Assembly (NCBI GenBank): GCA_030549795.1
Contig: JAUQQO010000009.1
Location: forward strand, 62,001 to 126,000
Length of the DNA: 64,000 bases
Direction: 5' to 3'
Origin: Pseudomonadota bacterium
Lineage (GTDB): Bacteria > Pseudomonadota > Alphaproteobacteria > Geminicoccales > Geminicoccaceae
The translations under genes were made by a program, and so were the position numbers. Shown here piece by piece: positions 1-64,000 of this stretch (position 1 is its first letter; each line of letters opens with the position of its first letter). The notes below the pieces were generated by a model, which saw only the letters and a program-made list of their open reading frames with translations, made no database searches and was not told the DNA's origin.

Positions 1-1
1 C

Positions 2-184
2 ACCCGCGGACTGATCAACCTGCCGCGCGATCCGCGGCAGCTGCACGAGGCGCTGGTCGCCCGCGGCCTCGTACAAAGACTGGACGGACCGCCGCCGGTG
101 GCGCGCCCGCATCCCCTCGACGATCTCGCCCGGGTGGTCGAACGGGTGCGGCGGCTGATGGCGGAACTGCCGAGCGCGGCGTAA
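2..184 (+). CDS. C-terminal end of an unidentified protein (5' truncated)
   Basis: An open frame enters from the left edge and stops with TAA at 182-184, leaving about 60 codons. The residues are Arg/Leu-rich with an amphipathic, helix-like tail (ERVRRLMAELPSAA), as in many enzyme C-termini. Codon choice matches the neighbouring genes, so it is probably a real coding end. I do not recognise the family from this fragment. It lies 82 bases upstream of the fatty acid hydroxylase start and could be the preceding gene of the same unit. Confidence 0.5.
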   Translation, partial: TRGLINLPRDPRQLHEALVARGLVQRLDGPPPVARPHPLDDLARVVERVRRLMAELPSAA

Positions 185-266
185 ATCCGAGGCGAGACTT
201 GTGCGCGCCGCAAGCCGCGCCTACCTGCTTGGCGCGGGTGGGCGAACCGCAAGAGAGGACGTGGCG

Positions 267-1028
267 ATGGCGGTCTCTTGGCGGCCTTGGATCCACAAGC
301 GCTACCAGCTCGACAAAATGTCCCTGCGCGAGCTCGTAATCGCCTATTTCACTCATTATTCCATCATCGTCTATTATCTGCTCGCCTCGCTCTCGCTCGC
401 TGCTGCGATCCGCTGGGCCGAGAATTGGACGGGACCGCTTCTGGCAGTCGGGCTTACCCTGCTCGTCTACCCCTTCGCGGAATATCTCTTGCACCGCTTC
501 GTGCTGCACAGCCGCTTCCTCTACCGCTCGCCGCTCACGGCACGGATCTGGAAGCGCATCCACTACGACCACCACAGCGATCCGCACGATCTCTCGGTGC
601 TGTTCGGGGCGCTTTACACCACGCTTCCGACCATCGCGCTTTTGGCTTTGCCCTTGGGCTGGCTGGTCGGCGGTGCGGCGGGAGCGGCGAGCGCCTTTGC
701 CACTGGCTTGTTGCTGTTCGCCGGCTACGAGTTCTGCCACTGCGTCCAGCACCTGCCGTTTACGCCTAAGAACCGGTGGCTGCGTGAGATCAAAAAGCGC
801 CATCTCGCCCACCACTTCCACAACGAGCAGGGCAACTTCGGAATCACGAGCGGGATCGTGGATCGGCTCTTCGGCACCTTTTACGAGCACCCGCGCGCCG
901 TGCCCAAGAGTCCGACCACCTTCAACCTCGGCTATACGGGCGAAGAGCGCAGGCGTTATCCCTGGGTGGCCCTGTCCTCGCCGAGCGAGAGCGAGCTCGC
1001 CCGTCGTCGGAGCCGGCGTGCCGCGTAG
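267..1028 (+). CDS. fatty acid hydroxylase / sterol desaturase family membrane protein
   Basis: A 253-residue integral membrane di-iron hydroxylase. The family's histidine clusters are present: H76-H81 (HRFVLH), H99-H103 (HYDHH), H158-H162 (HCVQH) and H179-H185 (HLAHHFH), separated by hydrophobic segments around residues 28-48, 55-74 and 115-155. The ATG at 267 is preferred over an upstream ATG at 201 because AGAGAGGA sits just before it. The 3' end overlaps the next gene by 11 bases. Its place at the head of a ceramide synthesis locus suggests hydroxylation of the long-chain base or the N-acyl chain of a sphingolipid; this is inference, and carotenoid or other lipid substrates are possible for this superfamily. 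Confidence 0.85.
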   Translation: MAVSWRPWIHKRYQLDKMSLRELVIAYFTHYSIIVYYLLASLSLAAAIRWAENWTGPLLAVGLTLLVYPFAEYLLHRFVLHSRFLYRSPLTARIWKRIHYDHHSDPHDLSVLFGALYTTLPTIALLALPLGWLVGGAAGAASAFATGLLLFAGYEFCHCVQHLPFTPKNRWLREIKKRHLAHHFHNEQGNFGITSGIVDRLFGTFYEHPRAVPKSPTTFNLGYTGEERRRYPWVALSSPSESELARRRSRRAA

Positions 1029-2172
1029 CGACGCGCGTCCCGTCGTCGTTGAGCGGGTGGAAGGCCGCAGGGGCCTTGTGCGCTTCCTCGCCGTGCCGGA
1101 TGCGCTCTACCGTGACGATCCGAATTGGATCAAACCGCTCGATTTCGAGCGGCGGGAACATCTGAACCCGGCTAAGAATCCCTTTCTTTCCCGCATCACC
1201 ATGGCCCTCTTCATCGCCCGACGGGGAGACCGCGACGTCGGGCGCATCTCCGCGCAGGTCAATCACGCCCACCTCGAGCGCTACGGTGATGCCACCGGCC
1301 ATTTCGGCTTCTTCGAAACCGAAGACGACCCGCAAGTGGCGGCTGCCCTCGTGCGCGCCGCCGAGAGCTGGCTGCGCGCGCAGGGACTGCGGCGGATTGC
1401 CGGCCCCTTCGATCCCTCGATCAACGACAGCTGCGGGCTGCTCGTCGAAGGCTTCGAGCGGCCGCCGAGCATCATGATGGGCCACCACCGGCCGTGGTAC
1501 GCGACGAGACTCGAGGAACTCGGCTTTCGCAAGGAGAAGGATCTTTATTGTTATTGGTTCGACTTCGAAAGACCTCTGCCGGCTGAAGCGGAAACCTTGC
1601 TCGCGCGGGCTCGCCGCTCGGCTCGCTTGACCGTGCGCGCGATCGACATGCGCCGTTATGTCGACGAGATCCGCACGATTTGCGACATTTTCAACGACGC
1701 CTGGTCCGAGAACTGGGGCTTCCTGCCCTTCCGCGAAGAGGAAGCGCTCTATCTTGCGCGCACCATCCGGCCACTTGTGCGCGCGCAGGATTTCGCCATC
1801 GCCGAGGTCGACGGCACGCCCGCCGCCATGGTGGTCGTTCTCCCCAACCTCAACCTCGCGATCCGCGACCTCAAGGGGCGCCTGTTGCCCTGGGGTTGGG
1901 CGAAGCTCTTGTGGCGGCTGAAAGTGCGCGGCATCCCGGAATGGCGCCTGCCGCTTTTGGGGGTGCGCAAGGCCTTTCAGCGCGGACCGCTCGGGGCGGC
2001 GCTCGCGCTCGCTGTGCTCGACCACATCCGCCGCGCGCACGCCGACCAAGGGATCCGCGGCGTCGAGCTCTCCTGGATCCTCGAGGACAACCGTCGCGTC
2101 CAGGCGATCATCGAACTGTCCGGCGCGAGGCGGTACAAGACCTACCGGATCTACGCAAAGGACATCGGGTGA
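1018..2172 (+). CDS. bcerS: bacterial ceramide synthase-like GNAT-fold N-acyltransferase
   Basis: A 384-residue soluble acyl-CoA N-acyltransferase-fold protein of the type often labelled 'dATP pyrophosphohydrolase' or GNAT in alphaproteobacteria. The family includes Caulobacter bCerS (CC_1154), which N-acylates the long-chain base in bacterial ceramide synthesis (established knowledge, recalled). The conserved-looking core runs through GPFDPSINDSCGLL, a MGHHRPWY stretch and the C-terminal ELSWILEDNR segment. GTG at 1018 is chosen as start, since frame content upstream of it is the hydroxylase gene in another frame; CGGAG precedes it. It overlaps the hydroxylase by 11 bases and the next gene by 4 (GTGA). 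Linkage to spt and cerR homologues supports the role. Confidence 0.75.
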   Translation: MPRSDARPVVVERVEGRRGLVRFLAVPDALYRDDPNWIKPLDFERREHLNPAKNPFLSRITMALFIARRGDRDVGRISAQVNHAHLERYGDATGHFGFFETEDDPQVAAALVRAAESWLRAQGLRRIAGPFDPSINDSCGLLVEGFERPPSIMMGHHRPWYATRLEELGFRKEKDLYCYWFDFERPLPAEAETLLARARRSARLTVRAIDMRRYVDEIRTICDIFNDAWSENWGFLPFREEEALYLARTIRPLVRAQDFAIAEVDGTPAAMVVVLPNLNLAIRDLKGRLLPWGWAKLLWRLKVRGIPEWRLPLLGVRKAFQRGPLGAALALAVLDHIRRAHADQGIRGVELSWILEDNRRVQAIIELSGARRYKTYRIYAKDIG

Positions 2173-2984
2173 AGGAACCTTCTGCGATCACCGCTGTGGT
2201 GCTGGCCGGCAGCCGCTCCGGTGAGGCCGATCCGGTTGCGCGCGCCGCTGGTGTCGCCGCCAAATGTCTGGCTCCGGTCGCCGGGCGGCCGATGGTCGAA
2301 CATGTGCTCGCGGCCCTGCTCGCCCACCCCAACATCGCAACCGTGATCCTCATCGCCGATCCCGAGCTCGGGCTCGAACGGCTGCGCGGCTTCGCCTCCG
2401 CCTTCGCATGCGGCCGCATCCGCCTGCGCCGGCCGGGCCCGAGCCCGGCTTCGAGCCTGCTCGCCGTCCTCGACGAGCGCGCAGATGAGCCGCTTTTCGT
2501 CACCACCGCCGATCATCCCCTCCTCTCCCCCGCCCTCCTCGACCTGTTCTTCGCTGCGGCGCGCTCATGCAAAGCCGATCTCGTCGCCGCCGTCGCCCCG
2601 CAAGCCGCCGTCGCGGCCGTGGCACCTGCGACCCGTCGCACCTGGTGGCGGTTCCGCGACGGTCGCTTTTCCGGCGCCAATCTCTTCTGGCTCGCCGGGG
2701 CCGCGGCACGTCCGGCGCTCACCTTTTGGCAGCGGGTCGAACGCGAGCGCAAACGGCCCTGGCGCATCGTGCGCATGATCGGCTTGGGCGACCTCCTCTT
2801 ACACCTCGCGCGCCTTCTCACCCTCGAGCAGGCGGCCGCGCGTGCCTCGCGCCGTCTCGGCTGCCGGATCGCCGTTGTCCCCCTCCTCGCGGGCGAGGCG
2901 GCGATCGACGTCGACACCCCCGATGATCTCGCCCTCGTCGAGGCCATCTTGTCCCGACGGACGGCGCTCGGAGTCGCGCCGTGA
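2169..2984 (+). CDS. MobA-like NTP transferase (candidate lipid headgroup nucleotidyltransferase)
   Basis: A 271-residue NTP_transf_3-type nucleotidyltransferase. The N-terminal VLAGSRSGEADPVA loop and the K32 region (AAKCLAPVAGRPM) match the nucleotide-binding start of the family. A TTADHPLL motif at 112-119 gives the metal-binding aspartate, and the C-terminal IDVDTPDDL is typical. GTG at 2169 overlaps the bCerS stop as GTGA. Caulobacter uses a protein of this fold (CpgD, recalled as a phosphoglycerate cytidylyltransferase) to build ceramide diphosphoglycerate, and a comparable role here is a reasonable inference from context. MobA itself is less likely because the gene sits in a lipid locus and has a long insertion around 120-170. 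Confidence 0.75.
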   Translation: MKEPSAITAVVLAGSRSGEADPVARAAGVAAKCLAPVAGRPMVEHVLAALLAHPNIATVILIADPELGLERLRGFASAFACGRIRLRRPGPSPASSLLAVLDERADEPLFVTTADHPLLSPALLDLFFAAARSCKADLVAAVAPQAAVAAVAPATRRTWWRFRDGRFSGANLFWLAGAAARPALTFWQRVERERKRPWRIVRMIGLGDLLLHLARLLTLEQAAARASRRLGCRIAVVPLLAGEAAIDVDTPDDLALVEAILSRRTALGVAP

Positions 2985-3910
2985 GCCGCGTGTTCCGGCT
3001 CGCGCATCTAACCGATGTGCACTTGGGCCCTCTGCCGCGACCGCGGCCGGCCGAGCTGTGCTCCAAGCGCATCACCGGCTTTTTGTCCTGGCAGCTTCGC
3101 CGCCGCTTCCGACACCGGGCCGAAGTGCTCGCCGCGACGCTCGCCGCACTGGCCGAGGAACAGCCCGACCACACGGTGGTCACGGGCGATCTCGTCAACA
3201 TCGCGCTGCCCGACGAGTTCGCGGCCGCCCGGCGCTGGCTCGAGCGGCTCGGGCCGCCCGAGCGCGTGACGGTGATCCCCGGCAACCACGACGCCTATGT
3301 CCCGGGCGTCGCCGAAGCCCATTGGCCCCTCTGGCAACCCTACATGGCCGGGGCGGCAGCCCCGCGCGACTTTCCCTTCCTCCGACGCATCGGCCCCCTC
3401 GTGCTCATCGGACTTTCGAGCGCTGTACCGCGGCCTTGGGGGGATGCCGCAGGAGCGCTCGGCAGCGATCAACTCGAGCGGCTTTCCGCATGCTTGGCAG
3501 CGCTTGGGGAAAGTCGGCTCCTGCGCGTGCTCCTCGTCCACCATCCGCCCGTGTTGGGCTGGAGCCCGAAGCGCAAGGCGCTGCTCGACGCTGCCGAGCT
3601 GCGCGCGCGGCTTGCCCGCGAGCCGGTCGATCTTATCCTGTGCGGCCACGACCATAGGCTCGCCTGCGGAGCCGTCCCCGGTCCCTGTGGCCCGATCCCG
3701 GTGCTTTGCGGACCGTCCGCGTCGTTGATGGCCAAGGAGCGAGACCGGCGCGGCGGCGCTGTGCTCATCACGCTTGCCCCCCAAGCCGGAAGCCCGGGCT
3801 GGACGATCACCGCATGCGCGCTGCGCTTCGATCCCGCCACGCGCAAGATCGTGAAGGAAGAGCTCGTGCTTGCATCCGAGGCTGCGACCACGCCTGCCTG
3901 GTCGCGGTGA
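2981..3910 (+). CDS. metallophosphoesterase (calcineurin-like) family protein
   Basis: A 309-residue phosphoesterase with the full metal-binding motif set: D12-x-H14 (HLTDVHL), G69-D70 (TGDLVN), GNHD at 101-104, an HHPP stretch and a C-terminal GHDHR. These coordinate two metals in the family. No signal peptide is seen, so it should act in the cytoplasm. It starts with GTG overlapping the previous stop by 4 bases, so it is translationally coupled inside the ceramide unit. A role in trimming a phosphorylated lipid or nucleotide intermediate of headgroup synthesis is possible, but substrate cannot be read from sequence. Confidence 0.85.
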   Translation: MSRVFRLAHLTDVHLGPLPRPRPAELCSKRITGFLSWQLRRRFRHRAEVLAATLAALAEEQPDHTVVTGDLVNIALPDEFAAARRWLERLGPPERVTVIPGNHDAYVPGVAEAHWPLWQPYMAGAAAPRDFPFLRRIGPLVLIGLSSAVPRPWGDAAGALGSDQLERLSACLAALGESRLLRVLLVHHPPVLGWSPKRKALLDAAELRARLAREPVDLILCGHDHRLACGAVPGPCGPIPVLCGPSASLMAKERDRRGGAVLITLAPQAGSPGWTITACALRFDPATRKIVKEELVLASEAATTPAWSR

Positions 3911-3994
3911 GCGCGTTCGTCTATCTCGCGCGCGGCGCCGGGCGCCGTCGGCTGGCCTAGCGATCCTTCCACGCGGGCTAACGACCTTGGAACC

Positions 3995-5200
3995 ATGCGC
4001 ATGAGCCGTCTCGACCGCTATGTGATCGGCCAGGTCGTGCGCCCGATGGCCGCGATCGTCGTGATCGCGCTCTTGGCACTTCTCGCCGAGCGCACCTTGC
4101 GGGTACTCGACATCGTTTTGGGCTGGCGCGGGAGCCTACTCGTTCTCTTCGAGATGTTGAGCTATCTTGTTCCGCACTATATGGGGATTGCTCTGCCGGC
4201 GAGTTTTTTCATCGCCATTCTTCTCGTCTTCTCGCGCATGTCGCGTGATGGCGAGCTTGATGGCATGTTCGCCGCGGGCTTCGGTCTGCACCGAATCCTT
4301 TTGCCCCTCTTCGCGATCGCCGCCGTCGTCCTCGTACTCAACGGTCTGATCGTGAGCCATCTCCAGCCCTTTAGCCGCTACGCCTATCGGGCAGCGCTCT
4401 TCGCCCTCTCCAACGTCTCGTTCCTCACGCTGTTGCGCGAGCGAACCTTCCTCACCTTGGGTGAGACTACCTATCGCGTCGAAACGCTCGCCCCGGAGCG
4501 CGATCGCTTCACCGGGCTTCTCCTCTTCAGCCGCCTGCCGGGTGGCGAGACGCTCACCATCACCGCCCGCCGCGGCCGGATCCTTCCCGCAGAAGGCCAA
4601 AGGCCGATCCTCCTCGATCTCGAGGACGGGGTCCAGCAGTTCGTGCCGAGCCCGCGCGCCGGCGCGAGCGACGCGCCGCCCGCGACGGTGCGTTTTCGCA
4701 GCTTTCGCACCGATGTGCGCGGCGGCGAGCCGAAACCGTTCCGCCCGCGGGGAGCTGATGAGCGAGAGCTCACCTTACCGGAGCTGTGGTCGGCGCTCGC
4801 GCACCCGCCCAAGGGCATCGATCCCTCCGAGATCGCCGCCGAGTTCCACGGACGGCTCGCCCGCATCGCATCGACCTTGCTCCTGCCGCTCGTTGCCCTG
4901 CCCCTGGCGATCGCCCGCCGACGGGCGAAACGCTCCTACGGCATCATCGTCGGGATCGCTCTGCTCGTCGGCTACAACCAGCTCTTGCAGTTCGGCGAAT
5001 CGCTTGCTGACGACGGCAAGATCTCGCCCTGGCTGGGTCTGTGGGTGCCGTTTTTCATGTTCTGCTTGCTCGGCCTTTTGCTCGTGTTTTGGAAGACCAC
5101 GCGCGTGCCGCGAGTGCGCGGCACCAGTCGCTTCGATCTTCTGGTCGAGCGCATCGAGCAGAGTCTGGCACAACGTTTTGGCCGTGGAGCCGAACCGTGA
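3995..5200 (+). CDS. LptF/LptG (YjgP/YjgQ) family permease, LptF-like
   Basis: A 401-residue inner-membrane permease. Three N-terminal hydrophobic segments (about 17-40, 50-75 and 100-122) are followed by a hydrophilic, periplasmic-type domain (about 150-285) and three C-terminal membrane segments (about 295-380), the YjgP/YjgQ layout. Classical LptF pairs with LptG and LptB to extract LPS. Here the pair lies inside a ceramide locus, without the surA/pdxA/lptD neighbours often seen in proteobacteria, so the cargo may be a sphingolipid. ATG codons at 3995 and 4001 are both possible; GGAA fits the second slightly better. The stop overlaps the next start as GTGA. Confidence 0.85.
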   Translation: MRMSRLDRYVIGQVVRPMAAIVVIALLALLAERTLRVLDIVLGWRGSLLVLFEMLSYLVPHYMGIALPASFFIAILLVFSRMSRDGELDGMFAAGFGLHRILLPLFAIAAVVLVLNGLIVSHLQPFSRYAYRAALFALSNVSFLTLLRERTFLTLGETTYRVETLAPERDRFTGLLLFSRLPGGETLTITARRGRILPAEGQRPILLDLEDGVQQFVPSPRAGASDAPPATVRFRSFRTDVRGGEPKPFRPRGADERELTLPELWSALAHPPKGIDPSEIAAEFHGRLARIASTLLLPLVALPLAIARRRAKRSYGIIVGIALLVGYNQLLQFGESLADDGKISPWLGLWVPFFMFCLLGLLLVFWKTTRVPRVRGTSRFDLLVERIEQSLAQRFGRGAEP

Positions 5201-6303
5201 GCCGGATCTCGCGCTATCTCAACCGCGTTTACCTCGTGCGCTTTTTGGTCGTGCTCGTGGCGGCAAGCGGCTTTGCCGTGCTCTTCGATCTCTTGGATGC
5301 CGGGCCGAGGGTGGCGCGCCGGCTGCACAGCATCCAGTGGCCGCTTTTGTACTATACGATTTTGCGCTTGCCGAGCTTGCTCAGCGAGCTCTTGCCCATG
5401 GTCGCGCTTGTAGCCGGTCTTCTCGCCGCAACCGATCTGTTGCGCTTGCGCGAGTTGATCGCCCTGTGGGGGGCGGGTCTGTCGCGCCTTGCGCTGCTTG
5501 TCCGCTTATGGCCGGCCATACTCCTGATCGCCGCCTTCAAATTCGTCATCGACGACCGCTTGATACCCCTTTCCGTGCCCGCTCTGCGCGCACTGGGCGT
5601 GACCGAGATCCGCGGCTCGGGTCTGCCGCGCGGTGATGCCCTTTGGGTTCGGCTCGATGGCGAAATCCTGCGGCTGCCGGTGGAAGCCGCGGCTCAGAAA
5701 CAGCCCCGCGATCTCATGATCCTGCGTCTTGACAGCGAGGGACGGCTGATCGAGCGGCTGGATGCCGCCTCCGCGCAACCCGGCGCCGAGTCCTGGCTCT
5801 TGCGCGGCGTCACAAGACGACCCGCTGCGGCGAGCCCTCCCGAACAGCTCGCCGAGCTCGTCTGGCCTATCCGGCTCGATATCGAACAGCTTGCCACCCT
5901 TTCCAAGCCCGCGCGCGAGCTCACCTTGCCGGAGCTCATCGCGGTCATCTCGGCCGATGCCTTTGGCGTGTCCGGTACCGAGGGTCACGAGACCTGGCTG
6001 CACGCTCGGATCGCAGGTATGCTCGGTCTTGCGGCGATCGTCGCGTTGCCGGTGACCCTCGTCCGCCGGGTGAATCGGACGGGCGCCACGCTTGCGATCT
6101 TCGCGCGCGGACTTGCGATCGGTTTCGTTTACGTGATCGGCAACGGTCTGCTTTTGGCCCTGGGCGAGCTCGGGATGATGGCGCCTGCGCTCGCGGCATG
6201 GACTGGTCCCGTGCTCTTGGCGGTGGGCTTGCTCGTGGGTGCGGGCTTGTTCGAGCCCCGACGCGGCCGCACACCCACGGCTCTTTCGCGGGTGCACTCA
6301 TGA
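5197..6303 (+). CDS. LptF/LptG (YjgP/YjgQ) family permease, LptG-like
   Basis: A 368-residue partner permease with the same architecture: N-terminal membrane segments near residues 12-32, 48-72 and 90-112, a middle hydrophilic domain to about 270, then three C-terminal segments. GTG at 5197 overlaps the preceding stop (GTGA), and its own stop overlaps the next ATG (ATGA), so the two permeases and the lipid kinase are coupled. It should form a heterodimer with the LptF-like protein, driven by an LptB-type ATPase that is not in this window. Whether it moves LPS or a ceramide derivative is open. Confidence 0.85.
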   Translation: MSRISRYLNRVYLVRFLVVLVAASGFAVLFDLLDAGPRVARRLHSIQWPLLYYTILRLPSLLSELLPMVALVAGLLAATDLLRLRELIALWGAGLSRLALLVRLWPAILLIAAFKFVIDDRLIPLSVPALRALGVTEIRGSGLPRGDALWVRLDGEILRLPVEAAAQKQPRDLMILRLDSEGRLIERLDAASAQPGAESWLLRGVTRRPAAASPPEQLAELVWPIRLDIEQLATLSKPARELTLPELIAVISADAFGVSGTEGHETWLHARIAGMLGLAAIVALPVTLVRRVNRTGATLAIFARGLAIGFVYVIGNGLLLALGELGMMAPALAAWTGPVLLAVGLLVGAGLFEPRRGRTPTALSRVHS

Positions 6304-7268
6304 GCCGGACGCCTGCGATCGGTTTCGTCAACAACCGCCGCAGCGAGCGCAACCGCCGCGGCATGGCCGATCTCGAACCGATCCTCGCCGCGCATCCCGA
6401 GATCGTCCGCTTCGACTTCACCGAGGCCAACTCCTTGCGCGCGATCGCCCGCGAGCTCGGGCGCCTCAAACCCGAGCTCATCCTCATCAATGGCGGCGAT
6501 GGGACGGTACAGGGGATCCTCACCGAGCTGCTCGAGGAACGACCGCTCGATCCGGTGCCGCCGATCGCCATCCTCCCGCGCGGCATGGCTAATATGACCG
6601 CTGCCGATTGTGGGCTCCGCCAACGCGGCCCGCGCGCGCTCAAGCGGCTGCTCGCAGTCACCCGCCGCGGCCTTCTCGATCGCGTCACGGTGCGCCGGCG
6701 CGTGCTGCGCGTGGCCAATCTCGCCGACGGCAGCGTCCAGCACGGCATGTTCTTGGGGGCGGCCGGCATCACCGATGCCATCCAGCTGTGCAAGAGCCGC
6801 GTGCACAGCCTGGGCCTTAAGGGCGAGGTCGCCCATCTCGTCACCCTCACGCGGCTGTTGTGGGCGTTCGCGCGCGGTCGCCGCCCGCCCGGCATGCTCG
6901 AAGGCGAAAAGGTGGCCATCCGCTTCGAGGACGGCGAAGTGCGCGAAGGGCGCCAGCTCCTGTTGCTCGCGACCACGCTCGACCGCCTCGTGCTCGCCTC
7001 GCGGCCGTTTTGGAACTGCTTCGCCCACCCCTTGCGCTTCACCGCCATCCGCCACCCCCCGGAAGGGCTGGTGCGCCGCGCGCTCTCCGTGCTCTACGGT
7101 GGCGATCGCCGCGCGCTGCCAAAGGACAGCTATTTCAGCCGCGGCGGCGTTCGCGTCGAGCTCGAGCTCGAACGCGAGATCACCATCGACGGCCAATTCT
7201 ATCGACCCGAAGCGGGTCGACCCCTCATCGTCACTGCCCCTGATGAGCTGCGTTTCGTGCGGCTATGA
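6300..7268 (+). CDS. diacylglycerol kinase-fold lipid kinase (candidate ceramide kinase)
   Basis: A 322-residue cytoplasmic lipid kinase. The N-terminal catalytic domain carries the GGDGT nucleotide-binding motif at 65-69 (INGGDGTV) and the LPRGMANM segment that corresponds to the family's LP.GT.N loop. The C-terminal half has the beta-rich lipid-binding domain ending in an EITIDGQ stretch. Caulobacter ceramide kinase CpgB belongs to this fold and sits next to spt (recalled). Position between the permeases and an uncharacterised protein that abuts spt supports ceramide phosphorylation. Diacylglycerol or undecaprenol phosphorylation remains possible. Confidence 0.8.
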   Translation: MSRTPAIGFVNNRRSERNRRGMADLEPILAAHPEIVRFDFTEANSLRAIARELGRLKPELILINGGDGTVQGILTELLEERPLDPVPPIAILPRGMANMTAADCGLRQRGPRALKRLLAVTRRGLLDRVTVRRRVLRVANLADGSVQHGMFLGAAGITDAIQLCKSRVHSLGLKGEVAHLVTLTRLLWAFARGRRPPGMLEGEKVAIRFEDGEVREGRQLLLLATTLDRLVLASRPFWNCFAHPLRFTAIRHPPEGLVRRALSVLYGGDRRALPKDSYFSRGGVRVELELEREITIDGQFYRPEAGRPLIVTAPDELRFVRL

Positions 7269-8173
7269 GCGCGCGCGCCGACCCCATCCTCGCCTTCGTC
7301 GCCGAGGAGACCGCCCAATCCGTACCCGCCCCGGTGCACGCGCTCGCCCAAGCGGCTCGGGCGCGCTTCGGACCGGCGATTTGCGCGGTGCTTTTCTACG
7401 GCAGCTGCCTGCGTGATGGTGTGCTCGAGGATCGGCTCGCCGATTTCTACCTCCTAAGTACCGATGCAGCTGCGGTGACCCCGAACCGCTGGCGCGCGAT
7501 CTTGCTCGAGCTCTTGCCCCCTGATGTGTACCGCATGACGCTTTCCCTCAACGGCCAGATCCTGCGCGCCAAAGTCTCGGTCGTGCCGCTGTGCGTACTC
7601 GAGCGCGCGGTCGAACCCTCAACGCGCGAACCCTATTTTTGGGCCCGGCTGGCCCAGCCGACGGCGCTTCTGTGGGCTTCGGATGCGGAGATCACCGCGC
7701 GCGTGCAGCGACTTCTTGCGCGAGCGGTGCGCACCTTCGCGGCCGAGACGCTGCCGCTTCTGCGCCCCCCAATCGATCCCTGTGCGCTCTTCGAGCGCGG
7801 CTTTTTCGAGAGCTACCGCACCGAGCTGCGCGCCGAAACTCCTGAGCGGGCGCGCACGATCGTGGCGAGCGCCGTCGCGCGGTACCGGCAGCTGGGCGCG
7901 CTTCTCCTCGCCGAGTTGCCGCGACCGGACGAACAGGCCCACGCGCGCGCCTTGCGCTTGTGGGCGCAGCGGCGCTGGCTCGGCCGGCTCCGCGCGCTCG
8001 CGCGCTTGGCCAAGGCCGCCTCGACCTTCGAGGACGCCGCCGACTATGTCGCCTGGAAGATCGAGCGGCATGCCGGCGTGCGGGTGGAGCTGGCTCCCTG
8101 GCAGCGGCGTTTTCCGCGCCTCGCCGGGCTTCTCTTGCTGCCGCGGCTGTTGCGGCGCGGGGCGGTGCGCTGA
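7265..8173 (+). CDS. uncharacterised protein with nucleotidyltransferase-like N-terminus
   Basis: A 302-residue protein whose family I do not recognise with certainty. Residues 40-65 read AVLFYGSCLRDGVL then RLADFYLL, which resembles the GS-x(n)-D-x-D core of polymerase-beta-fold nucleotidyltransferases, but the second acidic residue of the pair is replaced (D60-F-Y). The remainder is helical and Arg/Leu-rich, with no signal peptide; a leucine-rich C-terminus (RLAGLLLLPRLLRRG) could associate with membrane. It overlaps the lipid kinase by 4 bases and ends directly against the spt stop codon. Position matches the Caulobacter gene between the ceramide kinase and spt, which I recall as part of the ceramide-phosphoglycerate genes. 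Confidence 0.65.
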   Translation: MSARADPILAFVAEETAQSVPAPVHALAQAARARFGPAICAVLFYGSCLRDGVLEDRLADFYLLSTDAAAVTPNRWRAILLELLPPDVYRMTLSLNGQILRAKVSVVPLCVLERAVEPSTREPYFWARLAQPTALLWASDAEITARVQRLLARAVRTFAAETLPLLRPPIDPCALFERGFFESYRTELRAETPERARTIVASAVARYRQLGALLLAELPRPDEQAHARALRLWAQRRWLGRLRALARLAKAASTFEDAADYVAWKIERHAGVRVELAPWQRRFPRLAGLLLLPRLLRRGAVR

Positions 8174-9385
8174 CTATTCGGCTGCGACCCGCGCCGTAAG
8201 CTGCCGCAACTCTTCGGCCAGACGCGCAAAGCGCGCGAGCACCTCCTCGATCTGCTCTGGCGTGTGCGCAGCCGAAACACTGCCGCGCAGAAGACACACC
8301 CCGCCGGGCGTGCCGGGCGGAAGAGCGAGATTGACGTACACGCCGAGCTCGAGCAGGCGGTTCCAGGCGAACACGGTGGTGCGCTCGTCGGGCAGACGAA
8401 TGGAGAGGATCGGCCCGGGAGGCGCGCAGAGCGTGAAGCCCAAGGCGCTGAGCCCGGCGTGCAACCGCTGCGCGTTCTCCCAGATTCGCGCCCGCAGTTC
8501 GGGATGCGCGGCGATCTTGGCGAGCGCCGTGCGCACGGTGGCGATCGTGGCTGGTCCCGGGGACGCGGTGAACATGTAAGGGCGCGCGGCTACCCGCAAA
8601 AGCTCGAAGCGGGGATGGTCGGACACGGCGAAGCCGCCGATCGCCCCGAGCGACTTCGAAAAGGTGCCGACGATGACGTCGACCTCGGCCTCAACACCCT
8701 GTGCCTCCGCCACCCCCCGCCCCTTGGCGCCGAACACGCCCATCGCGTGGGCCTCGTCGACGAGCAGGAAGGCGCCGTGGCGTTTTTTGACCGCCACGAT
8801 CTCGCGCAGCCGGGCGACATCGCCGAGCATCGAATAAAGACCCTCGACGATGATGAGCCGGCACCCCCCGGGATTGGGATTGCGCTCGAGCCGTCGGTCG
8901 AGATCGTCGGGATCGTTGTGGCGAAAGCGCACAACCGTCGCGCCCGACAGCCGGCAGCCGTCGAAGATCGAGGCGTGCCAGTCGGAATCGACGAAGATGA
9001 CGTCTTTGGGCCCAGCGAGGCCGGAGATGGTGGCGAGATTGGCTTGATAGCCGGTGGTGAAGACGATCGCGTGCGCGCGGCCCATAAAGGCGGCGATTTC
9101 GGCTTCGAGCGCGCGATGGGAAGCGTAAGTGCCGTTGGCGATGCGCGAGCCCGTGGTCCCGGTACCCAAACGGCGCAGCGCCGCGCAGCCGGCTTCGATG
9201 CACTCGGGATCGAAGGTAAGACCGAGATAGTTGTTGGTGCCGACCAGGATCGTGCGCCGCCCGCGGATGGTCGCCTCGCAGGGACCGTGAAGATCCTCGA
9301 TCTCGAGATCAAAGGGATCGGCCCCGGCGCCGAGGAGCTGGCTGCGCCGCTGGGCCAAGAGCTCGTATTTGTCGAAGATGTCCAT
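8174..9385 (-). CDS. spt: serine palmitoyltransferase (alpha-oxoamine synthase family)
   Basis: A 403-residue PLP enzyme that condenses serine with an acyl thioester to 3-ketosphinganine, the first step of ceramide synthesis. Visible landmarks are GTNNYLGL at 49-56, GTGTTGSRIANGTY around 74-87, DEAHAMG at 210-216 and the Schiff-base lysine K244 in GTFSKSLGAIGGF. Length and motifs fit the oxoamine synthases; KBL and AONS are relatives, but the adjacent acyl carrier protein, acyl-AMP ligase and CerR-like reductase point to Spt. It is last in the minus-strand unit, one base after the ACP stop, and its TAG stop abuts the stop of the convergent plus-strand unit. Confidence 0.9.
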   Translation of the reverse strand: MDIFDKYELLAQRRSQLLGAGADPFDLEIEDLHGPCEATIRGRRTILVGTNNYLGLTFDPECIEAGCAALRRLGTGTTGSRIANGTYASHRALEAEIAAFMGRAHAIVFTTGYQANLATISGLAGPKDVIFVDSDWHASIFDGCRLSGATVVRFRHNDPDDLDRRLERNPNPGGCRLIIVEGLYSMLGDVARLREIVAVKKRHGAFLLVDEAHAMGVFGAKGRGVAEAQGVEAEVDVIVGTFSKSLGAIGGFAVSDHPRFELLRVAARPYMFTASPGPATIATVRTALAKIAAHPELRARIWENAQRLHAGLSALGFTLCAPPGPILSIRLPDERTTVFAWNRLLELGVYVNLALPPGTPGGVCLLRGSVSAAHTPEQIEEVLARFARLAEELRQLTARVAAE

Positions 9386-9386
9386 C

Positions 9387-9644
9387 TCAGCTCCGTGCTG
9401 CGAGCCGCCGCGCGACGAGATCGACGAGATCGCCCAACGTCACGAGGTCGGCGATCTCGTTGACCGGTATGTCGATGCCGTAGCGCTCCTCGATCTCCAT
9501 GACGAGGTCCATAGCCGCCACCGAATCGATCGAGAGGTCGCTTACGAGTTCGGTCGCGCGCGTCAACTGCGCCCCGGCCGGTGCAAACCGTGCCACGAGC
9601 GCGCTGATCTCGACGAGCAGACGATCGGGGTCGGGGGTGCTCAT
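9387..9644 (-). CDS. dedicated acyl carrier protein of the ceramide locus
   Basis: An 85-residue acyl carrier protein. The phosphopantetheine attachment site is S41 in DLSIDSVAAMDLV, with Val in place of the usual Leu after the serine. Acidic helices EIEERYGIDIP follow, as in ACPs. ATG at 9644 is the sensible start; a longer frame to 9743 would run into the preceding gene. It lies between cerR and spt homologues and probably delivers the acyl chain loaded by the adjacent acyl-AMP ligase to Spt. Confidence 0.9.
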   Translation of the reverse strand: MSTPDPDRLLVEISALVARFAPAGAQLTRATELVSDLSIDSVAAMDLVMEIEERYGIDIPVNEIADLVTLGDLVDLVARRLAARS

Positions 9645-9687
9645 GGCCGGTGCATGCCGGCTTGCGCGCACGCGCGCAACCCCTCGC

Positions 9688-10632
9688 TTAAAGCCAGCCC
9701 TGGGCGCGGTACCATGAGAGCGCACGGGCGAAGCCCTCGCCAAAGTCGACGCGCGGCCGCCAGCCCGGCGGGAGCGGCGCAGAGACGACCCAATCGGGAT
9801 GGAACAGCTCTGCGACCTTGCCGCGCGAGAGGCGCGGCGGACGACCGCGGGGGCGCGCCCCGAGCTCGGCCAAGAACGCCGCTGCGAGCATGAGCCGGCG
9901 CGGTAAGGGCAGCACGCGCACAGGCTTGCCTAACCGTTGGGCGGCCTGCTCGGCGAGATCGCGCCAGCCGTAGCCGCCGGGACGACCATCGTCCGGTTCC
10001 AGGAGCGAAGCCTGCACCTCCCTTCGGGTGAGGAGCGCTGCGACGAGTTCGGCCAGATCCTCGACGTAGATCAAGGAGAACCGGTTATCGGGTGCCTTGG
10101 GCGCGAGCAGAAAGCCGCGCGCGAGCTGGGCGATCAGCGGCAACGTGGCGCGATCGCCCGGCCCGTACACAGCCGGAGGACGCACGACGATCGGCTGAAG
10201 GCGATCGGCACCGGCCTCGAGTGCCCGCTCCGCCTCGCGCTTGCTCCAGGCATAGGGCGAGACGTGCGGAGCGCGCGCGGCAAGAGAGGAGATCAACAGG
10301 AAAGGCACCTCTTCGGCCCACTGGCCGGCAGCCGCGACGAGCCGCGCCGTACCCTCGACATTGGCGCGGCGGAACTCCTCAGCCGCGGAAGCGGCGATCA
10401 CGCCCGCGCCATGGACGACGGCGCCGGCCCCTAAAACGAGGACGCGCAGCGCCTCGGGCTGGTCGAGGCTGCCGCGCACTTGGTCGACACCGAGAGCCTC
10501 AAGCCGCGCATCCTCGCGGCGGACCAGCGCACGTACGCGAAGACCGTGCGCTCGAAGCCGGGCTGCGATGTGAAAACCGACAAAACCGGTGGCGCCCGTC
10601 AGCGCCACGAGCTCGGGATCACCCCGCGCCAC
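9688..10632 (-). CDS. cerR: NAD(P)-dependent ceramide reductase (SDR/epimerase fold)
   Basis: A 314-residue extended short-chain dehydrogenase. The Rossmann motif TGATGFVG starts at about residue 12, and the catalytic Tyr and Lys are in YAWSKRE, preceded by a serine-rich LLISSLAAR strand. In Caulobacter the enzyme in this position, CerR, reduces the 3-keto group of the sphingoid or ceramide intermediate (recalled). It starts with GTG, 15 bases after the acyl-AMP ligase, and is followed 43 bases later by the ACP. A sugar-epimerase role is less likely given the neighbours. Confidence 0.8.
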   Translation of the reverse strand: MARGDPELVALTGATGFVGFHIAARLRAHGLRVRALVRREDARLEALGVDQVRGSLDQPEALRVLVLGAGAVVHGAGVIAASAAEEFRRANVEGTARLVAAAGQWAEEVPFLLISSLAARAPHVSPYAWSKREAERALEAGADRLQPIVVRPPAVYGPGDRATLPLIAQLARGFLLAPKAPDNRFSLIYVEDLAELVAALLTRREVQASLLEPDDGRPGGYGWRDLAEQAAQRLGKPVRVLPLPRRLMLAAAFLAELGARPRGRPPRLSRGKVAELFHPDWVVSAPLPPGWRPRVDFGEGFARALSWYRAQGWL

Positions 10633-10647
10633 GGTCGCGATCCGTGA

Positions 10648-12438
10648 TCAGCTCACCCGGGCAAGGGCCTCGGCCTCGTCGTTCGCCGCACGCTCTGGCA
10701 CCACCGCGCGCGCGGCGATGTCGCGGATCGCCCCCGAGAGATAGCTCGCGCGCGCCGCCGCTCGGCTGAGCTTGCCCGAGGTCGTGTAGGTCAAGGAGCG
10801 GGGCGGAGCCAACACGAGCTCGCATTCGGTGCCCGCCTGCCGGTTGATGACAGCCTGCACCTCGCGGCGGAACTCGGCCTGGCGCACCGGATCGGTGGTG
10901 CGACATTGCACGACCACGACGATGCGCTCGCGCTCGTCCTCACCGGTGACGGCAAAAGCGGCAACGTCACCCGGGCGCACACCCGGCAGCCGTTCCACCG
11001 CCCACTCGAGGTCCTGAGGCCAGATGTTGCGTCCGTTGATGATGATGAGGTCTTTGCTGCGGCCGGTCACGACGAGTTCGCCATCCACGAGATAGCCCAT
11101 ATCGCCGGTATCGAGCCAGCCGTCTTCGAGCAGGACCGCACGCGTCGCTTCCGGGCTGCGGAAATAGCCGGTCATCAGGCTCGGGCCCTTGATGCACACG
11201 CGTCCGATGCGACGTTCGGGCAGCCGACGTCCGTGTTCGTCGCGGATCTCGACGGCATAGCCGGGCATCGGCCGGCCGCAGATGGCAAAGGCACGGGTGC
11301 GCAACGCGCGGGGACCGGCGGGCAGCGCGAGCCGCCGCCGCTCGAACGCGTCACCGAGCTCGACCACATCGGTGCGCACGCCCACACCGAGCGGCGCGAA
11401 GGTGACGGCCAGCGTCGCTTCGGCGAGGCCATAGGAAGCTACAAAGGCCCTCGCATCGAAGCCCGCTGGGGCGAAGGCCTCGGCGAACTCGGCAAGGGCC
11501 TTGGGCCGGATCATCTCGCCGCCGATCCCGGCAACGCGCCAGCGCGACAGGTCGAGCCCGCTCAGATCGCTGCTCCCCACCCGACGCGCGCACAGCTCAT
11601 AGCCAAAGGTAGGGGCAAAAGAGATGGTGCCGCCGCTTGCGGAGAGCACTTTCAGCCACACGAGCGGCCGACAGGCGAAGCTCGCGGTGGCGATGTAATC
11701 GACGCTCACCTGGTTGAGAACGGGCGTCAGGCAACAGCCAACGAGGCCCATATCGTGGTAGAGCGGCAACCAGGAGGTACAGCGGTCGCCGGGCTCAAGC
11801 GCAACACCGTCTTCGGCGATGGCGCGGGCGTTGGCGGTGATCGCCGCCTGCGTGACCAACACCCCGCGCGGAAAACTGGTGCTGCCCGAGGAATATTGGA
11901 TGTAACAGGGCTCTTCGGGTCCCAAGGGAACGAGTTCGCCCTCTACCGGAGAAAGCGCGGCGAGCTGCTCATAGGTGCCGACCCAGCCGACCTCGGTGCC
12001 CACCGCCGCCTCTTCGAGCTGGGCGCGATAGGCTTCGGATGCGATCGCAACCCGCGCCCCCGAATTGGCGAGCATGCCGCGCAGCCGCTCGACATGGGTG
12101 CGATGGGTGCCGAGGCTCAAGGCGAGCGGCAAGGGCACCGGAACGAGTCCGGCATATTGGCAGGCGAAAAAGGCGAGCAGGAACTCCGGCCGCGTCTCGG
12201 CCAAAATCGCCACCCGCTCGAGCCGCGGAAGGCCGAGCGCGAGAAGACGGCGGGCCCAGTTGCGCGCACCCGCCTCGAGCGCGCGATAGGGCAAGACCTC
12301 CTTAAGCTCACCCCGCGGCCCGTAGAAGTTCATCCCCGTCTCGCCGCGCGCGGCATATTCGAGCCCCTCGAGGAGGGTCCGAAAGCCCCGCGTGCGAAAC
12401 GGCAGATCGGCATTCACGGTCGGCGTCGGTTGAACCAT
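10648..12438 (-). CDS. fatty acyl-AMP ligase / acyl-ACP synthetase
   Basis: A 596-residue ANL-superfamily enzyme of the fatty acyl-AMP ligase type. The adenylate-forming signature YSSGSTSFPRGV lies at 182-193, the SWLPLYHDMGLVG core follows, and the C-terminal domain has a LDTGDMGYL and GRSKDLIIINGRNIWPQD hinge. FAAL-type enzymes load acyl chains onto ACP, which suits the ACP two genes downstream. ATG at 12438 with upstream AAGGACGACC is chosen over a longer frame. It is the first gene of the minus-strand ceramide unit, so its promoter should lie in 12439-12921. Confidence 0.88.
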   Translation of the reverse strand: MVQPTPTVNADLPFRTRGFRTLLEGLEYAARGETGMNFYGPRGELKEVLPYRALEAGARNWARRLLALGLPRLERVAILAETRPEFLLAFFACQYAGLVPVPLPLALSLGTHRTHVERLRGMLANSGARVAIASEAYRAQLEEAAVGTEVGWVGTYEQLAALSPVEGELVPLGPEEPCYIQYSSGSTSFPRGVLVTQAAITANARAIAEDGVALEPGDRCTSWLPLYHDMGLVGCCLTPVLNQVSVDYIATASFACRPLVWLKVLSASGGTISFAPTFGYELCARRVGSSDLSGLDLSRWRVAGIGGEMIRPKALAEFAEAFAPAGFDARAFVASYGLAEATLAVTFAPLGVGVRTDVVELGDAFERRRLALPAGPRALRTRAFAICGRPMPGYAVEIRDEHGRRLPERRIGRVCIKGPSLMTGYFRSPEATRAVLLEDGWLDTGDMGYLVDGELVVTGRSKDLIIINGRNIWPQDLEWAVERLPGVRPGDVAAFAVTGEDERERIVVVVQCRTTDPVRQAEFRREVQAVINRQAGTECELVLAPPRSLTYTTSGKLSRAAARASYLSGAIRDIAARAVVPERAANDEAEALARVS

Positions 12439-12921
12439 GGTCGTCCTTCGCGCGGTTGAGCGACCCTGAAGCCCGTTTTCCCTTTTGTTCGCCGCTCGAC
12501 AGTTGCGCAAAGCGCTCGCTTCGCAGCCACCGCCGCTCGGCTAGTCTTCGGACGCGTTCGAGTTCACGCACCGCGGACGGCCCGGCGCACAAGGGCGAGC
12601 GGACGCCGCGGGCCCAGCTTTCGCCTCATCGGCGCAACCGATCATAGAAGGCGGCCAGCGCTTCGCTATTCAACTCGTGTTGCAGTTTGTTTCAAACCAG
12701 CCCGATTCGTTGCTTTCGGGTCACAGATCGACAGCGAGTTGCATGCGCAGCGCTCAAGCCCGGGCAATCGGCACAGCTCCTGCTCGCGCAAGGCCGCACG
12801 CGGGCGCAACGCCCGTCCCCCGCCCTCCCCGCGCCAGCCGCGCGCCCTGCCGGCGCGAGTTGCGCGATCGGCTGCGATCCGGTGAGCTCTTGCCGGCAGC
12901 ATCCTCGGTATGGAGGGAGCA
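12439..12921. other. intergenic region between divergent ceramide unit and UPF0173 gene
   Basis: This 483-base stretch separates two divergent genes and must hold both promoters. The only ordered structure I see is a pair of short inverted repeats at 12671-12697. Open frames through it have atypical composition and no ribosome site. I found no convincing promoter hexamers or terminator. Confidence 0.5.
12671..12697. promoter_or_regulatory. twin short inverted repeats, possible operator
   Basis: CAACtcgtGTTG at 12671-12682 is followed two bases later by GTTTGtttCAAAC at 12685-12697. Both arms pair perfectly. They lie in an A+T-richer patch of the divergent intergenic region between the ceramide minus-strand unit and the UPF0173 gene. 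Adjacent palindromes of this size resemble binding sites for dimeric repressors; no regulator gene is nearby, so the function is only suggested. Confidence 0.3.
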
Positions 12922-13611
12922 ATGCGTCTGACCTGGCTCGGCCATTCCGCCGTGCACATCGACGCGGCGGGCAAGAGCATCCTGATCGATCCGTTTTTCA
13001 CCGGGAACCCGAAATATCCCGCGGGTTGGGAGGATCGGCTTTCAAAGCTCGATGCGATCGTGGTCACCCACGGACACGAAGACCATCTGGGCGATACGGT
13101 GCGATTGGCCAAAAAGTACGGGGCCACGCTGGTTGCGCAGTGGGAGATCTGCATGACCTGCGCCGCAGAAGGCGTGGAAAAGGTGCAGCCGATGAACACC
13201 GGCGGCTGCATCAGCCACGAGGGCGTGCGCTTTTGCATGGTGCCGGCCTGGCACAGCTCCTCGGTGATGCGCGAGGGCAAGGCGCAGACGATGGGGGATC
13301 CCGCCGGCTTTGTGATCACGCTCGATGGCATTTCCGTCTATCACGCCGGTGATACCGCCCTTTTCTCCGACATGGCGCTCATCCAGCGCCTGCATAAGCC
13401 CAAGGTCGGCTTTCTGCCGGTCGGCGACCGCTTCACCATGGGGCCGGAAGCGGCGGCGATCGCCTGCAACGAGTTCCTCGCGCTCGAACTCGTGGTGCCG
13501 ATCCACTGGGGCACCTTCGATCTGCTGCACGGAGATCCGCACGAGTTCGCGCGCAAGGTGACACGCGGCCGGGTGCACATCGCCACGCCGGGGGAACCGT
13601 TCACCGTCTAG
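12922..13611 (+). CDS. UPF0173 family metal-dependent hydrolase (beta-lactamase fold)
   Basis: A 229-residue metallo-beta-lactamase-fold protein. Motifs in order are TWLGHSAVHI near residue 4, the THGHEDHLGD metal motif around residues 49-58, YHAGDTALF in the middle, and a C-terminal VPIHWGTF. This is the UPF0173 pattern, a widely conserved family without a settled substrate. ATG at 12922 is chosen because GGAGGGA lies immediately upstream; another ATG at 12910 precedes this site. It converges on dnaE2, with 12 bases between stops. Confidence 0.88.
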   Translation: MRLTWLGHSAVHIDAAGKSILIDPFFTGNPKYPAGWEDRLSKLDAIVVTHGHEDHLGDTVRLAKKYGATLVAQWEICMTCAAEGVEKVQPMNTGGCISHEGVRFCMVPAWHSSSVMREGKAQTMGDPAGFVITLDGISVYHAGDTALFSDMALIQRLHKPKVGFLPVGDRFTMGPEAAAIACNEFLALELVVPIHWGTFDLLHGDPHEFARKVTRGRVHIATPGEPFTV

Positions 13612-13623
13612 GAGGGGGAGAGC

Positions 13624-16600
13624 TCAGCGGAAGTTGCGACCCTCCGGCATGACTCGCCGGAGGTCGCGACTTTCGCGCCGCACCTCATCGGCGCGGGCGA
13701 TCGCACCGTCGAAGGCGGCGGGATCGAGTGCGTCCTCGCGCAGGAGCGCGAGCTCGTCCGTAAGATCCACGAGGCGCTCGACGAGCAGGTGGAGCACGCG
13801 TCCCTCGCGCTGCAGCCGACCGACCGCCCCCAAAAGCCGCGCGAGTAACAGTATGGTGCGGAAGCGCGCGAAGGTCTGCGGCCAGAGGATGAGATTGGCG
13901 AAACCGGTTTCGTCTTCGAGGGTGACGAAGACGACGCCCTTGGCGCTTCCGGGCCGCTGGCGAACGAGCACAAGACCCGCCACTTTGGCGCGCGCCCCCG
14001 GCGCAAGCGCCCACAGATCGCGGGCAGGTACGATACCCCGGCGGGCGAGCCGTTCGCGCAACAACGCGAGAGGATGGGCGCGCAGCGACAGCCGCAACCG
14101 CGCATAGTCCTCGATCACCGCTTCGCCCAAGCCCATGGGCGGAAGTTCGAGCCAGGGCTCATCACCCGCTTCGCTCGGCGGGAGGTTGGAGCCTGGCCCA
14201 TCGGCCGCTTCGGCATGGGCGAAGAGCTGCAAGGGTCGGGGTGCGAGGGCGTGCACCTCCCATAAGGCCTGACGGCGGTCGAGACCCAGCGAGCGGAAGG
14301 CGTCGGCTTCGGCCAGGATGGCAAGGGTCTCGCGGCTTACACCGGCTCGGCGCTGCAGCTCGGCGAGGGTACGGTAGGGGCGCAGACGAGCGGTGACGAT
14401 GCGCACCGCCTCGGCCTGGGCGAGCCCTTTGACCTCGCGCAATCCCAGCCGCACCGCATGGGAAAGCGGCCCCCGGCGGGGCAAGGATTCGAGAGTCGTG
14501 TCCCAAAAAGAGTGGTTGACATCGACCGGGCGGACCTCGACCCCGTGCTCGATGGCATCGCGCACGAGCTGAGCCGGGGCGTAAAAACCCATGGGCTGAG
14601 CATTGAGGATCGCGGCCAAGAACACGTCTGGATAATGGCACTTGATCCACGCCGAAACATAGACCAGAAGCGCGAAGCTCGCGGCATGACTCTCGGGAAA
14701 GCCGTAATAGCCGAAGCCTCGGATCTGATCGAAACAGCGCTCAGCGAAATCACGATCATAGCCGCGCGCGACCATGCCGCAGACGAGCTTGTCGCGCCAG
14801 CGCTCGAGATCGCCCTTGCGCCGGAAGGCGGCCATCGAGCGCCTAAGCCCATCCGCCTCTTCCGCTGTGAAGCCGGCGGCGACGATGGCGATCCGCATCG
14901 CTTGTTCTTGGAACAGGGGCACGCCCAAGGTCTTGCCGAGAACTTCAGCGAGCTCTTGGGAGGGGAAGGAGACCGGCTCGAGCCCTTCGCGGCGCCGTAA
15001 ATAGGGGTGGACCATATCACCCTGGATGGGGCCGGGGCGGACGATCGCCACCTGGATCACGAGATCGTAAAAGCAGCGCGGCTTCAAGCGCGGCAGCATG
15101 CTCATCTGCGCGCGGCTTTCGACCTGAAAGACGCCGATCGAATCGGCCCTTTGCAACATGGCATAGACGGCCGGGTCTTCGGGCGGGACGCGCGCCATGT
15201 CGAGATCGAGACCATAATGGGCGCGTAAGAGTTCAAAGGCGCGGCGGATACAGGAGAGCATGCCGAGAGCCAAGAGATCGATCTTGAGCATCTTCAAGGC
15301 GTCGAGATCGTCTTTGTCCCACTCGACGACCGTGCGACCCTCCATAGCCGCGTTCTCGATCGGCACGAGCTCGCGCAAAGGACTCTTGGCGATGACAAAG
15401 CCGCCCACATGTTGGGAGAGATGACGCGGAAAATCCTGGAGCTCTTCGGCGAGCGCAAGCGTGCGGCGGATCAAGGGGTCATCGGGATCGAGGCCGAATT
15501 CGCGCAATCCGTGAAGATCGAAACCGTCTTTGCCGAACCCCCACACGGCTTTGGCAAGCGCGTCTTGGACATCCGCGGAAAGCCCCATGACTTTGGCCAC
15601 ATCGCGCAAAGCGGATTTGGCGCGGTAGCGGATCACGGTGGCGGCGAGTGCCGCATGGTCGCGGCCGTAGGTGTCGTAGACCCATTGGATCACCTCCTCG
15701 CGCCGCTCGTGCTCGAAATCGACGTCGATATCGGGCGGCTCGTTGCGTGCCGCCGAAACGAAGCGCTCGAAGAGCACATCCATGCGCGCCGGATCGACGG
15801 CGGTGATCCCGAGGACATAGCAGATCGCCGAATTGGCAGCCGATCCCCGTCCCTGGCAGAGGATGCCGCGGCTGCGCGCGAACAAAACGATGTCGTGGAC
15901 AGTCAGGAAATAAGGCGCATAGCGCAGCTCGCGCACCAAGTTGAGCTCGTGCTCGAGTAACTTTTTCACTTTTTCTGGCAAATGATCGGGGTAGCGCTCT
16001 TTGGCACCCCGCCAGACCCGCCGTGCCAGCTCTTCATCGGGCGTGCGCCCCTCGTAGGAATCGCGCACGGGATAGTCGTAGGCGAGCTCGTCGAGCGAGA
16101 AGCGACAGCGTTCGACGATGGCGAGACTCGCCGCGATGGCCTGCGGCCAGCGAGCGAACAAGCGCGCCATCTCGGCAGGTGCTTTAAGATGGCGTTCGGC
16201 ATTGGCAGCAAGGCGCAAACCCGCCTCGGCCAGCGTCACCTTCTCGCGAATGCAGGTGAGCACGTCGTGAAGCGGCCGGCGGGCGGGATCGTGGTAGAGA
16301 ACCGCGTTGGTGGCCAACAGGCGAGCGCCGGTGGCGGCAGCGAGTGCAGCCAGGCGATCGATCCGTTCGCGATCATCACCGCGGAAGAGAAAATGCGCCA
16401 CCACATGCAGCCGATCGCCGAAGACGGCGTGCAAGCGTGTCACGAGTTCGGCGAAGGCCTCATCGAGCGGCTCGGGCGGCAGCACGCCGATGAGCTGCCC
16501 TTCGGCATGGGCGAGGAGATCGGCAAGGCTCAGCCGTGCCGAACCCTTAGGAGCCCGCCTTCGACCTTCGGTCAAAAGCGAGCAGAGCCGGCCATAGGCA

Positions 16601-16851
16601 GCGCGATCGGTGGGCCAAACGAGCATGGAGGGCGCATCTTCGAGATCAACGCGCGCGCCCACAACAAAGCGAACACCCAAGCGCTTGGCGGTGATGTGGG
16701 CGCGGACCACCCCGGCAAGGCTGTTGCGGTCGGTGACCGCAATCGCCGCAAGACCCAGCTCCTTGGCGCGCTCGACCAGCTCCTCGGGATGCGAAGCGCC
16801 CTCAAGGAAACTGAAATTCGTCGTCACCTCGAGCTCGGCATAGGCGGGCAT
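13624..16851 (-). CDS. dnaE2: error-prone DNA polymerase III alpha subunit DnaE2 (ImuC)
   Basis: A 1075-residue C-family polymerase for SOS-induced translesion synthesis. The N-terminal PHP domain begins AYAELEVTTNFSFLEGASHPEEL, and the polymerase core has the catalytic PDIDVDFEHERR motif around residues 380-390. The helix-hairpin-helix and OB-fold regions follow. ATG at 16851 is preceded by GGGAGGTCGACG. A LexA box 30 bases upstream of the start indicates direct SOS control even though imuA and imuB lie just upstream. DnaE2 works with ImuB, which supplies clamp binding. Confidence 0.95.
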   Translation of the reverse strand: MPAYAELEVTTNFSFLEGASHPEELVERAKELGLAAIAVTDRNSLAGVVRAHITAKRLGVRFVVGARVDLEDAPSMLVWPTDRAAYGRLCSLLTEGRRRAPKGSARLSLADLLAHAEGQLIGVLPPEPLDEAFAELVTRLHAVFGDRLHVVAHFLFRGDDRERIDRLAALAAATGARLLATNAVLYHDPARRPLHDVLTCIREKVTLAEAGLRLAANAERHLKAPAEMARLFARWPQAIAASLAIVERCRFSLDELAYDYPVRDSYEGRTPDEELARRVWRGAKERYPDHLPEKVKKLLEHELNLVRELRYAPYFLTVHDIVLFARSRGILCQGRGSAANSAICYVLGITAVDPARMDVLFERFVSAARNEPPDIDVDFEHERREEVIQWVYDTYGRDHAALAATVIRYRAKSALRDVAKVMGLSADVQDALAKAVWGFGKDGFDLHGLREFGLDPDDPLIRRTLALAEELQDFPRHLSQHVGGFVIAKSPLRELVPIENAAMEGRTVVEWDKDDLDALKMLKIDLLALGMLSCIRRAFELLRAHYGLDLDMARVPPEDPAVYAMLQRADSIGVFQVESRAQMSMLPRLKPRCFYDLVIQVAIVRPGPIQGDMVHPYLRRREGLEPVSFPSQELAEVLGKTLGVPLFQEQAMRIAIVAAGFTAEEADGLRRSMAAFRRKGDLERWRDKLVCGMVARGYDRDFAERCFDQIRGFGYYGFPESHAASFALLVYVSAWIKCHYPDVFLAAILNAQPMGFYAPAQLVRDAIEHGVEVRPVDVNHSFWDTTLESLPRRGPLSHAVRLGLREVKGLAQAEAVRIVTARLRPYRTLAELQRRAGVSRETLAILAEADAFRSLGLDRRQALWEVHALAPRPLQLFAHAEAADGPGSNLPPSEAGDEPWLELPPMGLGEAVIEDYARLRLSLRAHPLALLRERLARRGIVPARDLWALAPGARAKVAGLVLVRQRPGSAKGVVFVTLEDETGFANLILWPQTFARFRTILLLARLLGAVGRLQREGRVLHLLVERLVDLTDELALLREDALDPAAFDGAIARADEVRRESRDLRRVMPEGRNFR

Positions 16852-16880
16852 CGTCGACCTCCCGGGCGCGTTTCGAGCAT

Positions 16881-16895
16881 GTTCTTGTTTTGTTC
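16881..16895 (-). promoter_or_regulatory. LexA box upstream of dnaE2
   Basis: GTTC-TTGTTTT-GTTC on the plus strand, an exact match to the alphaproteobacterial LexA direct repeat GTTC-N7-GTTC with an A+T-rich spacer. It lies 30 bases before the dnaE2 start, in the 188-base imuB-dnaE2 gap, and implies a separate SOS promoter for dnaE2. Confidence 0.85.
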
Positions 16896-17039
16896 TCAAG
16901 TGGGCCTTGCTATCGCGGCGCATCACCGGGCATTGCCGCATCGCGCCGAAGGCCCAAAAGGCCGCCGCGACCTGCACCAAGCGCGACCCGGGCATAGCCG
17001 TCGGTTGCCCGAGCGCGCCAAAACGCCGGAACCTTGGGC

Positions 17040-18539
17040 TCAGGTAAAGGTTCCAAGCAGGCGCCAGACGGGTGGGGTGGGCTCACCCCACAGCCCTTCG
17101 CGGGCACACCAGAATTCGCGGCCGTCTTTAAGCCGCAGGCGGAAGAAATCGCGTGGCCGTGCCGCGGTGTCCTCGGGACGCCACCATTCGGGAAGGATGC
17201 GCTCGGGACCGGAGGCTGCGACCACCCGGCCGGCAACCGGCCCCGACAAGCGCACGGGTGGACCGTCGGGTAGAAGTGCGAGCGCGCGCACCGCAAGCGG
17301 GTGCTCGAATAGACGCAAGGGCCGCAAGAGGCCCGCCACCCAAGGGCCGCGGCTCGGCTCGTGCGCAGCCGGGCGCCAGCGCACCGCGCGCTCGGGCACA
17401 TGCGTAGCGACCGGCTCGGGGCGTAGGACGCGCTCGGCCCCGAGCCGCGCCACGAGGCGATCGATCAGCGCCGCCGCGGCGCGCGCATCGGCAGCATCAC
17501 CGAGCGCCCCCTGCTCGGCGGGAAGTTCCACCGTCTCGGGTGCCTCAAGGCTCAAGAGCTCGACTCCGAAGCCGAGCGCGAGGCGGTCGAGGCGCAAGCG
17601 GAACAGTGCGAACAGATGTTCGGGATCACGGCTCGGCCGAGCCGGGGCGACGGCGAGCCGAGCGATGGTGCCGTCCACGCCGTGGCAGGTGAGGAGCAGG
17701 CGCAGCGCCCCCTGCCCGGCCTGCGCGAGCTCTCGGCAGAGGTCGGCGACGAGCCTGCGGCACGCCGCTTCGATGCCGGCATGCGTGGCCAAGGGCTCGG
17801 GCCAGCTGCGGCGTACCGAAAAGCGTGCCGGTGCGCGGAGGGGGACGAAGGGAGGCTCTTGGGCCCCTTCGAGGATGTCGAGCCGGCGGGCGAGCGCGCC
17901 GCCGAAGCGGCGGATCAGCGTCGCGCGCGGCAGACGGCGCAGCTCGCCGATCCTGCGCAATCCGAGCTGACGCAGGCGGGCGGCGTCTTCCTCGGCTGCC
18001 ACCGCCTCCACCGGCAAAGGGTCGAGCGCGGCAAGCCCCGGCACGATCCCGCCCGCCCCAAAGCGCGCCCAGATCGCCGCCGTCAGCCGGCGGTCGGCGA
18101 TCGCCGCTCGATGCTCGAGCCCAAGCCGGCGAAAAGCCGCGGCGACCGCAGCCAGCAACCCTTCTTCGCCACCCCACAGATGGGCACAGCCGGCTATGTC
18201 GACGACGATGCCGTCCGCACCGTCGAGGGCCGCTTGCGGCCCCCAGCGGGTGCACCAAAGCGCGAGCTCGGCCAAAGCCGCGGCATCGCCTTCGGGATCG
18301 GCAGGGTGCACGCGCAGCTGCGGGCAGAGGGCGCGGGCATCGGCGAGGGAAAAGCCGGGGGCCAGCCCGCGCGCCTCAGCGGCGGGATCGACCGCAGCGA
18401 GCCGCGGCCCGCCTTGGGCCGAAGCGACGAGGGCGAACGGTTCAGCTTCCGAGAAGAGCGCACCGTGGCGCTGTGCTCGCCGGCGCAGCCGCTGGATCGG
18501 CCAGCGCGGGAGCTGGATGAAGAGCCAGCGCGTGCTCAT
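17040..18539 (-). CDS. imuB: ImuB, Y-family polymerase-like SOS mutagenesis protein
   Basis: A 499-residue Y-family-like protein. The region where active polymerases carry the first catalytic aspartates reads LFIQLPRWPIQRLRR and lacks them, as known for ImuB, which is catalytically inactive and acts as a hub. Helix-hairpin-helix-like LRQLGLRRIGELRRLPRA is present around residue 190-210. A late RPLRLFEHP stretch resembles a beta-clamp-binding motif. ATG at 18539 lies inside the end of imuA, with a 98-base overlap. The cassette order imuA-imuB-dnaE2 fits its role in targeting DnaE2. Confidence 0.92.
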   Translation of the reverse strand: MSTRWLFIQLPRWPIQRLRRRAQRHGALFSEAEPFALVASAQGGPRLAAVDPAAEARGLAPGFSLADARALCPQLRVHPADPEGDAAALAELALWCTRWGPQAALDGADGIVVDIAGCAHLWGGEEGLLAAVAAAFRRLGLEHRAAIADRRLTAAIWARFGAGGIVPGLAALDPLPVEAVAAEEDAARLRQLGLRRIGELRRLPRATLIRRFGGALARRLDILEGAQEPPFVPLRAPARFSVRRSWPEPLATHAGIEAACRRLVADLCRELAQAGQGALRLLLTCHGVDGTIARLAVAPARPSRDPEHLFALFRLRLDRLALGFGVELLSLEAPETVELPAEQGALGDAADARAAAALIDRLVARLGAERVLRPEPVATHVPERAVRWRPAAHEPSRGPWVAGLLRPLRLFEHPLAVRALALLPDGPPVRLSGPVAGRVVAASGPERILPEWWRPEDTAARPRDFFRLRLKDGREFWCAREGLWGEPTPPVWRLLGTFT

Positions 18540-19182
18540 CGACCAGCACTTCCACCCCCGCTTCGCCGCCCCCCTTTACCCGCCAGAGCTCGAGCCGCAG
18601 CCGCCCGGCGCAGGCGGGCACGGGCTCGACCCACCAGCGCGTGGTGGCCGCGCTCGGATCCGAACAGCGTCCGGCGGGCAACAAAAGCCCCAGCCCGCAG
18701 CCGCGCACTGCCGCGCGCTGGAAGCGCCGGGTAAGCGTAAGGTCGGCACGGGCGAGCTCGACCACCACGACCGCCGCCGCCGGCGAGGCGAGTGCCTCCT
18801 CCGCGGCGCGCACGAGATCCCGTCCGTCCTCGGTACGGACGAGGAGCAGGCGAGCGGGATCGATGCCGCGCGCGGCAAGACCGGGCGGCCAAGGCACCCC
18901 GCGCGCCCGCACCCCCGCCTCGTCCAGGCACCAGACGAGAAAACCGGGCCGGTCGAGGGCAGCCTTGGCGACGACGCAGGCGAAAAGGGTCGCAGCGGGC
19001 CCGGTGAGCTCGTGCAGCGCAGCGCGCGCAAGTCCCCGCTCCGGCAACAGCCCATCGAGTGCCGGTCCTAAAGAGACGGGCGGGGGAGCGACACCGCCCC
19101 CTCGCCCCTCGAGGGCGCGGATGCGGGCGCGCAGCGCAGCAAGGCGCGCCATGCGGTCGCAGGGAAGCGGCACATCGTTCAT
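18442..19182 (-). CDS. imuA: ImuA, RecA/SulA-like SOS mutagenesis protein
   Basis: A 246-residue protein related to RecA/SulA-type folds, needed for DnaE2-dependent mutagenesis. Landmarks are the N-terminal RMARLAALRARIRALEGRG helix, the GLARAALHELTGPAATLFACVVA segment, and the LARADLTLTRRFQRAAVRG core. ATG at 19182 is chosen since the upstream extension runs through the LexA box. The gene extends 98 bases into imuB, so its C-terminus and the imuB N-terminus share DNA. It is first in the SOS cassette. Confidence 0.9.
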   Translation of the reverse strand: MNDVPLPCDRMARLAALRARIRALEGRGGGVAPPPVSLGPALDGLLPERGLARAALHELTGPAATLFACVVAKAALDRPGFLVWCLDEAGVRARGVPWPPGLAARGIDPARLLLVRTEDGRDLVRAAEEALASPAAAVVVVELARADLTLTRRFQRAAVRGCGLGLLLPAGRCSDPSAATTRWWVEPVPACAGRLRLELWRVKGGGEAGVEVLVDEHALALHPAPALADPAAAPASTAPRCALLGS

Positions 19183-19195
19183 GATTTGTTCTTTA

Positions 19196-19210
19196 GTTCG
19201 ATTTTTGTTC
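19196..19210 (-). promoter_or_regulatory. LexA box upstream of imuA
   Basis: GTTC-GATTTTT-GTTC on the plus strand, an exact GTTC-N7-GTTC direct repeat. It lies 14 bases before the imuA start and within the 55-base gap to the flippase stop. A further GTTC occurs at 19188-19191 with the wrong spacing. Confidence 0.85.
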
Positions 19211-19237
19211 TCGGGCAAGGACGAGGAGGTCCTTCCC

Positions 19238-20743
19238 TCAGCTCGCCTGCGCGCGGCTTCCGCCTGCGCCGAAAAGAGCGAGGAGGGTACGCACGAGCGC
19301 GCGATCGAACAGCCACAGCGCGCTTGTGTAGACCGCAGCACCGAGCAGCACCTCAACCCCTAAACGCATAAAGAGCGGCGAGGAGGCCACGAGCGGTTGG
19401 AGGAGCAGCAGCGCGACGACCATCGCCCCAGCCGCGGCGGCCGGCCCGCGAAGCTCGCGCCCAAGCGCCCTCGGCTCGAGCCCGGCACGCCTGCGAAGGA
19501 GCCCGAGCCCCACGGTGCAGCCGGCGAGCTGGGCGAACGCACGGCCGAGAAGGGCGGGAACGAGGCCCAAGGGTGCGAGCCCGGCAAGGGCGACCGCTCC
19601 CGGCACGATCGCGGCGCTGTGCGCGAGCAGAGCGGCACGGGGATCGCCAGCCGCGATCAGGATCTGGGCGGAAAGGGCGGTCACGCTCGCCGCCAGACCG
19701 GAAAGGGCGAGGATGCGGGTCGGTGTGATCGCTTCGGTCCACTGCGGGCCGAAAAGGAGCGGCACGAGAAGGTCGGCGCTTAGGGCAAGACCCGAGAAAG
19801 CCGGCAGGCACACAACAGCGGCGATCTGGAAGGCGCGGCGAAAGGCGAGGTTCGGATCCGCCCCGCCGTGTAAAAGCCGCGCAAGGACGGGAAGGGCGAG
19901 ATCGGCGATCGAGCCACCCGTGAGCATGAAGACTGCTTGCAACAACCGCTCGGCGACATAGAAGGCGCCCACCCGTTCGGCCGGCAGCCAAACACCCAGG
20001 GTCAATACGGCGGCGGTGCCGACGAGATTGGGCAGCGCATAGCCGGCGATCGGCACCGCGATGCGGGCGAGCGCGTGCGCCTCTTGGCGCGCGAAGACCA
20101 AGCGCGGCCGGTAGCCAGCGCTCCAAAGGATCACGATCGTGCTCACAAGACCATTGGCGAGCTGGCCCAGGATCATCGACCACGCGCCGAAGCCGTGCAG
20201 CGCGAGCAGGATCACCACCGCATAGCCGAGCGACGTGCCGATCAGGCTGCGCAGCGCGAGACCGCGATAGGCGAGACGGCGGCGTAAGAGTCCGACGCCC
20301 ACGAAGGTAATCGCGGAGAGCACACATTGCGGGGCGAGCACGAGAAGAGCGGGAGCGAGGAGCGGCTTGTGCGCGAGCGCGGCGATCGGCTGGGCGAGAG
20401 CGGCGACCGCAAGCGCTGCGAATGTCCCGACCGCGAGGTTGATCACGAAGGCGGTGTGGATGTGGCGCTCGCTGAGCTCGCTCTGCCGGATGAGCGCTTC
20501 GCTGATGCCCTGGCGGACGACGAAGGTAGCCACCGTGATGGTGAGCGTCGCCACGGCGACGATGCCGAAGTCTTCGGGGGTGAGCAGGCGCGCGGTGATC
20601 AGGGTGAACAGGAAGGTGAGCCCTTCGCCACCGGCGATCTCGACCAAGCGCCAAAAGCCACCGCGCAAGAGTTGCTCGCGGGCGAAGCGTGGGGCGGGTT
20701 GCGGACTCTCTCCGCTTCCGCCGCGTGCCTCCTCGATGCTCAT
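19238..20743 (-). CDS. polysaccharide flippase (MOP/Wzx-like, oligosaccharide transporter)
   Basis: A 501-residue membrane protein with about twelve hydrophobic segments and the N-terminal LLRGGFWRLVEIAGGEGLTFLFTLITARLLTPEDFG motif type (shown in the region around residues 25-60) of the polysaccharide biosynthesis/flippase family. It should move undecaprenyl-linked sugar units across the inner membrane. A family 2 glycosyltransferase lies 139 bases upstream on the same strand, and imuA follows 55 bases downstream but under its own LexA box. No strong ribosome site is seen before the ATG at 20743. Confidence 0.85.
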   Translation of the reverse strand: MSIEEARGGSGESPQPAPRFAREQLLRGGFWRLVEIAGGEGLTFLFTLITARLLTPEDFGIVAVATLTITVATFVVRQGISEALIRQSELSERHIHTAFVINLAVGTFAALAVAALAQPIAALAHKPLLAPALLVLAPQCVLSAITFVGVGLLRRRLAYRGLALRSLIGTSLGYAVVILLALHGFGAWSMILGQLANGLVSTIVILWSAGYRPRLVFARQEAHALARIAVPIAGYALPNLVGTAAVLTLGVWLPAERVGAFYVAERLLQAVFMLTGGSIADLALPVLARLLHGGADPNLAFRRAFQIAAVVCLPAFSGLALSADLLVPLLFGPQWTEAITPTRILALSGLAASVTALSAQILIAAGDPRAALLAHSAAIVPGAVALAGLAPLGLVPALLGRAFAQLAGCTVGLGLLRRRAGLEPRALGRELRGPAAAAGAMVVALLLLQPLVASSPLFMRLGVEVLLGAAVYTSALWLFDRALVRTLLALFGAGGSRAQAS

Positions 20744-20882
20744 CGCGCGAAGCGGAGCGGCGTCGTCGCGCGGCAGGTCTTGGCATCTCCAGCGGAAACG
20801 GTGGCCGTTCTGCGGCGCGAGTTGGTGGTCGCAGCGAACGGCTCGGGCATCGCCTGCTTCGCGGGTGCGAACCGGTAAGCCG

Positions 20883-22061
20883 TCACGGAGGGAGCACGAG
20901 GCCCTGCCGCGAGGAGCGGGGGCCTTCCCACATCGCCACCTGTTCCCCGCGCAATCCGCGCAAGAATCCCACGCTGGTTCCCGCGATGGCGACGATGGCG
21001 CTCCCGATGCGTTCGGCCAAGCGGATGCGAAGCGCCAGAGCGGCGGCGAAGCTCGCAGCCATACCCCCGATCATGAGCAGGACGGGCAGGGGGCCGAAGC
21101 TTAAAGAAGCGGCGAGCGTTCCGACGGTCGCGGCTGCGAGCAGGAACCATCCCGACATCCAGCGCGCCAAACGGTGCGAGAGATATTTGTAGAGGTGCCA
21201 GAGGTCGAGGCGGCGGATCAGGGGCCAGAGCAGACGATGCGAGTGGACGGCCTGCACCGCGCGGCGGGCTTTGCGGCGAAATTCTTCTCGCCGCCGCGTC
21301 GGATGCACCTCATAGGAGTGTACGTCGTCCGCCAAGATGACACGAAAACCCTGGACGAGGACTGTTAAGGAGGCGTGGAAATCGTCGCAGGTACCGGGGC
21401 TCAACCGACGGTACAGAGAGCGGCGGAGCGCGTAACAGGCGCCGGCGGCGCCGATGACCGAACCGGTATCGCTTTCCAGACGTTTGGTCCAACTTTCGAG
21501 ACGGAAATAGGTGCTTCCGACCTCGGCTGTCGCGGTCGCATCAGGGTTGGTGTGGCGCAGGGCGACGTCGACGCAGCCCACCTCGGGATCGGCGAAGCAA
21601 CGGCGCAGTACCGGAATTAATTCACGGTCGACGAGGATGTCGGCGTCGGTGAACACGAGGATGGAAGCGCTGCTCGTTTCGGCTAAGAGGTTCATGCCGT
21701 AATACTTGCCGCAGCGTTCCGGCGAGACGATCACCTTGACATCCGGTTCGAAGCGGCGAGCGAGTTCGACTGTCTGGTCGGTGCAGCCGTCGCAATAGAT
21801 GAGAATTTCAACGTCGGCGCCCGCGGCCTCGCGGATCTCGAGCAGGTTGCGGATCTTGCGCTCGATCACATTCTCTTCGTTGTGGGCGCAAACGCAGAGC
21901 GCGAAGCTCTCCTGCGCGCCTGCCTCTGAGCTCGTGCGGATCGGACGCGGCCCGAAAAATGCACGTGCCGCGAGCAAGGTGAGCTGATAGGGCCCGAACG
22001 GCCACACACCGACGAGTGCCAAAAGCACCGCGAGGAGCCAAAGAACATGCGCAAAGGTCAT
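20883..22061 (-). CDS. membrane-associated family 2 glycosyltransferase
   Basis: A 392-residue processive-type GT2. After an N-terminal membrane segment come ALCVCAHNEENVIERKI, the CDGCTDQT loop, the DxD-type motif FTDADILV and a CDDFHASLTVL acceptor-site segment. Two or three C-terminal hydrophobic segments follow. ATG at 22061 is preferred; an in-frame TTG at 22100 would add 13 residues. It probably builds a surface polysaccharide exported by the adjacent flippase. The sugar donor cannot be read from sequence. Confidence 0.85.
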   Translation of the reverse strand: MTFAHVLWLLAVLLALVGVWPFGPYQLTLLAARAFFGPRPIRTSSEAGAQESFALCVCAHNEENVIERKIRNLLEIREAAGADVEILIYCDGCTDQTVELARRFEPDVKVIVSPERCGKYYGMNLLAETSSASILVFTDADILVDRELIPVLRRCFADPEVGCVDVALRHTNPDATATAEVGSTYFRLESWTKRLESDTGSVIGAAGACYALRRSLYRRLSPGTCDDFHASLTVLVQGFRVILADDVHSYEVHPTRRREEFRRKARRAVQAVHSHRLLWPLIRRLDLWHLYKYLSHRLARWMSGWFLLAAATVGTLAASLSFGPLPVLLMIGGMAASFAAALALRIRLAERIGSAIVAIAGTSVGFLRGLRGEQVAMWEGPRSSRQGLVLPP

Positions 22062-22648
22062 CGACCGTTCCCGGACAAGGGGATGCCAGTTGGAGCGCAA
22101 TGGGCGCCGAGCACGCGCATGCGATGTTGGTCACCGCCCCGGTACACGGGGCCTACGCACCCGACCCACATCGCTCTCGGCTCCGATCGGCCACTTCGTG
22201 TTCGTCGTTCCACAAATCTGTCCAACAGCGATGACGAGAGTGCGGCAGAGCACGCCAAAAGACCAGTTTTGGGCGCGTCGCCGTTTGCCGCTCCTCATGC
22301 GCTTGGACCGCATGGCGCGTTCTCACCGTTCATCGCTCGTTCGCCCACACCCTTCCTCTATCGAGCCACGTGACATCCCACGAGCGAAACCGCGATCCGA
22401 ATTCGATCGCGTACCACCTGAGGAAAACGTTGCCTCTCGATCACGCGGCGGACGCAGCACAGGCCCGACTGCGACTAGCGATACCGATTTTCCCAGGGGC
22501 AAGGCAAGGCATCGGCACCTTTTGATGCGCCCTGTAGTGCGTATGTGTCCTTTTTGCGCGCCATCCCCGGGCAGAAGAGCCGGATTGTCCCCCGCCCGTG
22601 AGACGACAAAGTCGGACGGCCGATCACGGATCGAAGCGAGCGCGCCTT
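22062..22648. other. 587-base intergenic region without a recognisable gene
   Basis: The stretch lies between the GT2 start and the msrP stop. Its composition is less G+C-rich than neighbouring genes, and the open frames crossing it lack family-like motifs and ribosome sites. It must contain the GT2 promoter on the minus strand. One GTTC-N7-GTTC match at 22328-22342 is present but has a G+C-rich spacer and may be chance. Confidence 0.5.
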
Positions 22649-23578
22649 TCAGCGGAAATAAACGGGGTCGCTGTGATCGGGGTAGAGATGCGCAACCCAC
22701 TCGGCGTAGCCGTTGAAGATCACGGTTGGGATCTTCTCTGAGCGACCGAGCGGCTGCTCCATCTTCTGGCTCCAGCGGGGGTGGGGCACATCGGGGTTGA
22801 CGTTGGCCCAAAAGCCGTATTCGTCGCCGGCAACCTCTTCCCAGAAGGTGCGCGGACGGTTTTCCGTGAAGCGGAACACCACGATCGATTTGATGCTCTT
22901 AAAGCCGTACTTCCACGGCACGGCCAACCGTAACGGCGCGCCCATGGAATTGGGCAAGGGTTTGCCGTAGGCGCCGGTGACGAGAAAGGCGAGCTCGTTG
23001 GTGGCCTCGGCAATCGTGAGCCCTTCGGTGTAAGGCCAAGGATACCAAAAGGCGCGCTGACCCGGCGCCACTTTGGGGTCGAAGAAACTCTGCATCTCCA
23101 CATATTTGGCCGAGCCCAAAGGCCGCGCGAGCGCAACCAGCTCGGCCATGGGAAAGCCGATCCAGGGTACCACCATGGACCAGGCCTCGACGCAGCGATG
23201 CCGGTAGATCCGCTCTTCGAGGCTCACCTGGCGCAACAGCTCATCGAGATCGAGGGTGCGCTCGCGCTCGACCAGCCCCTCGATCCGGATCGTCCACGGC
23301 CGCGTGGGAAGAGCTTGCGCCGCGCGCCAGATCTGTTTGTGGGAACCGAACTCGAAGAAATTGTTGTAGGTGGTGGCAAGACGTTCCTCGGTGAGCGCCC
23401 GATCCGCGACCACAAAGCGCGGATTGCGCGGCACCGCCCCCAAAGCCCGAGGTGCGAAGACACCGGCGGCCAAGCCCGCAAACCCGGCCAGGGCTCGGCG
23501 GCGGTTGAAGGCGAGCGGTTCGGGCGTGACGCGCGATTGGGGCAGGTTCCACAAGCGGGGTCGGTGGATCGCGGGCAT
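22649..23578 (-). CDS. msrP: periplasmic methionine sulfoxide reductase catalytic subunit MsrP (YedY)
   Basis: A 309-residue molybdoenzyme that repairs oxidised methionine in periplasmic proteins. A twin-arginine signal is visible (NRRRALAGFAGLAAG, residues 25-39). The molybdenum ligand is C129 in IYRHRCVEAWSMVVPW, and the C-terminal half carries PWKYGFKSIKSIV and the KIPTVIFNGYAEWVAHLYP end typical of YedY. The membrane partner MsrQ is usually adjacent but is not found here; the b561 gene at 45300 is unrelated to MsrQ in context. ATG at 23578 follows a GGGAAGAGAG site. Confidence 0.93.
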   Translation of the reverse strand: MPAIHRPRLWNLPQSRVTPEPLAFNRRRALAGFAGLAAGVFAPRALGAVPRNPRFVVADRALTEERLATTYNNFFEFGSHKQIWRAAQALPTRPWTIRIEGLVERERTLDLDELLRQVSLEERIYRHRCVEAWSMVVPWIGFPMAELVALARPLGSAKYVEMQSFFDPKVAPGQRAFWYPWPYTEGLTIAEATNELAFLVTGAYGKPLPNSMGAPLRLAVPWKYGFKSIKSIVVFRFTENRPRTFWEEVAGDEYGFWANVNPDVPHPRWSQKMEQPLGRSEKIPTVIFNGYAEWVAHLYPDHSDPVYFR

Positions 23579-23651
23579 CCTCGGCTCTCTCTTCCCTCGA
23601 GATCACGAGGATGGAAATAGCGCACCGTGGCTCCAGCTTCCGCCTCGGTTC

Positions 23652-25562
23652 TCAAAGAAGCTCGCGGGCGGCTTCGCGGCGCCGGTACTGGGCGAGGAGA
23701 ACGGAAAGCAAGAGCAAGCCCCCCACCCCCTCCGCCACGCGCTCGGGGCTTACGAGCAAAATGGCGGCACAAGCGAGCGCCAGCCGCTCGAGAAGGTTGC
23801 AGGTGCGCAGCAATTGACCGGCAAGGGCGGCCGCCAAGGCGACAACCCCGATCGCGGCAGTTACAACCGCAATGGCGATGCGCACCGGCTCACCGATCAA
23901 CAACAGCTCCGGCTGATAGACGAAGAGAAAGGGGACCAGAAAGCCGGCGACGCCGAGACGAACCGCCGCAAGCCCGGTCGGCCACAGTTCGCTTCGAGCA
24001 AGCCCGGCTGCGGCATAGACGGCGAGCGCCACGGGCGGCGTGATCGCCGACAAGATGGCAAAATAGAAGGCGAACATGTGCGCGGCTGGCGTGAGCACGC
24101 CGAGCTTGACGAGCGCCGGCACGAGCAAGGCGACCATGACGATATAGGCGGGAGTGGTGGGCATCCCCATCCCCAGCACAATGCCAGCTGCCATGGTCAC
24201 CGAGAGCGCGAGCACGAGACTGTTTTGGGCGAGTGTTACGAGCAGTGCGGTAAGCGTGATACCGAGCCCAGTGAGCGCGATCACCCCGATGACGATCCCA
24301 GCGCAAGCACACGCAAGTGCGATTGGAACCGTATTGCGGGCACCATCCTCGAGCGCCTCAATGAGCGTGCGCAGTCCGATCCCGGCCCGGGTGTGGCGGC
24401 GCAAAAGCGCAACCGGAAAACACACGAGAAGGGCAAGAAGCGCCGCCCGCGGTGCACTGTAGCCAGCAAGGAGCACGACCAAGAGCACCGCGATGGGGAC
24501 GAAGAGATGGCCGCGCGCCCGTAGCACGTCACCAACACGCGGCACTTCCGAACTCGGCAAACCCGCTAAGCCCGCCCGGCGCGCCTCCAAATGCACGGTG
24601 ACAAAACAAGCGAGATAAAACAAAAGGGCCGGCACAAGCGCCCAGATGGTCACCTGCAGATAGGAGACGCCTAAGAACTCGGCCATCACGAAAGCCGCGG
24701 CCCCCATCACAGGGGGCATGATCTGTCCGCCCGTGGAGGCAACTGCTTCGACCGCCGCGGCGAAAGAGGGCGAAAAGCCGGAGCGCTTCATAAGTGGGAT
24801 GGTGATCTGTCCGGTCACCATCACGTTGGCGACGGCGCTGCCCGAGACCGAGCCAAAGAGCGAGGAGGACACCACCGCTACCTTGCCGGGTCCGCCCACG
24901 GCTCTACCGGTGGCGGCGACCGCGAAATCCATGAACAGGCGCCCAGTTCCCGAGCGCTCCATGAAACTTCCCAAGAGCACGAAGACGATCACATAGGCAG
25001 CTGAGACGCCGAGAACCGTCCCGAAAATTCCTTCGGTGGTAAGATAGAGTTGATCGAGAAGCGTTTTGTAATCGATGGTCGTGAACAAAAGCGCATAGAC
25101 GATGAAGCCGGCGGCCGTGACCGGAAGCGCCCAACCCAGCATGCGCCGCGAGCCTTCGAGCACGACCGCAATGGCGAGAACAGCCATCACGAGATCGAGC
25201 GTCGAAGGCTCATCGATATAGGGAATGCGGTTGATCAGCTGCTCGTAGCTCCAGATCGGGTAGAGCGTCACCGCCGCCCCGATGGCGAGCAGCCCGAGGT
25301 CGATCAACCCGGGTTGTCCTCGTCCGCGCCGGCCGGGAACGAGCAAAAAGACGAGCGCGAGGGCGAAGAAGAGATGGAGAGCGCGGAAGATCATCGCTTC
25401 CGGCGGGCCCATGGCCGCCACCCAGAGGTGGTAAAGCGCCATGGCCACGGCCACCGTTCTCACAAGGTAGCGAACCAGGCTGCCGCGATCCTCCAAAACG
25501 CGCCCCAGCAGCGCCCGCACCGCGCGCATGCGCGCTTGGGCCGGCGCGGCGGAACCGTCCAT
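23652..25562 (-). CDS. TRAP transporter, fused small (4TM) and large (12TM) permease
   Basis: A 636-residue inner-membrane permease of the TAXI-type TRAP family, in which the DctQ-like four-helix and DctM-like twelve-helix parts are one chain. Typical DctM stretches include SSSLFGSVSGSAVANVMVTGQ, MPPVMGAAAFVMAEFLG and LGMGMPTTPAYIVMV. Import is Na+-driven with a periplasmic binding protein. It is 17 bases downstream of the gene for that protein. Substrate is unknown; TAXI systems often take dicarboxylates or amino acids. Confidence 0.93.
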   Translation of the reverse strand: MDGSAAPAQARMRAVRALLGRVLEDRGSLVRYLVRTVAVAMALYHLWVAAMGPPEAMIFRALHLFFALALVFLLVPGRRGRGQPGLIDLGLLAIGAAVTLYPIWSYEQLINRIPYIDEPSTLDLVMAVLAIAVVLEGSRRMLGWALPVTAAGFIVYALLFTTIDYKTLLDQLYLTTEGIFGTVLGVSAAYVIVFVLLGSFMERSGTGRLFMDFAVAATGRAVGGPGKVAVVSSSLFGSVSGSAVANVMVTGQITIPLMKRSGFSPSFAAAVEAVASTGGQIMPPVMGAAAFVMAEFLGVSYLQVTIWALVPALLFYLACFVTVHLEARRAGLAGLPSSEVPRVGDVLRARGHLFVPIAVLLVVLLAGYSAPRAALLALLVCFPVALLRRHTRAGIGLRTLIEALEDGARNTVPIALACACAGIVIGVIALTGLGITLTALLVTLAQNSLVLALSVTMAAGIVLGMGMPTTPAYIVMVALLVPALVKLGVLTPAAHMFAFYFAILSAITPPVALAVYAAAGLARSELWPTGLAAVRLGVAGFLVPFLFVYQPELLLIGEPVRIAIAVVTAAIGVVALAAALAGQLLRTCNLLERLALACAAILLVSPERVAEGVGGLLLLSVLLAQYRRREAARELL

Positions 25563-25579
25563 CCGCCTACGCGAGCGCC

Positions 25580-26518
25580 TCAGAGCACGCCTTGCGCCTT
25601 GTAGAAGGCGACGGCCCCGGGATGGAACGGCACGCCGATGTCCTGCGCCATGGCCTTGGGCGTGAGCCCCTCGATCGCCTTGTTGACCGCAATGAGGTCG
25701 GCCAAATTGGCGACCATGGACTCGAGCATCTTGGTCACCTGCTCGGCCGGCAACTTGCAGGACACGAAGAGATGCGTGGCATAGCCCACCGTCGGCACGC
25801 TCACCGTCTGCTTCGGATAGGTGCCGGCTGGAATAACGACTTTGGCGTAGCCGGGATTGAGCTTGCGCAGCTCGTCGATCTTGGCGTCATCAAGGCCGAT
25901 CAGCTGGATGTCGCGCGCCGAAGCGAGGTCCATCACGGCACCCGAGGGGATCGTGGTGCCGAGGGTAAAGGCCTGGGCGTGGCCGTCCTTCATGAGCGAT
26001 ACCGCATCCGTATAGGATGCCAAAAAGTTGACTTTGAGGTCGTTATAGGTGAGACCGAAGACCTGCAGCACCTGCTGGGTCACCACCTCTGCAGTATTGC
26101 CCCGCGTCTGCGCCGCCAGGCTCTTGCCTTTGAGGTCGGCGACCGATTTGATCCCCGAATCAGCGAGTGCTACGATTTGGAAATACTGCGGATAGAGCGT
26201 GGCGAGATTACAGACGTTATCGGTCTTTTTGGGGAAGGGCGGAAGCCCGTTGTAGCCGTCGACCGTCGAGATCGTATTGCCGAAGCCGATCTCCGCCTTG
26301 CCCTCATCGACCCCGCGAACATTGGCGATGCCGGCTCCCGGGAGCGTTTGGATCGTGACGCCCGGCAACGCCTTCTCCCAGATACCTTTGAGCGCCCCTC
26401 CCAAGGGCACCCACACCCCGCCCTGCGGCCCCGTCATGAGCCTAAGCGTCTGTGCCGAGGCGGCACTCGCGCCGAGGAGCATCGCCCCGCCCACCAAGCT
26501 CGCTAGCCATCCCCGCAT
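25580..26518 (-). CDS. TAXI-family TRAP transporter substrate-binding protein
   Basis: A 312-residue periplasmic binding protein. A signal peptide (MRGWLASLVGGAMLLGASAASA) ends near residue 22-23. Family landmarks are the LRLMTGPQGGVWVPLGGAL start, the GAGIANVRGVDEGKAEIGFGN segment and GKSLAAQTRGNTAE. ATG at 26518 is chosen because GGGAGGGACTTAACG precedes it and it begins the signal peptide. It is followed 17 bases later by the fused permease, as usual for these systems. Confidence 0.93.
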   Translation of the reverse strand: MRGWLASLVGGAMLLGASAASAQTLRLMTGPQGGVWVPLGGALKGIWEKALPGVTIQTLPGAGIANVRGVDEGKAEIGFGNTISTVDGYNGLPPFPKKTDNVCNLATLYPQYFQIVALADSGIKSVADLKGKSLAAQTRGNTAEVVTQQVLQVFGLTYNDLKVNFLASYTDAVSLMKDGHAQAFTLGTTIPSGAVMDLASARDIQLIGLDDAKIDELRKLNPGYAKVVIPAGTYPKQTVSVPTVGYATHLFVSCKLPAEQVTKMLESMVANLADLIAVNKAIEGLTPKAMAQDIGVPFHPGAVAFYKAQGVL

Positions 26519-26608
26519 CGTTAAGTCCCTCCCCCTGCGGATCGTTGCCGATTTCCTAGCCGGCCTCGCGCCCCCCTGCAAAGGGCCGTGCGCTTCCGCC
26601 GTTTGTCC

Positions 26609-27115
26609 TCAGCTGTGCGCGCCCTTGGCCTTCTCGGAGAGCCAGTCCATGAGCGCCAAGAGAACACCCGAAACCACAAACGTCATATGGACGACAACCA
26701 ACCACATAACGTCTTCCTTGTTGACCGCGGAGATGTTCATAAACGCCTTGAGAAGATGAATTGCGGAAATGGCAACGATGGAGGCCACGAGTTTGAGCTT
26801 GAGCGCCGAGAAATCCAATGTTCCCATCCATTCGGGCCGGTCAGCATGTCCCTCTGTGTCGAGTTTGGAAACGAAATTCTCATAACCCGAAAAAATTACC
26901 ATGAGTACGAGTGAGCCCGCGAGCGTGAGATCGACGAGCGCGAGCACCGCGAGCACGAGATCGCTCTCCTTCATCGCCAGCACGCCGGGCAGATAGTGTA
27001 AAAGCTCTTGAACGAATTTGACCAAGAGCATGGCGAGCGCGATCACAAGCCCGACATAGAAAGGAGCCATAAGCCAGCGGCTGGCGAAAATGAGTCGCTC
27101 AAGCTGTCGTTCCAC
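26609..27115 (-). CDS. YqhA / UPF0114 family membrane protein
   Basis: A 168-residue inner-membrane protein with three to four hydrophobic segments (about 14-36, 52-78, 108-130, 136-158). It opens with ERQLERLIFASRWLMAPFYVGL and has the SGYENFVSKL and MGTLDFSALKLKLVASIVAISAIHLL stretches characteristic of UPF0114. Function of the family is not established. The start is GTG at 27115. It is divergent from the YhdH-type oxidoreductase. Confidence 0.9.
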   Translation of the reverse strand: MERQLERLIFASRWLMAPFYVGLVIALAMLLVKFVQELLHYLPGVLAMKESDLVLAVLALVDLTLAGSLVLMVIFSGYENFVSKLDTEGHADRPEWMGTLDFSALKLKLVASIVAISAIHLLKAFMNISAVNKEDVMWLVVVHMTFVVSGVLLALMDWLSEKAKGAHS

Positions 27116-27210
27116 CGCGCAATCTCCGACTGGGGCAGCCAGCCGCCCTCTAGACGGCGGCGACGCTTCGCGGCAAGCCCGACCTCGCCTGGCTTTGGGG
27201 AGGAAGGCCG

Positions 27211-28206
27211 ATGGGGGAGAGTTTTCGCGCTCTCGTGCTCTACCAGGAAGACGGCAAGACCATAAGCCGGATCGAGCAGCTCAATGACGATCAGCTGCCG
27301 GCCGGAGAGGTCCTCGTCGACGTACTCTTCTCTACCCTCAATTACAAAGACGCGCTTGCGATTACCGGCGCCGGCAAGATCGTGCGCTCCTTTCCCTTCG
27401 TTCCCGGGATCGACCTCGTCGGGCGGGTGCGCCAATCGAACGATCCAGCCTGGAAACCGGGCGACCTCGCGCTCGTTACCGGTTGGGGACTGGGAGAGCG
27501 GCATTGGGGCGGCCTCGCTGAACGGGCGCGACTGCCGGCGAGCTGGCTCCAGCGCCTGCCGGAGGGGCTCACACCCGAGCGTGCGATGGCGATCGGCACC
27601 GCTGGCTTTACCGCCATGCTCTGTGTGATGGCTCTCGAGCGGGAAGGAGTGGCACCCGAGGCCGGTGAGGTGGTGGTCACCGGAGCCGCGGGCGGAGTGG
27701 GCGCCATCGCCGTCATGCTCTTGGCGCGGGCCGGCTACCGGGTGGTGGCGTCGAGCGGGAAGCCCGAATTCGCCTCTGTCCTGCGCGAGCTCGGGGCGGT
27801 CGAGGTGGTCGACCGCAAGGCGATCGCCGATGCGGGTCCCGGCCCGCTCGCCTCCGCGCGCTGGGCGGGTGCGGTCGACACCGTCGGCGGGGCCACGCTC
27901 GCCGGACTTTTGAAGACCATCCGCTATCGCGGCACCGTCGCGGCGTGCGGCAACGCCGGGGGCATCGAGCTGCACACCACCGTGTTTCCCTTCATTTTGC
28001 GCGGGGTGCGCCTGATCGGCATCGATTCGGTTCAGGCTCCGATGAGCGAGCGTGAAGCGGCGTGGGTGCGCCTTAGCCGCGATCTCGATTTCGCCAAGCT
28101 CGATCGCATCACGACGGTGATCGGATTGGAGGAGGTCGCCGCCTTCGCGCCGCGATTCCTCGAAGGGAAAGTCGCTGGCCGCACCGTCGTGCGCATCGCT
28201 TCCTGA
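27211..28206 (+). CDS. YhdH/AcuI-type quinone/acrylyl-CoA oxidoreductase (MDR family)
   Basis: A 331-residue medium-chain dehydrogenase/reductase without structural zinc. TLNYKDALAITG and FPFVPGIDLVG form the N-terminal catalytic part, VVTGAAGGVGAIAVML is the NADPH-binding motif, and the C-terminal FILRGVRLIGIDSVQAP is diagnostic for the YhdH/AcuI subfamily. Members reduce acrylyl-CoA or other enoyl-type substrates. GGGAGGAAGGCCG precedes the ATG. It is monocistronic, followed by the accB promoter. Confidence 0.9.
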   Translation: MGESFRALVLYQEDGKTISRIEQLNDDQLPAGEVLVDVLFSTLNYKDALAITGAGKIVRSFPFVPGIDLVGRVRQSNDPAWKPGDLALVTGWGLGERHWGGLAERARLPASWLQRLPEGLTPERAMAIGTAGFTAMLCVMALEREGVAPEAGEVVVTGAAGGVGAIAVMLLARAGYRVVASSGKPEFASVLRELGAVEVVDRKAIADAGPGPLASARWAGAVDTVGGATLAGLLKTIRYRGTVAACGNAGGIELHTTVFPFILRGVRLIGIDSVQAPMSEREAAWVRLSRDLDFAKLDRITTVIGLEEVAAFAPRFLEGKVAGRTVVRIAS

Positions 28207-28246
28207 TGCGGCTTGCGGGGGCCGCTCGCCGCCGCGCGAACGCCGG

Positions 28247-28274
28247 TTGCAGCCGCGCCTGGGCCTGCTATAGA
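28247..28274 (+). promoter_or_regulatory. putative sigma-70 promoter of accB-accC-aat
   Basis: TTGCAG at 28247-28252 and TATAGA at 28269-28274, separated by 16 bases, in otherwise G+C-rich DNA. It lies about 150 bases upstream of accB. The spacing and the TATAGA element fit a housekeeping promoter. Confidence 0.6.
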
Positions 28275-28287
28275 GGGCAGCCGCGCG

Positions 28288-28304
28288 AGGATCGCAGCGA
28301 TCCT
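28288..28304 (+). promoter_or_regulatory. perfect hairpin in the accB leader
   Basis: AGGATCG-CAG-CGATCCT forms a 7-base-pair stem with a 3-base loop just downstream of the putative accB promoter. A T-run (28315-28320) follows about 10 bases later, too distant for a standard intrinsic terminator. It may be an attenuator or a weak terminator of the upstream oxidoreductase gene. Confidence 0.4.
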
Positions 28305-28422
28305 TGGGCACCGATGTTTTTTACCCGACGACCGAGCGTCGCGCGGACGAAGGTGCCGTGGCAAGCAAAAGCGCGGCACGCTCGACCCGATCGACCGCTC
28401 ACCCCGCATCCCGGAACGGCGG

Positions 28423-28881
28423 ATGGCCACGATCGACATCGACATCGCCTACGTCGAGAAGCTCGCCGAGCTCTTGCAGCGCACCGGGCTTACCGAGATC
28501 GAGATCGGTCAGGGCGACGCGCGCGTGCGCGTGGTCCGTCAGCTGGCTCAGACCATCGAGGTGCAAGCCCCAGCAGCGGTGGCGGCGCAACCCCCCGCCT
28601 CGCCGCCGGCGCTTTCCGTCGAGCCGGCAGCGAGCGAGCTCAATCATCCGGGGCTGTTGACCGCACCCATCGTCGGTACCGTGTACCTCGCCCCCGAACC
28701 CGGAGCAGCCCCCTTCGTCACCTTGGGGCAAGAAGTGCGCGAGGGTGCTACGGTGTTGATCATCGAAGCGATGAAGGTGATGAACTCGATCAGGGCTCAC
28801 CGGAGCGGGCGGGTCACCAAGATCTTCGTCGACAATGCCCAGCCGGTCGAGTTCGGCGAGCCGCTCATGATCATCGAGTGA
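28423..28881 (+). CDS. accB: acetyl-CoA carboxylase biotin carboxyl carrier protein
   Basis: A 152-residue biotin carrier of acetyl-CoA carboxylase, first step of fatty acid synthesis. The N-terminal helix-rich part (YVEKLAELLQRTGLTEIEI) and an Ala/Pro linker at about 47-73 precede the biotinyl domain. K118 in IEAMKVMNS is the biotinylated lysine. The ATG at 28423 is chosen because the family start pattern begins there. accC follows 4 bases after the stop. Confidence 0.96.
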   Translation: MATIDIDIAYVEKLAELLQRTGLTEIEIGQGDARVRVVRQLAQTIEVQAPAAVAAQPPASPPALSVEPAASELNHPGLLTAPIVGTVYLAPEPGAAPFVTLGQEVREGATVLIIEAMKVMNSIRAHRSGRVTKIFVDNAQPVEFGEPLMIIE

Positions 28882-28885
28882 ACCC

Positions 28886-30232
28886 TTGTTCCGCAAAATC
28901 CTGATCGCCAACCGCGGCGAAGTCGCGCTGCGCATCCTGCGCGCCTGCCGGGAGCTCGGCATCGCAACCGTAGCCGTGCACTCCACCGCCGATTCGGCCG
29001 CCATGCACGTGCGCCTGGCGGATGAGAGCGTGTGCATCGGGCCTCCGCCACCATCCGAATCCTACCTCAATCCCGTGGCGATTTTGGCCGCAGCCGAGAT
29101 CACCGGCGCAGAAGCCATCCATCCGGGTTACGGGTTTCTCTCCGAGAACGCCGATTTCGCGCAGATGGTGGTCGAGCACGGCTTCGTCTTCATCGGCCCC
29201 GACCCCGAACATCTGCGCATCATGGGCGACAAGATCCGGGCCAAGCAAACCGCGCGCGAGCTCGGTTTGCCCGTGGTCCCGGGCACCGAGGATGCGGTCA
29301 AAAGCGAAGAGGAAGCGCTTTCGGCAGCCGAGCGCATCGGCTATCCGCTGCTCATCAAGGCGGTCGCCGGCGGCGGCGGACGCGGCATGACGGTGGTCCA
29401 GGGCCCTGCGCAGTTGCGCGAGGCCATGCGCCTTGCCCGCCGCGAGGCCAAGCTCGGCTTCGGCGACGAGCGCGTCTACCTCGAGCGCTACCTCGAGCGG
29501 CCGCGCCATATCGAGATCCAGGTCCTAGGCGACCGCCACGGCAACCTCGTGCATCTCGGCGAGCGGGATTGCACGATCCAACGCCGCCATCAGAAGGTGG
29601 TGGAAGAAGCGCCCTCACCCGTCCTTACGCCCGAGGAGCGGGCGGAGATCGGCGCACGCGTGGTGCAGGCGCTCTCCCGGCTCGGCTATTACAATGCCGG
29701 CACGGTCGAGTTCCTGTGGCAGGACGGCGAGTTCTACTTCATCGAGATGAACACGCGCCTGCAGGTCGAGCATCCGGTAACCGAACTCGTAACCGGCATC
29801 GACATCGTGCGCGAGCAGATCCGCATCGCAGCCGGCGAGCAACTGGGCTTCGGCCAGAAAGACGTACGGATTTCCGGCCATGCGATCGAAGTGCGGGTCG
29901 CCGCCGAAGATCCCAAGACCTTGGCGCCGTCGCCCGGACGGGTGACGGCCTACCACCCGCCGGGAGGCCCCGGGGTGCGCGTCGATTCCGCCCTCTACGC
30001 CGGTTGCACGGTGCCGCCGCATTACGACAGCCTGATCGCCAAGCTCATCGTCCACGATGCCGATCGGGCGCTGGCGATCCGCCGGCTCGAGCGGGCGCTC
30101 GCCGAGTTCGTGATCGACGGCACCGCCACCAATTTGCCTTTGCTGCGCGCCATCTTTGCCACGCGCGAGGTGCGGGAGGCGCGCATCGATACCCGCTGGC
30201 TCGGCCAGTTCTTGCAGAGCTGGCGTGGTTGA
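28886..30232 (+). CDS. accC: acetyl-CoA carboxylase biotin carboxylase subunit
   Basis: A 448-residue ATP-grasp enzyme that carboxylates biotin on AccB. It opens FRKILIANRGEVALRI, has the AVAGGGGRGM ATP-binding loop and the catalytic EMNTRLQVEHPVTE segment. The start is TTG at 28886, since the family N-terminus fits exactly and no ATG or GTG is available at that position. It is co-transcribed with accB and aat. Confidence 0.97.
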   Translation: MFRKILIANRGEVALRILRACRELGIATVAVHSTADSAAMHVRLADESVCIGPPPPSESYLNPVAILAAAEITGAEAIHPGYGFLSENADFAQMVVEHGFVFIGPDPEHLRIMGDKIRAKQTARELGLPVVPGTEDAVKSEEEALSAAERIGYPLLIKAVAGGGGRGMTVVQGPAQLREAMRLARREAKLGFGDERVYLERYLERPRHIEIQVLGDRHGNLVHLGERDCTIQRRHQKVVEEAPSPVLTPEERAEIGARVVQALSRLGYYNAGTVEFLWQDGEFYFIEMNTRLQVEHPVTELVTGIDIVREQIRIAAGEQLGFGQKDVRISGHAIEVRVAAEDPKTLAPSPGRVTAYHPPGGPGVRVDSALYAGCTVPPHYDSLIAKLIVHDADRALAIRRLERALAEFVIDGTATNLPLLRAIFATREVREARIDTRWLGQFLQSWRG

Positions 30233-30252
30233 AGGGGAGATGTGCGGCTGCG

Positions 30253-30945
30253 GTGTTGCTGCTCACCCCCCATCGGCTGTTGCGGCTTTACGCCAGCGGG
30301 CGCTTCCCGATGGCCGACGGCCGCCACGACCCGATCATCTATCTGGTCGACCCCGAGCGACGCGGCATCTTGCCCCTCGATGGGTTCCACGTCCCCCGCT
30401 CGCTCAAGAAGGTGATCCGCAAGGCGGTTTTCGAAGTGCGGGTGGACGTCGATGTGCGGGCGGTGATCGAAGCCTGCGCCGAGCCCACGCCGTCGCGTCC
30501 CTCGACGTGGCTCAATGACGAGCTCATCGACCTTTACAGTGAACTCGCGGCGCTCGGTTATGTGCACAGCGTTGAGACTTTTCGCGACGGGACGCGGGTG
30601 GGCGGGCTCTACGGCGTCGCCCTCGGTTCCGCTTTTTTCGGCGAGAGCATGTTCTCGCGCGCGCGCGATGCCTCGAAAGTCGCCCTCGTCGAGCTCGTCG
30701 CGCGGCTCAAAGCGGGCGGCTTCACGCTCCTCGATACTCAATTCGTGACCGATCACTTGCGCCGTTTCGGCGCGATCGAGATCCCTCGAGCGCTCTACCT
30801 GCTCAAGCTCAAGGCGGCGCTTGCCAAGCCCGCCGTCTTTCCCAAAGACCCCGGCTCTTATGCTCAGCGTCTGATCTCGGGCGAAGGCGGCGCTGCGGGG
30901 GCGGAGCCGAGCGGCTTCCGGCAATCCAACACCCAGATGTCGTAG
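30253..30945 (+). CDS. aat: leucyl/phenylalanyl-tRNA--protein transferase
   Basis: A 230-residue enzyme that adds Leu or Phe to N-termini of proteins destined for ClpAP degradation. The family core is clear: LYASGRFPMAD near the start, RRGILPLDGFHVPRSL, GYVHSVETF then GGLYGVALGSAFFGESMFSR and LLDTQFVTDHLRRFGA. GTG at 30253 with AAGGGGAGATG upstream is the likely start; TTG at 30256 is possible. The last 82 bases overlap, tail to tail, the DUF2155 gene on the other strand. The adjacency to accBC is common in alphaproteobacteria. Confidence 0.95.
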   Translation: MLLLTPHRLLRLYASGRFPMADGRHDPIIYLVDPERRGILPLDGFHVPRSLKKVIRKAVFEVRVDVDVRAVIEACAEPTPSRPSTWLNDELIDLYSELAALGYVHSVETFRDGTRVGGLYGVALGSAFFGESMFSRARDASKVALVELVARLKAGGFTLLDTQFVTDHLRRFGAIEIPRALYLLKLKAALAKPAVFPKDPGSYAQRLISGEGGAAGAEPSGFRQSNTQMS

Positions 30946-31289
30946 ATCGGATGCTCGAGCGGCGAGAGCCCGGGGCTCGAGGCGAACATCCAGCCCGAGA
31001 AGAGCAGCGTCTGCTCGCCGCTGCGTCGGTCGGTTTCGCGGATCTCGAGAAAGGCGGCACGCTCGGGCGGATCGATGGGCGGCGCCACAAGACACGCGCG
31101 CGGTGTCACGAGCAAGGTGCCAAAACGCGTGGTTTCACCAACCGGGGCCTCGAGGAGGCTCACCCGCGCCGTCACCTTGTCGAGGGCGCGCAACACCGCA
31201 ATTCCGTGCGGTTCGCTCGGCCGCGCGAGAGCCGAGGCGGCAAAAAGCGCGAGCAAGCCGGCGCCGGCAGCCAAAATCTGTGCGAACAT
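30864..31289 (-). CDS. DUF2155 family secreted protein
   Basis: A 141-residue protein with an N-terminal signal-like segment (residues 1-22). The conserved core reads ALDKVTARVSLLEAPVG, FGTLLVTPRACLVAPP, PPERAAFLEI and SGWMFASSPGLSPLEHPIYDIWVLDC. This pattern is the alphaproteobacterial DUF2155 family, whose function is unknown. Two cysteines (C66-type and the C-terminal DC) may pair in the periplasm. It is 5 bases downstream of mlaD and its 3' end overlaps aat by 82 bases in the opposite direction. Confidence 0.9.
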   Translation of the reverse strand: MFAQILAAGAGLLALFAASALARPSEPHGIAVLRALDKVTARVSLLEAPVGETTRFGTLLVTPRACLVAPPIDPPERAAFLEIRETDRRSGEQTLLFSGWMFASSPGLSPLEHPIYDIWVLDCRKPLGSAPAAPPSPEIRR

Positions 31290-31294
31290 CGCGG

Positions 31295-31774
31295 TTATTC
31301 GGGTTGCCGGTTGCGCTCGCCGGCCCCTGCCCCTGCTCCGCTGCTGAAGATATAGCGGCCGATGAGATCCTCGAGGTTCACAGCCGACTGGGTGAAGGTG
31401 ATCTCGTCGCCGGGTTTGAGCATGCGATCCTCCCCGCCGGGTACGATCGCCAAATATTTGCCGCCCAACAGACCGGCGCTCGCTACGGAGGCTACGCTGT
31501 CCACCGGCAATTCGAGCCCGGCTTTGATGGAAAAGCGGACTTTCGCTCGGTAGGTTTCGGGGTCGATCTCCTGCGCGAGCACGCGGCCCACCTTGATGCC
31601 GGCGACTCTCACATCGGCTCCGACTTCAAGACCGTCGACCCGCTCGAAGCGCGCCACGAGCGTGTAGCCGCCGGGATCGCCGGCCGTGCTTTGACCATAG
31701 GCCCAGCTGAAAAAGGCGATCGCGAGCGCGAGCACGACCGCACCTAAGACCGTCTCGACGAAATTGTGCTGCAT
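31295..31774 (-). CDS. mlaD: MCE-domain lipid-binding protein MlaD
   Basis: A 159-residue periplasmic MCE protein anchored by one N-terminal helix (about 8-26). The MCE domain (YTLVARFERVDGLEVGADVRVAGIKVG at the start, shown as residues about 37-62) and LLGGKYLAIVPGG are clear. MlaD forms the hexameric ring of the Mla retrograde phospholipid pathway. The usual mlaF, mlaE, mlaB and mlaC are not in this window, so the gene is separated from its partners, as is frequent in alphaproteobacteria. Confidence 0.9.
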   Translation of the reverse strand: MQHNFVETVLGAVVLALAIAFFSWAYGQSTAGDPGGYTLVARFERVDGLEVGADVRVAGIKVGRVLAQEIDPETYRAKVRFSIKAGLELPVDSVASVASAGLLGGKYLAIVPGGEDRMLKPGDEITFTQSAVNLEDLIGRYIFSSGAGAGAGERNRQPE

Positions 31775-31818
31775 GCGCGTGGGCCCACTAGAACATTCGC
31801 TTCCGCTGCGCGGCCTAT

Positions 31819-32757
31819 TCAGTCGGTGTCGTCGAGACCGAGCAAGGCGCGGGCGAAAGCGCGCGCCTCGAAGGGCCGGAGATCGTCGACGCCCTCGCCT
31901 ACGCCGACGGCATGGATGGGCAGCGCGAAGCGACGGGCGAGTGCCACCACCACACCACCCTTGGCGGTACCGTCGAGCTTGGTGACGATGAGTCCCGAAA
32001 CGTCGACCATGCTCTTGAACACCTCGACCTGGTTGTGGGCGTTTTGGCCCGTGGTGGCATCCAAGACCAGGATCGTGTCGTGCGGCGCTTCGGGATCGAG
32101 CTTTTTGAGCACGCGCACGATCTTGCGCAGCTCGTCCATAAGCGCCTGCTTGTTGTGGAGGCGACCGGCGGTATCAATCAGGAGAAGATCGGTGCCTTCA
32201 GCGCGCGCTCTTTCAAGAGCGCTATAGGCAAGCCCCGCCGGATCGGCACCCTCCCGGCCGCGCACCACCGGCACGCCCACCCGCTCGCCCCAGATCGCGA
32301 GTTGCTCCACAGCTGCGGCGCGGAAGGTGTCGCACGCCGCGAGCAAAACCGACAACCCGGCGTCTTTGGCCTGCTTGGCGAGCTTGCCGATGGTCGTGGT
32401 CTTGCCGGTGCCGTTGACCCCGCACACGAGCACCACTTGCGGGCGATAGCGCGGCCGGTGCGGGATCGGCTGTGCAAAGGGTTCGAGGATGGCGGCAATG
32501 CGCTCGGCTAAGAAACTGCGAACTTCCTCTTCGCTTACGTCCTTGCCGAAGCGTTCTTTTTTGAGGCTGGCGATGAGCTCGCGCGCGGTGTCGACGCCGA
32601 GATCGGCCATGATCAATGTCTCTTCGAGCTCATCCAACGTCTCTTGGTCGAGACGCCGGCGTTTGACGATGGCCGCAAGGCGCTCTTTGATCGCCGACGA
32701 GGAGCGCTTGAGACCGGCTGTCAGCCGGCGCAACCAGCCGGTTTGCGTTTCGCTCAT
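31819..32757 (-). CDS. ftsY: signal recognition particle receptor FtsY
   Basis: A 312-residue SRP GTPase. The N domain (ETLDELEETLIMADLGVDTA) precedes the G domain with GVNGTGKTTTIGKLA (P-loop), DTFRAAAVEQL, DTAGRLHN and TKLDGTAKGG, ending GVGEGVDDLRPF. ATG at 32757 overlaps the mtaB stop (ATGA); a longer frame exists but is unlikely. The acidic A domain found in many FtsY proteins is absent, as usual in alphaproteobacteria. It delivers ribosome-SRP complexes to the translocon. Confidence 0.97.
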   Translation of the reverse strand: MSETQTGWLRRLTAGLKRSSSAIKERLAAIVKRRRLDQETLDELEETLIMADLGVDTARELIASLKKERFGKDVSEEEVRSFLAERIAAILEPFAQPIPHRPRYRPQVVLVCGVNGTGKTTTIGKLAKQAKDAGLSVLLAACDTFRAAAVEQLAIWGERVGVPVVRGREGADPAGLAYSALERARAEGTDLLLIDTAGRLHNKQALMDELRKIVRVLKKLDPEAPHDTILVLDATTGQNAHNQVEVFKSMVDVSGLIVTKLDGTAKGGVVVALARRFALPIHAVGVGEGVDDLRPFEARAFARALLGLDDTD

Positions 32758-34046
32758 GCGGCGCGTGATCCGATTTCGCACGGCGCGGCTGGGCGGACGC
32801 GCAGGGCACCGTCCTCAACCGCGAGCACGTCGAAGGTACACACGGAGCCGGCGGGCGGGGCCGCATCGACGATCCGAAACGGCGCATATTGGTCGGTGTG
32901 GCCGCGCCCGCCACGCTCGACGAGCCCGCGCACGCGCTCGCCCACTTGCGCGCGCAAGAACGCATCGCGCCGAAGCGCCCCCACTTCGCGCAGCCGCGCT
33001 GCGCGTTCGGCCCGCACGGCGAGGGGAACCTGCGGCATGCGCGCAGCCGGCGTGCCGGGCCGCGGCGAGAAGGGAAAGACATGTAAGAAGGTGAGACCCG
33101 CTTCCTCGACGAGCGCGAGGGTGCGGTCGAACATGGCCTCGTCTTCGGTAGGAAAACCGGCGATCAGATCGGCGCCGAACACGAGCTCAGGACGCCGCGC
33201 CCGCAACCGTTCGCACAAGGCGATGACGGTAGCACGATCATGGCGCCGCTTCATGCGCTTTAAGATGAGATCGTCGCCACTTTGCACCGAAAGGTGCAGG
33301 TGCGGCATCAGCCGTGGATCGCCCACAAGGCGCTCTTCGAGTTCGGGATCCAGCTCGGCCGGATCGAGCGAGGACAGCCGCAGCCGCGTAAGTTCCGGTA
33401 CGGCATCCAAAAGCGCGGCCACGAGCCGGCCGAGCCGCGGTCGGCCGTCCAGATCCTGGCCCCAGGAGGTGAGATCGACCCCGGTCAAGACGATCTCGGC
33501 ATAGCCGGCGGCGATAAGCGCGCGGGCACGCGCGATCACGACATCGAGGGGCACGCTGCGCGAGGGGCCGCGCGCGAAGGGAATGATGCAGAAGGTGCAA
33601 CGGTGATCGCAGCCTTGCTGAACCTCGAGAAAGGCGCGGCTGCGCCCATCAAAGCCGTCGAGGAGATGGGAGGCGGTCTCGCGCACCACCATGATATCTC
33701 CCACCTCCACGCGCCTTTCGCCCACGGGCAGGCGCGCGAGCGCGCGCCAGACTTCGGGGTCGCGTTTTTCGGCGTTGCCGAGCACATGGTCGACTTCCGG
33801 CATGGCTCGGTAGCGCTCGGCAGCGAGCTGGGCGCTGCAGCCGGTCACGATGATGCGGGCGTTTGGATGTTCCCGCCGCGCCCGTCGAATCGCCTGGCGC
33901 GCTTGGCGCTCGGCCTCGGCGGTGACCGCGCAAGTGTGGACGATCACCGTCTGCTCGAGGCCGGCTGCCCGAGCATGGCGGCGCATGAGTTCGGATTCGA
34001 AGGCGTTGAGCCGACAGCCGAAGGTGACGACAAGCGGCTCGCTCAC
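32754..34046 (-). CDS. mtaB: tRNA t6A37 methylthiotransferase MtaB
   Basis: A 430-residue radical-SAM methylthiotransferase that converts t6A37 to ms2t6A37 in tRNA. The N-terminal UPF0004 domain has FGCRLNAFES and VHTCAVTAEA cysteines, and the radical SAM cluster is CDHRCTFC (C-x3-C-x2-C). A TRAM-like C-terminus follows. The GTG start overlaps the dapF stop (GTGA), and the stop overlaps the ftsY start. dapF-mtaB-ftsY is a common alphaproteobacterial unit. The subfamily call (MtaB rather than RimO/MiaB) rests on the CRLN motif. Confidence 0.93.
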   Translation of the reverse strand: MSEPLVVTFGCRLNAFESELMRRHARAAGLEQTVIVHTCAVTAEAERQARQAIRRARREHPNARIIVTGCSAQLAAERYRAMPEVDHVLGNAEKRDPEVWRALARLPVGERRVEVGDIMVVRETASHLLDGFDGRSRAFLEVQQGCDHRCTFCIIPFARGPSRSVPLDVVIARARALIAAGYAEIVLTGVDLTSWGQDLDGRPRLGRLVAALLDAVPELTRLRLSSLDPAELDPELEERLVGDPRLMPHLHLSVQSGDDLILKRMKRRHDRATVIALCERLRARRPELVFGADLIAGFPTEDEAMFDRTLALVEEAGLTFLHVFPFSPRPGTPAARMPQVPLAVRAERAARLREVGALRRDAFLRAQVGERVRGLVERGGRGHTDQYAPFRIVDAAPPAGSVCTFDVLAVEDGALRVRPAAPCEIGSRAA

Positions 34047-34885
34047 GGCAGTCGGCCCTCGAAGAGTTCCGCCGCCAAGCGCCCCTCGAAGACGATCGCC
34101 GCAGGCCCGGTCATTTCCACTGGGCCTTTGCCGTCCCAGGCGATCTCGAGCGGCCCGCCGTCCAAGAGGACGGTCGCGACATCGCCCACAAGGCCGCGCC
34201 GGCGCGCGGCGACCATGGCCGCGCAGGCACCGGTGCCGCAGGCGGGCGTAAGCCCGGCGCCGCGCTCGAACACCCGCAATCTAATGGTGGTCGGCCCCAC
34301 GAGGCTCGCGAACCCGATGTTCGCGCGCTCGGGGAAAAGCGGATGGCGCTCGAGCTCGGCGCCGAGGCGGACGACGTCGAGCGTCTCGAGATCGGCAACG
34401 AAAAAGGTGGCGTGCGGATTTCCCATATTGGTTGCGGTGGGGCGCGGCAGCTCGGGATGGTCGAGCGGTACCTCGAGCGTATCGCAGGGCACGGCGAGCG
34501 GAATCTCGCGCCAATCGGTGCGCGGGCGACCCATTTCGACCGTGATCAGCCCGTTCACCCGACGCCGAGCCCGCACCGTCCCGGATTTGGGACCGAGCAC
34601 GAGCTCGTCGCGATCGCCCTCGAGCATCAAAAGCCGGCTCGCGCAGCGTGTCCCGTTACCGCACGCCCCCGCCTCGCTGCCGTCGGCATTGAAGAAGAGG
34701 AGCTTGGCATCAGCAGTGGTCGAGGGAGCGATCGCCACGAGCTGATCAAAGCCGACGCCAAGCCGCCGATCGGCGAGAAGACGGATCGCCTCGGGCGAAA
34801 GATCGAGCGTCTCTTCGCGGGCGTCGATGACGAGGAAGTCGTTACCGAGCCCGTGCATCTTGACGAAGGGCAGAGTGCGGCTCAT
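34043..34885 (-). CDS. dapF: diaminopimelate epimerase
   Basis: A 280-residue enzyme converting LL- to meso-diaminopimelate for lysine and peptidoglycan. The two catalytic cysteines are C75 (GACGNGTRC) and C216 (TPACGTGACA), with the N-terminal FVKMHGLGNDFLVID pattern. ATG at 34885 is chosen by family start; the frame is open far upstream but without homology. It heads the dapF-mtaB-ftsY unit and is divergent from ffh. Confidence 0.97.
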   Translation of the reverse strand: MSRTLPFVKMHGLGNDFLVIDAREETLDLSPEAIRLLADRRLGVGFDQLVAIAPSTTADAKLLFFNADGSEAGACGNGTRCASRLLMLEGDRDELVLGPKSGTVRARRRVNGLITVEMGRPRTDWREIPLAVPCDTLEVPLDHPELPRPTATNMGNPHATFFVADLETLDVVRLGAELERHPLFPERANIGFASLVGPTTIRLRVFERGAGLTPACGTGACAAMVAARRRGLVGDVATVLLDGGPLEIAWDGKGPVEMTGPAAIVFEGRLAAELFEGRLP

Positions 34886-35086
34886 GGCCCGGAGATAGGC
34901 GGCGACGCGCCCGCCCGCAACCGCGGCGTCCTGGCGCCGAACGGGACGGCTGCTTGACTCTGCCTCGGGCGCGGCGCATCTCTCAAGGGCTTCCGGACGA
35001 ACGTTTCCGGAACTCAAGCGGGATTGCGAGCGCGCGCTCGGCGCCGCCTCGGCAACGAGGCGGCGTGGGCGCCCTTGGGCGTGCGG

Positions 35087-36454
35087 ATGTTCGAGAACCT
35101 CACCGGTCGACTCGGTCGGATCTTCGACCGGCTCAAAGGACGCGGCGTCCTCTCCGAGGACGACGTCAACGAGGCGTTGCGCGAAATCCGCGTCGCCTTG
35201 CTCGAAGCCGACGTCGCCTTGCCGGTGGTCAAGGACTTCATCGCCGGTGTGCGCGAGCGCGCGGTGGGCCAAGAGGTCTTGCGCGCGATCAAGCCCGGTC
35301 AGATGGTCGTCAAGATCGTCTACGACCGGCTCGTCGAGCTCTTAGGCGGGGCCGGCACCGGCGAACTCGAGCTCCCGGCCTTCACCCCCTTCATCATCCT
35401 CATGGCCGGTCTGCAGGGCTCGGGCAAGACCACCACGGCTGCCAAGCTCGCCCGCCGCTTCAAGCTCAAGGCGAAAAAGAAGGTGCTCGTGGCCTCGCTC
35501 GACGTGCAGCGGCCGGCCGCTCAGCACCAGCTCGAGGTCCTCGCCCGGCAAGCGGAGGTCGCCTCGCTTCCGATCCTAGCCGGACAAGGTCCGCTCGAGA
35601 TCGCGCGCCGTGCGCTCGATACGGCCCGGCGCGAGGGCTTCGATGTCCTGATCCTCGATACGGCTGGCCGCTTGTCGATCGACGAGGCGCTTATGGAGGA
35701 GCTCGTGCAGCTGCGCACGCTCGTCCGACCGCACGAGATCCTCCTCGTGGCCGACGCGCTGACCGGTCAGGACGCGGTCAACACCGCCCGCATCTTCAAC
35801 GAGCGGGTCGGGATCACCGGCATCGTGCTCACCCGCCTGGACGGCGATGCGCGCGGCGGTGCGGCGCTTTCCATGCGCTATGTCACCGGCAAGCCCATCC
35901 GCTATGTGGGCGTGGGCGAGAAGCTGGATGCGCTCGAGCCCTTCCATCCCGAGCGCGTGGCCTCGCGCATTCTCGACATGGGCGATGTGGTGAGCCTGGT
36001 CGAGAAGGCAGCCGAGGCGTTCGATAAAGAACAGGCCGAAAAACTCGCCAAGAAAATGGCTAAGGGCGAGTTCGATCTCGAAGATCTCAGAGCTCAGCTC
36101 GTCCAGTTGCGCAAGATGGGCGGCATGGGCGGCATCTTGGCCAAACTGCCGGGCATCCAGAAAGTTAAGAAACAGTTGGAGGAAGCGAAGATCGACGACC
36201 GCCTGCTCGTGCGCCAGATCGCGATCATCGATTCCATGACCCCGGCCGAGCGGCGCAACCCCGACATCATCAACGCCTCGCGGCGCCGGCGCATCGCCAG
36301 AGGCTCGGGAACCGATGTGAGCGAGATCAACCGCCTCTTGAAGCAGCACCGGCAGATGCGCGACCTCATGCGCCAGATGAAGCGGGCCGGAGGCTTGGAG
36401 CGGCTGCTCGGCCGGCTCCCGACCGGCCTGCCCCCGGGTCTTCTTCCCCGCTGA
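35087..36454 (+). CDS. ffh: signal recognition particle protein Ffh
   Basis: A 455-residue SRP54 homologue. N domain starts MFENLTGRLGRIFDRLKG; the GTPase has GLQGSGKTTTAAKLA, DVQRPAAQHQL, DTAGRLSID and TRLDGDARGGAAL; the C-terminal M domain binds 4.5S RNA and signal sequences and is methionine-rich (KMGGMGGI, MRQMKRAGGLERL) and Gly/Pro-rich at the end. ATG at 35087 is preferred (GTG at 35081 also possible). It begins the ffh-rpsP-rimM-trmD-rplS-leuC array. Confidence 0.97.
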   Translation: MFENLTGRLGRIFDRLKGRGVLSEDDVNEALREIRVALLEADVALPVVKDFIAGVRERAVGQEVLRAIKPGQMVVKIVYDRLVELLGGAGTGELELPAFTPFIILMAGLQGSGKTTTAAKLARRFKLKAKKKVLVASLDVQRPAAQHQLEVLARQAEVASLPILAGQGPLEIARRALDTARREGFDVLILDTAGRLSIDEALMEELVQLRTLVRPHEILLVADALTGQDAVNTARIFNERVGITGIVLTRLDGDARGGAALSMRYVTGKPIRYVGVGEKLDALEPFHPERVASRILDMGDVVSLVEKAAEAFDKEQAEKLAKKMAKGEFDLEDLRAQLVQLRKMGGMGGILAKLPGIQKVKKQLEEAKIDDRLLVRQIAIIDSMTPAERRNPDIINASRRRRIARGSGTDVSEINRLLKQHRQMRDLMRQMKRAGGLERLLGRLPTGLPPGLLPR

Positions 36455-36504
36455 TCGGAACACGTTAAGCGCAACCCCATTGCGAACAACCTCGAGGATC
36501 ACCA

Positions 36505-36837
36505 ATGGCCGTTCGTATCCGTCTCGCTCGTTTCGGCGCCAAAAAGCGCCCCTTCTACCGCATCGTCGCCGCCGACGCGCGCGCGCCGCGCGACGGCCGC
36601 TTCATCGAACGGCTGGGCAGCTACGCGCCCTTGCTGCCGGATGGACATCCGCAGCGGATCGTCTTGAACGAGGAGCGGATCCGCTATTGGCTGAGCGTGG
36701 GCGCCCAGCCCAGCGACCGCGTCCACCGGTTCCTCTACAAGGCCGGCATCATCAGCGAACCGCCGCGCCTTAAGGGCACCGGCAAGAAGGCGCAGGAACT
36801 GGCCAAGAAGAAGGCCGAGGCAGAAGCCAAGGCGTAG
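36505..36837 (+). CDS. rpsP: 30S ribosomal protein S16
   Basis: A 110-residue S16. The family start [23 protein letters not shown] and [13 protein letters not shown] are clear; the C-terminal lysine/alanine-rich extension ([15 protein letters not shown]) is typical of alphaproteobacteria. It lies 50 bases after ffh and 14 bases before rimM. Confidence 0.98.
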
Positions 36838-36851
36838 GGTTCGAGACTTCC

Positions 36852-37385
36852 TTGACCCGCCCGCCGAGCCGCGACCGCTTGATCCGCCTGGCCGTGGTCA
36901 CCGCCCCGCACGGGGTCAAGGGGGCCTTTCGTCTGCGCTGCTTTACCGAACGACCGGAGAACGTCGCAGCCTACGGTCCGGTGTGCGACCGCGAAGGCCG
37001 GGAGCTCTTTACGCTCCAAATCCTCCATCGCGTGCCGGGTGGTGTGGTCGCACGCGCACCGGGCATCGCCGATCGCGACGCCGCCGAGCGGCTGCGCGGG
37101 CTCGAATTGTTCGTGCCGCGCTCGCGCCTGCCGCAGCCGGGCGAAGACGAGTTCTATTACGAAGATCTCGTCGGTCTTGAAGCGGTTGAACCGTCCGGCA
37201 AGCGGCTCGGTCGGGTAGTCGCGGTGTTCGAGTTCGGCGCGGGCGACGTGCTCGAGATCCGAACCGAAACCGGCGAGGTTCTCGATCTTCCCTTCACGCG
37301 GGAGGTGGTCCCCGAAATCGACCTCGAGCTCGGCCGTCTGATCGTTGTGCGTCCGCGCGAGATCGCCGTGGAGCCGAGGCGATGA
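36852..37385 (+). CDS. rimM: 16S rRNA processing protein RimM
   Basis: A 177-residue ribosome maturation factor of 30S subunits, binding S19. RimM-type [18 protein letters not shown] opens the N-domain, and the PRC barrel follows with [15 protein letters not shown] and [20 protein letters not shown]. The start is TTG at 36852, as no ATG or GTG fits. Its stop overlaps trmD as ATGA. Confidence 0.95.
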
Positions 37386-38158
37386 GCCACGAGCCCTGGA
37401 CGGCCACCGTGCTCACCATCTTCCCCGAGATGTTTCCGGGGCCGCTCGGCTTCTCGCTCGCCGGCAAAGCGCTCGCCAAGGGGCTGTGGCGGCTCGCAGC
37501 AGTGGATATCCGCGACTTCGCGACCGACCGGCACCGCAGCGTGGACGACGCCCCTTTTGGCGGTGGTGCCGGGATGGTGATGCGGCCCGATGTGATCGCG
37601 CGCGCGGTGGACGCGGTCAAAGCCAAAGGTGCTTTAGGCCCGCTCATCTATCTCTCCCCGCGCGGCGAGCGGCTCACTCAGCGGATCGTGCGCGAGCTCG
37701 CCGAGGGACCCGGGGTGGTGCTGTTGTGCGGCCGCTTCGAAGGCGTCGACGAACGGGTGCTCGAAGCGCGCGCGTTCCGCGAACTCTCGATCGGCGACTA
37801 TGTGCTCTCGGGCGGCGAGCTCGCGGCGATGGTGGTGATCGATGCCTGTGTGCGGCTGTTGCCGGGTGTGGTGGGCGATGCCGCTTCACTCGAGGAAGAG
37901 AGCTTCGCACAAGGGCTTCTCGAGTACCCCCAGTACACCCGACCCGCAGTGTGGGAAGGGCGGAAGGTGCCGGAAGTCCTGCTCTCCGGTAATCACGAGC
38001 GCATCCGCGCATGGCGACGGCAGAAGGCGCTCGAGATCACCCGCGCGCGGCGGCCTGATCTCTTGACGGAGGCGCTTGCGAACGCATCTTCCGCCGACCG
38101 AGCGCGGTGCGAAGCATCGGCGCGCGAAGGTTCTCGTGCCGCCGCGGAAGACATTTGA
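37382..38158 (+). CDS. trmD: tRNA (guanine-N1)-methyltransferase TrmD
   Basis: A 258-residue SPOUT methyltransferase forming m1G37. The trefoil-knot motifs [33 protein letters not shown] and [10 protein letters not shown] are present, with the N-terminal [20 protein letters not shown]. It starts with an ATGA overlap on rimM, indicating translational coupling. Confidence 0.97.
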
Positions 38159-38171
38159 GCCGAGGAGTGCC

Positions 38172-38567
38172 ATGAAGCTGATCCAGGAGATCGAGCGCGA
38201 ACAGATCGCGCGCCTCACCGCCGAGCGGCCGATCCCCGACTTCGGTCCCGGCGATACGGTACGTGTCAATCTCAAGGTGATCGAGGGCAACCGGGAGCGC
38301 ATCCAGGCCTTCGAGGGTGTCGTCATCGCCAAGAAGAACCGCGGCATCAACTCGAGCTTCACAGTCCGCAAGATCTCCTACGGTGAGGGCGTCGAGCGTA
38401 TCTTTCCGCTCTACAGCCCGCGGATCGAGAGCATCGAGGTGATCCGCAAGGGTCGGGTGCGGCGCGCCAAGCTCTATTACCTGCGCGGACGGACCGGTAA
38501 GGCAGCGCGGATCGTCGAGCGGCGGGAAGAGGCCAAAGCCACCCCCGAAAGCGAGAACCAAGCCTGA
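38172..38567 (+). CDS. rplS: 50S ribosomal protein L19
   Basis: A 131-residue L19. Core motifs are [26 protein letters not shown] (partly), [32 protein letters not shown] (partly) and [16 protein letters not shown] at 38172 follows GAGGAG; upstream frame is not homologous. The short C-terminal extension of charged residues is common in alphaproteobacteria. Confidence 0.98.
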
Positions 38568-38608
38568 CCGCGACCTTCGTCGTGGTCGGCGGCGAAGGGA
38601 GAACAGCC

Positions 38609-40009
38609 GTGGGCCGGACCTTGTTCGAGAAAATCTGGGACAACCACGTCGTGGCCCGTCAGCCCGACGGCACCTGTCTGCTCTATGTCGACCGCCATCT
38701 CGTGCACGAGGTGACGAGCCCGCAGGCCTTCGAAGGCTTGCGCGTCGCCGGCCGTAAGGTGCGGCGTCCCGACCTCACCCTCGCGGTGCCCGACCACAAT
38801 GTGCCGACCACCGACCGCCGGCTCGGCATCGCCGATCCGATCTCGCGCCTGCAGGTCGAAACGCTCGAACAGAACTGCCGCGAGTTCGGCATCCGCCTGT
38901 TCGGTATGGACGACATCCGCCAGGGCATCGTGCACGTGATCGGCCCCGAACAGGGGTTCACGCTGCCCGGCACGGTCATCGTGTGCGGCGACAGCCACAC
39001 GAGCACCCACGGCGCCTTCGGCGCACTCGCTTTCGGCATCGGCACAAGCGAAGTCGAACATGTGCTCGCCACCCAGACGATCCTGCAGAAAAAGCCCAAG
39101 ACCATGCGCATCTGGGTGGAGGGCGAGCTGCACGAGGGCTGCACCGCCAAGGATGTGATCCTCGCGATCATTGGCACCATCGGCACCGCCGGCGGCACCG
39201 GCCATGTCATCGAATATGCGGGGCCGGTCATCCAAGCCCTCTCGATGGAAGGGCGGATGACCATCTGCAACATGTCGATCGAAGCCGGTGCGCGCGCCGG
39301 GCTCATCGCCCCCGATGAGAAGACCTTCGCCTATCTCAAGGGCCGGCCGATGGCACCTAAGGGGGCGGCCTGGGAAGCGGCAGTCACCTATTGGCGCACC
39401 CTGCCCTCGGATCCCGATGCCAGCTTCGATCGCGAGGTGCGCATCGATGCCGCGACCATCGAGCCCCAGGTGACCTGGGGGACTTCGCCTCAAGACGTGG
39501 TCCCGATCAGCGGCCGCGTGCCCGACCCCAAGGACGCACCCACCCCCGAGCGGCGGGCGGCGATGGAGCGGGCGCTCGCCTATATGGGCCTCGAGCCGGG
39601 CACGCCTATGGAAGAGATCCGCATCGACAAGGTGTTCATCGGCTCCTGCACCAACGCGCGGATCGAAGACCTCCGGCTGGTCGCTAAGATCGTCAAAGGC
39701 AAGAAGGTCGCTCCGCACGTGCAGGCGATCATCGTCCCCGGCTCCGGCCTCGTCAAACACCAGGCGGAGGAAGAGGGGCTCGACGTCATCTTCAAGGAAG
39801 CCGGGTTCGAATGGCGTGAAGCCGGCTGTTCGATGTGCTTGGGCATGAACCCCGACCGCCTCAATCCCGGCGAGCGCTGCGCCTCCACCTCCAACCGCAA
39901 CTTCGAGGGTCGCCAGGGCAAGGGCGGGCGCACCCACCTCGTCTCCCCGGCGATGGCGGCGGCAGCGGCGATCACCGGCAAGCTCACCGACGTGCGCAAG
40001 CTGCACTGA
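38609..40009 (+). CDS. leuC: 3-isopropylmalate dehydratase large subunit
   Basis: A 466-residue aconitase-fold enzyme of leucine biosynthesis. [12 protein letters not shown] starts the family homology directly after the GTG at 38609, which has GAAGGGAGAA upstream. The three 4Fe-4S cysteines are in GSCTNAR and [33 protein letters not shown] is also canonical. The small subunit leuD is not downstream here, so the holoenzyme must draw on a leuD elsewhere. Confidence 0.97.
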
Positions 40010-40407
40010 GCACAACGCGCTCGGGCATCCGGCGCATCCGCTGGCCGCTTGCCCCTGCTTTTTGCCCACGGGCGGCCCGATGCGGGGGGCTCAGGACGGG
40101 CTCAAAAAAGGGGCGGAAGGAAAGCGGATGGCCTCTTCGAGGCCGACCGCACATGGGCTGGCGCGCAGCTTTGCCATGGGCGCGCGGAGGCGTTCCTGAT
40201 GCGCCCTAGCCTTGTCGCGTGAACGAGCCGGCTCGAGCGGGCGCTGAGGCCCTCGCGCAGGTGCTTAAACTGCCACGGCGCGGCGGTACCGGCCCTTCAT
40301 CGCGCGCGCTTGCGCGCGCGGGCCCGGTTGCGAGCCCGCAGCGACACTGTGGAGTGGCCGCAAGCGAGCAGCGGAGCGCTGACAGTCGGACAGCAAGCTG
40401 ACCCGGC
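40010..40407. other. 398-base convergent intergenic region
   Basis: The region lies between convergent leuC and the flavoprotein gene, so no promoter is required. It holds a strong CG hairpin at 40301-40320 and a run of six A (40105-40110) without an adjacent stem. No coding frame with recognisable features is seen. Confidence 0.5.
40301..40320. terminator. perfect CG-repeat hairpin between convergent genes
   Basis: CGCGCGCG-CTTG-CGCGCGCG gives an 8-base-pair stem with a 4-base loop. It sits between the 3' ends of leuC and the flavoprotein gene. There is no T-run on either side, so if it stops transcription it does so weakly or with Rho. Confidence 0.35.
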
Positions 40408-42834
40408 TCAGTTCGCGGAGAGGAACGAACCGAGCTTGAGGGCGATCGGAAAACGCGCGCGGCCGACTTCTACCGAGAAGCCACCTCCAGCGAGGACCGC
40501 TTCGCGTACCGGCTCGTCGAGCGTGATCCAGCCCAGAGCCACGGGCGCCCCGAGCCGATGGCCAAAAGCACCCGAGGTTACCGCGCCGACCACGCGCCCA
40601 TTCTGCCAGATCGGCTCCTCGCGATGGAGGAACACTTCGGGAGCATCGACGCGCAGGGCGACGAGCCGGCGGTTTTTGTGCTGTGGCTGTTCGAGGCGGC
40701 GCAGAAGTGGCGAGCGGCCGATGAATTCGCCTTTTTTGAGGGCAACGGTCGCTCCAAGTCCAGCTGCGAAGGGATCGTCTTCGGGCCCGAGATCGCGGGC
40801 GTAAGCCGGATGGCCGGCCTCGATCCGGCAGCTCTCCATCGCAAAAGAGCCGGCCAGCACGAGCCCGAAGGCCTGGCCTTCAGCTAAGAGGCGGTCGAGG
40901 ACTTCTCCTGCCTGGTCGGCAGAAACCAGAAGCTCAAAGCCCGGCGCGCCGATGTAAGACACCCGGAAGACCCACGCGCGGGCGTATCCGATCTCGAGCC
41001 CGCGACCGCAAAGCGGCGGCAGCTGTGCGCGGTCGAGCGGTTCGCCGGCGAGCTTTGACAGGAGAGGCTCGGCGTTCGGGCCGGCGAGCGCGAGAAGAGC
41101 ATAGCCGGCTGTCACGTCGACCACCGTCGCGCGCAGCTCGGGCTGCAGGAGCCGGCGCAGGCGTACACGATCGCGCGTCGCACATACTGGGCTCGAGAAG
41201 AGCAGGAACGCGAGCTCGGAAAGGCGCGCGATCAGCACCTCGCCCACCATCCCGCCCGATTCGTCGAGAAGACAGCTGTGGACGATCCGCCCTACCGGCA
41301 CATCGAGCGAGGCGGTGACCACACGGTCGAGGAACGCGGGAGCGTCCGGCCCAGCGATCAGCACTTTGCCGAGCGCGGAGAGGTCAAAAAGCGCGACCGC
41401 ATCGCGCACGGCTGCGACCTCGCGGGCGCAGGCGTCGAACCAACAGGGGCGGTGCCAGGACGGTCGCCAGTGGCGCTCGCGCGCGTCGCGAGCGAACCAG
41501 GCCGGCCGCTCGAAGCCGGCGCTCTCACCCATCACCGCACCGCAGGCCAGGAGCCGATCGTGGAAAGGCGAGCGCCTGAGCCCGCGCGCCGTCGCATAGG
41601 GTCGATCGGGCCAGTGCAGGGCATAGAGCAGCCCCAAAGTCTCGACCGTTCGGTCGCGCAAGAAGTTGCGGTTGGCCATTTGGGGTGGCAGGCGCTGGAC
41701 GTCGACCTCGAGCAAATCCACCGGCGGTCGGCGGTCCTTGATCCACTGCGCGAGGACCATCCCGGCCCCGCCCGAGGACTGAATGCCGATCGAGTTGAAG
41801 CCGCAGGCGACGAACAGATCGCGCACCTCCGCCGTTTCACCCAAGAGATAGCGGTCGTCCGGGGTGAAGCTCTCGGGTCCGTTGAAGAAGGTGCGAATGC
41901 CACAGCGTTCGAGGATCGGCATGCGCCGCAGCGCGAGCTCAAAAATGGGTCGGAAGTGTTCAACGTCTTCGGGAAGCGCGGTGAAGGCGAAGTCCTCGGG
42001 AATCCCCTCACTACCCCAGGGCTTGGCCTCGGGCTCGAAACAACCCAAGAGGATTTTGCCGGCATCTTCCTTGTAGTAGGCGCACTCGTCCATCACGCGC
42101 AGGACGGGAAGATCGCGCGGCAGATCGGCAATGGGCTCGGTGACCACGTAGAAATGTTCCGCTGCGTGCAGCGGCACGCTCGCCCCCACCGCGCGCGCAA
42201 GCGCATAGGACCACATGCCAGCAGCGAGCACCACGGTGCTCGCGCGAACCTCCCCCAACGGCGTGCGCACCCCGACCGCACGATCGCCTCGGGTGAGGAT
42301 CCGCTCAACCGGGCAGTTCTCGAGAATGCGCACGCCCCGCGCCCGCGCCCCCTTGGCAAAGGCGCGCGTCACCCCGACCGGATCCGCCTGACCGTCCCCG
42401 GGCAAAAACAGCGCACCGACCACATCGCCGGTTTCCACGAGCGGATGCAGCCGCTTGACTTCCGAAGGCGCGAGCAACTCCGCCTCGAGCCCGAACATCC
42501 GACCCATCGCCGCACCGCGCTCGAGTTCGTGGAGCCGCTCTGCGTTCAAGGCCAAGGCGAGCGAGCCGGTGCGCTTGAAGCCGGTTGCGACACCGGTCTC
42601 GGCTTCGAGTTCCGGCAGCAGCTGTGCGGTATAGCGCGCGAGCTCGGTAAGTCTTCGCGTTGCCCGCAACTGTCCGATGAGCCCAGCGGCGTGCCAGGTG
42701 GTGCCGCAGGTGAGCTCCTTGCGCTCGAGCAAGAGCACATCCGTAATACCGAGCTTGGCGAGGTGATAGGCGATCGCACAACCGACGACACCGCCTCCGA
42801 TGATCACCACCTCGACTCGTCCCGGCAGATCCAT
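40408..42834 (-). CDS. FAD-dependent dimethylglycine/sarcosine dehydrogenase-like protein with GcvT domain
   Basis: An 808-residue two-domain flavoenzyme. The N-terminal DAO-type half has VVIIGGGVVGCAIAYHLAKLG (dinucleotide loop) and the TCGTTWHAAGLIGQLR covalent-flavin-type histidine region. The C-terminal half is GcvT/YgfZ-like, with VGEVLIARLSELAFLL and FRVSYIGAPGFELLV. This architecture is that of dimethylglycine or sarcosine dehydrogenases, which pass one-carbon units to tetrahydrofolate. The substrate is not fixed by sequence; 4-methylaminobutanoate and related amines are alternatives. It is monocistronic and divergent from a DenD-type gene. Confidence 0.88.
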   Translation of the reverse strand: MDLPGRVEVVIIGGGVVGCAIAYHLAKLGITDVLLLERKELTCGTTWHAAGLIGQLRATRRLTELARYTAQLLPELEAETGVATGFKRTGSLALALNAERLHELERGAAMGRMFGLEAELLAPSEVKRLHPLVETGDVVGALFLPGDGQADPVGVTRAFAKGARARGVRILENCPVERILTRGDRAVGVRTPLGEVRASTVVLAAGMWSYALARAVGASVPLHAAEHFYVVTEPIADLPRDLPVLRVMDECAYYKEDAGKILLGCFEPEAKPWGSEGIPEDFAFTALPEDVEHFRPIFELALRRMPILERCGIRTFFNGPESFTPDDRYLLGETAEVRDLFVACGFNSIGIQSSGGAGMVLAQWIKDRRPPVDLLEVDVQRLPPQMANRNFLRDRTVETLGLLYALHWPDRPYATARGLRRSPFHDRLLACGAVMGESAGFERPAWFARDARERHWRPSWHRPCWFDACAREVAAVRDAVALFDLSALGKVLIAGPDAPAFLDRVVTASLDVPVGRIVHSCLLDESGGMVGEVLIARLSELAFLLFSSPVCATRDRVRLRRLLQPELRATVVDVTAGYALLALAGPNAEPLLSKLAGEPLDRAQLPPLCGRGLEIGYARAWVFRVSYIGAPGFELLVSADQAGEVLDRLLAEGQAFGLVLAGSFAMESCRIEAGHPAYARDLGPEDDPFAAGLGATVALKKGEFIGRSPLLRRLEQPQHKNRRLVALRVDAPEVFLHREEPIWQNGRVVGAVTSGAFGHRLGAPVALGWITLDEPVREAVLAGGGFSVEVGRARFPIALKLGSFLSAN

Positions 42835-43026
42835 CGCCCAAGCCTCCCCTCTTCCCTGCTTCGCCTAGCAGAGCCGCGATCGCCGCGCCATGGCGGACGG
42901 CTCGCGCCCCATCGCAACCCGGTGGTGCACGAGGCTTGCCGCTCCCCATCTGCACGGGCACCTTTCCCGACGCCTGCTTCCGTTGCCGCGATCCGGCTGC
43001 TAGGCCGGCGCCGGAGGAGGTGTGCG

Positions 43027-43998
43027 ATGCGGATCCTGATCACCGGTGCGGCTGGCTTCATCGGCACCAAGCTCGCCAAGGCCTTGCTCGACCGCGGTAT
43101 GCTCGCTGGCCGACCGATCGAGCGGCTGCGCCTTGTGGACGTGGTGCCCGCGCAGGGTTTCACCGACCCGCGGGTGGAGGTGCTCACCGGTGACATTACC
43201 CGAGCCGGTGCCGTCTTTTCCTGGCTCCACGGCGGCTTCGATGCCATCTTCCACTTGGCCGCGGTGGTCTCTGGCCAGGCCGAGACGGACTTCGAGCTCG
43301 GCTATGCTGTCAATCTCGACGGCACGCGCTATCTCCTCGAGGCGGCGCGGCATCTCTGTTCACGGCCGATCTTCCTCTTTGCCTCTTCCTGCGCGGTCTA
43401 CGGCGGCGCGCTCGAGGGGCCGATCACCGATACCACCCATCTCAACCCCCAGAGCTCGTACGGCAATCAGAAGGCGATGGGCGAACGGCTGGTCGCCGAT
43501 TACCACCGCAAGGGCTTCATCCTCGGCACGAGCCTGCGCTTGCCGACGATCGTCGTGCGGCCGGGACGTCCCAATCTCGCCACCACCACCTTTCTCTCTT
43601 CGATCGTGCGCGAGCCCTTAAACGGTGAGACCGCCAACTGCCCGGTGCCGCTTGAAACCAAGATGTACTGTCTTTCCCCGCGCTGCGTGGTCGAAGCGTT
43701 CATCCGCGCCGCTGAACTTCCAGAAGAGGCACTCGGCACCGATCGCTCACTGTTGTTACCCGGCATCGCCTTTACGGTCGCAGAAGAGATCGCCGCGCTC
43801 GAACGCATCGCGGCCAAAGGAGTGACGGCGCGCATTACTTATGAGCCGGATGCGCTCATCCGGCGTGTGGTGCTCTCGATCCCGTGGAATTTCGCTCCGG
43901 AGCGTGCGTTGCGCTTGGGCTTCCCGGTCGACGCCGACGTCGATTCGATCATCCGCCAACACATCGAAGACGAACGCGGCGGAACTTTCGTGCCCTAG
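43027..43998 (+). CDS. denD: D-erythronate dehydrogenase-like NAD-dependent SDR
   Basis: A 323-residue extended SDR. TGAAGFIGTKLAKAL is the NAD motif; FASSCAVYGG, SYGNQKAMGERLVADYHRKGF and LRLPTIVVRPGRPN follow. The conserved block REPLNGETANCPVP and LSPRCVVEAFIRAAELP matches the DenD subfamily that oxidises D-erythronate at C2. GGAGGAGGTGTGCG gives a strong ribosome site. Its usual partners (DenK/OtnK kinase, OtnC, OtnI) are not adjacent. Confidence 0.85.
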   Translation: MRILITGAAGFIGTKLAKALLDRGMLAGRPIERLRLVDVVPAQGFTDPRVEVLTGDITRAGAVFSWLHGGFDAIFHLAAVVSGQAETDFELGYAVNLDGTRYLLEAARHLCSRPIFLFASSCAVYGGALEGPITDTTHLNPQSSYGNQKAMGERLVADYHRKGFILGTSLRLPTIVVRPGRPNLATTTFLSSIVREPLNGETANCPVPLETKMYCLSPRCVVEAFIRAAELPEEALGTDRSLLLPGIAFTVAEEIAALERIAAKGVTARITYEPDALIRRVVLSIPWNFAPERALRLGFPVDADVDSIIRQHIEDERGGTFVP

Positions 43999-44086
43999 TG
44001 ATCGCAGAGCAGCCGCTGGCAGGCGCGGCAGCCTTGAACGCACCCTCGCGCCACGTGAACTGCAAAGCGCCGGCGCCGCGCGCGCA

Positions 44087-45070
44087 TCAGCTCGACGGTG
44101 GCACTTCGCTCGAGCTTGCGGCGATCCTTCGCCAGGCGCGCTTTAAGGCCAGGAGCTTGAGATCGCGGTCGCGGAAGAGCGCGGCCGGATCACGCCCGCC
44201 ATAATCGTAAAAGCCGCGTCCGGCCAAAACGCCCGTGCGGCCTTCGGCTAAAAGACGATCGACCGTGGGGCTGTGGGTGATGGGCGGTGGTGGCTCATAA
44301 GTCCGATTCGCAAGAGCGCGCGCCAAGAGCTCGAGGCCACTGAAATCGGCCTTCTGCAGCTGGCCTTGAAGGAGAAGGCGCAGTGCGAGCCCCTCGCGGA
44401 TGGCGGTGTCGATCGCCTCGGGCGCGAGCCCCTCTTCATCGAGAAGGCGCAAGGCCTCGCGGGTGAGCGCCGCCTGCAGCCGGTTGGCGATATAGCCCGG
44501 GATCAAACGCGGCAGCCGCAGCGGCTTTTTGCCCATCGCTCGATAGAACCGCTCCAGGCGGTCGAGCACGGAGGGATCGCTCGCCGGCCCCGGGGCGATA
44601 TCGACGAGATCGAGAATATAAGGCGGTGTATACCAGTGGGTGACAGCCGCACGCGGCTGCAACGGCTCGGGCATGAGCCGAAAGGGGTCGAGATAAGAGG
44701 TATTGGAAACAACGATCGCGCTGTGCGGGGCTTTAAGCGCGAGTTCGGCGAACAGGCGCGCTTTGATGCGCGGATCCTCGGTGACGGTTTCGATCACGAG
44801 CTCAGCGGATGCGAGCGCCTTGGGGAGATCGGATACGGGCGCGATGAGGCGGCGGGCTTCGGCTGCCGCGGCAGCTGTAAGCTCGTCTGCCGCGACGAGC
44901 GTGGCAGCCGCGTGTTCGATGAGCCGCTCGGCGCGCGCCAGCGCATCCGCTTGGCAATCATAGAGCCGCACGGAGCAGCCGGCGAGGGCGTGCACGAGGG
45001 CGAGCGCATGACCCATCGTTCCGGCCCCCAGGATCGCCACGCGGTCGAAGCGGGTGCGGTCATCCCCCAT
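44087..45070 (-). CDS. 3-hydroxyacyl-CoA dehydrogenase family NAD-binding protein
   Basis: A 327-residue protein with the N-terminal VAILGAGTMGHALALVHALAGCSVRLYD nucleotide-binding fold (partly quoted) and the ELVIETVTED motif. SNTSYLDPFRLM and THWYTPPYILDLVDIAPG match the catalytic Ser and His region. The C-terminal domain carries PGYIANRLQAALTREAL. Candidate reactions are 3-hydroxyacyl-CoA, carnitine or L-gulonate oxidation. It converges on denD with an 88-base gap. ATG at 45070 is preferred; GGAGG lies 17 bases upstream, so the start is not certain. Confidence 0.85.
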   Translation of the reverse strand: MGDDRTRFDRVAILGAGTMGHALALVHALAGCSVRLYDCQADALARAERLIEHAAATLVAADELTAAAAAEARRLIAPVSDLPKALASAELVIETVTEDPRIKARLFAELALKAPHSAIVVSNTSYLDPFRLMPEPLQPRAAVTHWYTPPYILDLVDIAPGPASDPSVLDRLERFYRAMGKKPLRLPRLIPGYIANRLQAALTREALRLLDEEGLAPEAIDTAIREGLALRLLLQGQLQKADFSGLELLARALANRTYEPPPPITHSPTVDRLLAEGRTGVLAGRGFYDYGGRDPAALFRDRDLKLLALKRAWRRIAASSSEVPPSS

Positions 45071-45299
45071 GTTCTGCGGCTCAGCTCCTCCCTCGTGCTT
45101 TGCGCGGAGGCACCGCGGCCGCGGCAATAAAGCCACAACCGGCGCTGCGCTCGCGCACATGGCACGCCGAGCTTGGCAGGCCGATGGTGTACCGTCAAAG
45201 GCGCTGCGCGGACGATCGAGGGCCACGGGGCGGATGCCCCCGTCGCGGGGATCCGCCCCTTGTCGATAGGAGGTTGAGCCTTGTGCGCGCCCACAAGGG

Positions 45300-45833
45300 T
45301 CATCCCTGTTCGGCCCGCTGCAGCTTATTGCCGGTGATCATCGCCCAAACCAGGTTGTCGCGATGGCGCAGGCTCGCGAAGATCACACCCGCGACGTGCA
45401 CCGGCACGAGGCCAAGCAGCAGATTAGCGCTCGTTGCGTGCAGCTCCTCGACCCACTCCTCCCCCCAGAAGGCATCGAGCGTGAGCATCCAGCCCGACAC
45501 GCCGATGACCAGAAGGAGGAGCAAGAGGGCGAGGATCATGAGCGCGCCAAGCGGATTGTGGCCCTCATAATAGGGCTCTGCGCCGCGCACCATGGCCCGC
45601 ACATAGGCCAAGACCTCGCGCGGCCCACGCACGAAGCTCGCAAATCGGGCGTGGTGCGAGCCCACGAAGCCCCAGACGATGCGCACGAGCACCGCCGCCA
45701 GGACGACGTAGCCCACGACTTTGTGCGCGGTGCGCATATCCTGCGTGAGGAAGGCGGCGGCACAACCAAAAACGAAGGTCCAATGCGCAAGGCGAACGAG
45801 TGGATCCCACACCCGGCGAACGGGCCCGGTCAT
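45300..45833 (-). CDS. cytochrome b561-type membrane cytochrome b
   Basis: A 177-residue, four-helix cytochrome b domain protein. Helix-borne histidines likely ligate two hemes: H17 (VRLAHWTF), H36 (TAHKVVGY), H137-type (EELHATSANLLLGLVPVHVAGV). GGGAG precedes ATG at 45833. It is 80 bases downstream of a PepSY protein and a two-component system on the same strand, a common grouping in proteobacteria, and may accept electrons from or donate to a periplasmic partner. Confidence 0.88.
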   Translation of the reverse strand: MTGPVRRVWDPLVRLAHWTFVFGCAAAFLTQDMRTAHKVVGYVVLAAVLVRIVWGFVGSHHARFASFVRGPREVLAYVRAMVRGAEPYYEGHNPLGALMILALLLLLLVIGVSGWMLTLDAFWGEEWVEELHATSANLLLGLVPVHVAGVIFASLRHRDNLVWAMITGNKLQRAEQG

Positions 45834-45913
45834 GGTCGGACTCCCAAACGAAGCTTTCCCTTTGGGCGGAGGCGAAAAGGCCGGGCCGCACGCACGCGAC
45901 CCGGCCGGGCCGA

Positions 45914-46177
45914 TCACTCGACGTGCTCTTCGAGCTTAGCGCCCGTCCACGGGTCGATGTAGGTTTCGACTTTCTTGCCGTTCAACCGCCCGTAGATCTC
46001 GTAGCAGCCGCCACTCGAGATCTTCCAGCGCTGGATCTCGTAACCCATGGCTTTGTACATGTCCTGCACCTTGGCCTCGGCCAACTTTTCACCGGTGCCC
46101 GTGCATTTGGGACCGGCCAGAGCTGGTGCAGCGAGGGCAAAGGTGAGGATACCGACGGCGATCGCCATCCGAACCAT
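45914..46177 (-). CDS. small secreted PepSY-domain protein
   Basis: An 87-residue periplasmic protein. Signal peptide MVRMAIAVGILTFALAAPALA is followed by one PepSY-like repeat (KVQDMYKAMGYEIQRWKISSGGCYEI, in part, and KVETYIDPWTGAKLEE). Two cysteines (KCTG and GGCYE) could form a disulfide. CAGGAGAACGCG precedes the ATG. It lies between the sensor kinase and cytochrome b561 genes and is a likely target of that two-component system. Confidence 0.9.
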   Translation of the reverse strand: MVRMAIAVGILTFALAAPALAGPKCTGTGEKLAEAKVQDMYKAMGYEIQRWKISSGGCYEIYGRLNGKKVETYIDPWTGAKLEEHVE

Positions 46178-46274
46178 CGCGTTCTCCTGTCGCTACGAAG
46201 GAACCGACGCGATGGCTCGTACCGAGACCGCATTGCACGCGCTCGGCGGCAGGCTGAATGAAACTTAAAGCTTA

Positions 46275-47639
46275 CTATGCGGCAAGCTTGCGATCGTTGG
46301 CGGTTTGGTTGGCGCTGCGCGCCGGCAGTCGGAACCCGACTTCAGCGCCGCCGCCCACGCGATTGCGCAGGATCGTTTCGCCGCCGTGGCGGCGGACGGT
46401 TTCCGCAACGATCGCAAGACCGAGCCCGGCCCCCTGCCAGCGGCTGGCGGCACCGCGGCGGTAGGGCTCGAGCAGGGTTTCGGTTTCACCCTTGGCAAAG
46501 CCCGGGCCGCGATCGCGCACCAGGACCGTACCGTCGGCGGTGACGCAGACCTCGATTTCGGTGCCAAGCGGCGCTGCCTTCGCGGCATTATCGAGGAGAT
46601 TGAGAAGCGCGCGTTCGATGGCGAGCGGCGAGCCCGTGCGCAAGGTCGTGGCCTCCGTCGCGTTCAGCACGATGCTCTTGCCCTGGCGCAGGACCATGGG
46701 TGTGGCGTCGGCGACGATATCGCGCACGAGAGCGGTGAGATCGAAGGTGACGGCCTCATCGAGCGCCCCCGCTTCAAGGCGCGCTTTATGAAGGAGCTGT
46801 TCGACCAATCGCTCGATGCGCGAAAGCGCCCGCATGAGCGCGGTGCGATCCGCACCTTCGGGCAACGCTTCCACGCGGGCGCGCATCGCAGCCAGGGGGG
46901 TACGCAAGGTGTGGGCGATGTCGGCGGTAAAGCGGCGCTCGCGGGCTAACGCCTCTTGCAGCCGTTCGAGCGCGCCGTTGGTCGCCGTGACCAAGGGCAC
47001 CACTTCGGCAGGCACCTGTTCGACGGGCAGTGTCTTTCCGTGGCCCGGGACGATCTTGGCAGCCTCTGCCGACAGCCGCTTGAGCGGTCGCAAGGCCCGC
47101 CGCACGGTGACCAACACGACGAGGATCGATACGGCTGAGGTTATGAGCATAAAGGGCCCGTATTCGCCGAGGATCTCGGCCTTGACCCAGATCAAGCGGT
47201 CTCGCAGCTCGGCGGGCCCCCGCTCGGCGAAAATGCGCAGGTGCGTGCCATCACTCGTGGTCCGCGAAGCGATGTAACCGAAACGGGAACCATCGGCGCT
47301 TTGAAGCTCGAAATAACCATCGACCGCACCGGCCACCGTAGCCAAGAGTGCTTTCGGGTCGCTTCCGTACACGAAGAGCAGATGTCCCGATTGGTCGACC
47401 ACAGCGAGCCGCAACTCGGGTAACACCGCAAGGCGTGCTTCAAGGGAGATGTCGGGGACGAGCTTCGGCTCACCCGACTCGGAGTGTGTCGCCGCTGCGA
47501 GCTGGTCGGCGATCTCGTCGAGTTCGTAGTGCAGTTCGACCCCATCGCGCAAAAAATGCTCGCCGACCGCCGCGAACAGGCCCAGTACAGCCAGGATCGA
47601 GCAGCGGATCGCGAGCGATCGGGTAAGCGAGCGCCTCAT
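46275..47639 (-). CDS. sensor histidine kinase of the PepSY/cytochrome b561 module
   Basis: A 454-residue class I histidine kinase. Membrane helices at about 8-30 and 162-182 enclose a periplasmic sensor domain of about 130 residues. HAMP-like RRALRPLKRLSAEAAKI follows, then the phosphorylation site H243 (DIAHTLRTPL), the N box (LLNLLDNAAKAAP), and G boxes (VRDRGPGF, GAGLGLAIV). Its ATG overlaps the regulator stop (ATGA). It resembles QseC/PmrB-type sensors in layout. Confidence 0.93.
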   Translation of the reverse strand: MRRSLTRSLAIRCSILAVLGLFAAVGEHFLRDGVELHYELDEIADQLAAATHSESGEPKLVPDISLEARLAVLPELRLAVVDQSGHLLFVYGSDPKALLATVAGAVDGYFELQSADGSRFGYIASRTTSDGTHLRIFAERGPAELRDRLIWVKAEILGEYGPFMLITSAVSILVVLVTVRRALRPLKRLSAEAAKIVPGHGKTLPVEQVPAEVVPLVTATNGALERLQEALARERRFTADIAHTLRTPLAAMRARVEALPEGADRTALMRALSRIERLVEQLLHKARLEAGALDEAVTFDLTALVRDIVADATPMVLRQGKSIVLNATEATTLRTGSPLAIERALLNLLDNAAKAAPLGTEIEVCVTADGTVLVRDRGPGFAKGETETLLEPYRRGAASRWQGAGLGLAIVAETVRRHGGETILRNRVGGGAEVGFRLPARSANQTANDRKLAA

Positions 47640-48307
47640 TCGGCCTCCAGCATATAGCCGACACCACGAATGGTGCGGATCTGTACCCCGGCACCTGCCT
47701 CGAGCAACCGCTTGCGCAAGCGCGAAACATGCGATTCGAGGGTGTTGGATTCGATCTCCTTCTCTTGGTCCCAAAGCGCTTCTTCGAGCACGCGTCGGGT
47801 AACCACGCGCCCCGCGCGTCGCATCAAGATCTCCAGCAGCATGCGTTCGCGGCGCGGCAGCAAAAGCGGGCGGCCGCCGACCGATACATCGCCGGTGGCC
47901 GGCTCGAGGACCAATCGCCCGACCTCGATGGCAGCGCCCAGATCGCGACCGGGACGGCGCAGCACAGCACGGATGCGCGCCACCAGTTCGGCATGGGCGA
48001 ACGGTTTGACGAGATAATCGTCGGCACCGGCTTCAAGGCCGGTGACCCGATCCTCGATCGCATCGCGGGCGGTAAGCACGATCACGGGAACGCTCGATCG
48101 CCGCCGTCGCAAGCGGCGTACGATGTCGAGTCCATCGCCATCGGGCAGTCCGAGATCGAGCAGAACGAGCGCGTAACTGTTGCTGGCAAGAGCAGCCTCT
48201 GCCGAGGCACAATCGGCGACGAGATCGACTGCGAACCCGTCACGCGCGAGATTGGCGACGAGCGCCTCACCCAGGTCCGGATCGTCCTCCACGAGGAGAA
48301 GGCGCAT
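47636..48307 (-). CDS. OmpR-family response regulator
   Basis: A 223-residue regulator with receiver domain (acidic D8/D9, phosphoacceptor D51, K101) and a winged-helix DNA-binding domain (RERMLLEILMRRAGRVVTRRVLEEALW and SNTLESHVSRLRKRL, in part). The ATG at 48307 is preceded by GGGAGAGCCG. Upstream lie a palindrome and paired AAACTT repeats that could be its own binding site. It is coupled to the sensor kinase by a 4-base overlap. Confidence 0.95.
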   Translation of the reverse strand: MRLLLVEDDPDLGEALVANLARDGFAVDLVADCASAEAALASNSYALVLLDLGLPDGDGLDIVRRLRRRRSSVPVIVLTARDAIEDRVTGLEAGADDYLVKPFAHAELVARIRAVLRRPGRDLGAAIEVGRLVLEPATGDVSVGGRPLLLPRRERMLLEILMRRAGRVVTRRVLEEALWDQEKEIESNTLESHVSRLRKRLLEAGAGVQIRTIRGVGYMLEAE

Positions 48308-48322
48308 CGGAGCGGCTCTCCC

Positions 48323-48360
48323 ATCACGCGTGATGAGCAAACTTTTAGCGTGTGAAACTT
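48323..48360 (-). promoter_or_regulatory. palindrome and AAACTT direct repeats upstream of the response regulator
   Basis: A perfect 12-base palindrome ATCACGCGTGAT lies at 48323-48334, then AAACTT occurs at 48339-48344 and again at 48355-48360, 16 bases apart. They sit 16 to 53 bases upstream of the regulator ATG. Another AAACTT, followed by AAAGCTT, occurs at 46261-46266 upstream of the PepSY gene. This suggests OmpR-type regulator binding and autoregulation; it is inference. Confidence 0.4.
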
Positions 48361-48578
48361 GCAACGAGCTTGCAGAGCATCCGCGCTTCGCCGTACCGCG
48401 CAGCGACCCATCGCGCCCTCGGGTCCTACGCCCCACTTTTCGGCTCCGAACAGACGCGCGCTTCAGCGCAGGGCCCTCCCTTCGTGGGCCGCCGGCGCGC
48501 ATATGTTCCAGCGCTTTAGAGCTTGAATGAAACCGAATCAGCGATGGCGGGCGCGAGAGACGGCGGGCGATCCTCGCC

Positions 48579-50045
48579 CTAGCTGCGCAGGTTCGCACCG
48601 AAATTGCGGGCAGGATCGAGTTCGGGCTCCAGCCGGCCGGTCGGGACCGCGGCCCAGCCGCCCCGGCGGGGCAAGAAACGGCCGGCTCCCGGCGCAGCGC
48701 GCAGCTCGCCCTCGCGCACGATCTCATGCCCGCGCAAGAAAACGCGCACCGGCCAACCGCGCACCGTTCGCCCGGCATAAGGGGTGTAGCCGGCGTTGTC
48801 GCGGCGCGGCGCATCGGGGATGGTCACCGACCGGCTGGGATCCCAGAGCACGAGATCGGCATCCGAGCCGGGGGCGATCGTGCCCTTTTTGGGGTGCAAG
48901 CCGTAGATCTTAGCTGGAGCGGTGGCGGTCAGTTCCACGAACTTGCTCAAGCCGAGGCGGCCCTTGCTCACCATGGCATCGAAGAGAAGCGGCAATCGCA
49001 GCTCAAGGCCGGGCATGCCATTGGCGATCTCTTTGAACGAGGGCTTGGGACCGCGCGCGAGCTTGCCGGTGTCGTCCATCCGATAGGGCGCGTGATCGGA
49101 GGAGATGCACTGCAACGTGCCCACCTCAAGCGCCCACCAGAGCGCCTCCTGATCGCTCGGCTCGCGCAGAGGCGGCGAGCAGATCCACTTCGCTCCCTCG
49201 ATGCCGGGGCGATCGAGCTCAGCACAAGTGAGCAAGAGATATTGCGTGCAGGTCTCGCCCCATACCTTGCGCCCCTCACCACGGGCGCGGTGGATCACCG
49301 CTGCGCCTTCGGCGGTCGAGACGTGGAAGACCATGATCGGCTGATCGATGAGCGCGGCACAGGCGATCGCGCGGTGGATGCCTTCGACCTCGCCGATGCG
49401 CGGGTGCGAGGGAACATGGTAGCGCGGCGCAGTATAGCCGCGCGCCATCAGCTGCTTGCCCATCCAGCGGATCATGCCGTGGTTCTCGGCGTGTACGCAG
49501 ACCATAAGGCCGTGGGTGCGCGCCGCCTCCAACACATCGAGGAACTGCTCGTCGTCGATTTTGAGCCGATCGTAGGTCAAGAACACCTTAAGCGAGGCGT
49601 GCCCGGAACGGACAAGTGGCGGCAACTCGTCCTTCAAGACCTCCGGGCGCGGATCAGCCAAGATCATGTGGAAGGCGTAATCGACGATCGCCCCTCGCTC
49701 GGCCCGACGATGGTAGTCCTCGACCACGGCACGAAGCGACATGCCGACGTGCTGGGCGGCGAAGGGGATCACGGTCGTGGTGCCGCCAAGGGCAGCGGAC
49801 GCGGTGGCCGTCTCAAAGGTATCAGCGTTCATAAGCCCGGTGGCGGCGAGCTGTTCGATATGGCAGTGGGGATCGACACCGCCGGGGGTGATGATGAGGC
49901 CGCGCGCATCGATGATCTCGCGCGCGTCGTTTAAGTCTGCCGCAACCGACGCGATCTGTCCGTCGCGGATGCCGATGTCAGCCACAAAGACATCGGTTGC
50001 GGTGGCGATCGTGCCGCCGCGGATCACGAGATCGAAAGGCTTCAC
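48579..50045 (-). CDS. D-hydantoinase / dihydropyrimidinase
   Basis: A 488-residue cyclic amidohydrolase. Metal ligands are seen in GGVDPHCHIE (first HxH), the carboxylated lysine region SLKVFLTYDRLK, VCVHAENHGMIRW, VFHVSTAEGAAV and SSDHAPYR. The DAPRRDNAGYTPYAGRTVRGWPV C-terminal pattern (in part) is typical. GTG at 50045 with CGAGGGCTCAGCC upstream is the start: the longer reading frame to 50102 runs into the tRNA-Gln gene. Hydrolysis of 5,6-dihydropyrimidines or hydantoins is expected; exact substrate unknown. Confidence 0.92.
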   Translation of the reverse strand: MKPFDLVIRGGTIATATDVFVADIGIRDGQIASVAADLNDAREIIDARGLIITPGGVDPHCHIEQLAATGLMNADTFETATASAALGGTTTVIPFAAQHVGMSLRAVVEDYHRRAERGAIVDYAFHMILADPRPEVLKDELPPLVRSGHASLKVFLTYDRLKIDDEQFLDVLEAARTHGLMVCVHAENHGMIRWMGKQLMARGYTAPRYHVPSHPRIGEVEGIHRAIACAALIDQPIMVFHVSTAEGAAVIHRARGEGRKVWGETCTQYLLLTCAELDRPGIEGAKWICSPPLREPSDQEALWWALEVGTLQCISSDHAPYRMDDTGKLARGPKPSFKEIANGMPGLELRLPLLFDAMVSKGRLGLSKFVELTATAPAKIYGLHPKKGTIAPGSDADLVLWDPSRSVTIPDAPRRDNAGYTPYAGRTVRGWPVRVFLRGHEIVREGELRAAPGAGRFLPRRGGWAAVPTGRLEPELDPARNFGANLRS

Positions 50046-50075
50046 GGCTGAGCCCTCGCGCGAGGCCGGAGGCGT

Positions 50076-50150
50076 TGGCTGGGGCGGGTGGATTCGAACC
50101 ACCGAATGGCGGATCCAAAGTCCGCTGCCTTACCGCTTGGCTACGCCCCA
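50076..50150 (-). tRNA. tRNA-Gln (TTG anticodon)
   Basis: On the minus strand a 75-base cloverleaf is visible. TGGGGCG at the 5' end pairs with CGCCCCA, the anticodon loop in CGGACTTTGGATCCG shows TTG, the T arm is GGTGG-TTCGAAT-CCACC, and a G discriminator with encoded CCA ends it. TTG reads CAA, hence glutamine; the G73 discriminator fits tRNA-Gln. It lies 30 bases upstream of the hydantoinase start. Confidence 0.96.
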
Positions 50151-50162
50151 AGCACGTCCCAT

Positions 50163-50192
50163 CATATAGGATCACTTTGGCTCGGTCAGCAA
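50163..50192 (-). promoter_or_regulatory. putative promoter of tRNA-Gln
   Basis: On the minus strand TTGCTG (50192-50187) and TATATG (50168-50163) are separated by 18 bases, ending 12 bases before the tRNA. The -35 element overlaps the last codons of the SAM hydrolase gene. Confidence 0.5.
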
Positions 50193-50917
50193 TCCGGGCC
50201 GAGGATCTCGACCGGATCGCCCACACGCAAGCCCAAAAGGGTGGCAGCGCTCGCCCCGTTGGCGGCGATCTCGAGAAGGCCCGAGCTGTTCTCGAAGGCA
50301 AAGCAGCTGCCCGCCGGCACATCCGCAAAGGTCCGCGCTCGAACGAGCATCACCCCTTTCACGCGTACCGGCGCATCGGGCGGAACCGTGCTCGCCCGCA
50401 CCCCCGTCATCGCATTGCCGTATGGGTCGAGATACACGATCGCCCGTCGATCATCCGACCAATCGGGATAGCGGGTGACCGGGGCCGGTTCGAGCCCCGC
50501 GCAATCGCCGCGCGCCAGGCGGGCAGCGATGGGCGCGAAGAGATCGCGGCCGTGAAAGGTGGCGGAAAGCCGCTGCGGCCGCCAGATGATGCGGTAGCTT
50601 TCCACCTTTTGCGCGCGGCGCAGGGCGATCTCGAAAAGGCCGTTGTCGGGTCCAACGAGCCATGTGCCGTCCAAGCGCAGGGCAAGGGGTGTGCGCGCGC
50701 TTCCCACCCCGGGATCGACGACCGCCACCACGACATCGCCCGGCTCGCACAAGGCAAGATGCGAAGCCAAGAGATAGCTCGCGAGATCGGGGCGGAAGGC
50801 GGGCGCATCATGCTGCAGATCGACGATCGGCACTTCCGGCGCCAACCGTCGCAGCACAAGATGCATTTGGCCGACATAGGGCCCAGCGATGCCGAAATCT
50901 GTAAACAGCAGGATCAT
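50186..50917 (-). CDS. SAM hydrolase / adenosyl-transferase (DUF62) family protein
   Basis: A 243-residue protein of the S-adenosyl-L-methionine hydrolase (adenosine-forming) family. Family motifs are LLFTDFGIAGPYVGQM at the N-terminus, VVAVVDPGVGSART, WLVGPDNGLFE and the FHGRDLFAPIAARLA segment. Relatives hydrolyse SAM to adenosine and methionine; true fluorinases are a minor branch and no halogenase feature is seen. ATG at 50917 overlaps the ispE stop (ATGA). It ends 36 bases before tRNA-Gln. Confidence 0.88.
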   Translation of the reverse strand: MILLFTDFGIAGPYVGQMHLVLRRLAPEVPIVDLQHDAPAFRPDLASYLLASHLALCEPGDVVVAVVDPGVGSARTPLALRLDGTWLVGPDNGLFEIALRRAQKVESYRIIWRPQRLSATFHGRDLFAPIAARLARGDCAGLEPAPVTRYPDWSDDRRAIVYLDPYGNAMTGVRASTVPPDAPVRVKGVMLVRARTFADVPAGSCFAFENSSGLLEIAANGASAATLLGLRVGDPVEILGPDC

Positions 50918-51798
50918 CGCGGATCACCGAGCGCGACGGTGGGCGCGATCCACCAGTTCGGTCGACGCTTTCGCAGCGTAGCGGCCGCCGCTTCCGCTTC
51001 CCCGCGATCGGAAAAGAGCCCAAAGCAGGTCGCACCACTGCCGCTCATCCGGGCGAGCAGACAGCCCGAGAGCCCGCGCAGTTCATCGAGCACGGTTGCG
51101 ATCTCGGGCAAAAGCGCACAGGCAGCGGGCTCGAGGTCGTTGCGGCTCTGGGCGAGCCACTGCGCACAGCTCCGTGGCCCGTCACAACCGCGAAGCGGAG
51201 GCCGTAGGGTTGGCTGGTCGGGGAGCTGCACCCGCGCGAAGACCGCTGCCGTCGCCACCGGCCGCCCGGGATTGACCAAGAGAAGCGGCAGATCCGGCAG
51301 TCCGCGGACGGGATCGAGTCGTTCCCCGATCCCGCGCATGCGCGCTGGCCGGCTGAACAGGCACACCGGGACATCGGCGCCGAGCTGTAAGCCGAGCTCA
51401 CGCAGACTCTCATCGTCGAGCTCAACGTCCCAAAGCGCGCGCAGGCCACGAAGGGTCGCTGCCGCATCGGCAGAGCCGCCCCCTAAACCAGCCGCTACCG
51501 GAAGGTTCTTGATGAGGCGGATCGCAGCCCCGTGCCGGATGCCACAAGTGCGGGCGAGAAGCTGACCAGCGCGTAGAACCAAATTGGTCTCATCAGCAGC
51601 TGTTGCGGCCGCAAACGGACCTTCGATCGCAAGCGAGAGCTCACGAGCAGGCTCGAAATGCAGAAGATCGCCGAGCTCGCAGAACACGACGAGGCTGTCG
51701 AGCTCGTGCTTGCCGTCGCTGCGGCGTCCGCAGATGAGCAAATCGAGATTGAGTTTGGCACGGGCGCGTTCGGTAATGTGATCAGCCGCGACGGGCAT
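50914..51798 (-). CDS. ispE: 4-diphosphocytidyl-2-C-methyl-D-erythritol kinase
   Basis: A 294-residue GHMP kinase of the MEP isoprenoid pathway. The N-terminal RARAKLNLDLLICGRRSDGKHELDSLVVF (in part), the LPVAAGLGGGSADAAATLR ATP loop and the C-terminal ARMSGSGATCFGLF are clear. ATG at 51798 is chosen by family start. It overlaps the end of the TPR lipoprotein gene by 17 bases and is coupled to the downstream SAM hydrolase gene. Confidence 0.96.
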   Translation of the reverse strand: MPVAADHITERARAKLNLDLLICGRRSDGKHELDSLVVFCELGDLLHFEPARELSLAIEGPFAAATAADETNLVLRAGQLLARTCGIRHGAAIRLIKNLPVAAGLGGGSADAAATLRGLRALWDVELDDESLRELGLQLGADVPVCLFSRPARMRGIGERLDPVRGLPDLPLLLVNPGRPVATAAVFARVQLPDQPTLRPPLRGCDGPRSCAQWLAQSRNDLEPAACALLPEIATVLDELRGLSGCLLARMSGSGATCFGLFSDRGEAEAAAATLRKRRPNWWIAPTVALGDPR

Positions 51799-53614
51799 CG
51801 GGCTCGGGTAGGCCTTTTTCCAGTTTTTCTGTGATGGCGGCAATCGCGTCTTTTTCGGGTTGTAGCCCGAGCGCTCGCTGCCATTGGAACCGCGCCTCGC
51901 GGAACCGCCCCACCCGCCAATAGGCGTCGCCCAGATGATCGTTGATGGTAGGATCACCCGGCTCGAGCTCGACCGCGCGCTCGAGATAATGGACCGCTTT
52001 TTCATAATCACCGAGCTTGAAATAGGCCCAGCCCAGGCTGTCGACGATGTAACCATCCTGGGAGCGCAACTCGACCGCTCGGTGCAGCATGGTCTTGGCT
52101 CGTTCGAGGTTCACCCCCTGATCGACCCAGCTATATCCGAGATAGTTGAGAACGAAGGGCTGATCTGGTTCGAGCTCAAGTGCTCGTAGGAAATCTTGTT
52201 CGGCCTCTGGCCAGCGTTTGGCTCGCTCAAGAGCGATCCCCCGCGCGTAGAAGAGCCGCCAGTGCGGGCGGCTCGGCTCGCCCAGACGGCGAATGGCTTC
52301 CGAGTAGGCCTGGATCGCCTCCGCCCAGCGCTCCTCGCGCCGCATCATGTCGCCGAGCGTGACGAGCGGCTCGATGCGATCGGGTCGCAAGGCGGCAAGG
52401 GAGCGCAAAAGCTGTGTCGCCTCGTCTTCGCGACCGAGGTCTTTAAGCGATTCGGCGCGCGCGATTTGCGCCGCGAAATGGAAGATCGAATGCTCCGGCA
52501 CGCGCGCGAAGGCCGCAAGCGCCGCTTCATGTTGACCTTGATCGCGGCGGATGCGCCCGATCGCGAGCCACACATCACCCGCTTCGGGCGCAAGATGCGC
52601 AGCCAGACGAGCAAGAGCGAGGGCCTGCACGCTTACCCGTTGGTCGCGCAACAGTTCCGCAAGGCCGATTAGAGCGTCGGCCATAGCTTCACTTGGGCTT
52701 TGGATCGGCAGCCACCCGTCTTCGCCGGCGCGGATGCGCGCTTCGAGTTCCAAAAGCGTCGCCTGCTCGCCGCCGCGTTTTCGGTGCTCGATGAGGCGAT
52801 CGAGCGCGCGATCCCGCTGGCCTGCTCTCACCTCGAGGCCCACGAGCGCGAGAAGCAGCCGCATGGGCACGCTCGCCTCGCCCTGGACGAGGCTGGCGAG
52901 CAGCCCGCGCGCCTGTTCCGAACGCCCCGTCTGGGCGAGCAACATGGCGCGATGGTAGGCGCGCAACAGCGCAAAAGGGTCGTCGCGACCGCCGCGCTCC
53001 AGAAGATCGAGCGCTGCTTCGACGTCGCCCGTGCCCGCCCGCGCCCAAGCCCGCAAGATGGGGGCGATGCCGGCGAGCGGACCGCGGCCGCTTAAGCGCG
53101 CGAGATGCTCACGCGCCGCCTGGAAGCGTCCGGCTAGGGCTTCGTCGATGGCGAGCAAAAGCCGCGCCTCGTCCACCCCCGCTTCGAACTCGACGAGCGA
53201 GCGGGCGTGCTCGCGAGCCCGTCCGATCTCACCAGAAGCGAGCAAGAGCAGGAAGGTCTGGCGGCGGAGCTCGACATTGTAGGGGTCAGCGCGTGCGGCG
53301 CGCTCGAAGTTGCGCGCTGCTTCTTCCACTTGGCCGAGCTCGAGCGCATGTCGGGCGACGAGATAGGCCGCCGCCGCCGAGCGGCCGCGGCCGAACTCCT
53401 CGGCGTTCGCAAGTCCCCCCTCGCGCCAGCCGGGCGAGCCGCCGGTACAGGCGACGATCGGAAAGGCGACCAGCAAGGCGACGAGCCGCTTGGACCGGCC
53501 GGTACCGGCTCGGGGTCGCGCTTGACGCCAGGCGCTGGGACCGGCATGGAGACTGGAGCGCGGGCGGAGCGCCCGCAGGGCAAGCCCTGGAACAAGGATT
53601 TTTGGAGACGACAC
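51782..53614 (-). CDS. TPR-repeat lipoprotein
   Basis: About 610 residues from the GTG at 53614. A hydrophobic stretch with lipobox-like FPIVAC indicates a lipoprotein. The rest is a chain of tetratricopeptide repeats (such as NFERAARADPYNVELRR, DFLRALELEPDQPFVLNYLGYS, HYLERAVELEPGDPTINDHLGDAYWR; only parts quoted). The start is uncertain: the lipobox is preceded by about 45 residues, and neither ATG nor a good ribosome site lies near the signal. It starts 2 bases from a divergent small gene. It precedes ispE, as is common in alphaproteobacteria; the function may be in envelope assembly. Confidence 0.85.
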   Translation of the reverse strand: MSSPKILVPGLALRALRPRSSLHAGPSAWRQARPRAGTGRSKRLVALLVAFPIVACTGGSPGWREGGLANAEEFGRGRSAAAAYLVARHALELGQVEEAARNFERAARADPYNVELRRQTFLLLLASGEIGRAREHARSLVEFEAGVDEARLLLAIDEALAGRFQAAREHLARLSGRGPLAGIAPILRAWARAGTGDVEAALDLLERGGRDDPFALLRAYHRAMLLAQTGRSEQARGLLASLVQGEASVPMRLLLALVGLEVRAGQRDRALDRLIEHRKRGGEQATLLELEARIRAGEDGWLPIQSPSEAMADALIGLAELLRDQRVSVQALALARLAAHLAPEAGDVWLAIGRIRRDQGQHEAALAAFARVPEHSIFHFAAQIARAESLKDLGREDEATQLLRSLAALRPDRIEPLVTLGDMMRREERWAEAIQAYSEAIRRLGEPSRPHWRLFYARGIALERAKRWPEAEQDFLRALELEPDQPFVLNYLGYSWVDQGVNLERAKTMLHRAVELRSQDGYIVDSLGWAYFKLGDYEKAVHYLERAVELEPGDPTINDHLGDAYWRVGRFREARFQWQRALGLQPEKDAIAAITEKLEKGLPEPDARRG

Positions 53615-53615
53615 G

Positions 53616-53819
53616 ATGCTCAAAACGTCCAAGAGCAAGAACGACCCCACCGCACGCGGTCCTACTCAACAGGGCAAGACATTCGAGGGCAAGAAAGTCA
53701 AGCCCGTTCTCTACGTAGGATCCGCAGTCGGGCATGGTCGCTACATAGCGGCGCAAGACGAGAGCGGCAAGCTCGTCCTCGGCGCCGACGGTCGCCCCGT
53801 CGCCTATCGCGACATCTGA
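53616..53819 (+). CDS. small conserved-looking protein of unknown function
   Basis: A 67-residue basic protein: a Lys/Thr/Ser/Pro-rich start (LKTSKSKNDPTARGPTQQGK) then KPVLYVGSAVGHGRYIAAQ and GADGRPVAYRDI. GGAGACGACACG precedes the ATG. The Gly/Tyr/Val-rich middle looks conserved and I believe similar short proteins occur in other alphaproteobacteria, but no function is known. It is divergent from the TPR gene with start codons 2 bases apart. Confidence 0.7.
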   Translation: MLKTSKSKNDPTARGPTQQGKTFEGKKVKPVLYVGSAVGHGRYIAAQDESGKLVLGADGRPVAYRDI

Positions 53820-54029
53820 GCCTCTTTTCGCGCATCGCACGCGCCCTGCGCGGGCCTCAAAACGCGCGCCCGGGTCGGGAATAGAGAGCACGAGTCGGCG
53901 TCGGTTGCGATCGAACAGTCTATTCCCAGACGGGTCTGCGGCGAAGCGAGCGGATCGAGCGTGTTCACCAAGGGTAAGGAAGCCTGCGGGGGTTCGGATC
54001 CGGACCACCGAAGAGATGGGGGAGCGGCG

Positions 54030-54989
54030 GTGCCCTTGGCATCGATCGCGCCCTCCTTTGGGCGCGCTCTTTCCCCCGAACTCGCGCGTGCTGCCGCCGC
54101 CTGGCTCGAGTGGCAAGCGGCGATGGGGGTCGATTGCCCCCTCTTAGCCGATCCGAAAAGGCGCAAGGAGGTGAGCGAGGATCGTCCCGACCCTGAGGAT
54201 CGCCCCGACCCTAAAGCCGCGTTCGCTGCATCCGGCTCCGGTGACGAGCCCGCGCCCCGCGAGGAGAGCACGAGCCGCGCCGCCCGCGCGCGCAGCCGCA
54301 CAGCCGGCGGTGCGGAGCTCCCTCCGGTCACGAGCGCTCGGGCGCTCGCCGCCTCCTGCCGCAGCCTCGAGGAGCTGGCTCGGGCGCTCGAGGCGTTCGA
54401 CCAGTGTCCGCTCAAGGCCACGGCGACCCGTCTGTGTCTGTGCGACGGCAATCCGCAGGCTGCGATCATGCTCGTAGGCGAAGCGCCCGGTCTTGAGGAA
54501 GATCGCCAAGGAAAGCCGTTCGTCGGGCCTTCCGGCCGACTTTTGGATCGGATGCTCGCGGCGATCGGCCTCGACCGAAGCCGCGTCTACATCACCAACA
54601 CGGTGTTCTGGCGGCCTCCCGGTAACCGCCCACCGAGCGCCCTCGAGCTCGCGATCTGCGCGCCGTTCTTGGAGCGGCAAATCGAATTGTTGCGACCGCG
54701 CGTGCTGGTCTTCGTAGGCGGTATCGCCGCCCGCGCTCTTTTAGGAAGCACCGAAGGCGTTACCAAATTGCGCGGCCGCAAGCTCTCTTACGAACCGCGC
54801 GGCGGCGGGCCGCCCATCCCTGCCTTCGTGATCTTCCATCCCGCCTATCTGTTGCGCCAACCCCTGCAGAAGAAGTTGGCTTGGCGCGATCTGTTGCAGC
54901 TCGCAGCCGAGCTGCGACGTCTGGGGATCTTGGAGCCTTCAATTAGAGCTTACGCGAAAGGAGGTGGCCGCAGCGAGGAAGATTGCTGA
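54030..54989 (+). CDS. uracil-DNA glycosylase (family 4-like)
   Basis: A 319-residue glycosylase from GTG at 54030, which has GGGGGAG just upstream; an in-frame GTG at 53961 is less likely. The core has MLVGEAPGLEEDRQGKPFVGPSG (in part) with the family 4 GEAPG motif, the TNTVFWRPPGNRPPS stretch and FHPAYLLRQP. A disordered Arg/Pro/Glu linker precedes it. The four-cysteine Fe-S spacing of classical family 4 enzymes is not obvious: C residues occur in FDQCPLKATATRLCLC and in ICAPFL. It removes uracil from DNA. A lytic transglycosylase gene follows 32 bases downstream. Confidence 0.88.
   Translation: MPLASIAPSFGRALSPELARAAAAWLEWQAAMGVDCPLLADPKRRKEVSEDRPDPEDRPDPKAAFAASGSGDEPAPREESTSRAARARSRTAGGAELPPVTSARALAASCRSLEELARALEAFDQCPLKATATRLCLCDGNPQAAIMLVGEAPGLEEDRQGKPFVGPSGRLLDRMLAAIGLDRSRVYITNTVFWRPPGNRPPSALELAICAPFLERQIELLRPRVLVFVGGIAARALLGSTEGVTKLRGRKLSYEPRGGGPPIPAFVIFHPAYLLRQPLQKKLAWRDLLQLAAELRRLGILEPSIRAYAKGGGRSEEDC
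54177..54212 (+). repeat. 18-base tandem duplication within the uracil-DNA glycosylase gene
   Basis: GAGGATCGTCCCGACCCT at 54177-54194 is repeated at 54195-54212 with one T to C difference. In the protein it gives two EDRPDP units in the linker between the N-terminal segment and the glycosylase core. It keeps frame. Confidence 0.85.
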
Positions 54990-55021
54990 GACGGAGGGTA
55001 AACTAGAGGAGGTATCCTGTC

Positions 55022-56605
55022 TTGACGATACTCGGTACCAGCGCACGAGCATCGAGTCGCGGTATGGGGGTCGTGGTGGCGGCCGGTCTTTATGGACTTG
55101 CCGCCAGCGGCAGCCTTCTTGCCGAACCCATCGTCCAGACCGCCCGTCTTGACCCCCGCGACCGCCCGGCGGAGCCGACTTGGATCGTGCCGAGCCCGCT
55201 CGGTCAAACCGACATTCTTCGCTATCGTGAGGCTTTTGCGCTGCAAGCGCGGGGTCGCATCGAAGAGGCCGATGCCAAGCTCGCCGAACTCAGCAGTCGA
55301 ATCCTCTTGGGCCACGTGCTCGCCGAACGCTATCTCGGGCAATACTACAAGGCTAATTATCAAGAGCTGGTGAGCTGGCTGGAAAGCTATAGCGATTTGC
55401 CGCAAGCCAATCGAATCTATCGCCTGGCGCTGAGCAAACGGCCCGCTCATGCCAAGCTTCCTCCCAATCCGGAAGAGGAAACGGAATCCGAGGAGCAGCC
55501 TTGGTCGGCCGACCTCGTCGGTCCGCCGCGCAAACAGTTCGAAGCGGCACTCCAAGCCTGGCGACGGCGGGACTTTGAGCGCGCCGCCGGGATTCTGGGC
55601 GAGCTCGCCAACCGTGAGGGGGCGAGCGAGGAAGAGGTGACCACGGCCGCTTTTTGGGCCGCGCGCGCCAACTTAGCTGCCGGCCGACCGCAGCTCGTGG
55701 GCCGCTACCTGCGGCTTGCAGCGCACAGCGGCCGCAGCTTTTATGGCCTTCTGGCCCGCACCGTGCTCGGCCAGCCGATGAGCTGGAACTGGCAGGAACT
55801 CAGCCTGCGGGCGGAGATGATCGAACTTCTCGTGCGCTATCCGGGCTCGAGGCGGGCGCTCGCCCTAACCCAAATCGGCCAGACCCGTCTTGCCGAGGCC
55901 GAGATCATGGCCCTTGCCGGCAAAGCGCGGGCCGAACTCGGCACCGCCCTGATCGCGCTTGCCGAGGCAACCGGCATGGCGGGAGCCCAGATCAAGATCG
56001 CCCAACGCATGGGCCTGGTCGAAGGACGGCAGCACGATGCCGCGCTCTTTCCGATCCCGAGCTGGAAACCGTCGCGCGGCTGGCGGGTCGACCGCGCACT
56101 CGTCTACGCCGTCATTCGCACCGAAAGCGGCTTCGATGTCGAGGCCAAGAGCCGACGCGGGGCACTCGGGCTCATGCAGGTCATGCCCGAGACGGCAGAA
56201 GAGCTCGCGCGACGGGGCAAGCTCGGCTACCGCGGCAAGGCGGCGCTCTTAAAGCCGGAGACCAATCTCGAGATCGGGCAAACCAAGCTGCTCGAGCTCA
56301 CCCGCCATCCCGCAGTGGGCAAGAGCCTCATCCACCTGCTCGCCGCCTACAATGCCGGTGTGAACCGCCTATCCGGGTGGCTCGAGCGCGAGCTCCGCGC
56401 CACCGGCGACGATCCTCTCTTGATGATCGAGAGCATTCCCGCCTCAGAAACGCGCAGCTATGTAAAAAAGGTGCTCACAGCTCTTTGGGTGTATCGCGCG
56501 CGTCTCGGCCAGCCGATCCCCGAGCTCCTGGCTCTGGCCGAGAACCGCTGGCCCGTGCTCGAGCGCTTGGATCCTGAGGAGGTCCGCTTTGCCCGGACGA
56601 ATTGA
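55022..56605 (+). CDS. soluble lytic murein transglycosylase
   Basis: A 527-residue periplasmic lytic transglycosylase. A signal-like stretch occupies residues 15-35, then an alpha-helical superhelix-type domain (about 60-345) and the C-terminal SLT domain with catalytic E368 in VIRTESGFD, SRRGALGLMQVMPETA and LLAAYNAGVNRLSGW. The start is TTG at 55022, preceded by a strong GAGGAGGT site. It overlaps the next gene by 17 bases. Confidence 0.92.
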   Translation: MTILGTSARASSRGMGVVVAAGLYGLAASGSLLAEPIVQTARLDPRDRPAEPTWIVPSPLGQTDILRYREAFALQARGRIEEADAKLAELSSRILLGHVLAERYLGQYYKANYQELVSWLESYSDLPQANRIYRLALSKRPAHAKLPPNPEEETESEEQPWSADLVGPPRKQFEAALQAWRRRDFERAAGILGELANREGASEEEVTTAAFWAARANLAAGRPQLVGRYLRLAAHSGRSFYGLLARTVLGQPMSWNWQELSLRAEMIELLVRYPGSRRALALTQIGQTRLAEAEIMALAGKARAELGTALIALAEATGMAGAQIKIAQRMGLVEGRQHDAALFPIPSWKPSRGWRVDRALVYAVIRTESGFDVEAKSRRGALGLMQVMPETAEELARRGKLGYRGKAALLKPETNLEIGQTKLLELTRHPAVGKSLIHLLAAYNAGVNRLSGWLERELRATGDDPLLMIESIPASETRSYVKKVLTALWVYRARLGQPIPELLALAENRWPVLERLDPEEVRFARTN

Positions 56606-57167
56606 CGAGAGCATCCCCTTTCGACCGGTCAACATCGCGCTGCTTACCATCTCCGATACCCGCGACGCATCGACCGATCGTTCGGGAGATCTACTTGCCG
56701 AGCGGATCACGACCGCCGGCCACAGGCTCGTCGAACGCGCGATCGTCAAAGACGATCTGGATGCGATCGTGCAACGGCTGCGGGCTTGGATTGAGGACCC
56801 GCGCATCGAAGTGATCATTACCACCGGCGGAACGGGCGTGACGGGACGCGATGTCACGCCCGAAGCGCTCGCGCGCGTCGTCGAAAAGCACATCCCGGGC
56901 TTCGGCGAACTCTTCCGGATGCTCTCCTACGCCAAGATCGGCACCTCCTGCTTGCAGAGTCGTGCCGATGCGGGTGTCGCTAAGGGAACCTACATTTTTT
57001 GTTTGCCCGGCTCGCCGAGTGCCTGCCGCGATGGCTGGGACGAGATCCTCGCCTTTCAGCTCGACATCCGACACCGCCCCTGCAACTTCGCCGAGCTCCT
57101 GCCGCGCTTGCGCGAACACGAAACCGGCCCGGGCACACGGAGAAGCGATCCGACACCTCACGCTTAA
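56589..57167 (+). CDS. moaB: MoaB/Mog molybdopterin biosynthesis protein
   Basis: A 192-residue protein of the molybdopterin adenylyltransferase fold. Motifs are INIALLTISDTR-type start (NIALLTISDTRDASTDRSGD), TTGGTGVTGRDVTPEAL and LPGSPSACRDGWDEIL. The start is TTG at 56589 with GAGGAGGT just upstream, inside the end of the transglycosylase gene. It supports molybdoenzymes such as MsrP encoded in the window. Confidence 0.92.
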   Translation: MPGRIDESIPFRPVNIALLTISDTRDASTDRSGDLLAERITTAGHRLVERAIVKDDLDAIVQRLRAWIEDPRIEVIITTGGTGVTGRDVTPEALARVVEKHIPGFGELFRMLSYAKIGTSCLQSRADAGVAKGTYIFCLPGSPSACRDGWDEILAFQLDIRHRPCNFAELLPRLREHETGPGTRRSDPTPHA

Positions 57168-57432
57168 GCGTAAGGAGAGCCCCGATCTCGGCCAAAGGAG
57201 CTGTTGTTCGCAAGCACTCGCGACGCGGGCGTACCGCCTTCGCTGCCGACACCGGCTCGGCTCTGTGTCTTGAGATCGTTGGCGTGTTCGACTTTTTCCT
57301 GTCAAAGGATCATTGTGTTTCCGATCCGGCGCGTTCCGGGCTGCGCGTTCCAGGTGCATGCTCGCAGGCGATACCCGAGCGCGGCGATCGGCGGCACGCG
57401 CGACAATCGGCTCGAGGGAGGATGAAGCGGCG

Positions 57433-57882
57433 ATGACACGCAGGATGTCGGTGCTGGTGATCGGTGCGGTCGCGCTTGCGACCGTCGCTTCGGCGAGCGC
57501 GCAGGACGTGATCAAGGCGCGCCAGGCCGAGTTCAAGGAGTTCGGCCGACGCATGGGGGCGATCAAGGACGTCGTGATCGACAAAAAGGGTGGCACACTC
57601 GCCGACGTCGCCGGGCATGCGGAATACCTCGTCGGCAAGCTGCCCCAGATCCCGAGCTGGTTCCCAGAAGGTAGCGACAAGGGCGAGACGCGGGCACTGC
57701 CTGAAATCTGGCTCAATTTCGCCGACTTCGAGGCGAAGTCGAAGAACGCCACCGAGCTCGCGCGCGTTCTTTTGACCGCCGCCAAGAGCGGCGATCAGAC
57801 CGCGACCATCCAGGCGTTCGGAAAGCTCGGTCAGGAAGGTTGCGGAGGCTGCCATCAGCCCTATCGTCGACCTGAGAGGTGA
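57433..57882 (+). CDS. cytochrome c' (class II c-type cytochrome)
   Basis: A 149-residue periplasmic cytochrome. A signal peptide ends after ASASAQ near residue 24. The heme site CGGCH (C137-C140-H141) is at the far C-terminus in a four-helix-bundle-type sequence, as in cytochromes c'. A di-heme cytochrome gene follows 3 bases later, so they are probably co-expressed electron carriers. The upstream 265-base gap holds the likely promoter. Confidence 0.9.
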   Translation: MTRRMSVLVIGAVALATVASASAQDVIKARQAEFKEFGRRMGAIKDVVIDKKGGTLADVAGHAEYLVGKLPQIPSWFPEGSDKGETRALPEIWLNFADFEAKSKNATELARVLLTAAKSGDQTATIQAFGKLGQEGCGGCHQPYRRPER

Positions 57883-57885
57883 GGC

Positions 57886-58737
57886 ATGCGCGGCCCGTCG
57901 CGCGCGGTCGCGCTCGCACTCGCCGGGGTGGTGTTGGCCGCTGCCGTGGCCGCCGCGACGCCGGAGGAGCTCGCACGCGGCGAGCTCCTCTTCCATATCG
58001 GCGGCTGCACCAACTGCCACACCGCCAAGGACGGTCCGCTGCTCGCAGGTGGTGATGCGATCGTCACGCCGTTCGGGACTTTCTATGCCCCCAACATCAC
58101 TCCCGATCCGGAAACCGGGATCGGGCGATGGACGCGCGACGACTTCCTGCGGGCGATGCGGTTCGGCAAAGCGCCCGACGGAAGTCCTTACTACCCGGCC
58201 TTTCCCTACACCTCCTATGCGCGGATGACCGACGACGATCTTTTGGCGTTGGAGGCCTATCTGCGCACCCTACCTCCGGTGCGCCGGGAGAACCGCCCGC
58301 ACGAGCTCCCGTTCCCCTACAACATTCGCTTCGGGCTACACCTTTGGCAGTGGCTGTTCCACGACCCCACCCCCTTTCGACCCGACCCAGCGCGCAGCCC
58401 GCAATGGAACCGTGGTGCCTATCTCGTCGAAGGCCCCGGGCACTGCGGAGAATGCCACACCCCGCGCACCTTCTTCGGCAACCTCGACCGCGCACGCGCC
58501 TATGCCGGTGCGCAGCTCGGCAAAGAGACGATCCCCAACATCACGAGCGACCCTGTGCGCGGCATCGGCCGCTGGAGCCGCGGCGATCTCAGCACCTTTC
58601 TTCTCATCGGCATCAAGCCCGACGGCGATTTTGTAGGCGGTGACATGGCCAAAGTGGTCCGCAACGGCACCGCCAAGCTGCCCGAGGCCGATCGCGAGGC
58701 GATCGTCGAATATCTGAGCTCCTTGCCGCCACGCTGA
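57886..58737 (+). CDS. di-heme cytochrome c
   Basis: A 283-residue periplasmic protein with a signal peptide (residues 1-24) and two c-type heme motifs, CTNCH (41-45) and CGECH (187-191), each starting a cytochrome domain. This is the pattern of the cytochrome subunits of alcohol/gluconate-type dehydrogenases and other periplasmic donors. The domains repeat related segments (APNITPDPETGIGRWTRDDF and PNITSDPVRGIGRWSRGDL), which points to internal duplication. The partner dehydrogenase is not in the window. Confidence 0.9.
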   Translation: MRGPSRAVALALAGVVLAAAVAAATPEELARGELLFHIGGCTNCHTAKDGPLLAGGDAIVTPFGTFYAPNITPDPETGIGRWTRDDFLRAMRFGKAPDGSPYYPAFPYTSYARMTDDDLLALEAYLRTLPPVRRENRPHELPFPYNIRFGLHLWQWLFHDPTPFRPDPARSPQWNRGAYLVEGPGHCGECHTPRTFFGNLDRARAYAGAQLGKETIPNITSDPVRGIGRWSRGDLSTFLLIGIKPDGDFVGGDMAKVVRNGTAKLPEADREAIVEYLSSLPPR

Positions 58738-58805
58738 GCGCCCCCCTGCCACCCCCAAGGCCGCGGCGGCCGTGTTCGCGTTATGCGTTTTTATGAGAAA
58801 GATCA

Positions 58806-58831
58806 CTAGCGTATTGGTAGAAATTCGCTAG
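58806..58831. promoter_or_regulatory. inverted repeat in the promoter region of the sugar operon
   Basis: CTAGCG at 58806-58811 and CGCTAG at 58826-58831 flank 14 bases. It lies in an A+T-rich patch just upstream of the first operon gene (start 58868). It could be a promoter element or operator for the CDP-sugar operon. Confidence 0.35.
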
Positions 58832-58867
58832 ACTCCGCGCCGATCGCCGCATCGGGGCGGAGGCGCG

Positions 58868-59998
58868 ATGCAGCTCGATCCGAGCTTTTGGTGCGGTCGG
58901 CGCGTGTTCGTGACCGGTCATGCCGGCTTCAAGGGAAGCTGGCTGCTGGCCTGGCTCGCTGATCTCGGCGCCGAAGTAACGGGCTTTGGCCATCCGCCGC
59001 GCTGGTCGCCCGCGCTGCTCGAGCTCGCCGGTCTGACGGAGCGGGTGCGCGCGATCGAAGGCGATGTACGCGATCGCGAGGCTCTTTCGCGCGCCCTAAG
59101 CGAGGCCGAGCCCGAGATCGTCGTGCACCTCGCTGCGCGTCCGATCGTCTTTCACGCGCTTTGTGACCCCGTGGGCACGGTTGAAACCAACGTCCTCGGC
59201 ACCCTCAACCTCTTAGAAGCGATCCGCGCCACCTCTTCGGTGCGCGCTGCCGTGATCGTCACGAGCGACAAATGCTATCGCGAGCCCTTTCACGCCTGCC
59301 GCGAGAACGACCCGCTTGGCGGCGACGAACCCTATGCCGCGAGTAAAGCCTGTGCGGAGATCATCACCCACGCCTGGCGATCGAGCTTTTTGTCCCCGCG
59401 CACCGGCATCGGCATCGCCACCGCGCGCGCCGGCAACGTCATTGGCGCCGGAGATTGGTCGCCGCATCGGCTGATCCCCGACCTCGTCCGCGCCTATGTC
59501 GCTGGTACCACACCGGTTTTGCGCCGGCCCGGAGCGATCCGCCCCTGGCAACATGTGTTGGACGCTCTCTGCGGCTATCTCTTGCTCGCGCAAGCACTGG
59601 TAAGCGATCCGGCGCAGTTCGCCTCGGCCTGGAACTTCGGCCCCGATCCCGGCGGCGATTGGACGGTCGCCGAGATCGCCGCCGCCGTTCTGCGCCGCCT
59701 CGGGACGGGACGCTGGCAAGTCGAACACGGTCCGGTCCCGCCCGAGCCTGCCCTACAACGCCTGTGCAACGAGCGGGCGCGCCGAAAGCTCGGCTGGCGG
59801 CCACGGCTGACCACCGCCGAAGCGGTGGAGTGGACGGTCGACGGCTATCGCGCACTCCTCGAAGGGCGCAAGGCCGACTGGCTCATCGACCAGATCCGAC
59901 GCTATCGGCTGCGTTTGAGCGAGCCCCCAGCGCGCACGGTGCGCGCTCCTGCTTTGCCGGAGCTGGAGGTTCAGCATGGACTATCCGCGCCCGGCTGA
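58868..59998 (+). CDS. rfbG: CDP-glucose 4,6-dehydratase
   Basis: A 376-residue SDR that makes CDP-4-keto-6-deoxyglucose. The NAD motif is VTGHAGFKGSWLLAWL; TSDKCYREPFHACREND and EPYAASKACAE contain the catalytic Tyr/Lys (Y-x3-K) and are specific to RfbG-type enzymes. RPWQHVLDALCGYLLL and WNFGPDPGG follow. ATG at 58868 follows CGGAGGCGCG. The next gene starts within its end (23-base overlap). Confidence 0.92.
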   Translation: MQLDPSFWCGRRVFVTGHAGFKGSWLLAWLADLGAEVTGFGHPPRWSPALLELAGLTERVRAIEGDVRDREALSRALSEAEPEIVVHLAARPIVFHALCDPVGTVETNVLGTLNLLEAIRATSSVRAAVIVTSDKCYREPFHACRENDPLGGDEPYAASKACAEIITHAWRSSFLSPRTGIGIATARAGNVIGAGDWSPHRLIPDLVRAYVAGTTPVLRRPGAIRPWQHVLDALCGYLLLAQALVSDPAQFASAWNFGPDPGGDWTVAEIAAAVLRRLGTGRWQVEHGPVPPEPALQRLCNERARRKLGWRPRLTTAEAVEWTVDGYRALLEGRKADWLIDQIRRYRLRLSEPPARTVRAPALPELEVQHGLSAPG

Positions 59999-60788
59999 GG
60001 TTCCGGTCTTCGTGCTCTGCGGCGGTCGCGGCACGCGTCTTGGAGAAACCTGCCGCACGCTTCCCAAGCCCATGATCGAGATCGGTGACCGGCCGATCCT
60101 GTTACACATCATGGATTGGTACGCGCGCTTCGGCTTTCGCCGTTTCGTGCTCTGCGCGGGCTGGCGTTCGGATGTGATCGCGCGATTCTTCTTAGACTAC
60201 CGAGCGCTGACGGAAGACTTCACGATCGAGACCAGAAGTGGTCGCATAAGTTTTCATCAAAGCGGCTGTACTCCCGATTGGGAAGTCACCATCGCACATA
60301 CCGGCGCGCAGGCGATGACGGGAGCGCGCATCGCTCGCGCCGCGGCCCGCTATCTCGGGGAGGCCGAGCATTTCGCCGTCACCTACGGCGATGGTCTTAC
60401 CGATGTCGATCTCGCCGCAGAGTTCGCCTTTCACCTCGAGCACGGCCGCATCGGAACCGTCCTCGCCGTCCACCCGGTCTCGCCGTTCGGACATTTCGCG
60501 CTCGCCGAAGACGAAGCGGTTGCTTTCGTCGAGAAACCGGTTCTCGAAGATACCTGGGCCAATGGAGGTTTCTTTTTCTTCCGGCGTAGCTTTCTCGACT
60601 ATCTCTCAACGGACGACAACTGCGTCCTCGAAGAGGAGCCGCTGCGCCGTCTCGTCGCGCGGCGCGAACTCAAGCCCTTCTATCACCGCGGTTTCTGGTC
60701 GGCGATCGACACGCTCAAAGATCGCGACCGCATCAACGCTCTTTGGGAATCGGGAGCAGCTCCATGGCGCGGTCCGCAGTCGGAGTGA
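59976..60788 (+). CDS. rfbF: glucose-1-phosphate cytidylyltransferase
   Basis: A 270-residue nucleotidyltransferase. FVLCGGRGTRLGETCRTLPKPMIEIGDRPILLHIM (in part) is the RfbF N-terminus; TYGDGLTDVDL gives the metal-binding Asp; WANGGFFFFRRSFLDYL is diagnostic. It charges Glc-1-P with CTP for the RfbG homologue. It overlaps rfbG by 23 bases and the next gene by 25. Confidence 0.95.
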   Translation: MDYPRPAEVPVFVLCGGRGTRLGETCRTLPKPMIEIGDRPILLHIMDWYARFGFRRFVLCAGWRSDVIARFFLDYRALTEDFTIETRSGRISFHQSGCTPDWEVTIAHTGAQAMTGARIARAAARYLGEAEHFAVTYGDGLTDVDLAAEFAFHLEHGRIGTVLAVHPVSPFGHFALAEDEAVAFVEKPVLEDTWANGGFFFFRRSFLDYLSTDDNCVLEEEPLRRLVARRELKPFYHRGFWSAIDTLKDRDRINALWESGAAPWRGPQSE

Positions 60789-61369
60789 TCGACCCCATCG
60801 ACGAACCGATGCCACACGTCTTCCTCATCCAAGTCAAAGCCCACGAAGACGAGCGAGGGTCGTTTTTGCGTCTTTACTGCCGTGATCAGCTCTCTCGGCT
60901 CGGTTTTGATTTCGAAGTTGTACAAGCGAATCTTTCGACCAACCCCAAAAAGGGCACGCTGCGCGGGCTCCACTACCAACTCCCGCCTTCAGCGGAGACC
61001 AAGCTCGTGTGGTGTCTGCGCGGATCGGTGTGGGACTGCGTTCTCGACCTGCGCGCGACGTCACCGACCTTCGGGAAGTGGGTGGGCTACGAACTTTCCG
61101 CCACCAACCGCCGTGCCGTGCTGGTTCCGCCCGGCTGTGCGCACGGATTTCTCACCCTCGAGCCCAACGTTGTCCTCTTTTACCTCGTCTCCGCGCGTTA
61201 CGATCCCGCCCGCGAGCGCGGCATACGCTGGAATGACCCGTTCTTCGCCATTGCCTGGCCGTTTGCGCCTGCGCTCGTGAGCCCCCGCGACCGCGCCCAT
61301 CCCGATTTCGAACCGGGCTACCACCTCGGTTGTGCCGAAAATGGGCTCGTCCCATGCGTGCCCTTGTGA
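60764..61369 (+). CDS. dTDP-4-keto-6-deoxyhexose 3,5-epimerase family protein
   Basis: A 201-residue cupin-type epimerase. HEDERGSFLRLY, NLSTNPKKGTLRGLHYQ with the catalytic His, and VPPGCAHGFLTLEPN are family motifs. In an operon with CDP-glucose enzymes it should act on CDP-4-keto-6-deoxyhexose. ATG at 60764 overlaps the rfbF end; M at 60830 (MPHVFLIQ) is another possible start. Confidence 0.85.
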   Translation: MARSAVGVIDPIDEPMPHVFLIQVKAHEDERGSFLRLYCRDQLSRLGFDFEVVQANLSTNPKKGTLRGLHYQLPPSAETKLVWCLRGSVWDCVLDLRATSPTFGKWVGYELSATNRRAVLVPPGCAHGFLTLEPNVVLFYLVSARYDPARERGIRWNDPFFAIAWPFAPALVSPRDRAHPDFEPGYHLGCAENGLVPCVPL

Positions 61370-62358
61370 CCGGCGCCTCCTCTTTCACCGGCTGCTGGTT
61401 CGCGCTCGCGCTCGCCAGCCAGGGGGTGACCGTCACCGCGATCCAGCGGCGACCGCGCCATGTCTATCCACCCGCAGAACGAGCGCGGCTTGCCCTACTT
61501 GCCGACCGGGTGACGCTCCTTGAAGCCGCAAGCCTTGCAAGCGAGCCGGTGTTGGCCGCCATCGCCCGCAGCCAACCGGATCTCTTGTGCTTGCACGGAG
61601 CCGCGGTCGGCGACCACCGCGATCCCCGCTACGACGTGCTCGAGGCGGTGGCGCGCACGACCGAAGGGCTCGATCACCTCCTCGATGCGTTCAGCGCCGC
61701 CGGCGGACGCGCGGTGCTGGTCACCGGCAGCGTCTTCGAAGTTGGAGAAGGCGCGAGCACCGAACCCTTGCGTGCGGTCAACCTTTACGGGCTCGCCAAG
61801 AGCCTGATTTGGCAGATCGTCCGCTTCGCAGCCGAACGGCGCGGGCTCATCCTCGGTAAGTTCGTGATCGCCCATCCCGTGGGCCCGTTCGATAAGACCA
61901 TGGGCCTCGTCCCCGACCTTCTCGCCGCATGGCGCCGCGGCGAGCCGGCGCTCGTGCGCCGACCCGAGCTCGTGCGCGATTTCCTCCCCATCGACGCGCT
62001 CGCCGCAGCCTACGCCGCAGCTGCGCTGAAGCTGCTCGGGCACGGCTCTGTCCATCTCGTTCCCAGCCTGTGGCCGGAGCGGACGGCTACCTTTGCCCGT
62101 CGAATGGCGCGAGCCTTGCGTTCTCGGATGGGCTTGGACTGCGCGGTGGCGGAGTGCGAGCCGTCGGAACCCAGCGAGGAACCCGCGATTCGCATCGGCC
62201 TGCACGATTTGCGCACGCTCGTGCCGGCTTGGGATCCGGAAGCGTTTTGGGATCTGTTCGCGCGCGCTCTCGATCGTCCGCTCACAGCGGCCGAGTTGAG
62301 CGCGCATCTCGCCCGACTTCGTTTCGACACCACCGAGGCGTTGCGGGTTGCCGCTTAA
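61354..62358 (+). CDS. NAD-dependent epimerase/dehydratase (SDR) of the CDP-sugar operon
   Basis: A 334-residue extended SDR. ALVTGASSFTGCWFALALA is the NAD motif; VNLYGLAKSLIWQIV holds the Y-x3-K pair; the serine-type strand is TGSVFEVGEG. It probably reduces or epimerises the keto sugar formed upstream. There is no RfbH-like 3-dehydratase, so a 3,6-dideoxy sugar is not predicted. ATG at 61354 overlaps the preceding gene by 16 bases. Confidence 0.85.
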   Translation: MRALVTGASSFTGCWFALALASQGVTVTAIQRRPRHVYPPAERARLALLADRVTLLEAASLASEPVLAAIARSQPDLLCLHGAAVGDHRDPRYDVLEAVARTTEGLDHLLDAFSAAGGRAVLVTGSVFEVGEGASTEPLRAVNLYGLAKSLIWQIVRFAAERRGLILGKFVIAHPVGPFDKTMGLVPDLLAAWRRGEPALVRRPELVRDFLPIDALAAAYAAAALKLLGHGSVHLVPSLWPERTATFARRMARALRSRMGLDCAVAECEPSEPSEEPAIRIGLHDLRTLVPAWDPEAFWDLFARALDRPLTAAELSAHLARLRFDTTEALRVAA

Positions 62359-62367
62359 GAGGTGGCT

Positions 62368-63381
62368 TTGCACCGGATACGAGCGATGGGGTCGACGGTG
62401 AGCGCTGTACCACGTACCTCCCCGCCTTCGGTCGGCGTGGTGGTGATCACCTGGCGCGCGCGCCATTTGCTCGAGCGTTGTCTCGCGCCGGTCCTGCAGT
62501 CACCGCTCAGGCCGCGCGTGCTGGTCGTCAACTCTTCCTCGCACGACGGCACGGTCGAACTGGCCCAAGCGCTCGGATGCGAGACTTGGGTTGTGCCGCG
62601 CAGCGCGTTCAACCACGGCTTGACCCGCGAGCGGGCGCGCAAGCGGCTCGGCTGCGATATCGTGCTCATGCTCACCCCCGACTGCGTTCTGCGCGGTCCC
62701 GAGGTGATCGAGCTCCTCGTCGCGCCGATCGCCCGCGGCTGCGCGGCGGTCGCCTACGCACGGCAGGTCGCCGCTGCCGATGCCGATCCGATCGCTCGCT
62801 TCGGCCGCGCCTTCGCTTTTCCCGAAGAGAGTGCCCTGCGCGGGATCGAGGACGCGGCGCGCCTGGGGGCCGCCGTGGCGTACTGCTCGAACGCCTGCGC
62901 CGCTTGGTCGAACGCCGCACTCGACCGCATCGGTGGCTTCAAGCCCACGCTCGTGAGCGAAGAGACGATCGCGCTCTGCGAGCTCCTCGCGCGCGGCGAG
63001 AAAGTGGCCTATGTCGCCGAAGCGGTGGTCGAACACAGCCATCCGAGCAGCCTACGCGACGATTTCCGGCGCCAGTTCGACATCGGCTGGACGCGTTCTG
63101 CCTGGAGGCATCTCCTCCTCGCCTTCGGCTCCGATGAAGCTCGCGGTCTTGCCTTCCTGCGCGGTTTGATCGCCGAACTCGCACGCGAGCACCCCCGGCT
63201 TTTGCCTTGGGCGCTCTTGCACACATTTGTGCGCTACTTGGGCTATCGCACCGGGCGCCTTGCCTTTTACCTACCCGCACGGCTCGTGCGTCCGCTCTCG
63301 GGCCAGGACTATTTCTGGGCCGGAAGCGGTGAGCACCTCGTCCGTCGCGCGCGCTGCGCCCATGCCTCGGGAGTCGCCTAG
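62368..63381 (+). CDS. family 2 glycosyltransferase
   Basis: About 337 residues from TTG at 62368, which follows AGAGGTGG; GTG 62362 and ATG 62386 are alternatives. GVVVITWRARHLLERCLAPV is the GT2 start, and LVVNSSSHDGTVELAQALG and LMLTPDCVL (D-x-C in place of a clear DxD) follow. A late EHSHPSSLRDDFRRQFDIGWTRS stretch resembles rhamnosyltransferase-like GT2 enzymes. It should transfer the operon's sugar to a polysaccharide. Confidence 0.8.
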   Translation: MHRIRAMGSTVSAVPRTSPPSVGVVVITWRARHLLERCLAPVLQSPLRPRVLVVNSSSHDGTVELAQALGCETWVVPRSAFNHGLTRERARKRLGCDIVLMLTPDCVLRGPEVIELLVAPIARGCAAVAYARQVAAADADPIARFGRAFAFPEESALRGIEDAARLGAAVAYCSNACAAWSNAALDRIGGFKPTLVSEETIALCELLARGEKVAYVAEAVVEHSHPSSLRDDFRRQFDIGWTRSAWRHLLLAFGSDEARGLAFLRGLIAELAREHPRLLPWALLHTFVRYLGYRTGRLAFYLPARLVRPLSGQDYFWAGSGEHLVRRARCAHASGVA

Positions 63382-63382
63382 C

Positions 63383-64000
63383 GTGCGCGTGGCATTGCTT
63401 ACGAACAACCTCCTTCCCCCGCGCGAAGGCATCGGTCGCCACCTGGTCGAACTCGGCCGCCGATTACCGCGCTATGGCATCGAGCCGATCCTGCTCGCGC
63501 GCGCGCCCGACCGCCACCGCTGTGGTGCGACCACCATCGAGGGTGTGAGCGCGCGCCTCATCGCTTGGCCGGGCCCGCCACCTTTCTCGCACTTCTATGC
63601 GCGCCGGGCGCTCCGCGCTTGGCTCGCCGACGGAGCGGATGGAGCGGAGATCCTCCACGTCCACTCCCCCCTTCTGCCCCCAATTGAGGTCCGCCTTCCC
63701 GTCGTGGTCACCATCCACAGCCCGATGCTCACCGACAATGCGGCGATCCGCGAGCCGGGTTTCGAGCCTTTGGCCCGCAAATTCTACGCCCGCGCCTTCA
63801 GCTCCCACCTCGAGCGGTTCTGGCTGGAGCGCGCCGATCTCGTGCTCGCCGTCTCGGCCGGCGTGCGCGCCGAAGTCGAAGCCCTCTACGGTCCGCACCG
63901 CTATGTTCCGATCGTGGTGCCGAACGGCGTCGACGCGGCGTTCTTTGGGGCCGCTCCGCCGTCGCCGCGAGAGCCGATTGTCCTCTATGTGGGCAGACTT
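63383..64000 (+). CDS. family 4 glycosyltransferase (3' truncated by window end)
   Basis: An open frame of 206 codons runs off the right edge. VRVALLTNNLLPPREGIGRHLVELGRRL is the GT4 N-terminal glycine-rich loop; HVHSPLLPP, VVTIHSPML, RADLVLAVSAGVRAEVEALYG, VVPNGVDAAFFG and IVLYVGRL are classic GT4/GT1-type motifs. GTG at 63383 follows GGGAG; ATG at 63362 is the other candidate and overlaps the previous gene by 20 bases. It belongs to the same surface-sugar operon. Confidence 0.9.
   Translation, partial: MRVALLTNNLLPPREGIGRHLVELGRRLPRYGIEPILLARAPDRHRCGATTIEGVSARLIAWPGPPPFSHFYARRALRAWLADGADGAEILHVHSPLLPPIEVRLPVVVTIHSPMLTDNAAIREPGFEPLARKFYARAFSSHLERFWLERADLVLAVSAGVRAEVEALYGPHRYVPIVVPNGVDAAFFGAAPPSPREPIVLYVGRL

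Follow-up and report, generated by a model that had tools for sequence, protein, structure and literature searches.

A Sphingolipid-Type LptF/LptG Pair as the Probable Sphingolipid Extractor of an Alphaproteobacterium Lacking Recognisable Lipid A Genes

The LptF/LptG Locus

The DNA analysed here, referred to as the window, is a 64-kb stretch from a member of the Geminicoccaceae with a 3.16-Mb draft genome (57 contigs, 99.96% complete). Two adjacent genes encode proteins of the LptF_LptG family PF03739, with Pfam profile scores of 198 bits for LptF and 139 bits for LptG against a cut-off of 27.9. As a first-pass annotation had claimed, the pair lies inside a sphingolipid locus, and Pfam and NCBIfam searches place ceramide genes on both sides of it:

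201..1028, plus strand: fatty-acid hydroxylase (PF04116, 77 bits)
1018..2172, plus strand: GNAT-family protein, candidate bCerS (PF00583, 21.3 bits; cut-off 20.7)
2169..2984, plus strand: nucleotidyltransferase-like protein (weak NCBIfam matches of the MobA/IspD group, all below cut-off)
2981..3910, plus strand: metallophosphoesterase, directly upstream of lptF (PF00149)
3995..5200, plus strand: lptF, sphingolipid (SL) type; start at ATG 3995 or ATG 4001 (PF03739, SL clade, AlphaFold2)
5197..6303, plus strand: lptG, SL type; start at GTG 5197 (PF03739, SL clade, AlphaFold2)
6300..7268, plus strand: DAGK-type lipid kinase (PF00781, 50 bits)
7265..8173, plus strand: 302-aa protein, conserved beside the kinase
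8174..9385, minus strand: serine palmitoyltransferase (SPT), spt (NF047599, 606 bits; equivalog cut-off 500)
9387..9743, minus strand: acyl carrier protein, acp (118-aa ORF, conserved between spt and cerR)
9688..10632, minus strand: SDR-type reductase, candidate cerR (PF01370, 75.7 bits; name from gene order)
10648..12510, minus strand: AMP-ligase, candidate aasR (PF00501, 198.6 bits; name from gene order)

The plus-strand run proceeds from the hydroxylase through the GNAT, nucleotidyltransferase-like, phosphoesterase, lptF, lptG and kinase genes to the 302-aa gene, and meets spt, acp, cerR and aasR on the minus strand tail to tail. Within this run, GTGA overlaps at 2169 and 2981 connect the nucleotidyltransferase-like and phosphoesterase genes with their respective upstream neighbours. 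There is no such overlap at lptF, whose start lies 84 bases past the phosphoesterase gene. The lptG start overlaps the lptF stop (GTGA at 5197), and the kinase start overlaps the lptG stop (ATGA at 6300), an arrangement that upholds the earlier claim of translational coupling between the pair and the kinase. A further ATGA at 7265 joins the kinase to the 302-aa gene. The name bCerS was given to the GNAT protein from gene order with no specific model, and that of acp rests on the reading frame and gene order without a family search. By gene order, likewise, the kinase probably corresponds to CC_1160, the ceramide kinase of Caulobacter, and the 302-aa protein, which matches no family in Pfam or NCBIfam, to CC_1161.

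This arrangement recurs among relatives. The metallophosphoesterase is kept upstream of lptF in most loci compared, and the nucleotidyltransferase-like gene is conserved among related loci. Among the best 80 of 217 LptF relatives, spt, cerS or cerR occurs in the fetched stretch of 69, a further 10 carry other cluster genes there, and one has none; canonical lpt neighbours were found beside none of the 80. The linkage between LptF/LptG and ceramide genes is thus far beyond chance.

Phylogeny of LptF and LptG

Phylogenetic analysis separates the pair from canonical lipopolysaccharide (LPS) exporters. In an IQ-TREE analysis of 34 LptF and 33 LptG sequences (pieces of 250 aa or less excluded), sphingolipid-type proteins stand apart from lptD/pepA-linked proteins in both halves of the tree, with UFBoot values of 98-100. 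A FastTree analysis of 110 LptF and 107 LptG sequences gives four exact groups, namely LPS-type LptF (n = 18, support 1.0), SL-type LptF (n = 92, 0.963), LPS-type LptG (n = 18, 0.999) and SL-type LptG (n = 89, 0.937), after omission of locus L106, in which both genes are F-like and whose inclusion costs the F/G split and the SL-type LptF clade. Pieces shorter than about 290-300 aa and 20 locus ids, mostly duplicate genomes, were excluded from the FastTree set beforehand, as was the partial locus L004. LptF (3995-5200) and LptG (5197-6303) fall in the SL-type clades and outside the LPS-type clades, so that clustering with canonical LPS exporters, which the first-pass annotation had named as evidence against a sphingolipid role, is not observed.

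Membership of these groups does not simply mirror the annotation of the loci. Six LptF and six LptG sequences in the SL groups come from loci with no ceramide-labelled gene in the fetched stretch, and their SL placement is therefore made by the tree and not by the label. In five genomes with two pairs, both of which were fetched (G009, G046, G047, G130, and G131), one pair of each type is present. The distance from canonical proteins is also evident in direct comparison: LptF scores 215.3 bits against the canonical LptF equivalog model TIGR04407 (cut-off 230), LptG scores 170.8 bits against its LptG counterpart TIGR04408 (cut-off 240), and identity to the 18 alphaproteobacterial LPS-type proteins of each kind is 16-23% for LptF and 19-24% for LptG.

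LPS and Lpt Genes in the Host Genome

A genome-wide PF03739 search, of the kind the first-pass annotation had proposed, finds exactly one lptF/lptG pair, so that this part of what that annotation had named as evidence against a sphingolipid role is observed; each of five congeners searched also has one pair. No LpxC or LpxB is found in the host genome or in the five congeners, one of which is a one-contig genome. The same genomes have no match to PF04413, a domain that forms the N-terminal part of the Kdo transferase KdtA/WaaA. Searches for LpxC, LpxB and PF04413 were positive in control genomes of both E. coli and Caulobacter, and the Caulobacter control (C. vibrioides) also gave a match to LptC.

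The downstream Lpt components are partly retained. LptD and LptB are present in the host genome, and the gene before lptB encodes a protein of the LptA/LptD-N family PF03968 (79.7 bits), identified as LptA, whereas the PF06835 profile for LptC matches nothing in the genome, a result that covers recognisable LptC and not necessarily a diverged one. The earlier statement that lptB, lptC and lptD are missing from the window also holds, since the genome's own LptB, LptA and LptD proteins match nothing in the 64 kb at an E-value of 1e-3 and PF06835 matches nothing genome-wide. In this lineage, no lptC occupies the usual site between kdsD and lptA: these two genes overlap in locus L006, whereas a gap of ~650-700 bases separates them in L043 and L155. 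The kdsD-like gene, encoding a KpsF/GutQ-like SIS-CBS protein, is kept beside lptA.

The usual site of lptFG is likewise vacant. At locus L005, no lptFG lies between pepA and lptD-surA-ksgA, of which surA and ksgA were confirmed by Pfam. The LPS-gene-bearing genomes G007, G009, and G022 have LptFG in this pepA/lptD slot.

Could the pair nevertheless be the organism's LPS exporter that merely happens to be located in a sphingolipid cluster? It is the sole pair in the genome, and the retention of LptB, LptD and the SIS-CBS protein would suit such a role. However, the genes that make lipid A and the Kdo transferase domain are missing from the host and its five congeners, and the pair lies outside the LPS-type clade. 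We therefore regard an LPS exporter role for the pair in its own organism as very unlikely, the least probable of the readings considered here. Instead, the position of a sole pair in a sphingolipid cluster, its separate branch and the missing LPS-making genes together make the movement of sphingolipids to the outer membrane its most likely function.

Distribution Across Alphaproteobacteria

To place the pair in a wider context, 144 alphaproteobacterial genomes passing a 90% completeness filter were searched for SPT (E <= 1e-90), LpxC (1e-20), and PF03739 (1e-15). Among the eight genomes with both SPT and LpxC, seven have at least four LptF/G matches (G046, G047, G105, G130, G131, G156, and G161). 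Among the 14 with SPT and without LpxC (G149, G157, G163, and G164 being assigned to this class by elimination), 13 have two matches, one has none, and none has four or more. The 112 genomes with LpxC and without SPT have one or two matches apart from a single genome with four, and the 10 with neither marker have no match in five cases, two in four, and three in one. PF04413 agrees with LpxC in all 22 SPT-bearing genomes, being found in 0/14 of those without LpxC and in 8/8 of those with it.

With ancestry ignored, Fisher tests for at least four LptF/G matches give p = 1.1e-9 for genomes with both markers against those with LpxC only (7/8 vs. 1/112) and p = 4.7e-5 against those with SPT only (7/8 vs. 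0/14); counted by family, again ignoring ancestry, the comparison is 6/7 vs. 0/10 (p = 5.7e-4). Loss of LpxC is itself associated with SPT (14/22 vs. 10/122, p = 3.5e-8, ancestry likewise ignored). All 12 pairs that were fetched and typed from the 14 genomes with SPT and without LpxC are of SL type, six by tree (G000, G005, G035, G054, G072, and G103) and six by HMM (G056, G086, G149, G157, G163, and G164); the two genomes outside the typing are G080, which has no pair, and G090, in which the pair was not located. The pairs of two genomes with neither SPT nor LpxC (G073 and G097) are of LPS type. Most alphaproteobacteria that make both lipids thus appear to have two permease pairs, each serving one of the lipids.

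Several genomes depart from this two-pair pattern. G089 has SPT, LpxC and PF04413 and just two LptF/G matches, which are untyped; G080 has SPT and no match; G043 is the genome with four matches and no SPT; and G010, which is 87% complete, has LpxC, LpxB, PF04413 and SPT, with only an SL-type pair and an untyped fragment found.

A 40-genome set was used to follow the remaining Lpt components. Its 14 genomes with SPT and without LpxC have LptD in 14/14 cases, LptB in 13/14 (the single miss being a 70% complete genome), and LptC in 2/14 (G008 and G035). In G029, which is without LpxC, an SPT orthologue and LptFG, LptD is missing too.

These distributions also bear on the kind of lipid that is carried. 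Export of another surface lipid, either a glycolipid or a phospholipid, with the ceramide linkage reflecting co-regulation only, might be entertained in that the sphingolipid cargo is something we infer, and the cluster holds two proteins without an assigned function, the 302-aa protein and the nucleotidyltransferase-like protein. Such a cargo is nevertheless improbable given the linkage to ceramide and other cluster genes among the best LptF relatives and the co-occurrence of the pair with SPT across families, although it is the most credible of the alternatives to a sphingolipid extractor.

Predicted Structure and Residue Conservation

AlphaFold2 models of LptF (pLDDT 90.7) and LptG (pLDDT 89.5) show membrane helices and a periplasmic beta-jellyroll domain, as in solved LptF/LptG, and the best solved Foldseek matches are 6mit_F (E = 5.7e-16) and 6mjp_G (E = 4.5e-16), respectively. 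The pair accordingly shares with canonical LptB2FG of E. coli, Shigella, and Pseudomonas the PF03739 family, the helices with a periplasmic beta domain, and the coupling-helix glutamates. These glutamates matter for LptB2FG assembly and LptB contact in E. coli (PMC5082905). LptF E87 is conserved in 92/92 SL-type and 18/18 LPS-type sequences, and LptG E86 in 89/89 and 18/18. Because they are invariant in both types, the SL-type pair should dock on LptB.

Other positions distinguish the two types. An acidic residue followed by Arg at LptF positions 32-33 occurs in 92/92 SL-type and 0/18 alphaproteobacterial LPS-type sequences, though Pseudomonas LptF also has Arg at that column, and almost all SL-type LptF sequences carry an Arg-x-Arg-Gly motif at 250-253. 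In an LPS-bound LptB2FG structure, LptG K40 and K41 contact the lipid A 4′-phosphate and inner core (PMC6744409). The K40 column is basic in 16/18 LPS-type vs. 17/89 SL-type sequences, and the K41 column in 15/18 vs. 10/89. LptF K33 is a phosphate contact in Pseudomonas (PMC12738788), and the matching column is basic in both types (16/18 LPS, 83/92 SL), which indicates that the SL binding site is not wholly different. The LptG K34, R133, and R136 columns were left unused, K34 being placed differently by HMMER and MAFFT. Overall, the residue pattern would fit a cargo that carries a phosphate and lacks the LPS core.

A Nearby ABC Half-Transporter

A fused ABC_membrane/ABC_tran half-transporter is encoded in the host genome (L158:7025-8695) upstream of the hydroxylase, 3.3 kb before the window starts, and the same fused protein is found near the locus in four relatives (L009, L010, L011, and L013). 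LptB-like matches of 32-35% near the locus in L009-L013 were considered as a possible second LptB; in those four relatives they proved to be this exporter-type half-transporter, and in L012 the match is another gene.

Its presence, together with the missing LptC, which implies a bridge that is at least altered, could be taken to mean that sphingolipids are exported with an ATPase or bridge other than LptB/LptA/LptD. However, the ABC protein carries its own membrane domain and so looks like a flippase and not a partner ATPase; moreover, the LptB-docking glutamates are invariant, and in the 40-genome set those with SPT and without LpxC keep LptD in every case and LptB in all but one. A different ATPase or bridge is thus highly improbable, only slightly less so than an LPS exporter. 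The half-transporter is instead a candidate flippase, a role assigned in Caulobacter to CC_1166 (PMC11324152).

A Proposed Route for Sphingolipid Export

The explanation that best accommodates these data is that LptF/LptG serves specifically to extract sphingolipids and feeds them into the usual LptB/LptA/LptD bridge, sphingolipid being the probable sole cargo in this organism, an interpretation we hold with good though not full confidence. What the data show directly is the gene content, linkage, phylogeny, co-occurrence and predicted fold; the cargo, docking on LptB, passage through LptA/LptD and operation without LptC are deduced from these. The SL-type pair would lift a headgroup-bearing ceramide, possibly phosphorylated as the coupled kinase suggests, out of the inner membrane on its periplasmic side, with the usual LptB ATPase powering the step, and would hand it along LptA to LptD. 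According to PMC11087976, ceramides are reduced in the periplasm in Caulobacter, where a transporter was still to be identified, so that an extractor at the periplasmic face would fit. The lineage appears to have lost the genes for lipid A and Kdo transfer, canonical lptFG, and recognisable lptC; with these losses, the SL-type pair would be the sole loader and sphingolipid likely its only cargo.

The first-pass annotation had offered either a dedicated sphingolipid exporter or a route shared by LPS and sphingolipids. The former is strongly supported by sequence comparison, while the latter is very unlikely here, as LpxC, LpxB and PF04413 were not found. In bacteria with both lipids, a route shared downstream of the permeases is likely: G009, the two-pair genome in which these matches were counted (7% contaminated), has one LptB match, from 52 scored of 278 candidates, and one LptD match. 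More broadly, it seems rather likely, if less so than the role of the pair itself, that several alphaproteobacterial lineages have dropped LPS and use the Lpt bridge as a pure sphingolipid line with SL-type LptF/LptG as its loader, here without LptC.

If this is true, LptF/LptG would be a cargo module that can be exchanged on a general lipid bridge, and the Lpt bridge, which is a target for antibiotics, would not be confined to LPS. The presence-absence rule (mostly two pairs with both lipids, the matching pair with one) makes the sphingolipid proposal concrete and testable, and LPS-less genomes with one SL-type pair are well suited to clean biochemical work.

Relation to Known Systems

The sphingolipid role itself is already in print. 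In the available text of a 2024 study, Caulobacter CC_1168, CC_1156, and CC_1155 (LptC2, LptF2, and LptG2) are proposed to move phosphosphingolipids, with transport not investigated there; orthologues of the cluster are noted in several proteobacteria, e.g., Sphingomonas wittichii and Zymomonas mobilis, and some sphingolipid-forming bacteria, e.g., Sphingomonas koreensis, are described as lacking LPS (PMC11324152). Within open-licence PMC text, no other source was found to make this proposal for LptF2/G2, and no survey was met that relates LPS loss to an SL-type pair. The present analysis adds the phylogenetic split and the co-occurrence rule, as well as LPS-less genomes in which the SL-type pair is single, the lptFG slot has been vacated, and LptB/LptA/LptD are retained; none of these additions was found in open-licence PMC text.

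For Geminicoccus type strains, phospholipids and an unidentified aminolipid are reported, and sphingolipid or LPS chemistry is not met in the available text of that report (PMC9659566); that of PMC12583986 likewise held nothing of relevance. An LptC-independent, six-protein Lpt bridge in which LptF contacts LptA has been obtained in E. coli through lptF suppressor mutations at R212 (PMC9972910). The lineage studied here resembles that bridge in being without recognisable LptC, but it is a natural lineage and not a suppressor.

Compared with canonical LptFG, the pair differs both in its separate clade and in a host genome without lipid A genes. The closest parallel is Caulobacter LptF2/LptG2, which lies in the same kind of ceramide cluster, orthology being assigned from gene order. 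Unlike the host studied here, in which the SL-type pair stands alone and PF06835 has no match, Caulobacter has LPS genes in addition to LptF2/G2, as seen in the C. vibrioides control, and has LptC2 (CC_1168). The Caulobacter order, with aasR-cerR-acp-spt, the kinase side, and phosphoesterase-lptF-lptG-cerS-ntp, is also that of G008 (PMC11324152).

LptC and the Lpt Bridge

LptD is present in all 24 Geminicoccaceae-family genomes within the 40-genome set, and LptC (PF06835) is without a match in 17 of them (G000-G006, G010-G012, and G015-G021, G000 being the window's own genome). These sequence searches point to a possible, naturally LptC-free Lpt bridge.

Four Geminicoccaceae genomes (G011, G012, G016, and G021) encode an LpxC-family protein (E 2e-86 to 5e-57), while genome searches of the same four, with G016 and G021 at 86% completeness, returned no match to LpxB or to the Kdo-transferase domain PF04413. 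Their LpxC would thus be an orphan, either a remnant or a reused protein. The window's own genome retains a kdsD-like gene despite the absence of PF04413:

L006:6122-7171 (G000:C46), KpsF/GutQ-like SIS-CBS protein (kdsD-like), immediately preceding lptA

Exceptions to One LptF/LptG Pair per Lipid

The one-contig 5.4-Mb genome G080 carries serine palmitoyltransferase (SPT) and ceramide genes at locus L144 (G080:C1:1500001-1520000), and a search of the whole contig gave zero matches to LptF/LptG and none to LpxC or PF04413. In the 144-genome survey, G043 has four LptF/LptG matches and LpxC, with SPT not found at the threshold of E <= 1e-90; its second pair perhaps has another use.

Neighboring Transporter and Unusual LptF/LptG Proteins

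A candidate sphingolipid flippase precedes the window upstream of the hydroxylase gene:

L158:7025-8749 (G000:C50), with a fused ABC_membrane/ABC_tran half-transporter at 7025-8695

This half-transporter also occurs in loci L009, L010, L011, and L013. In L158 two ORFs follow it, likewise upstream of the hydroxylase gene: the first, judged by eye, is sulfotransferase-like, and the second encodes 785 aa.

The sphingolipid-type LptG proteins of L125 (G046) and L138 (G156) match the profile in two parts separated by a gap in the periplasmic portion, suggesting a changed jellyroll domain. In L106, from a Hyphomicrobiales MAG, no ceramide gene was found in the 21-kb stretch, and both of the two LptF/LptG genes appear F-like, possibly a further variant.
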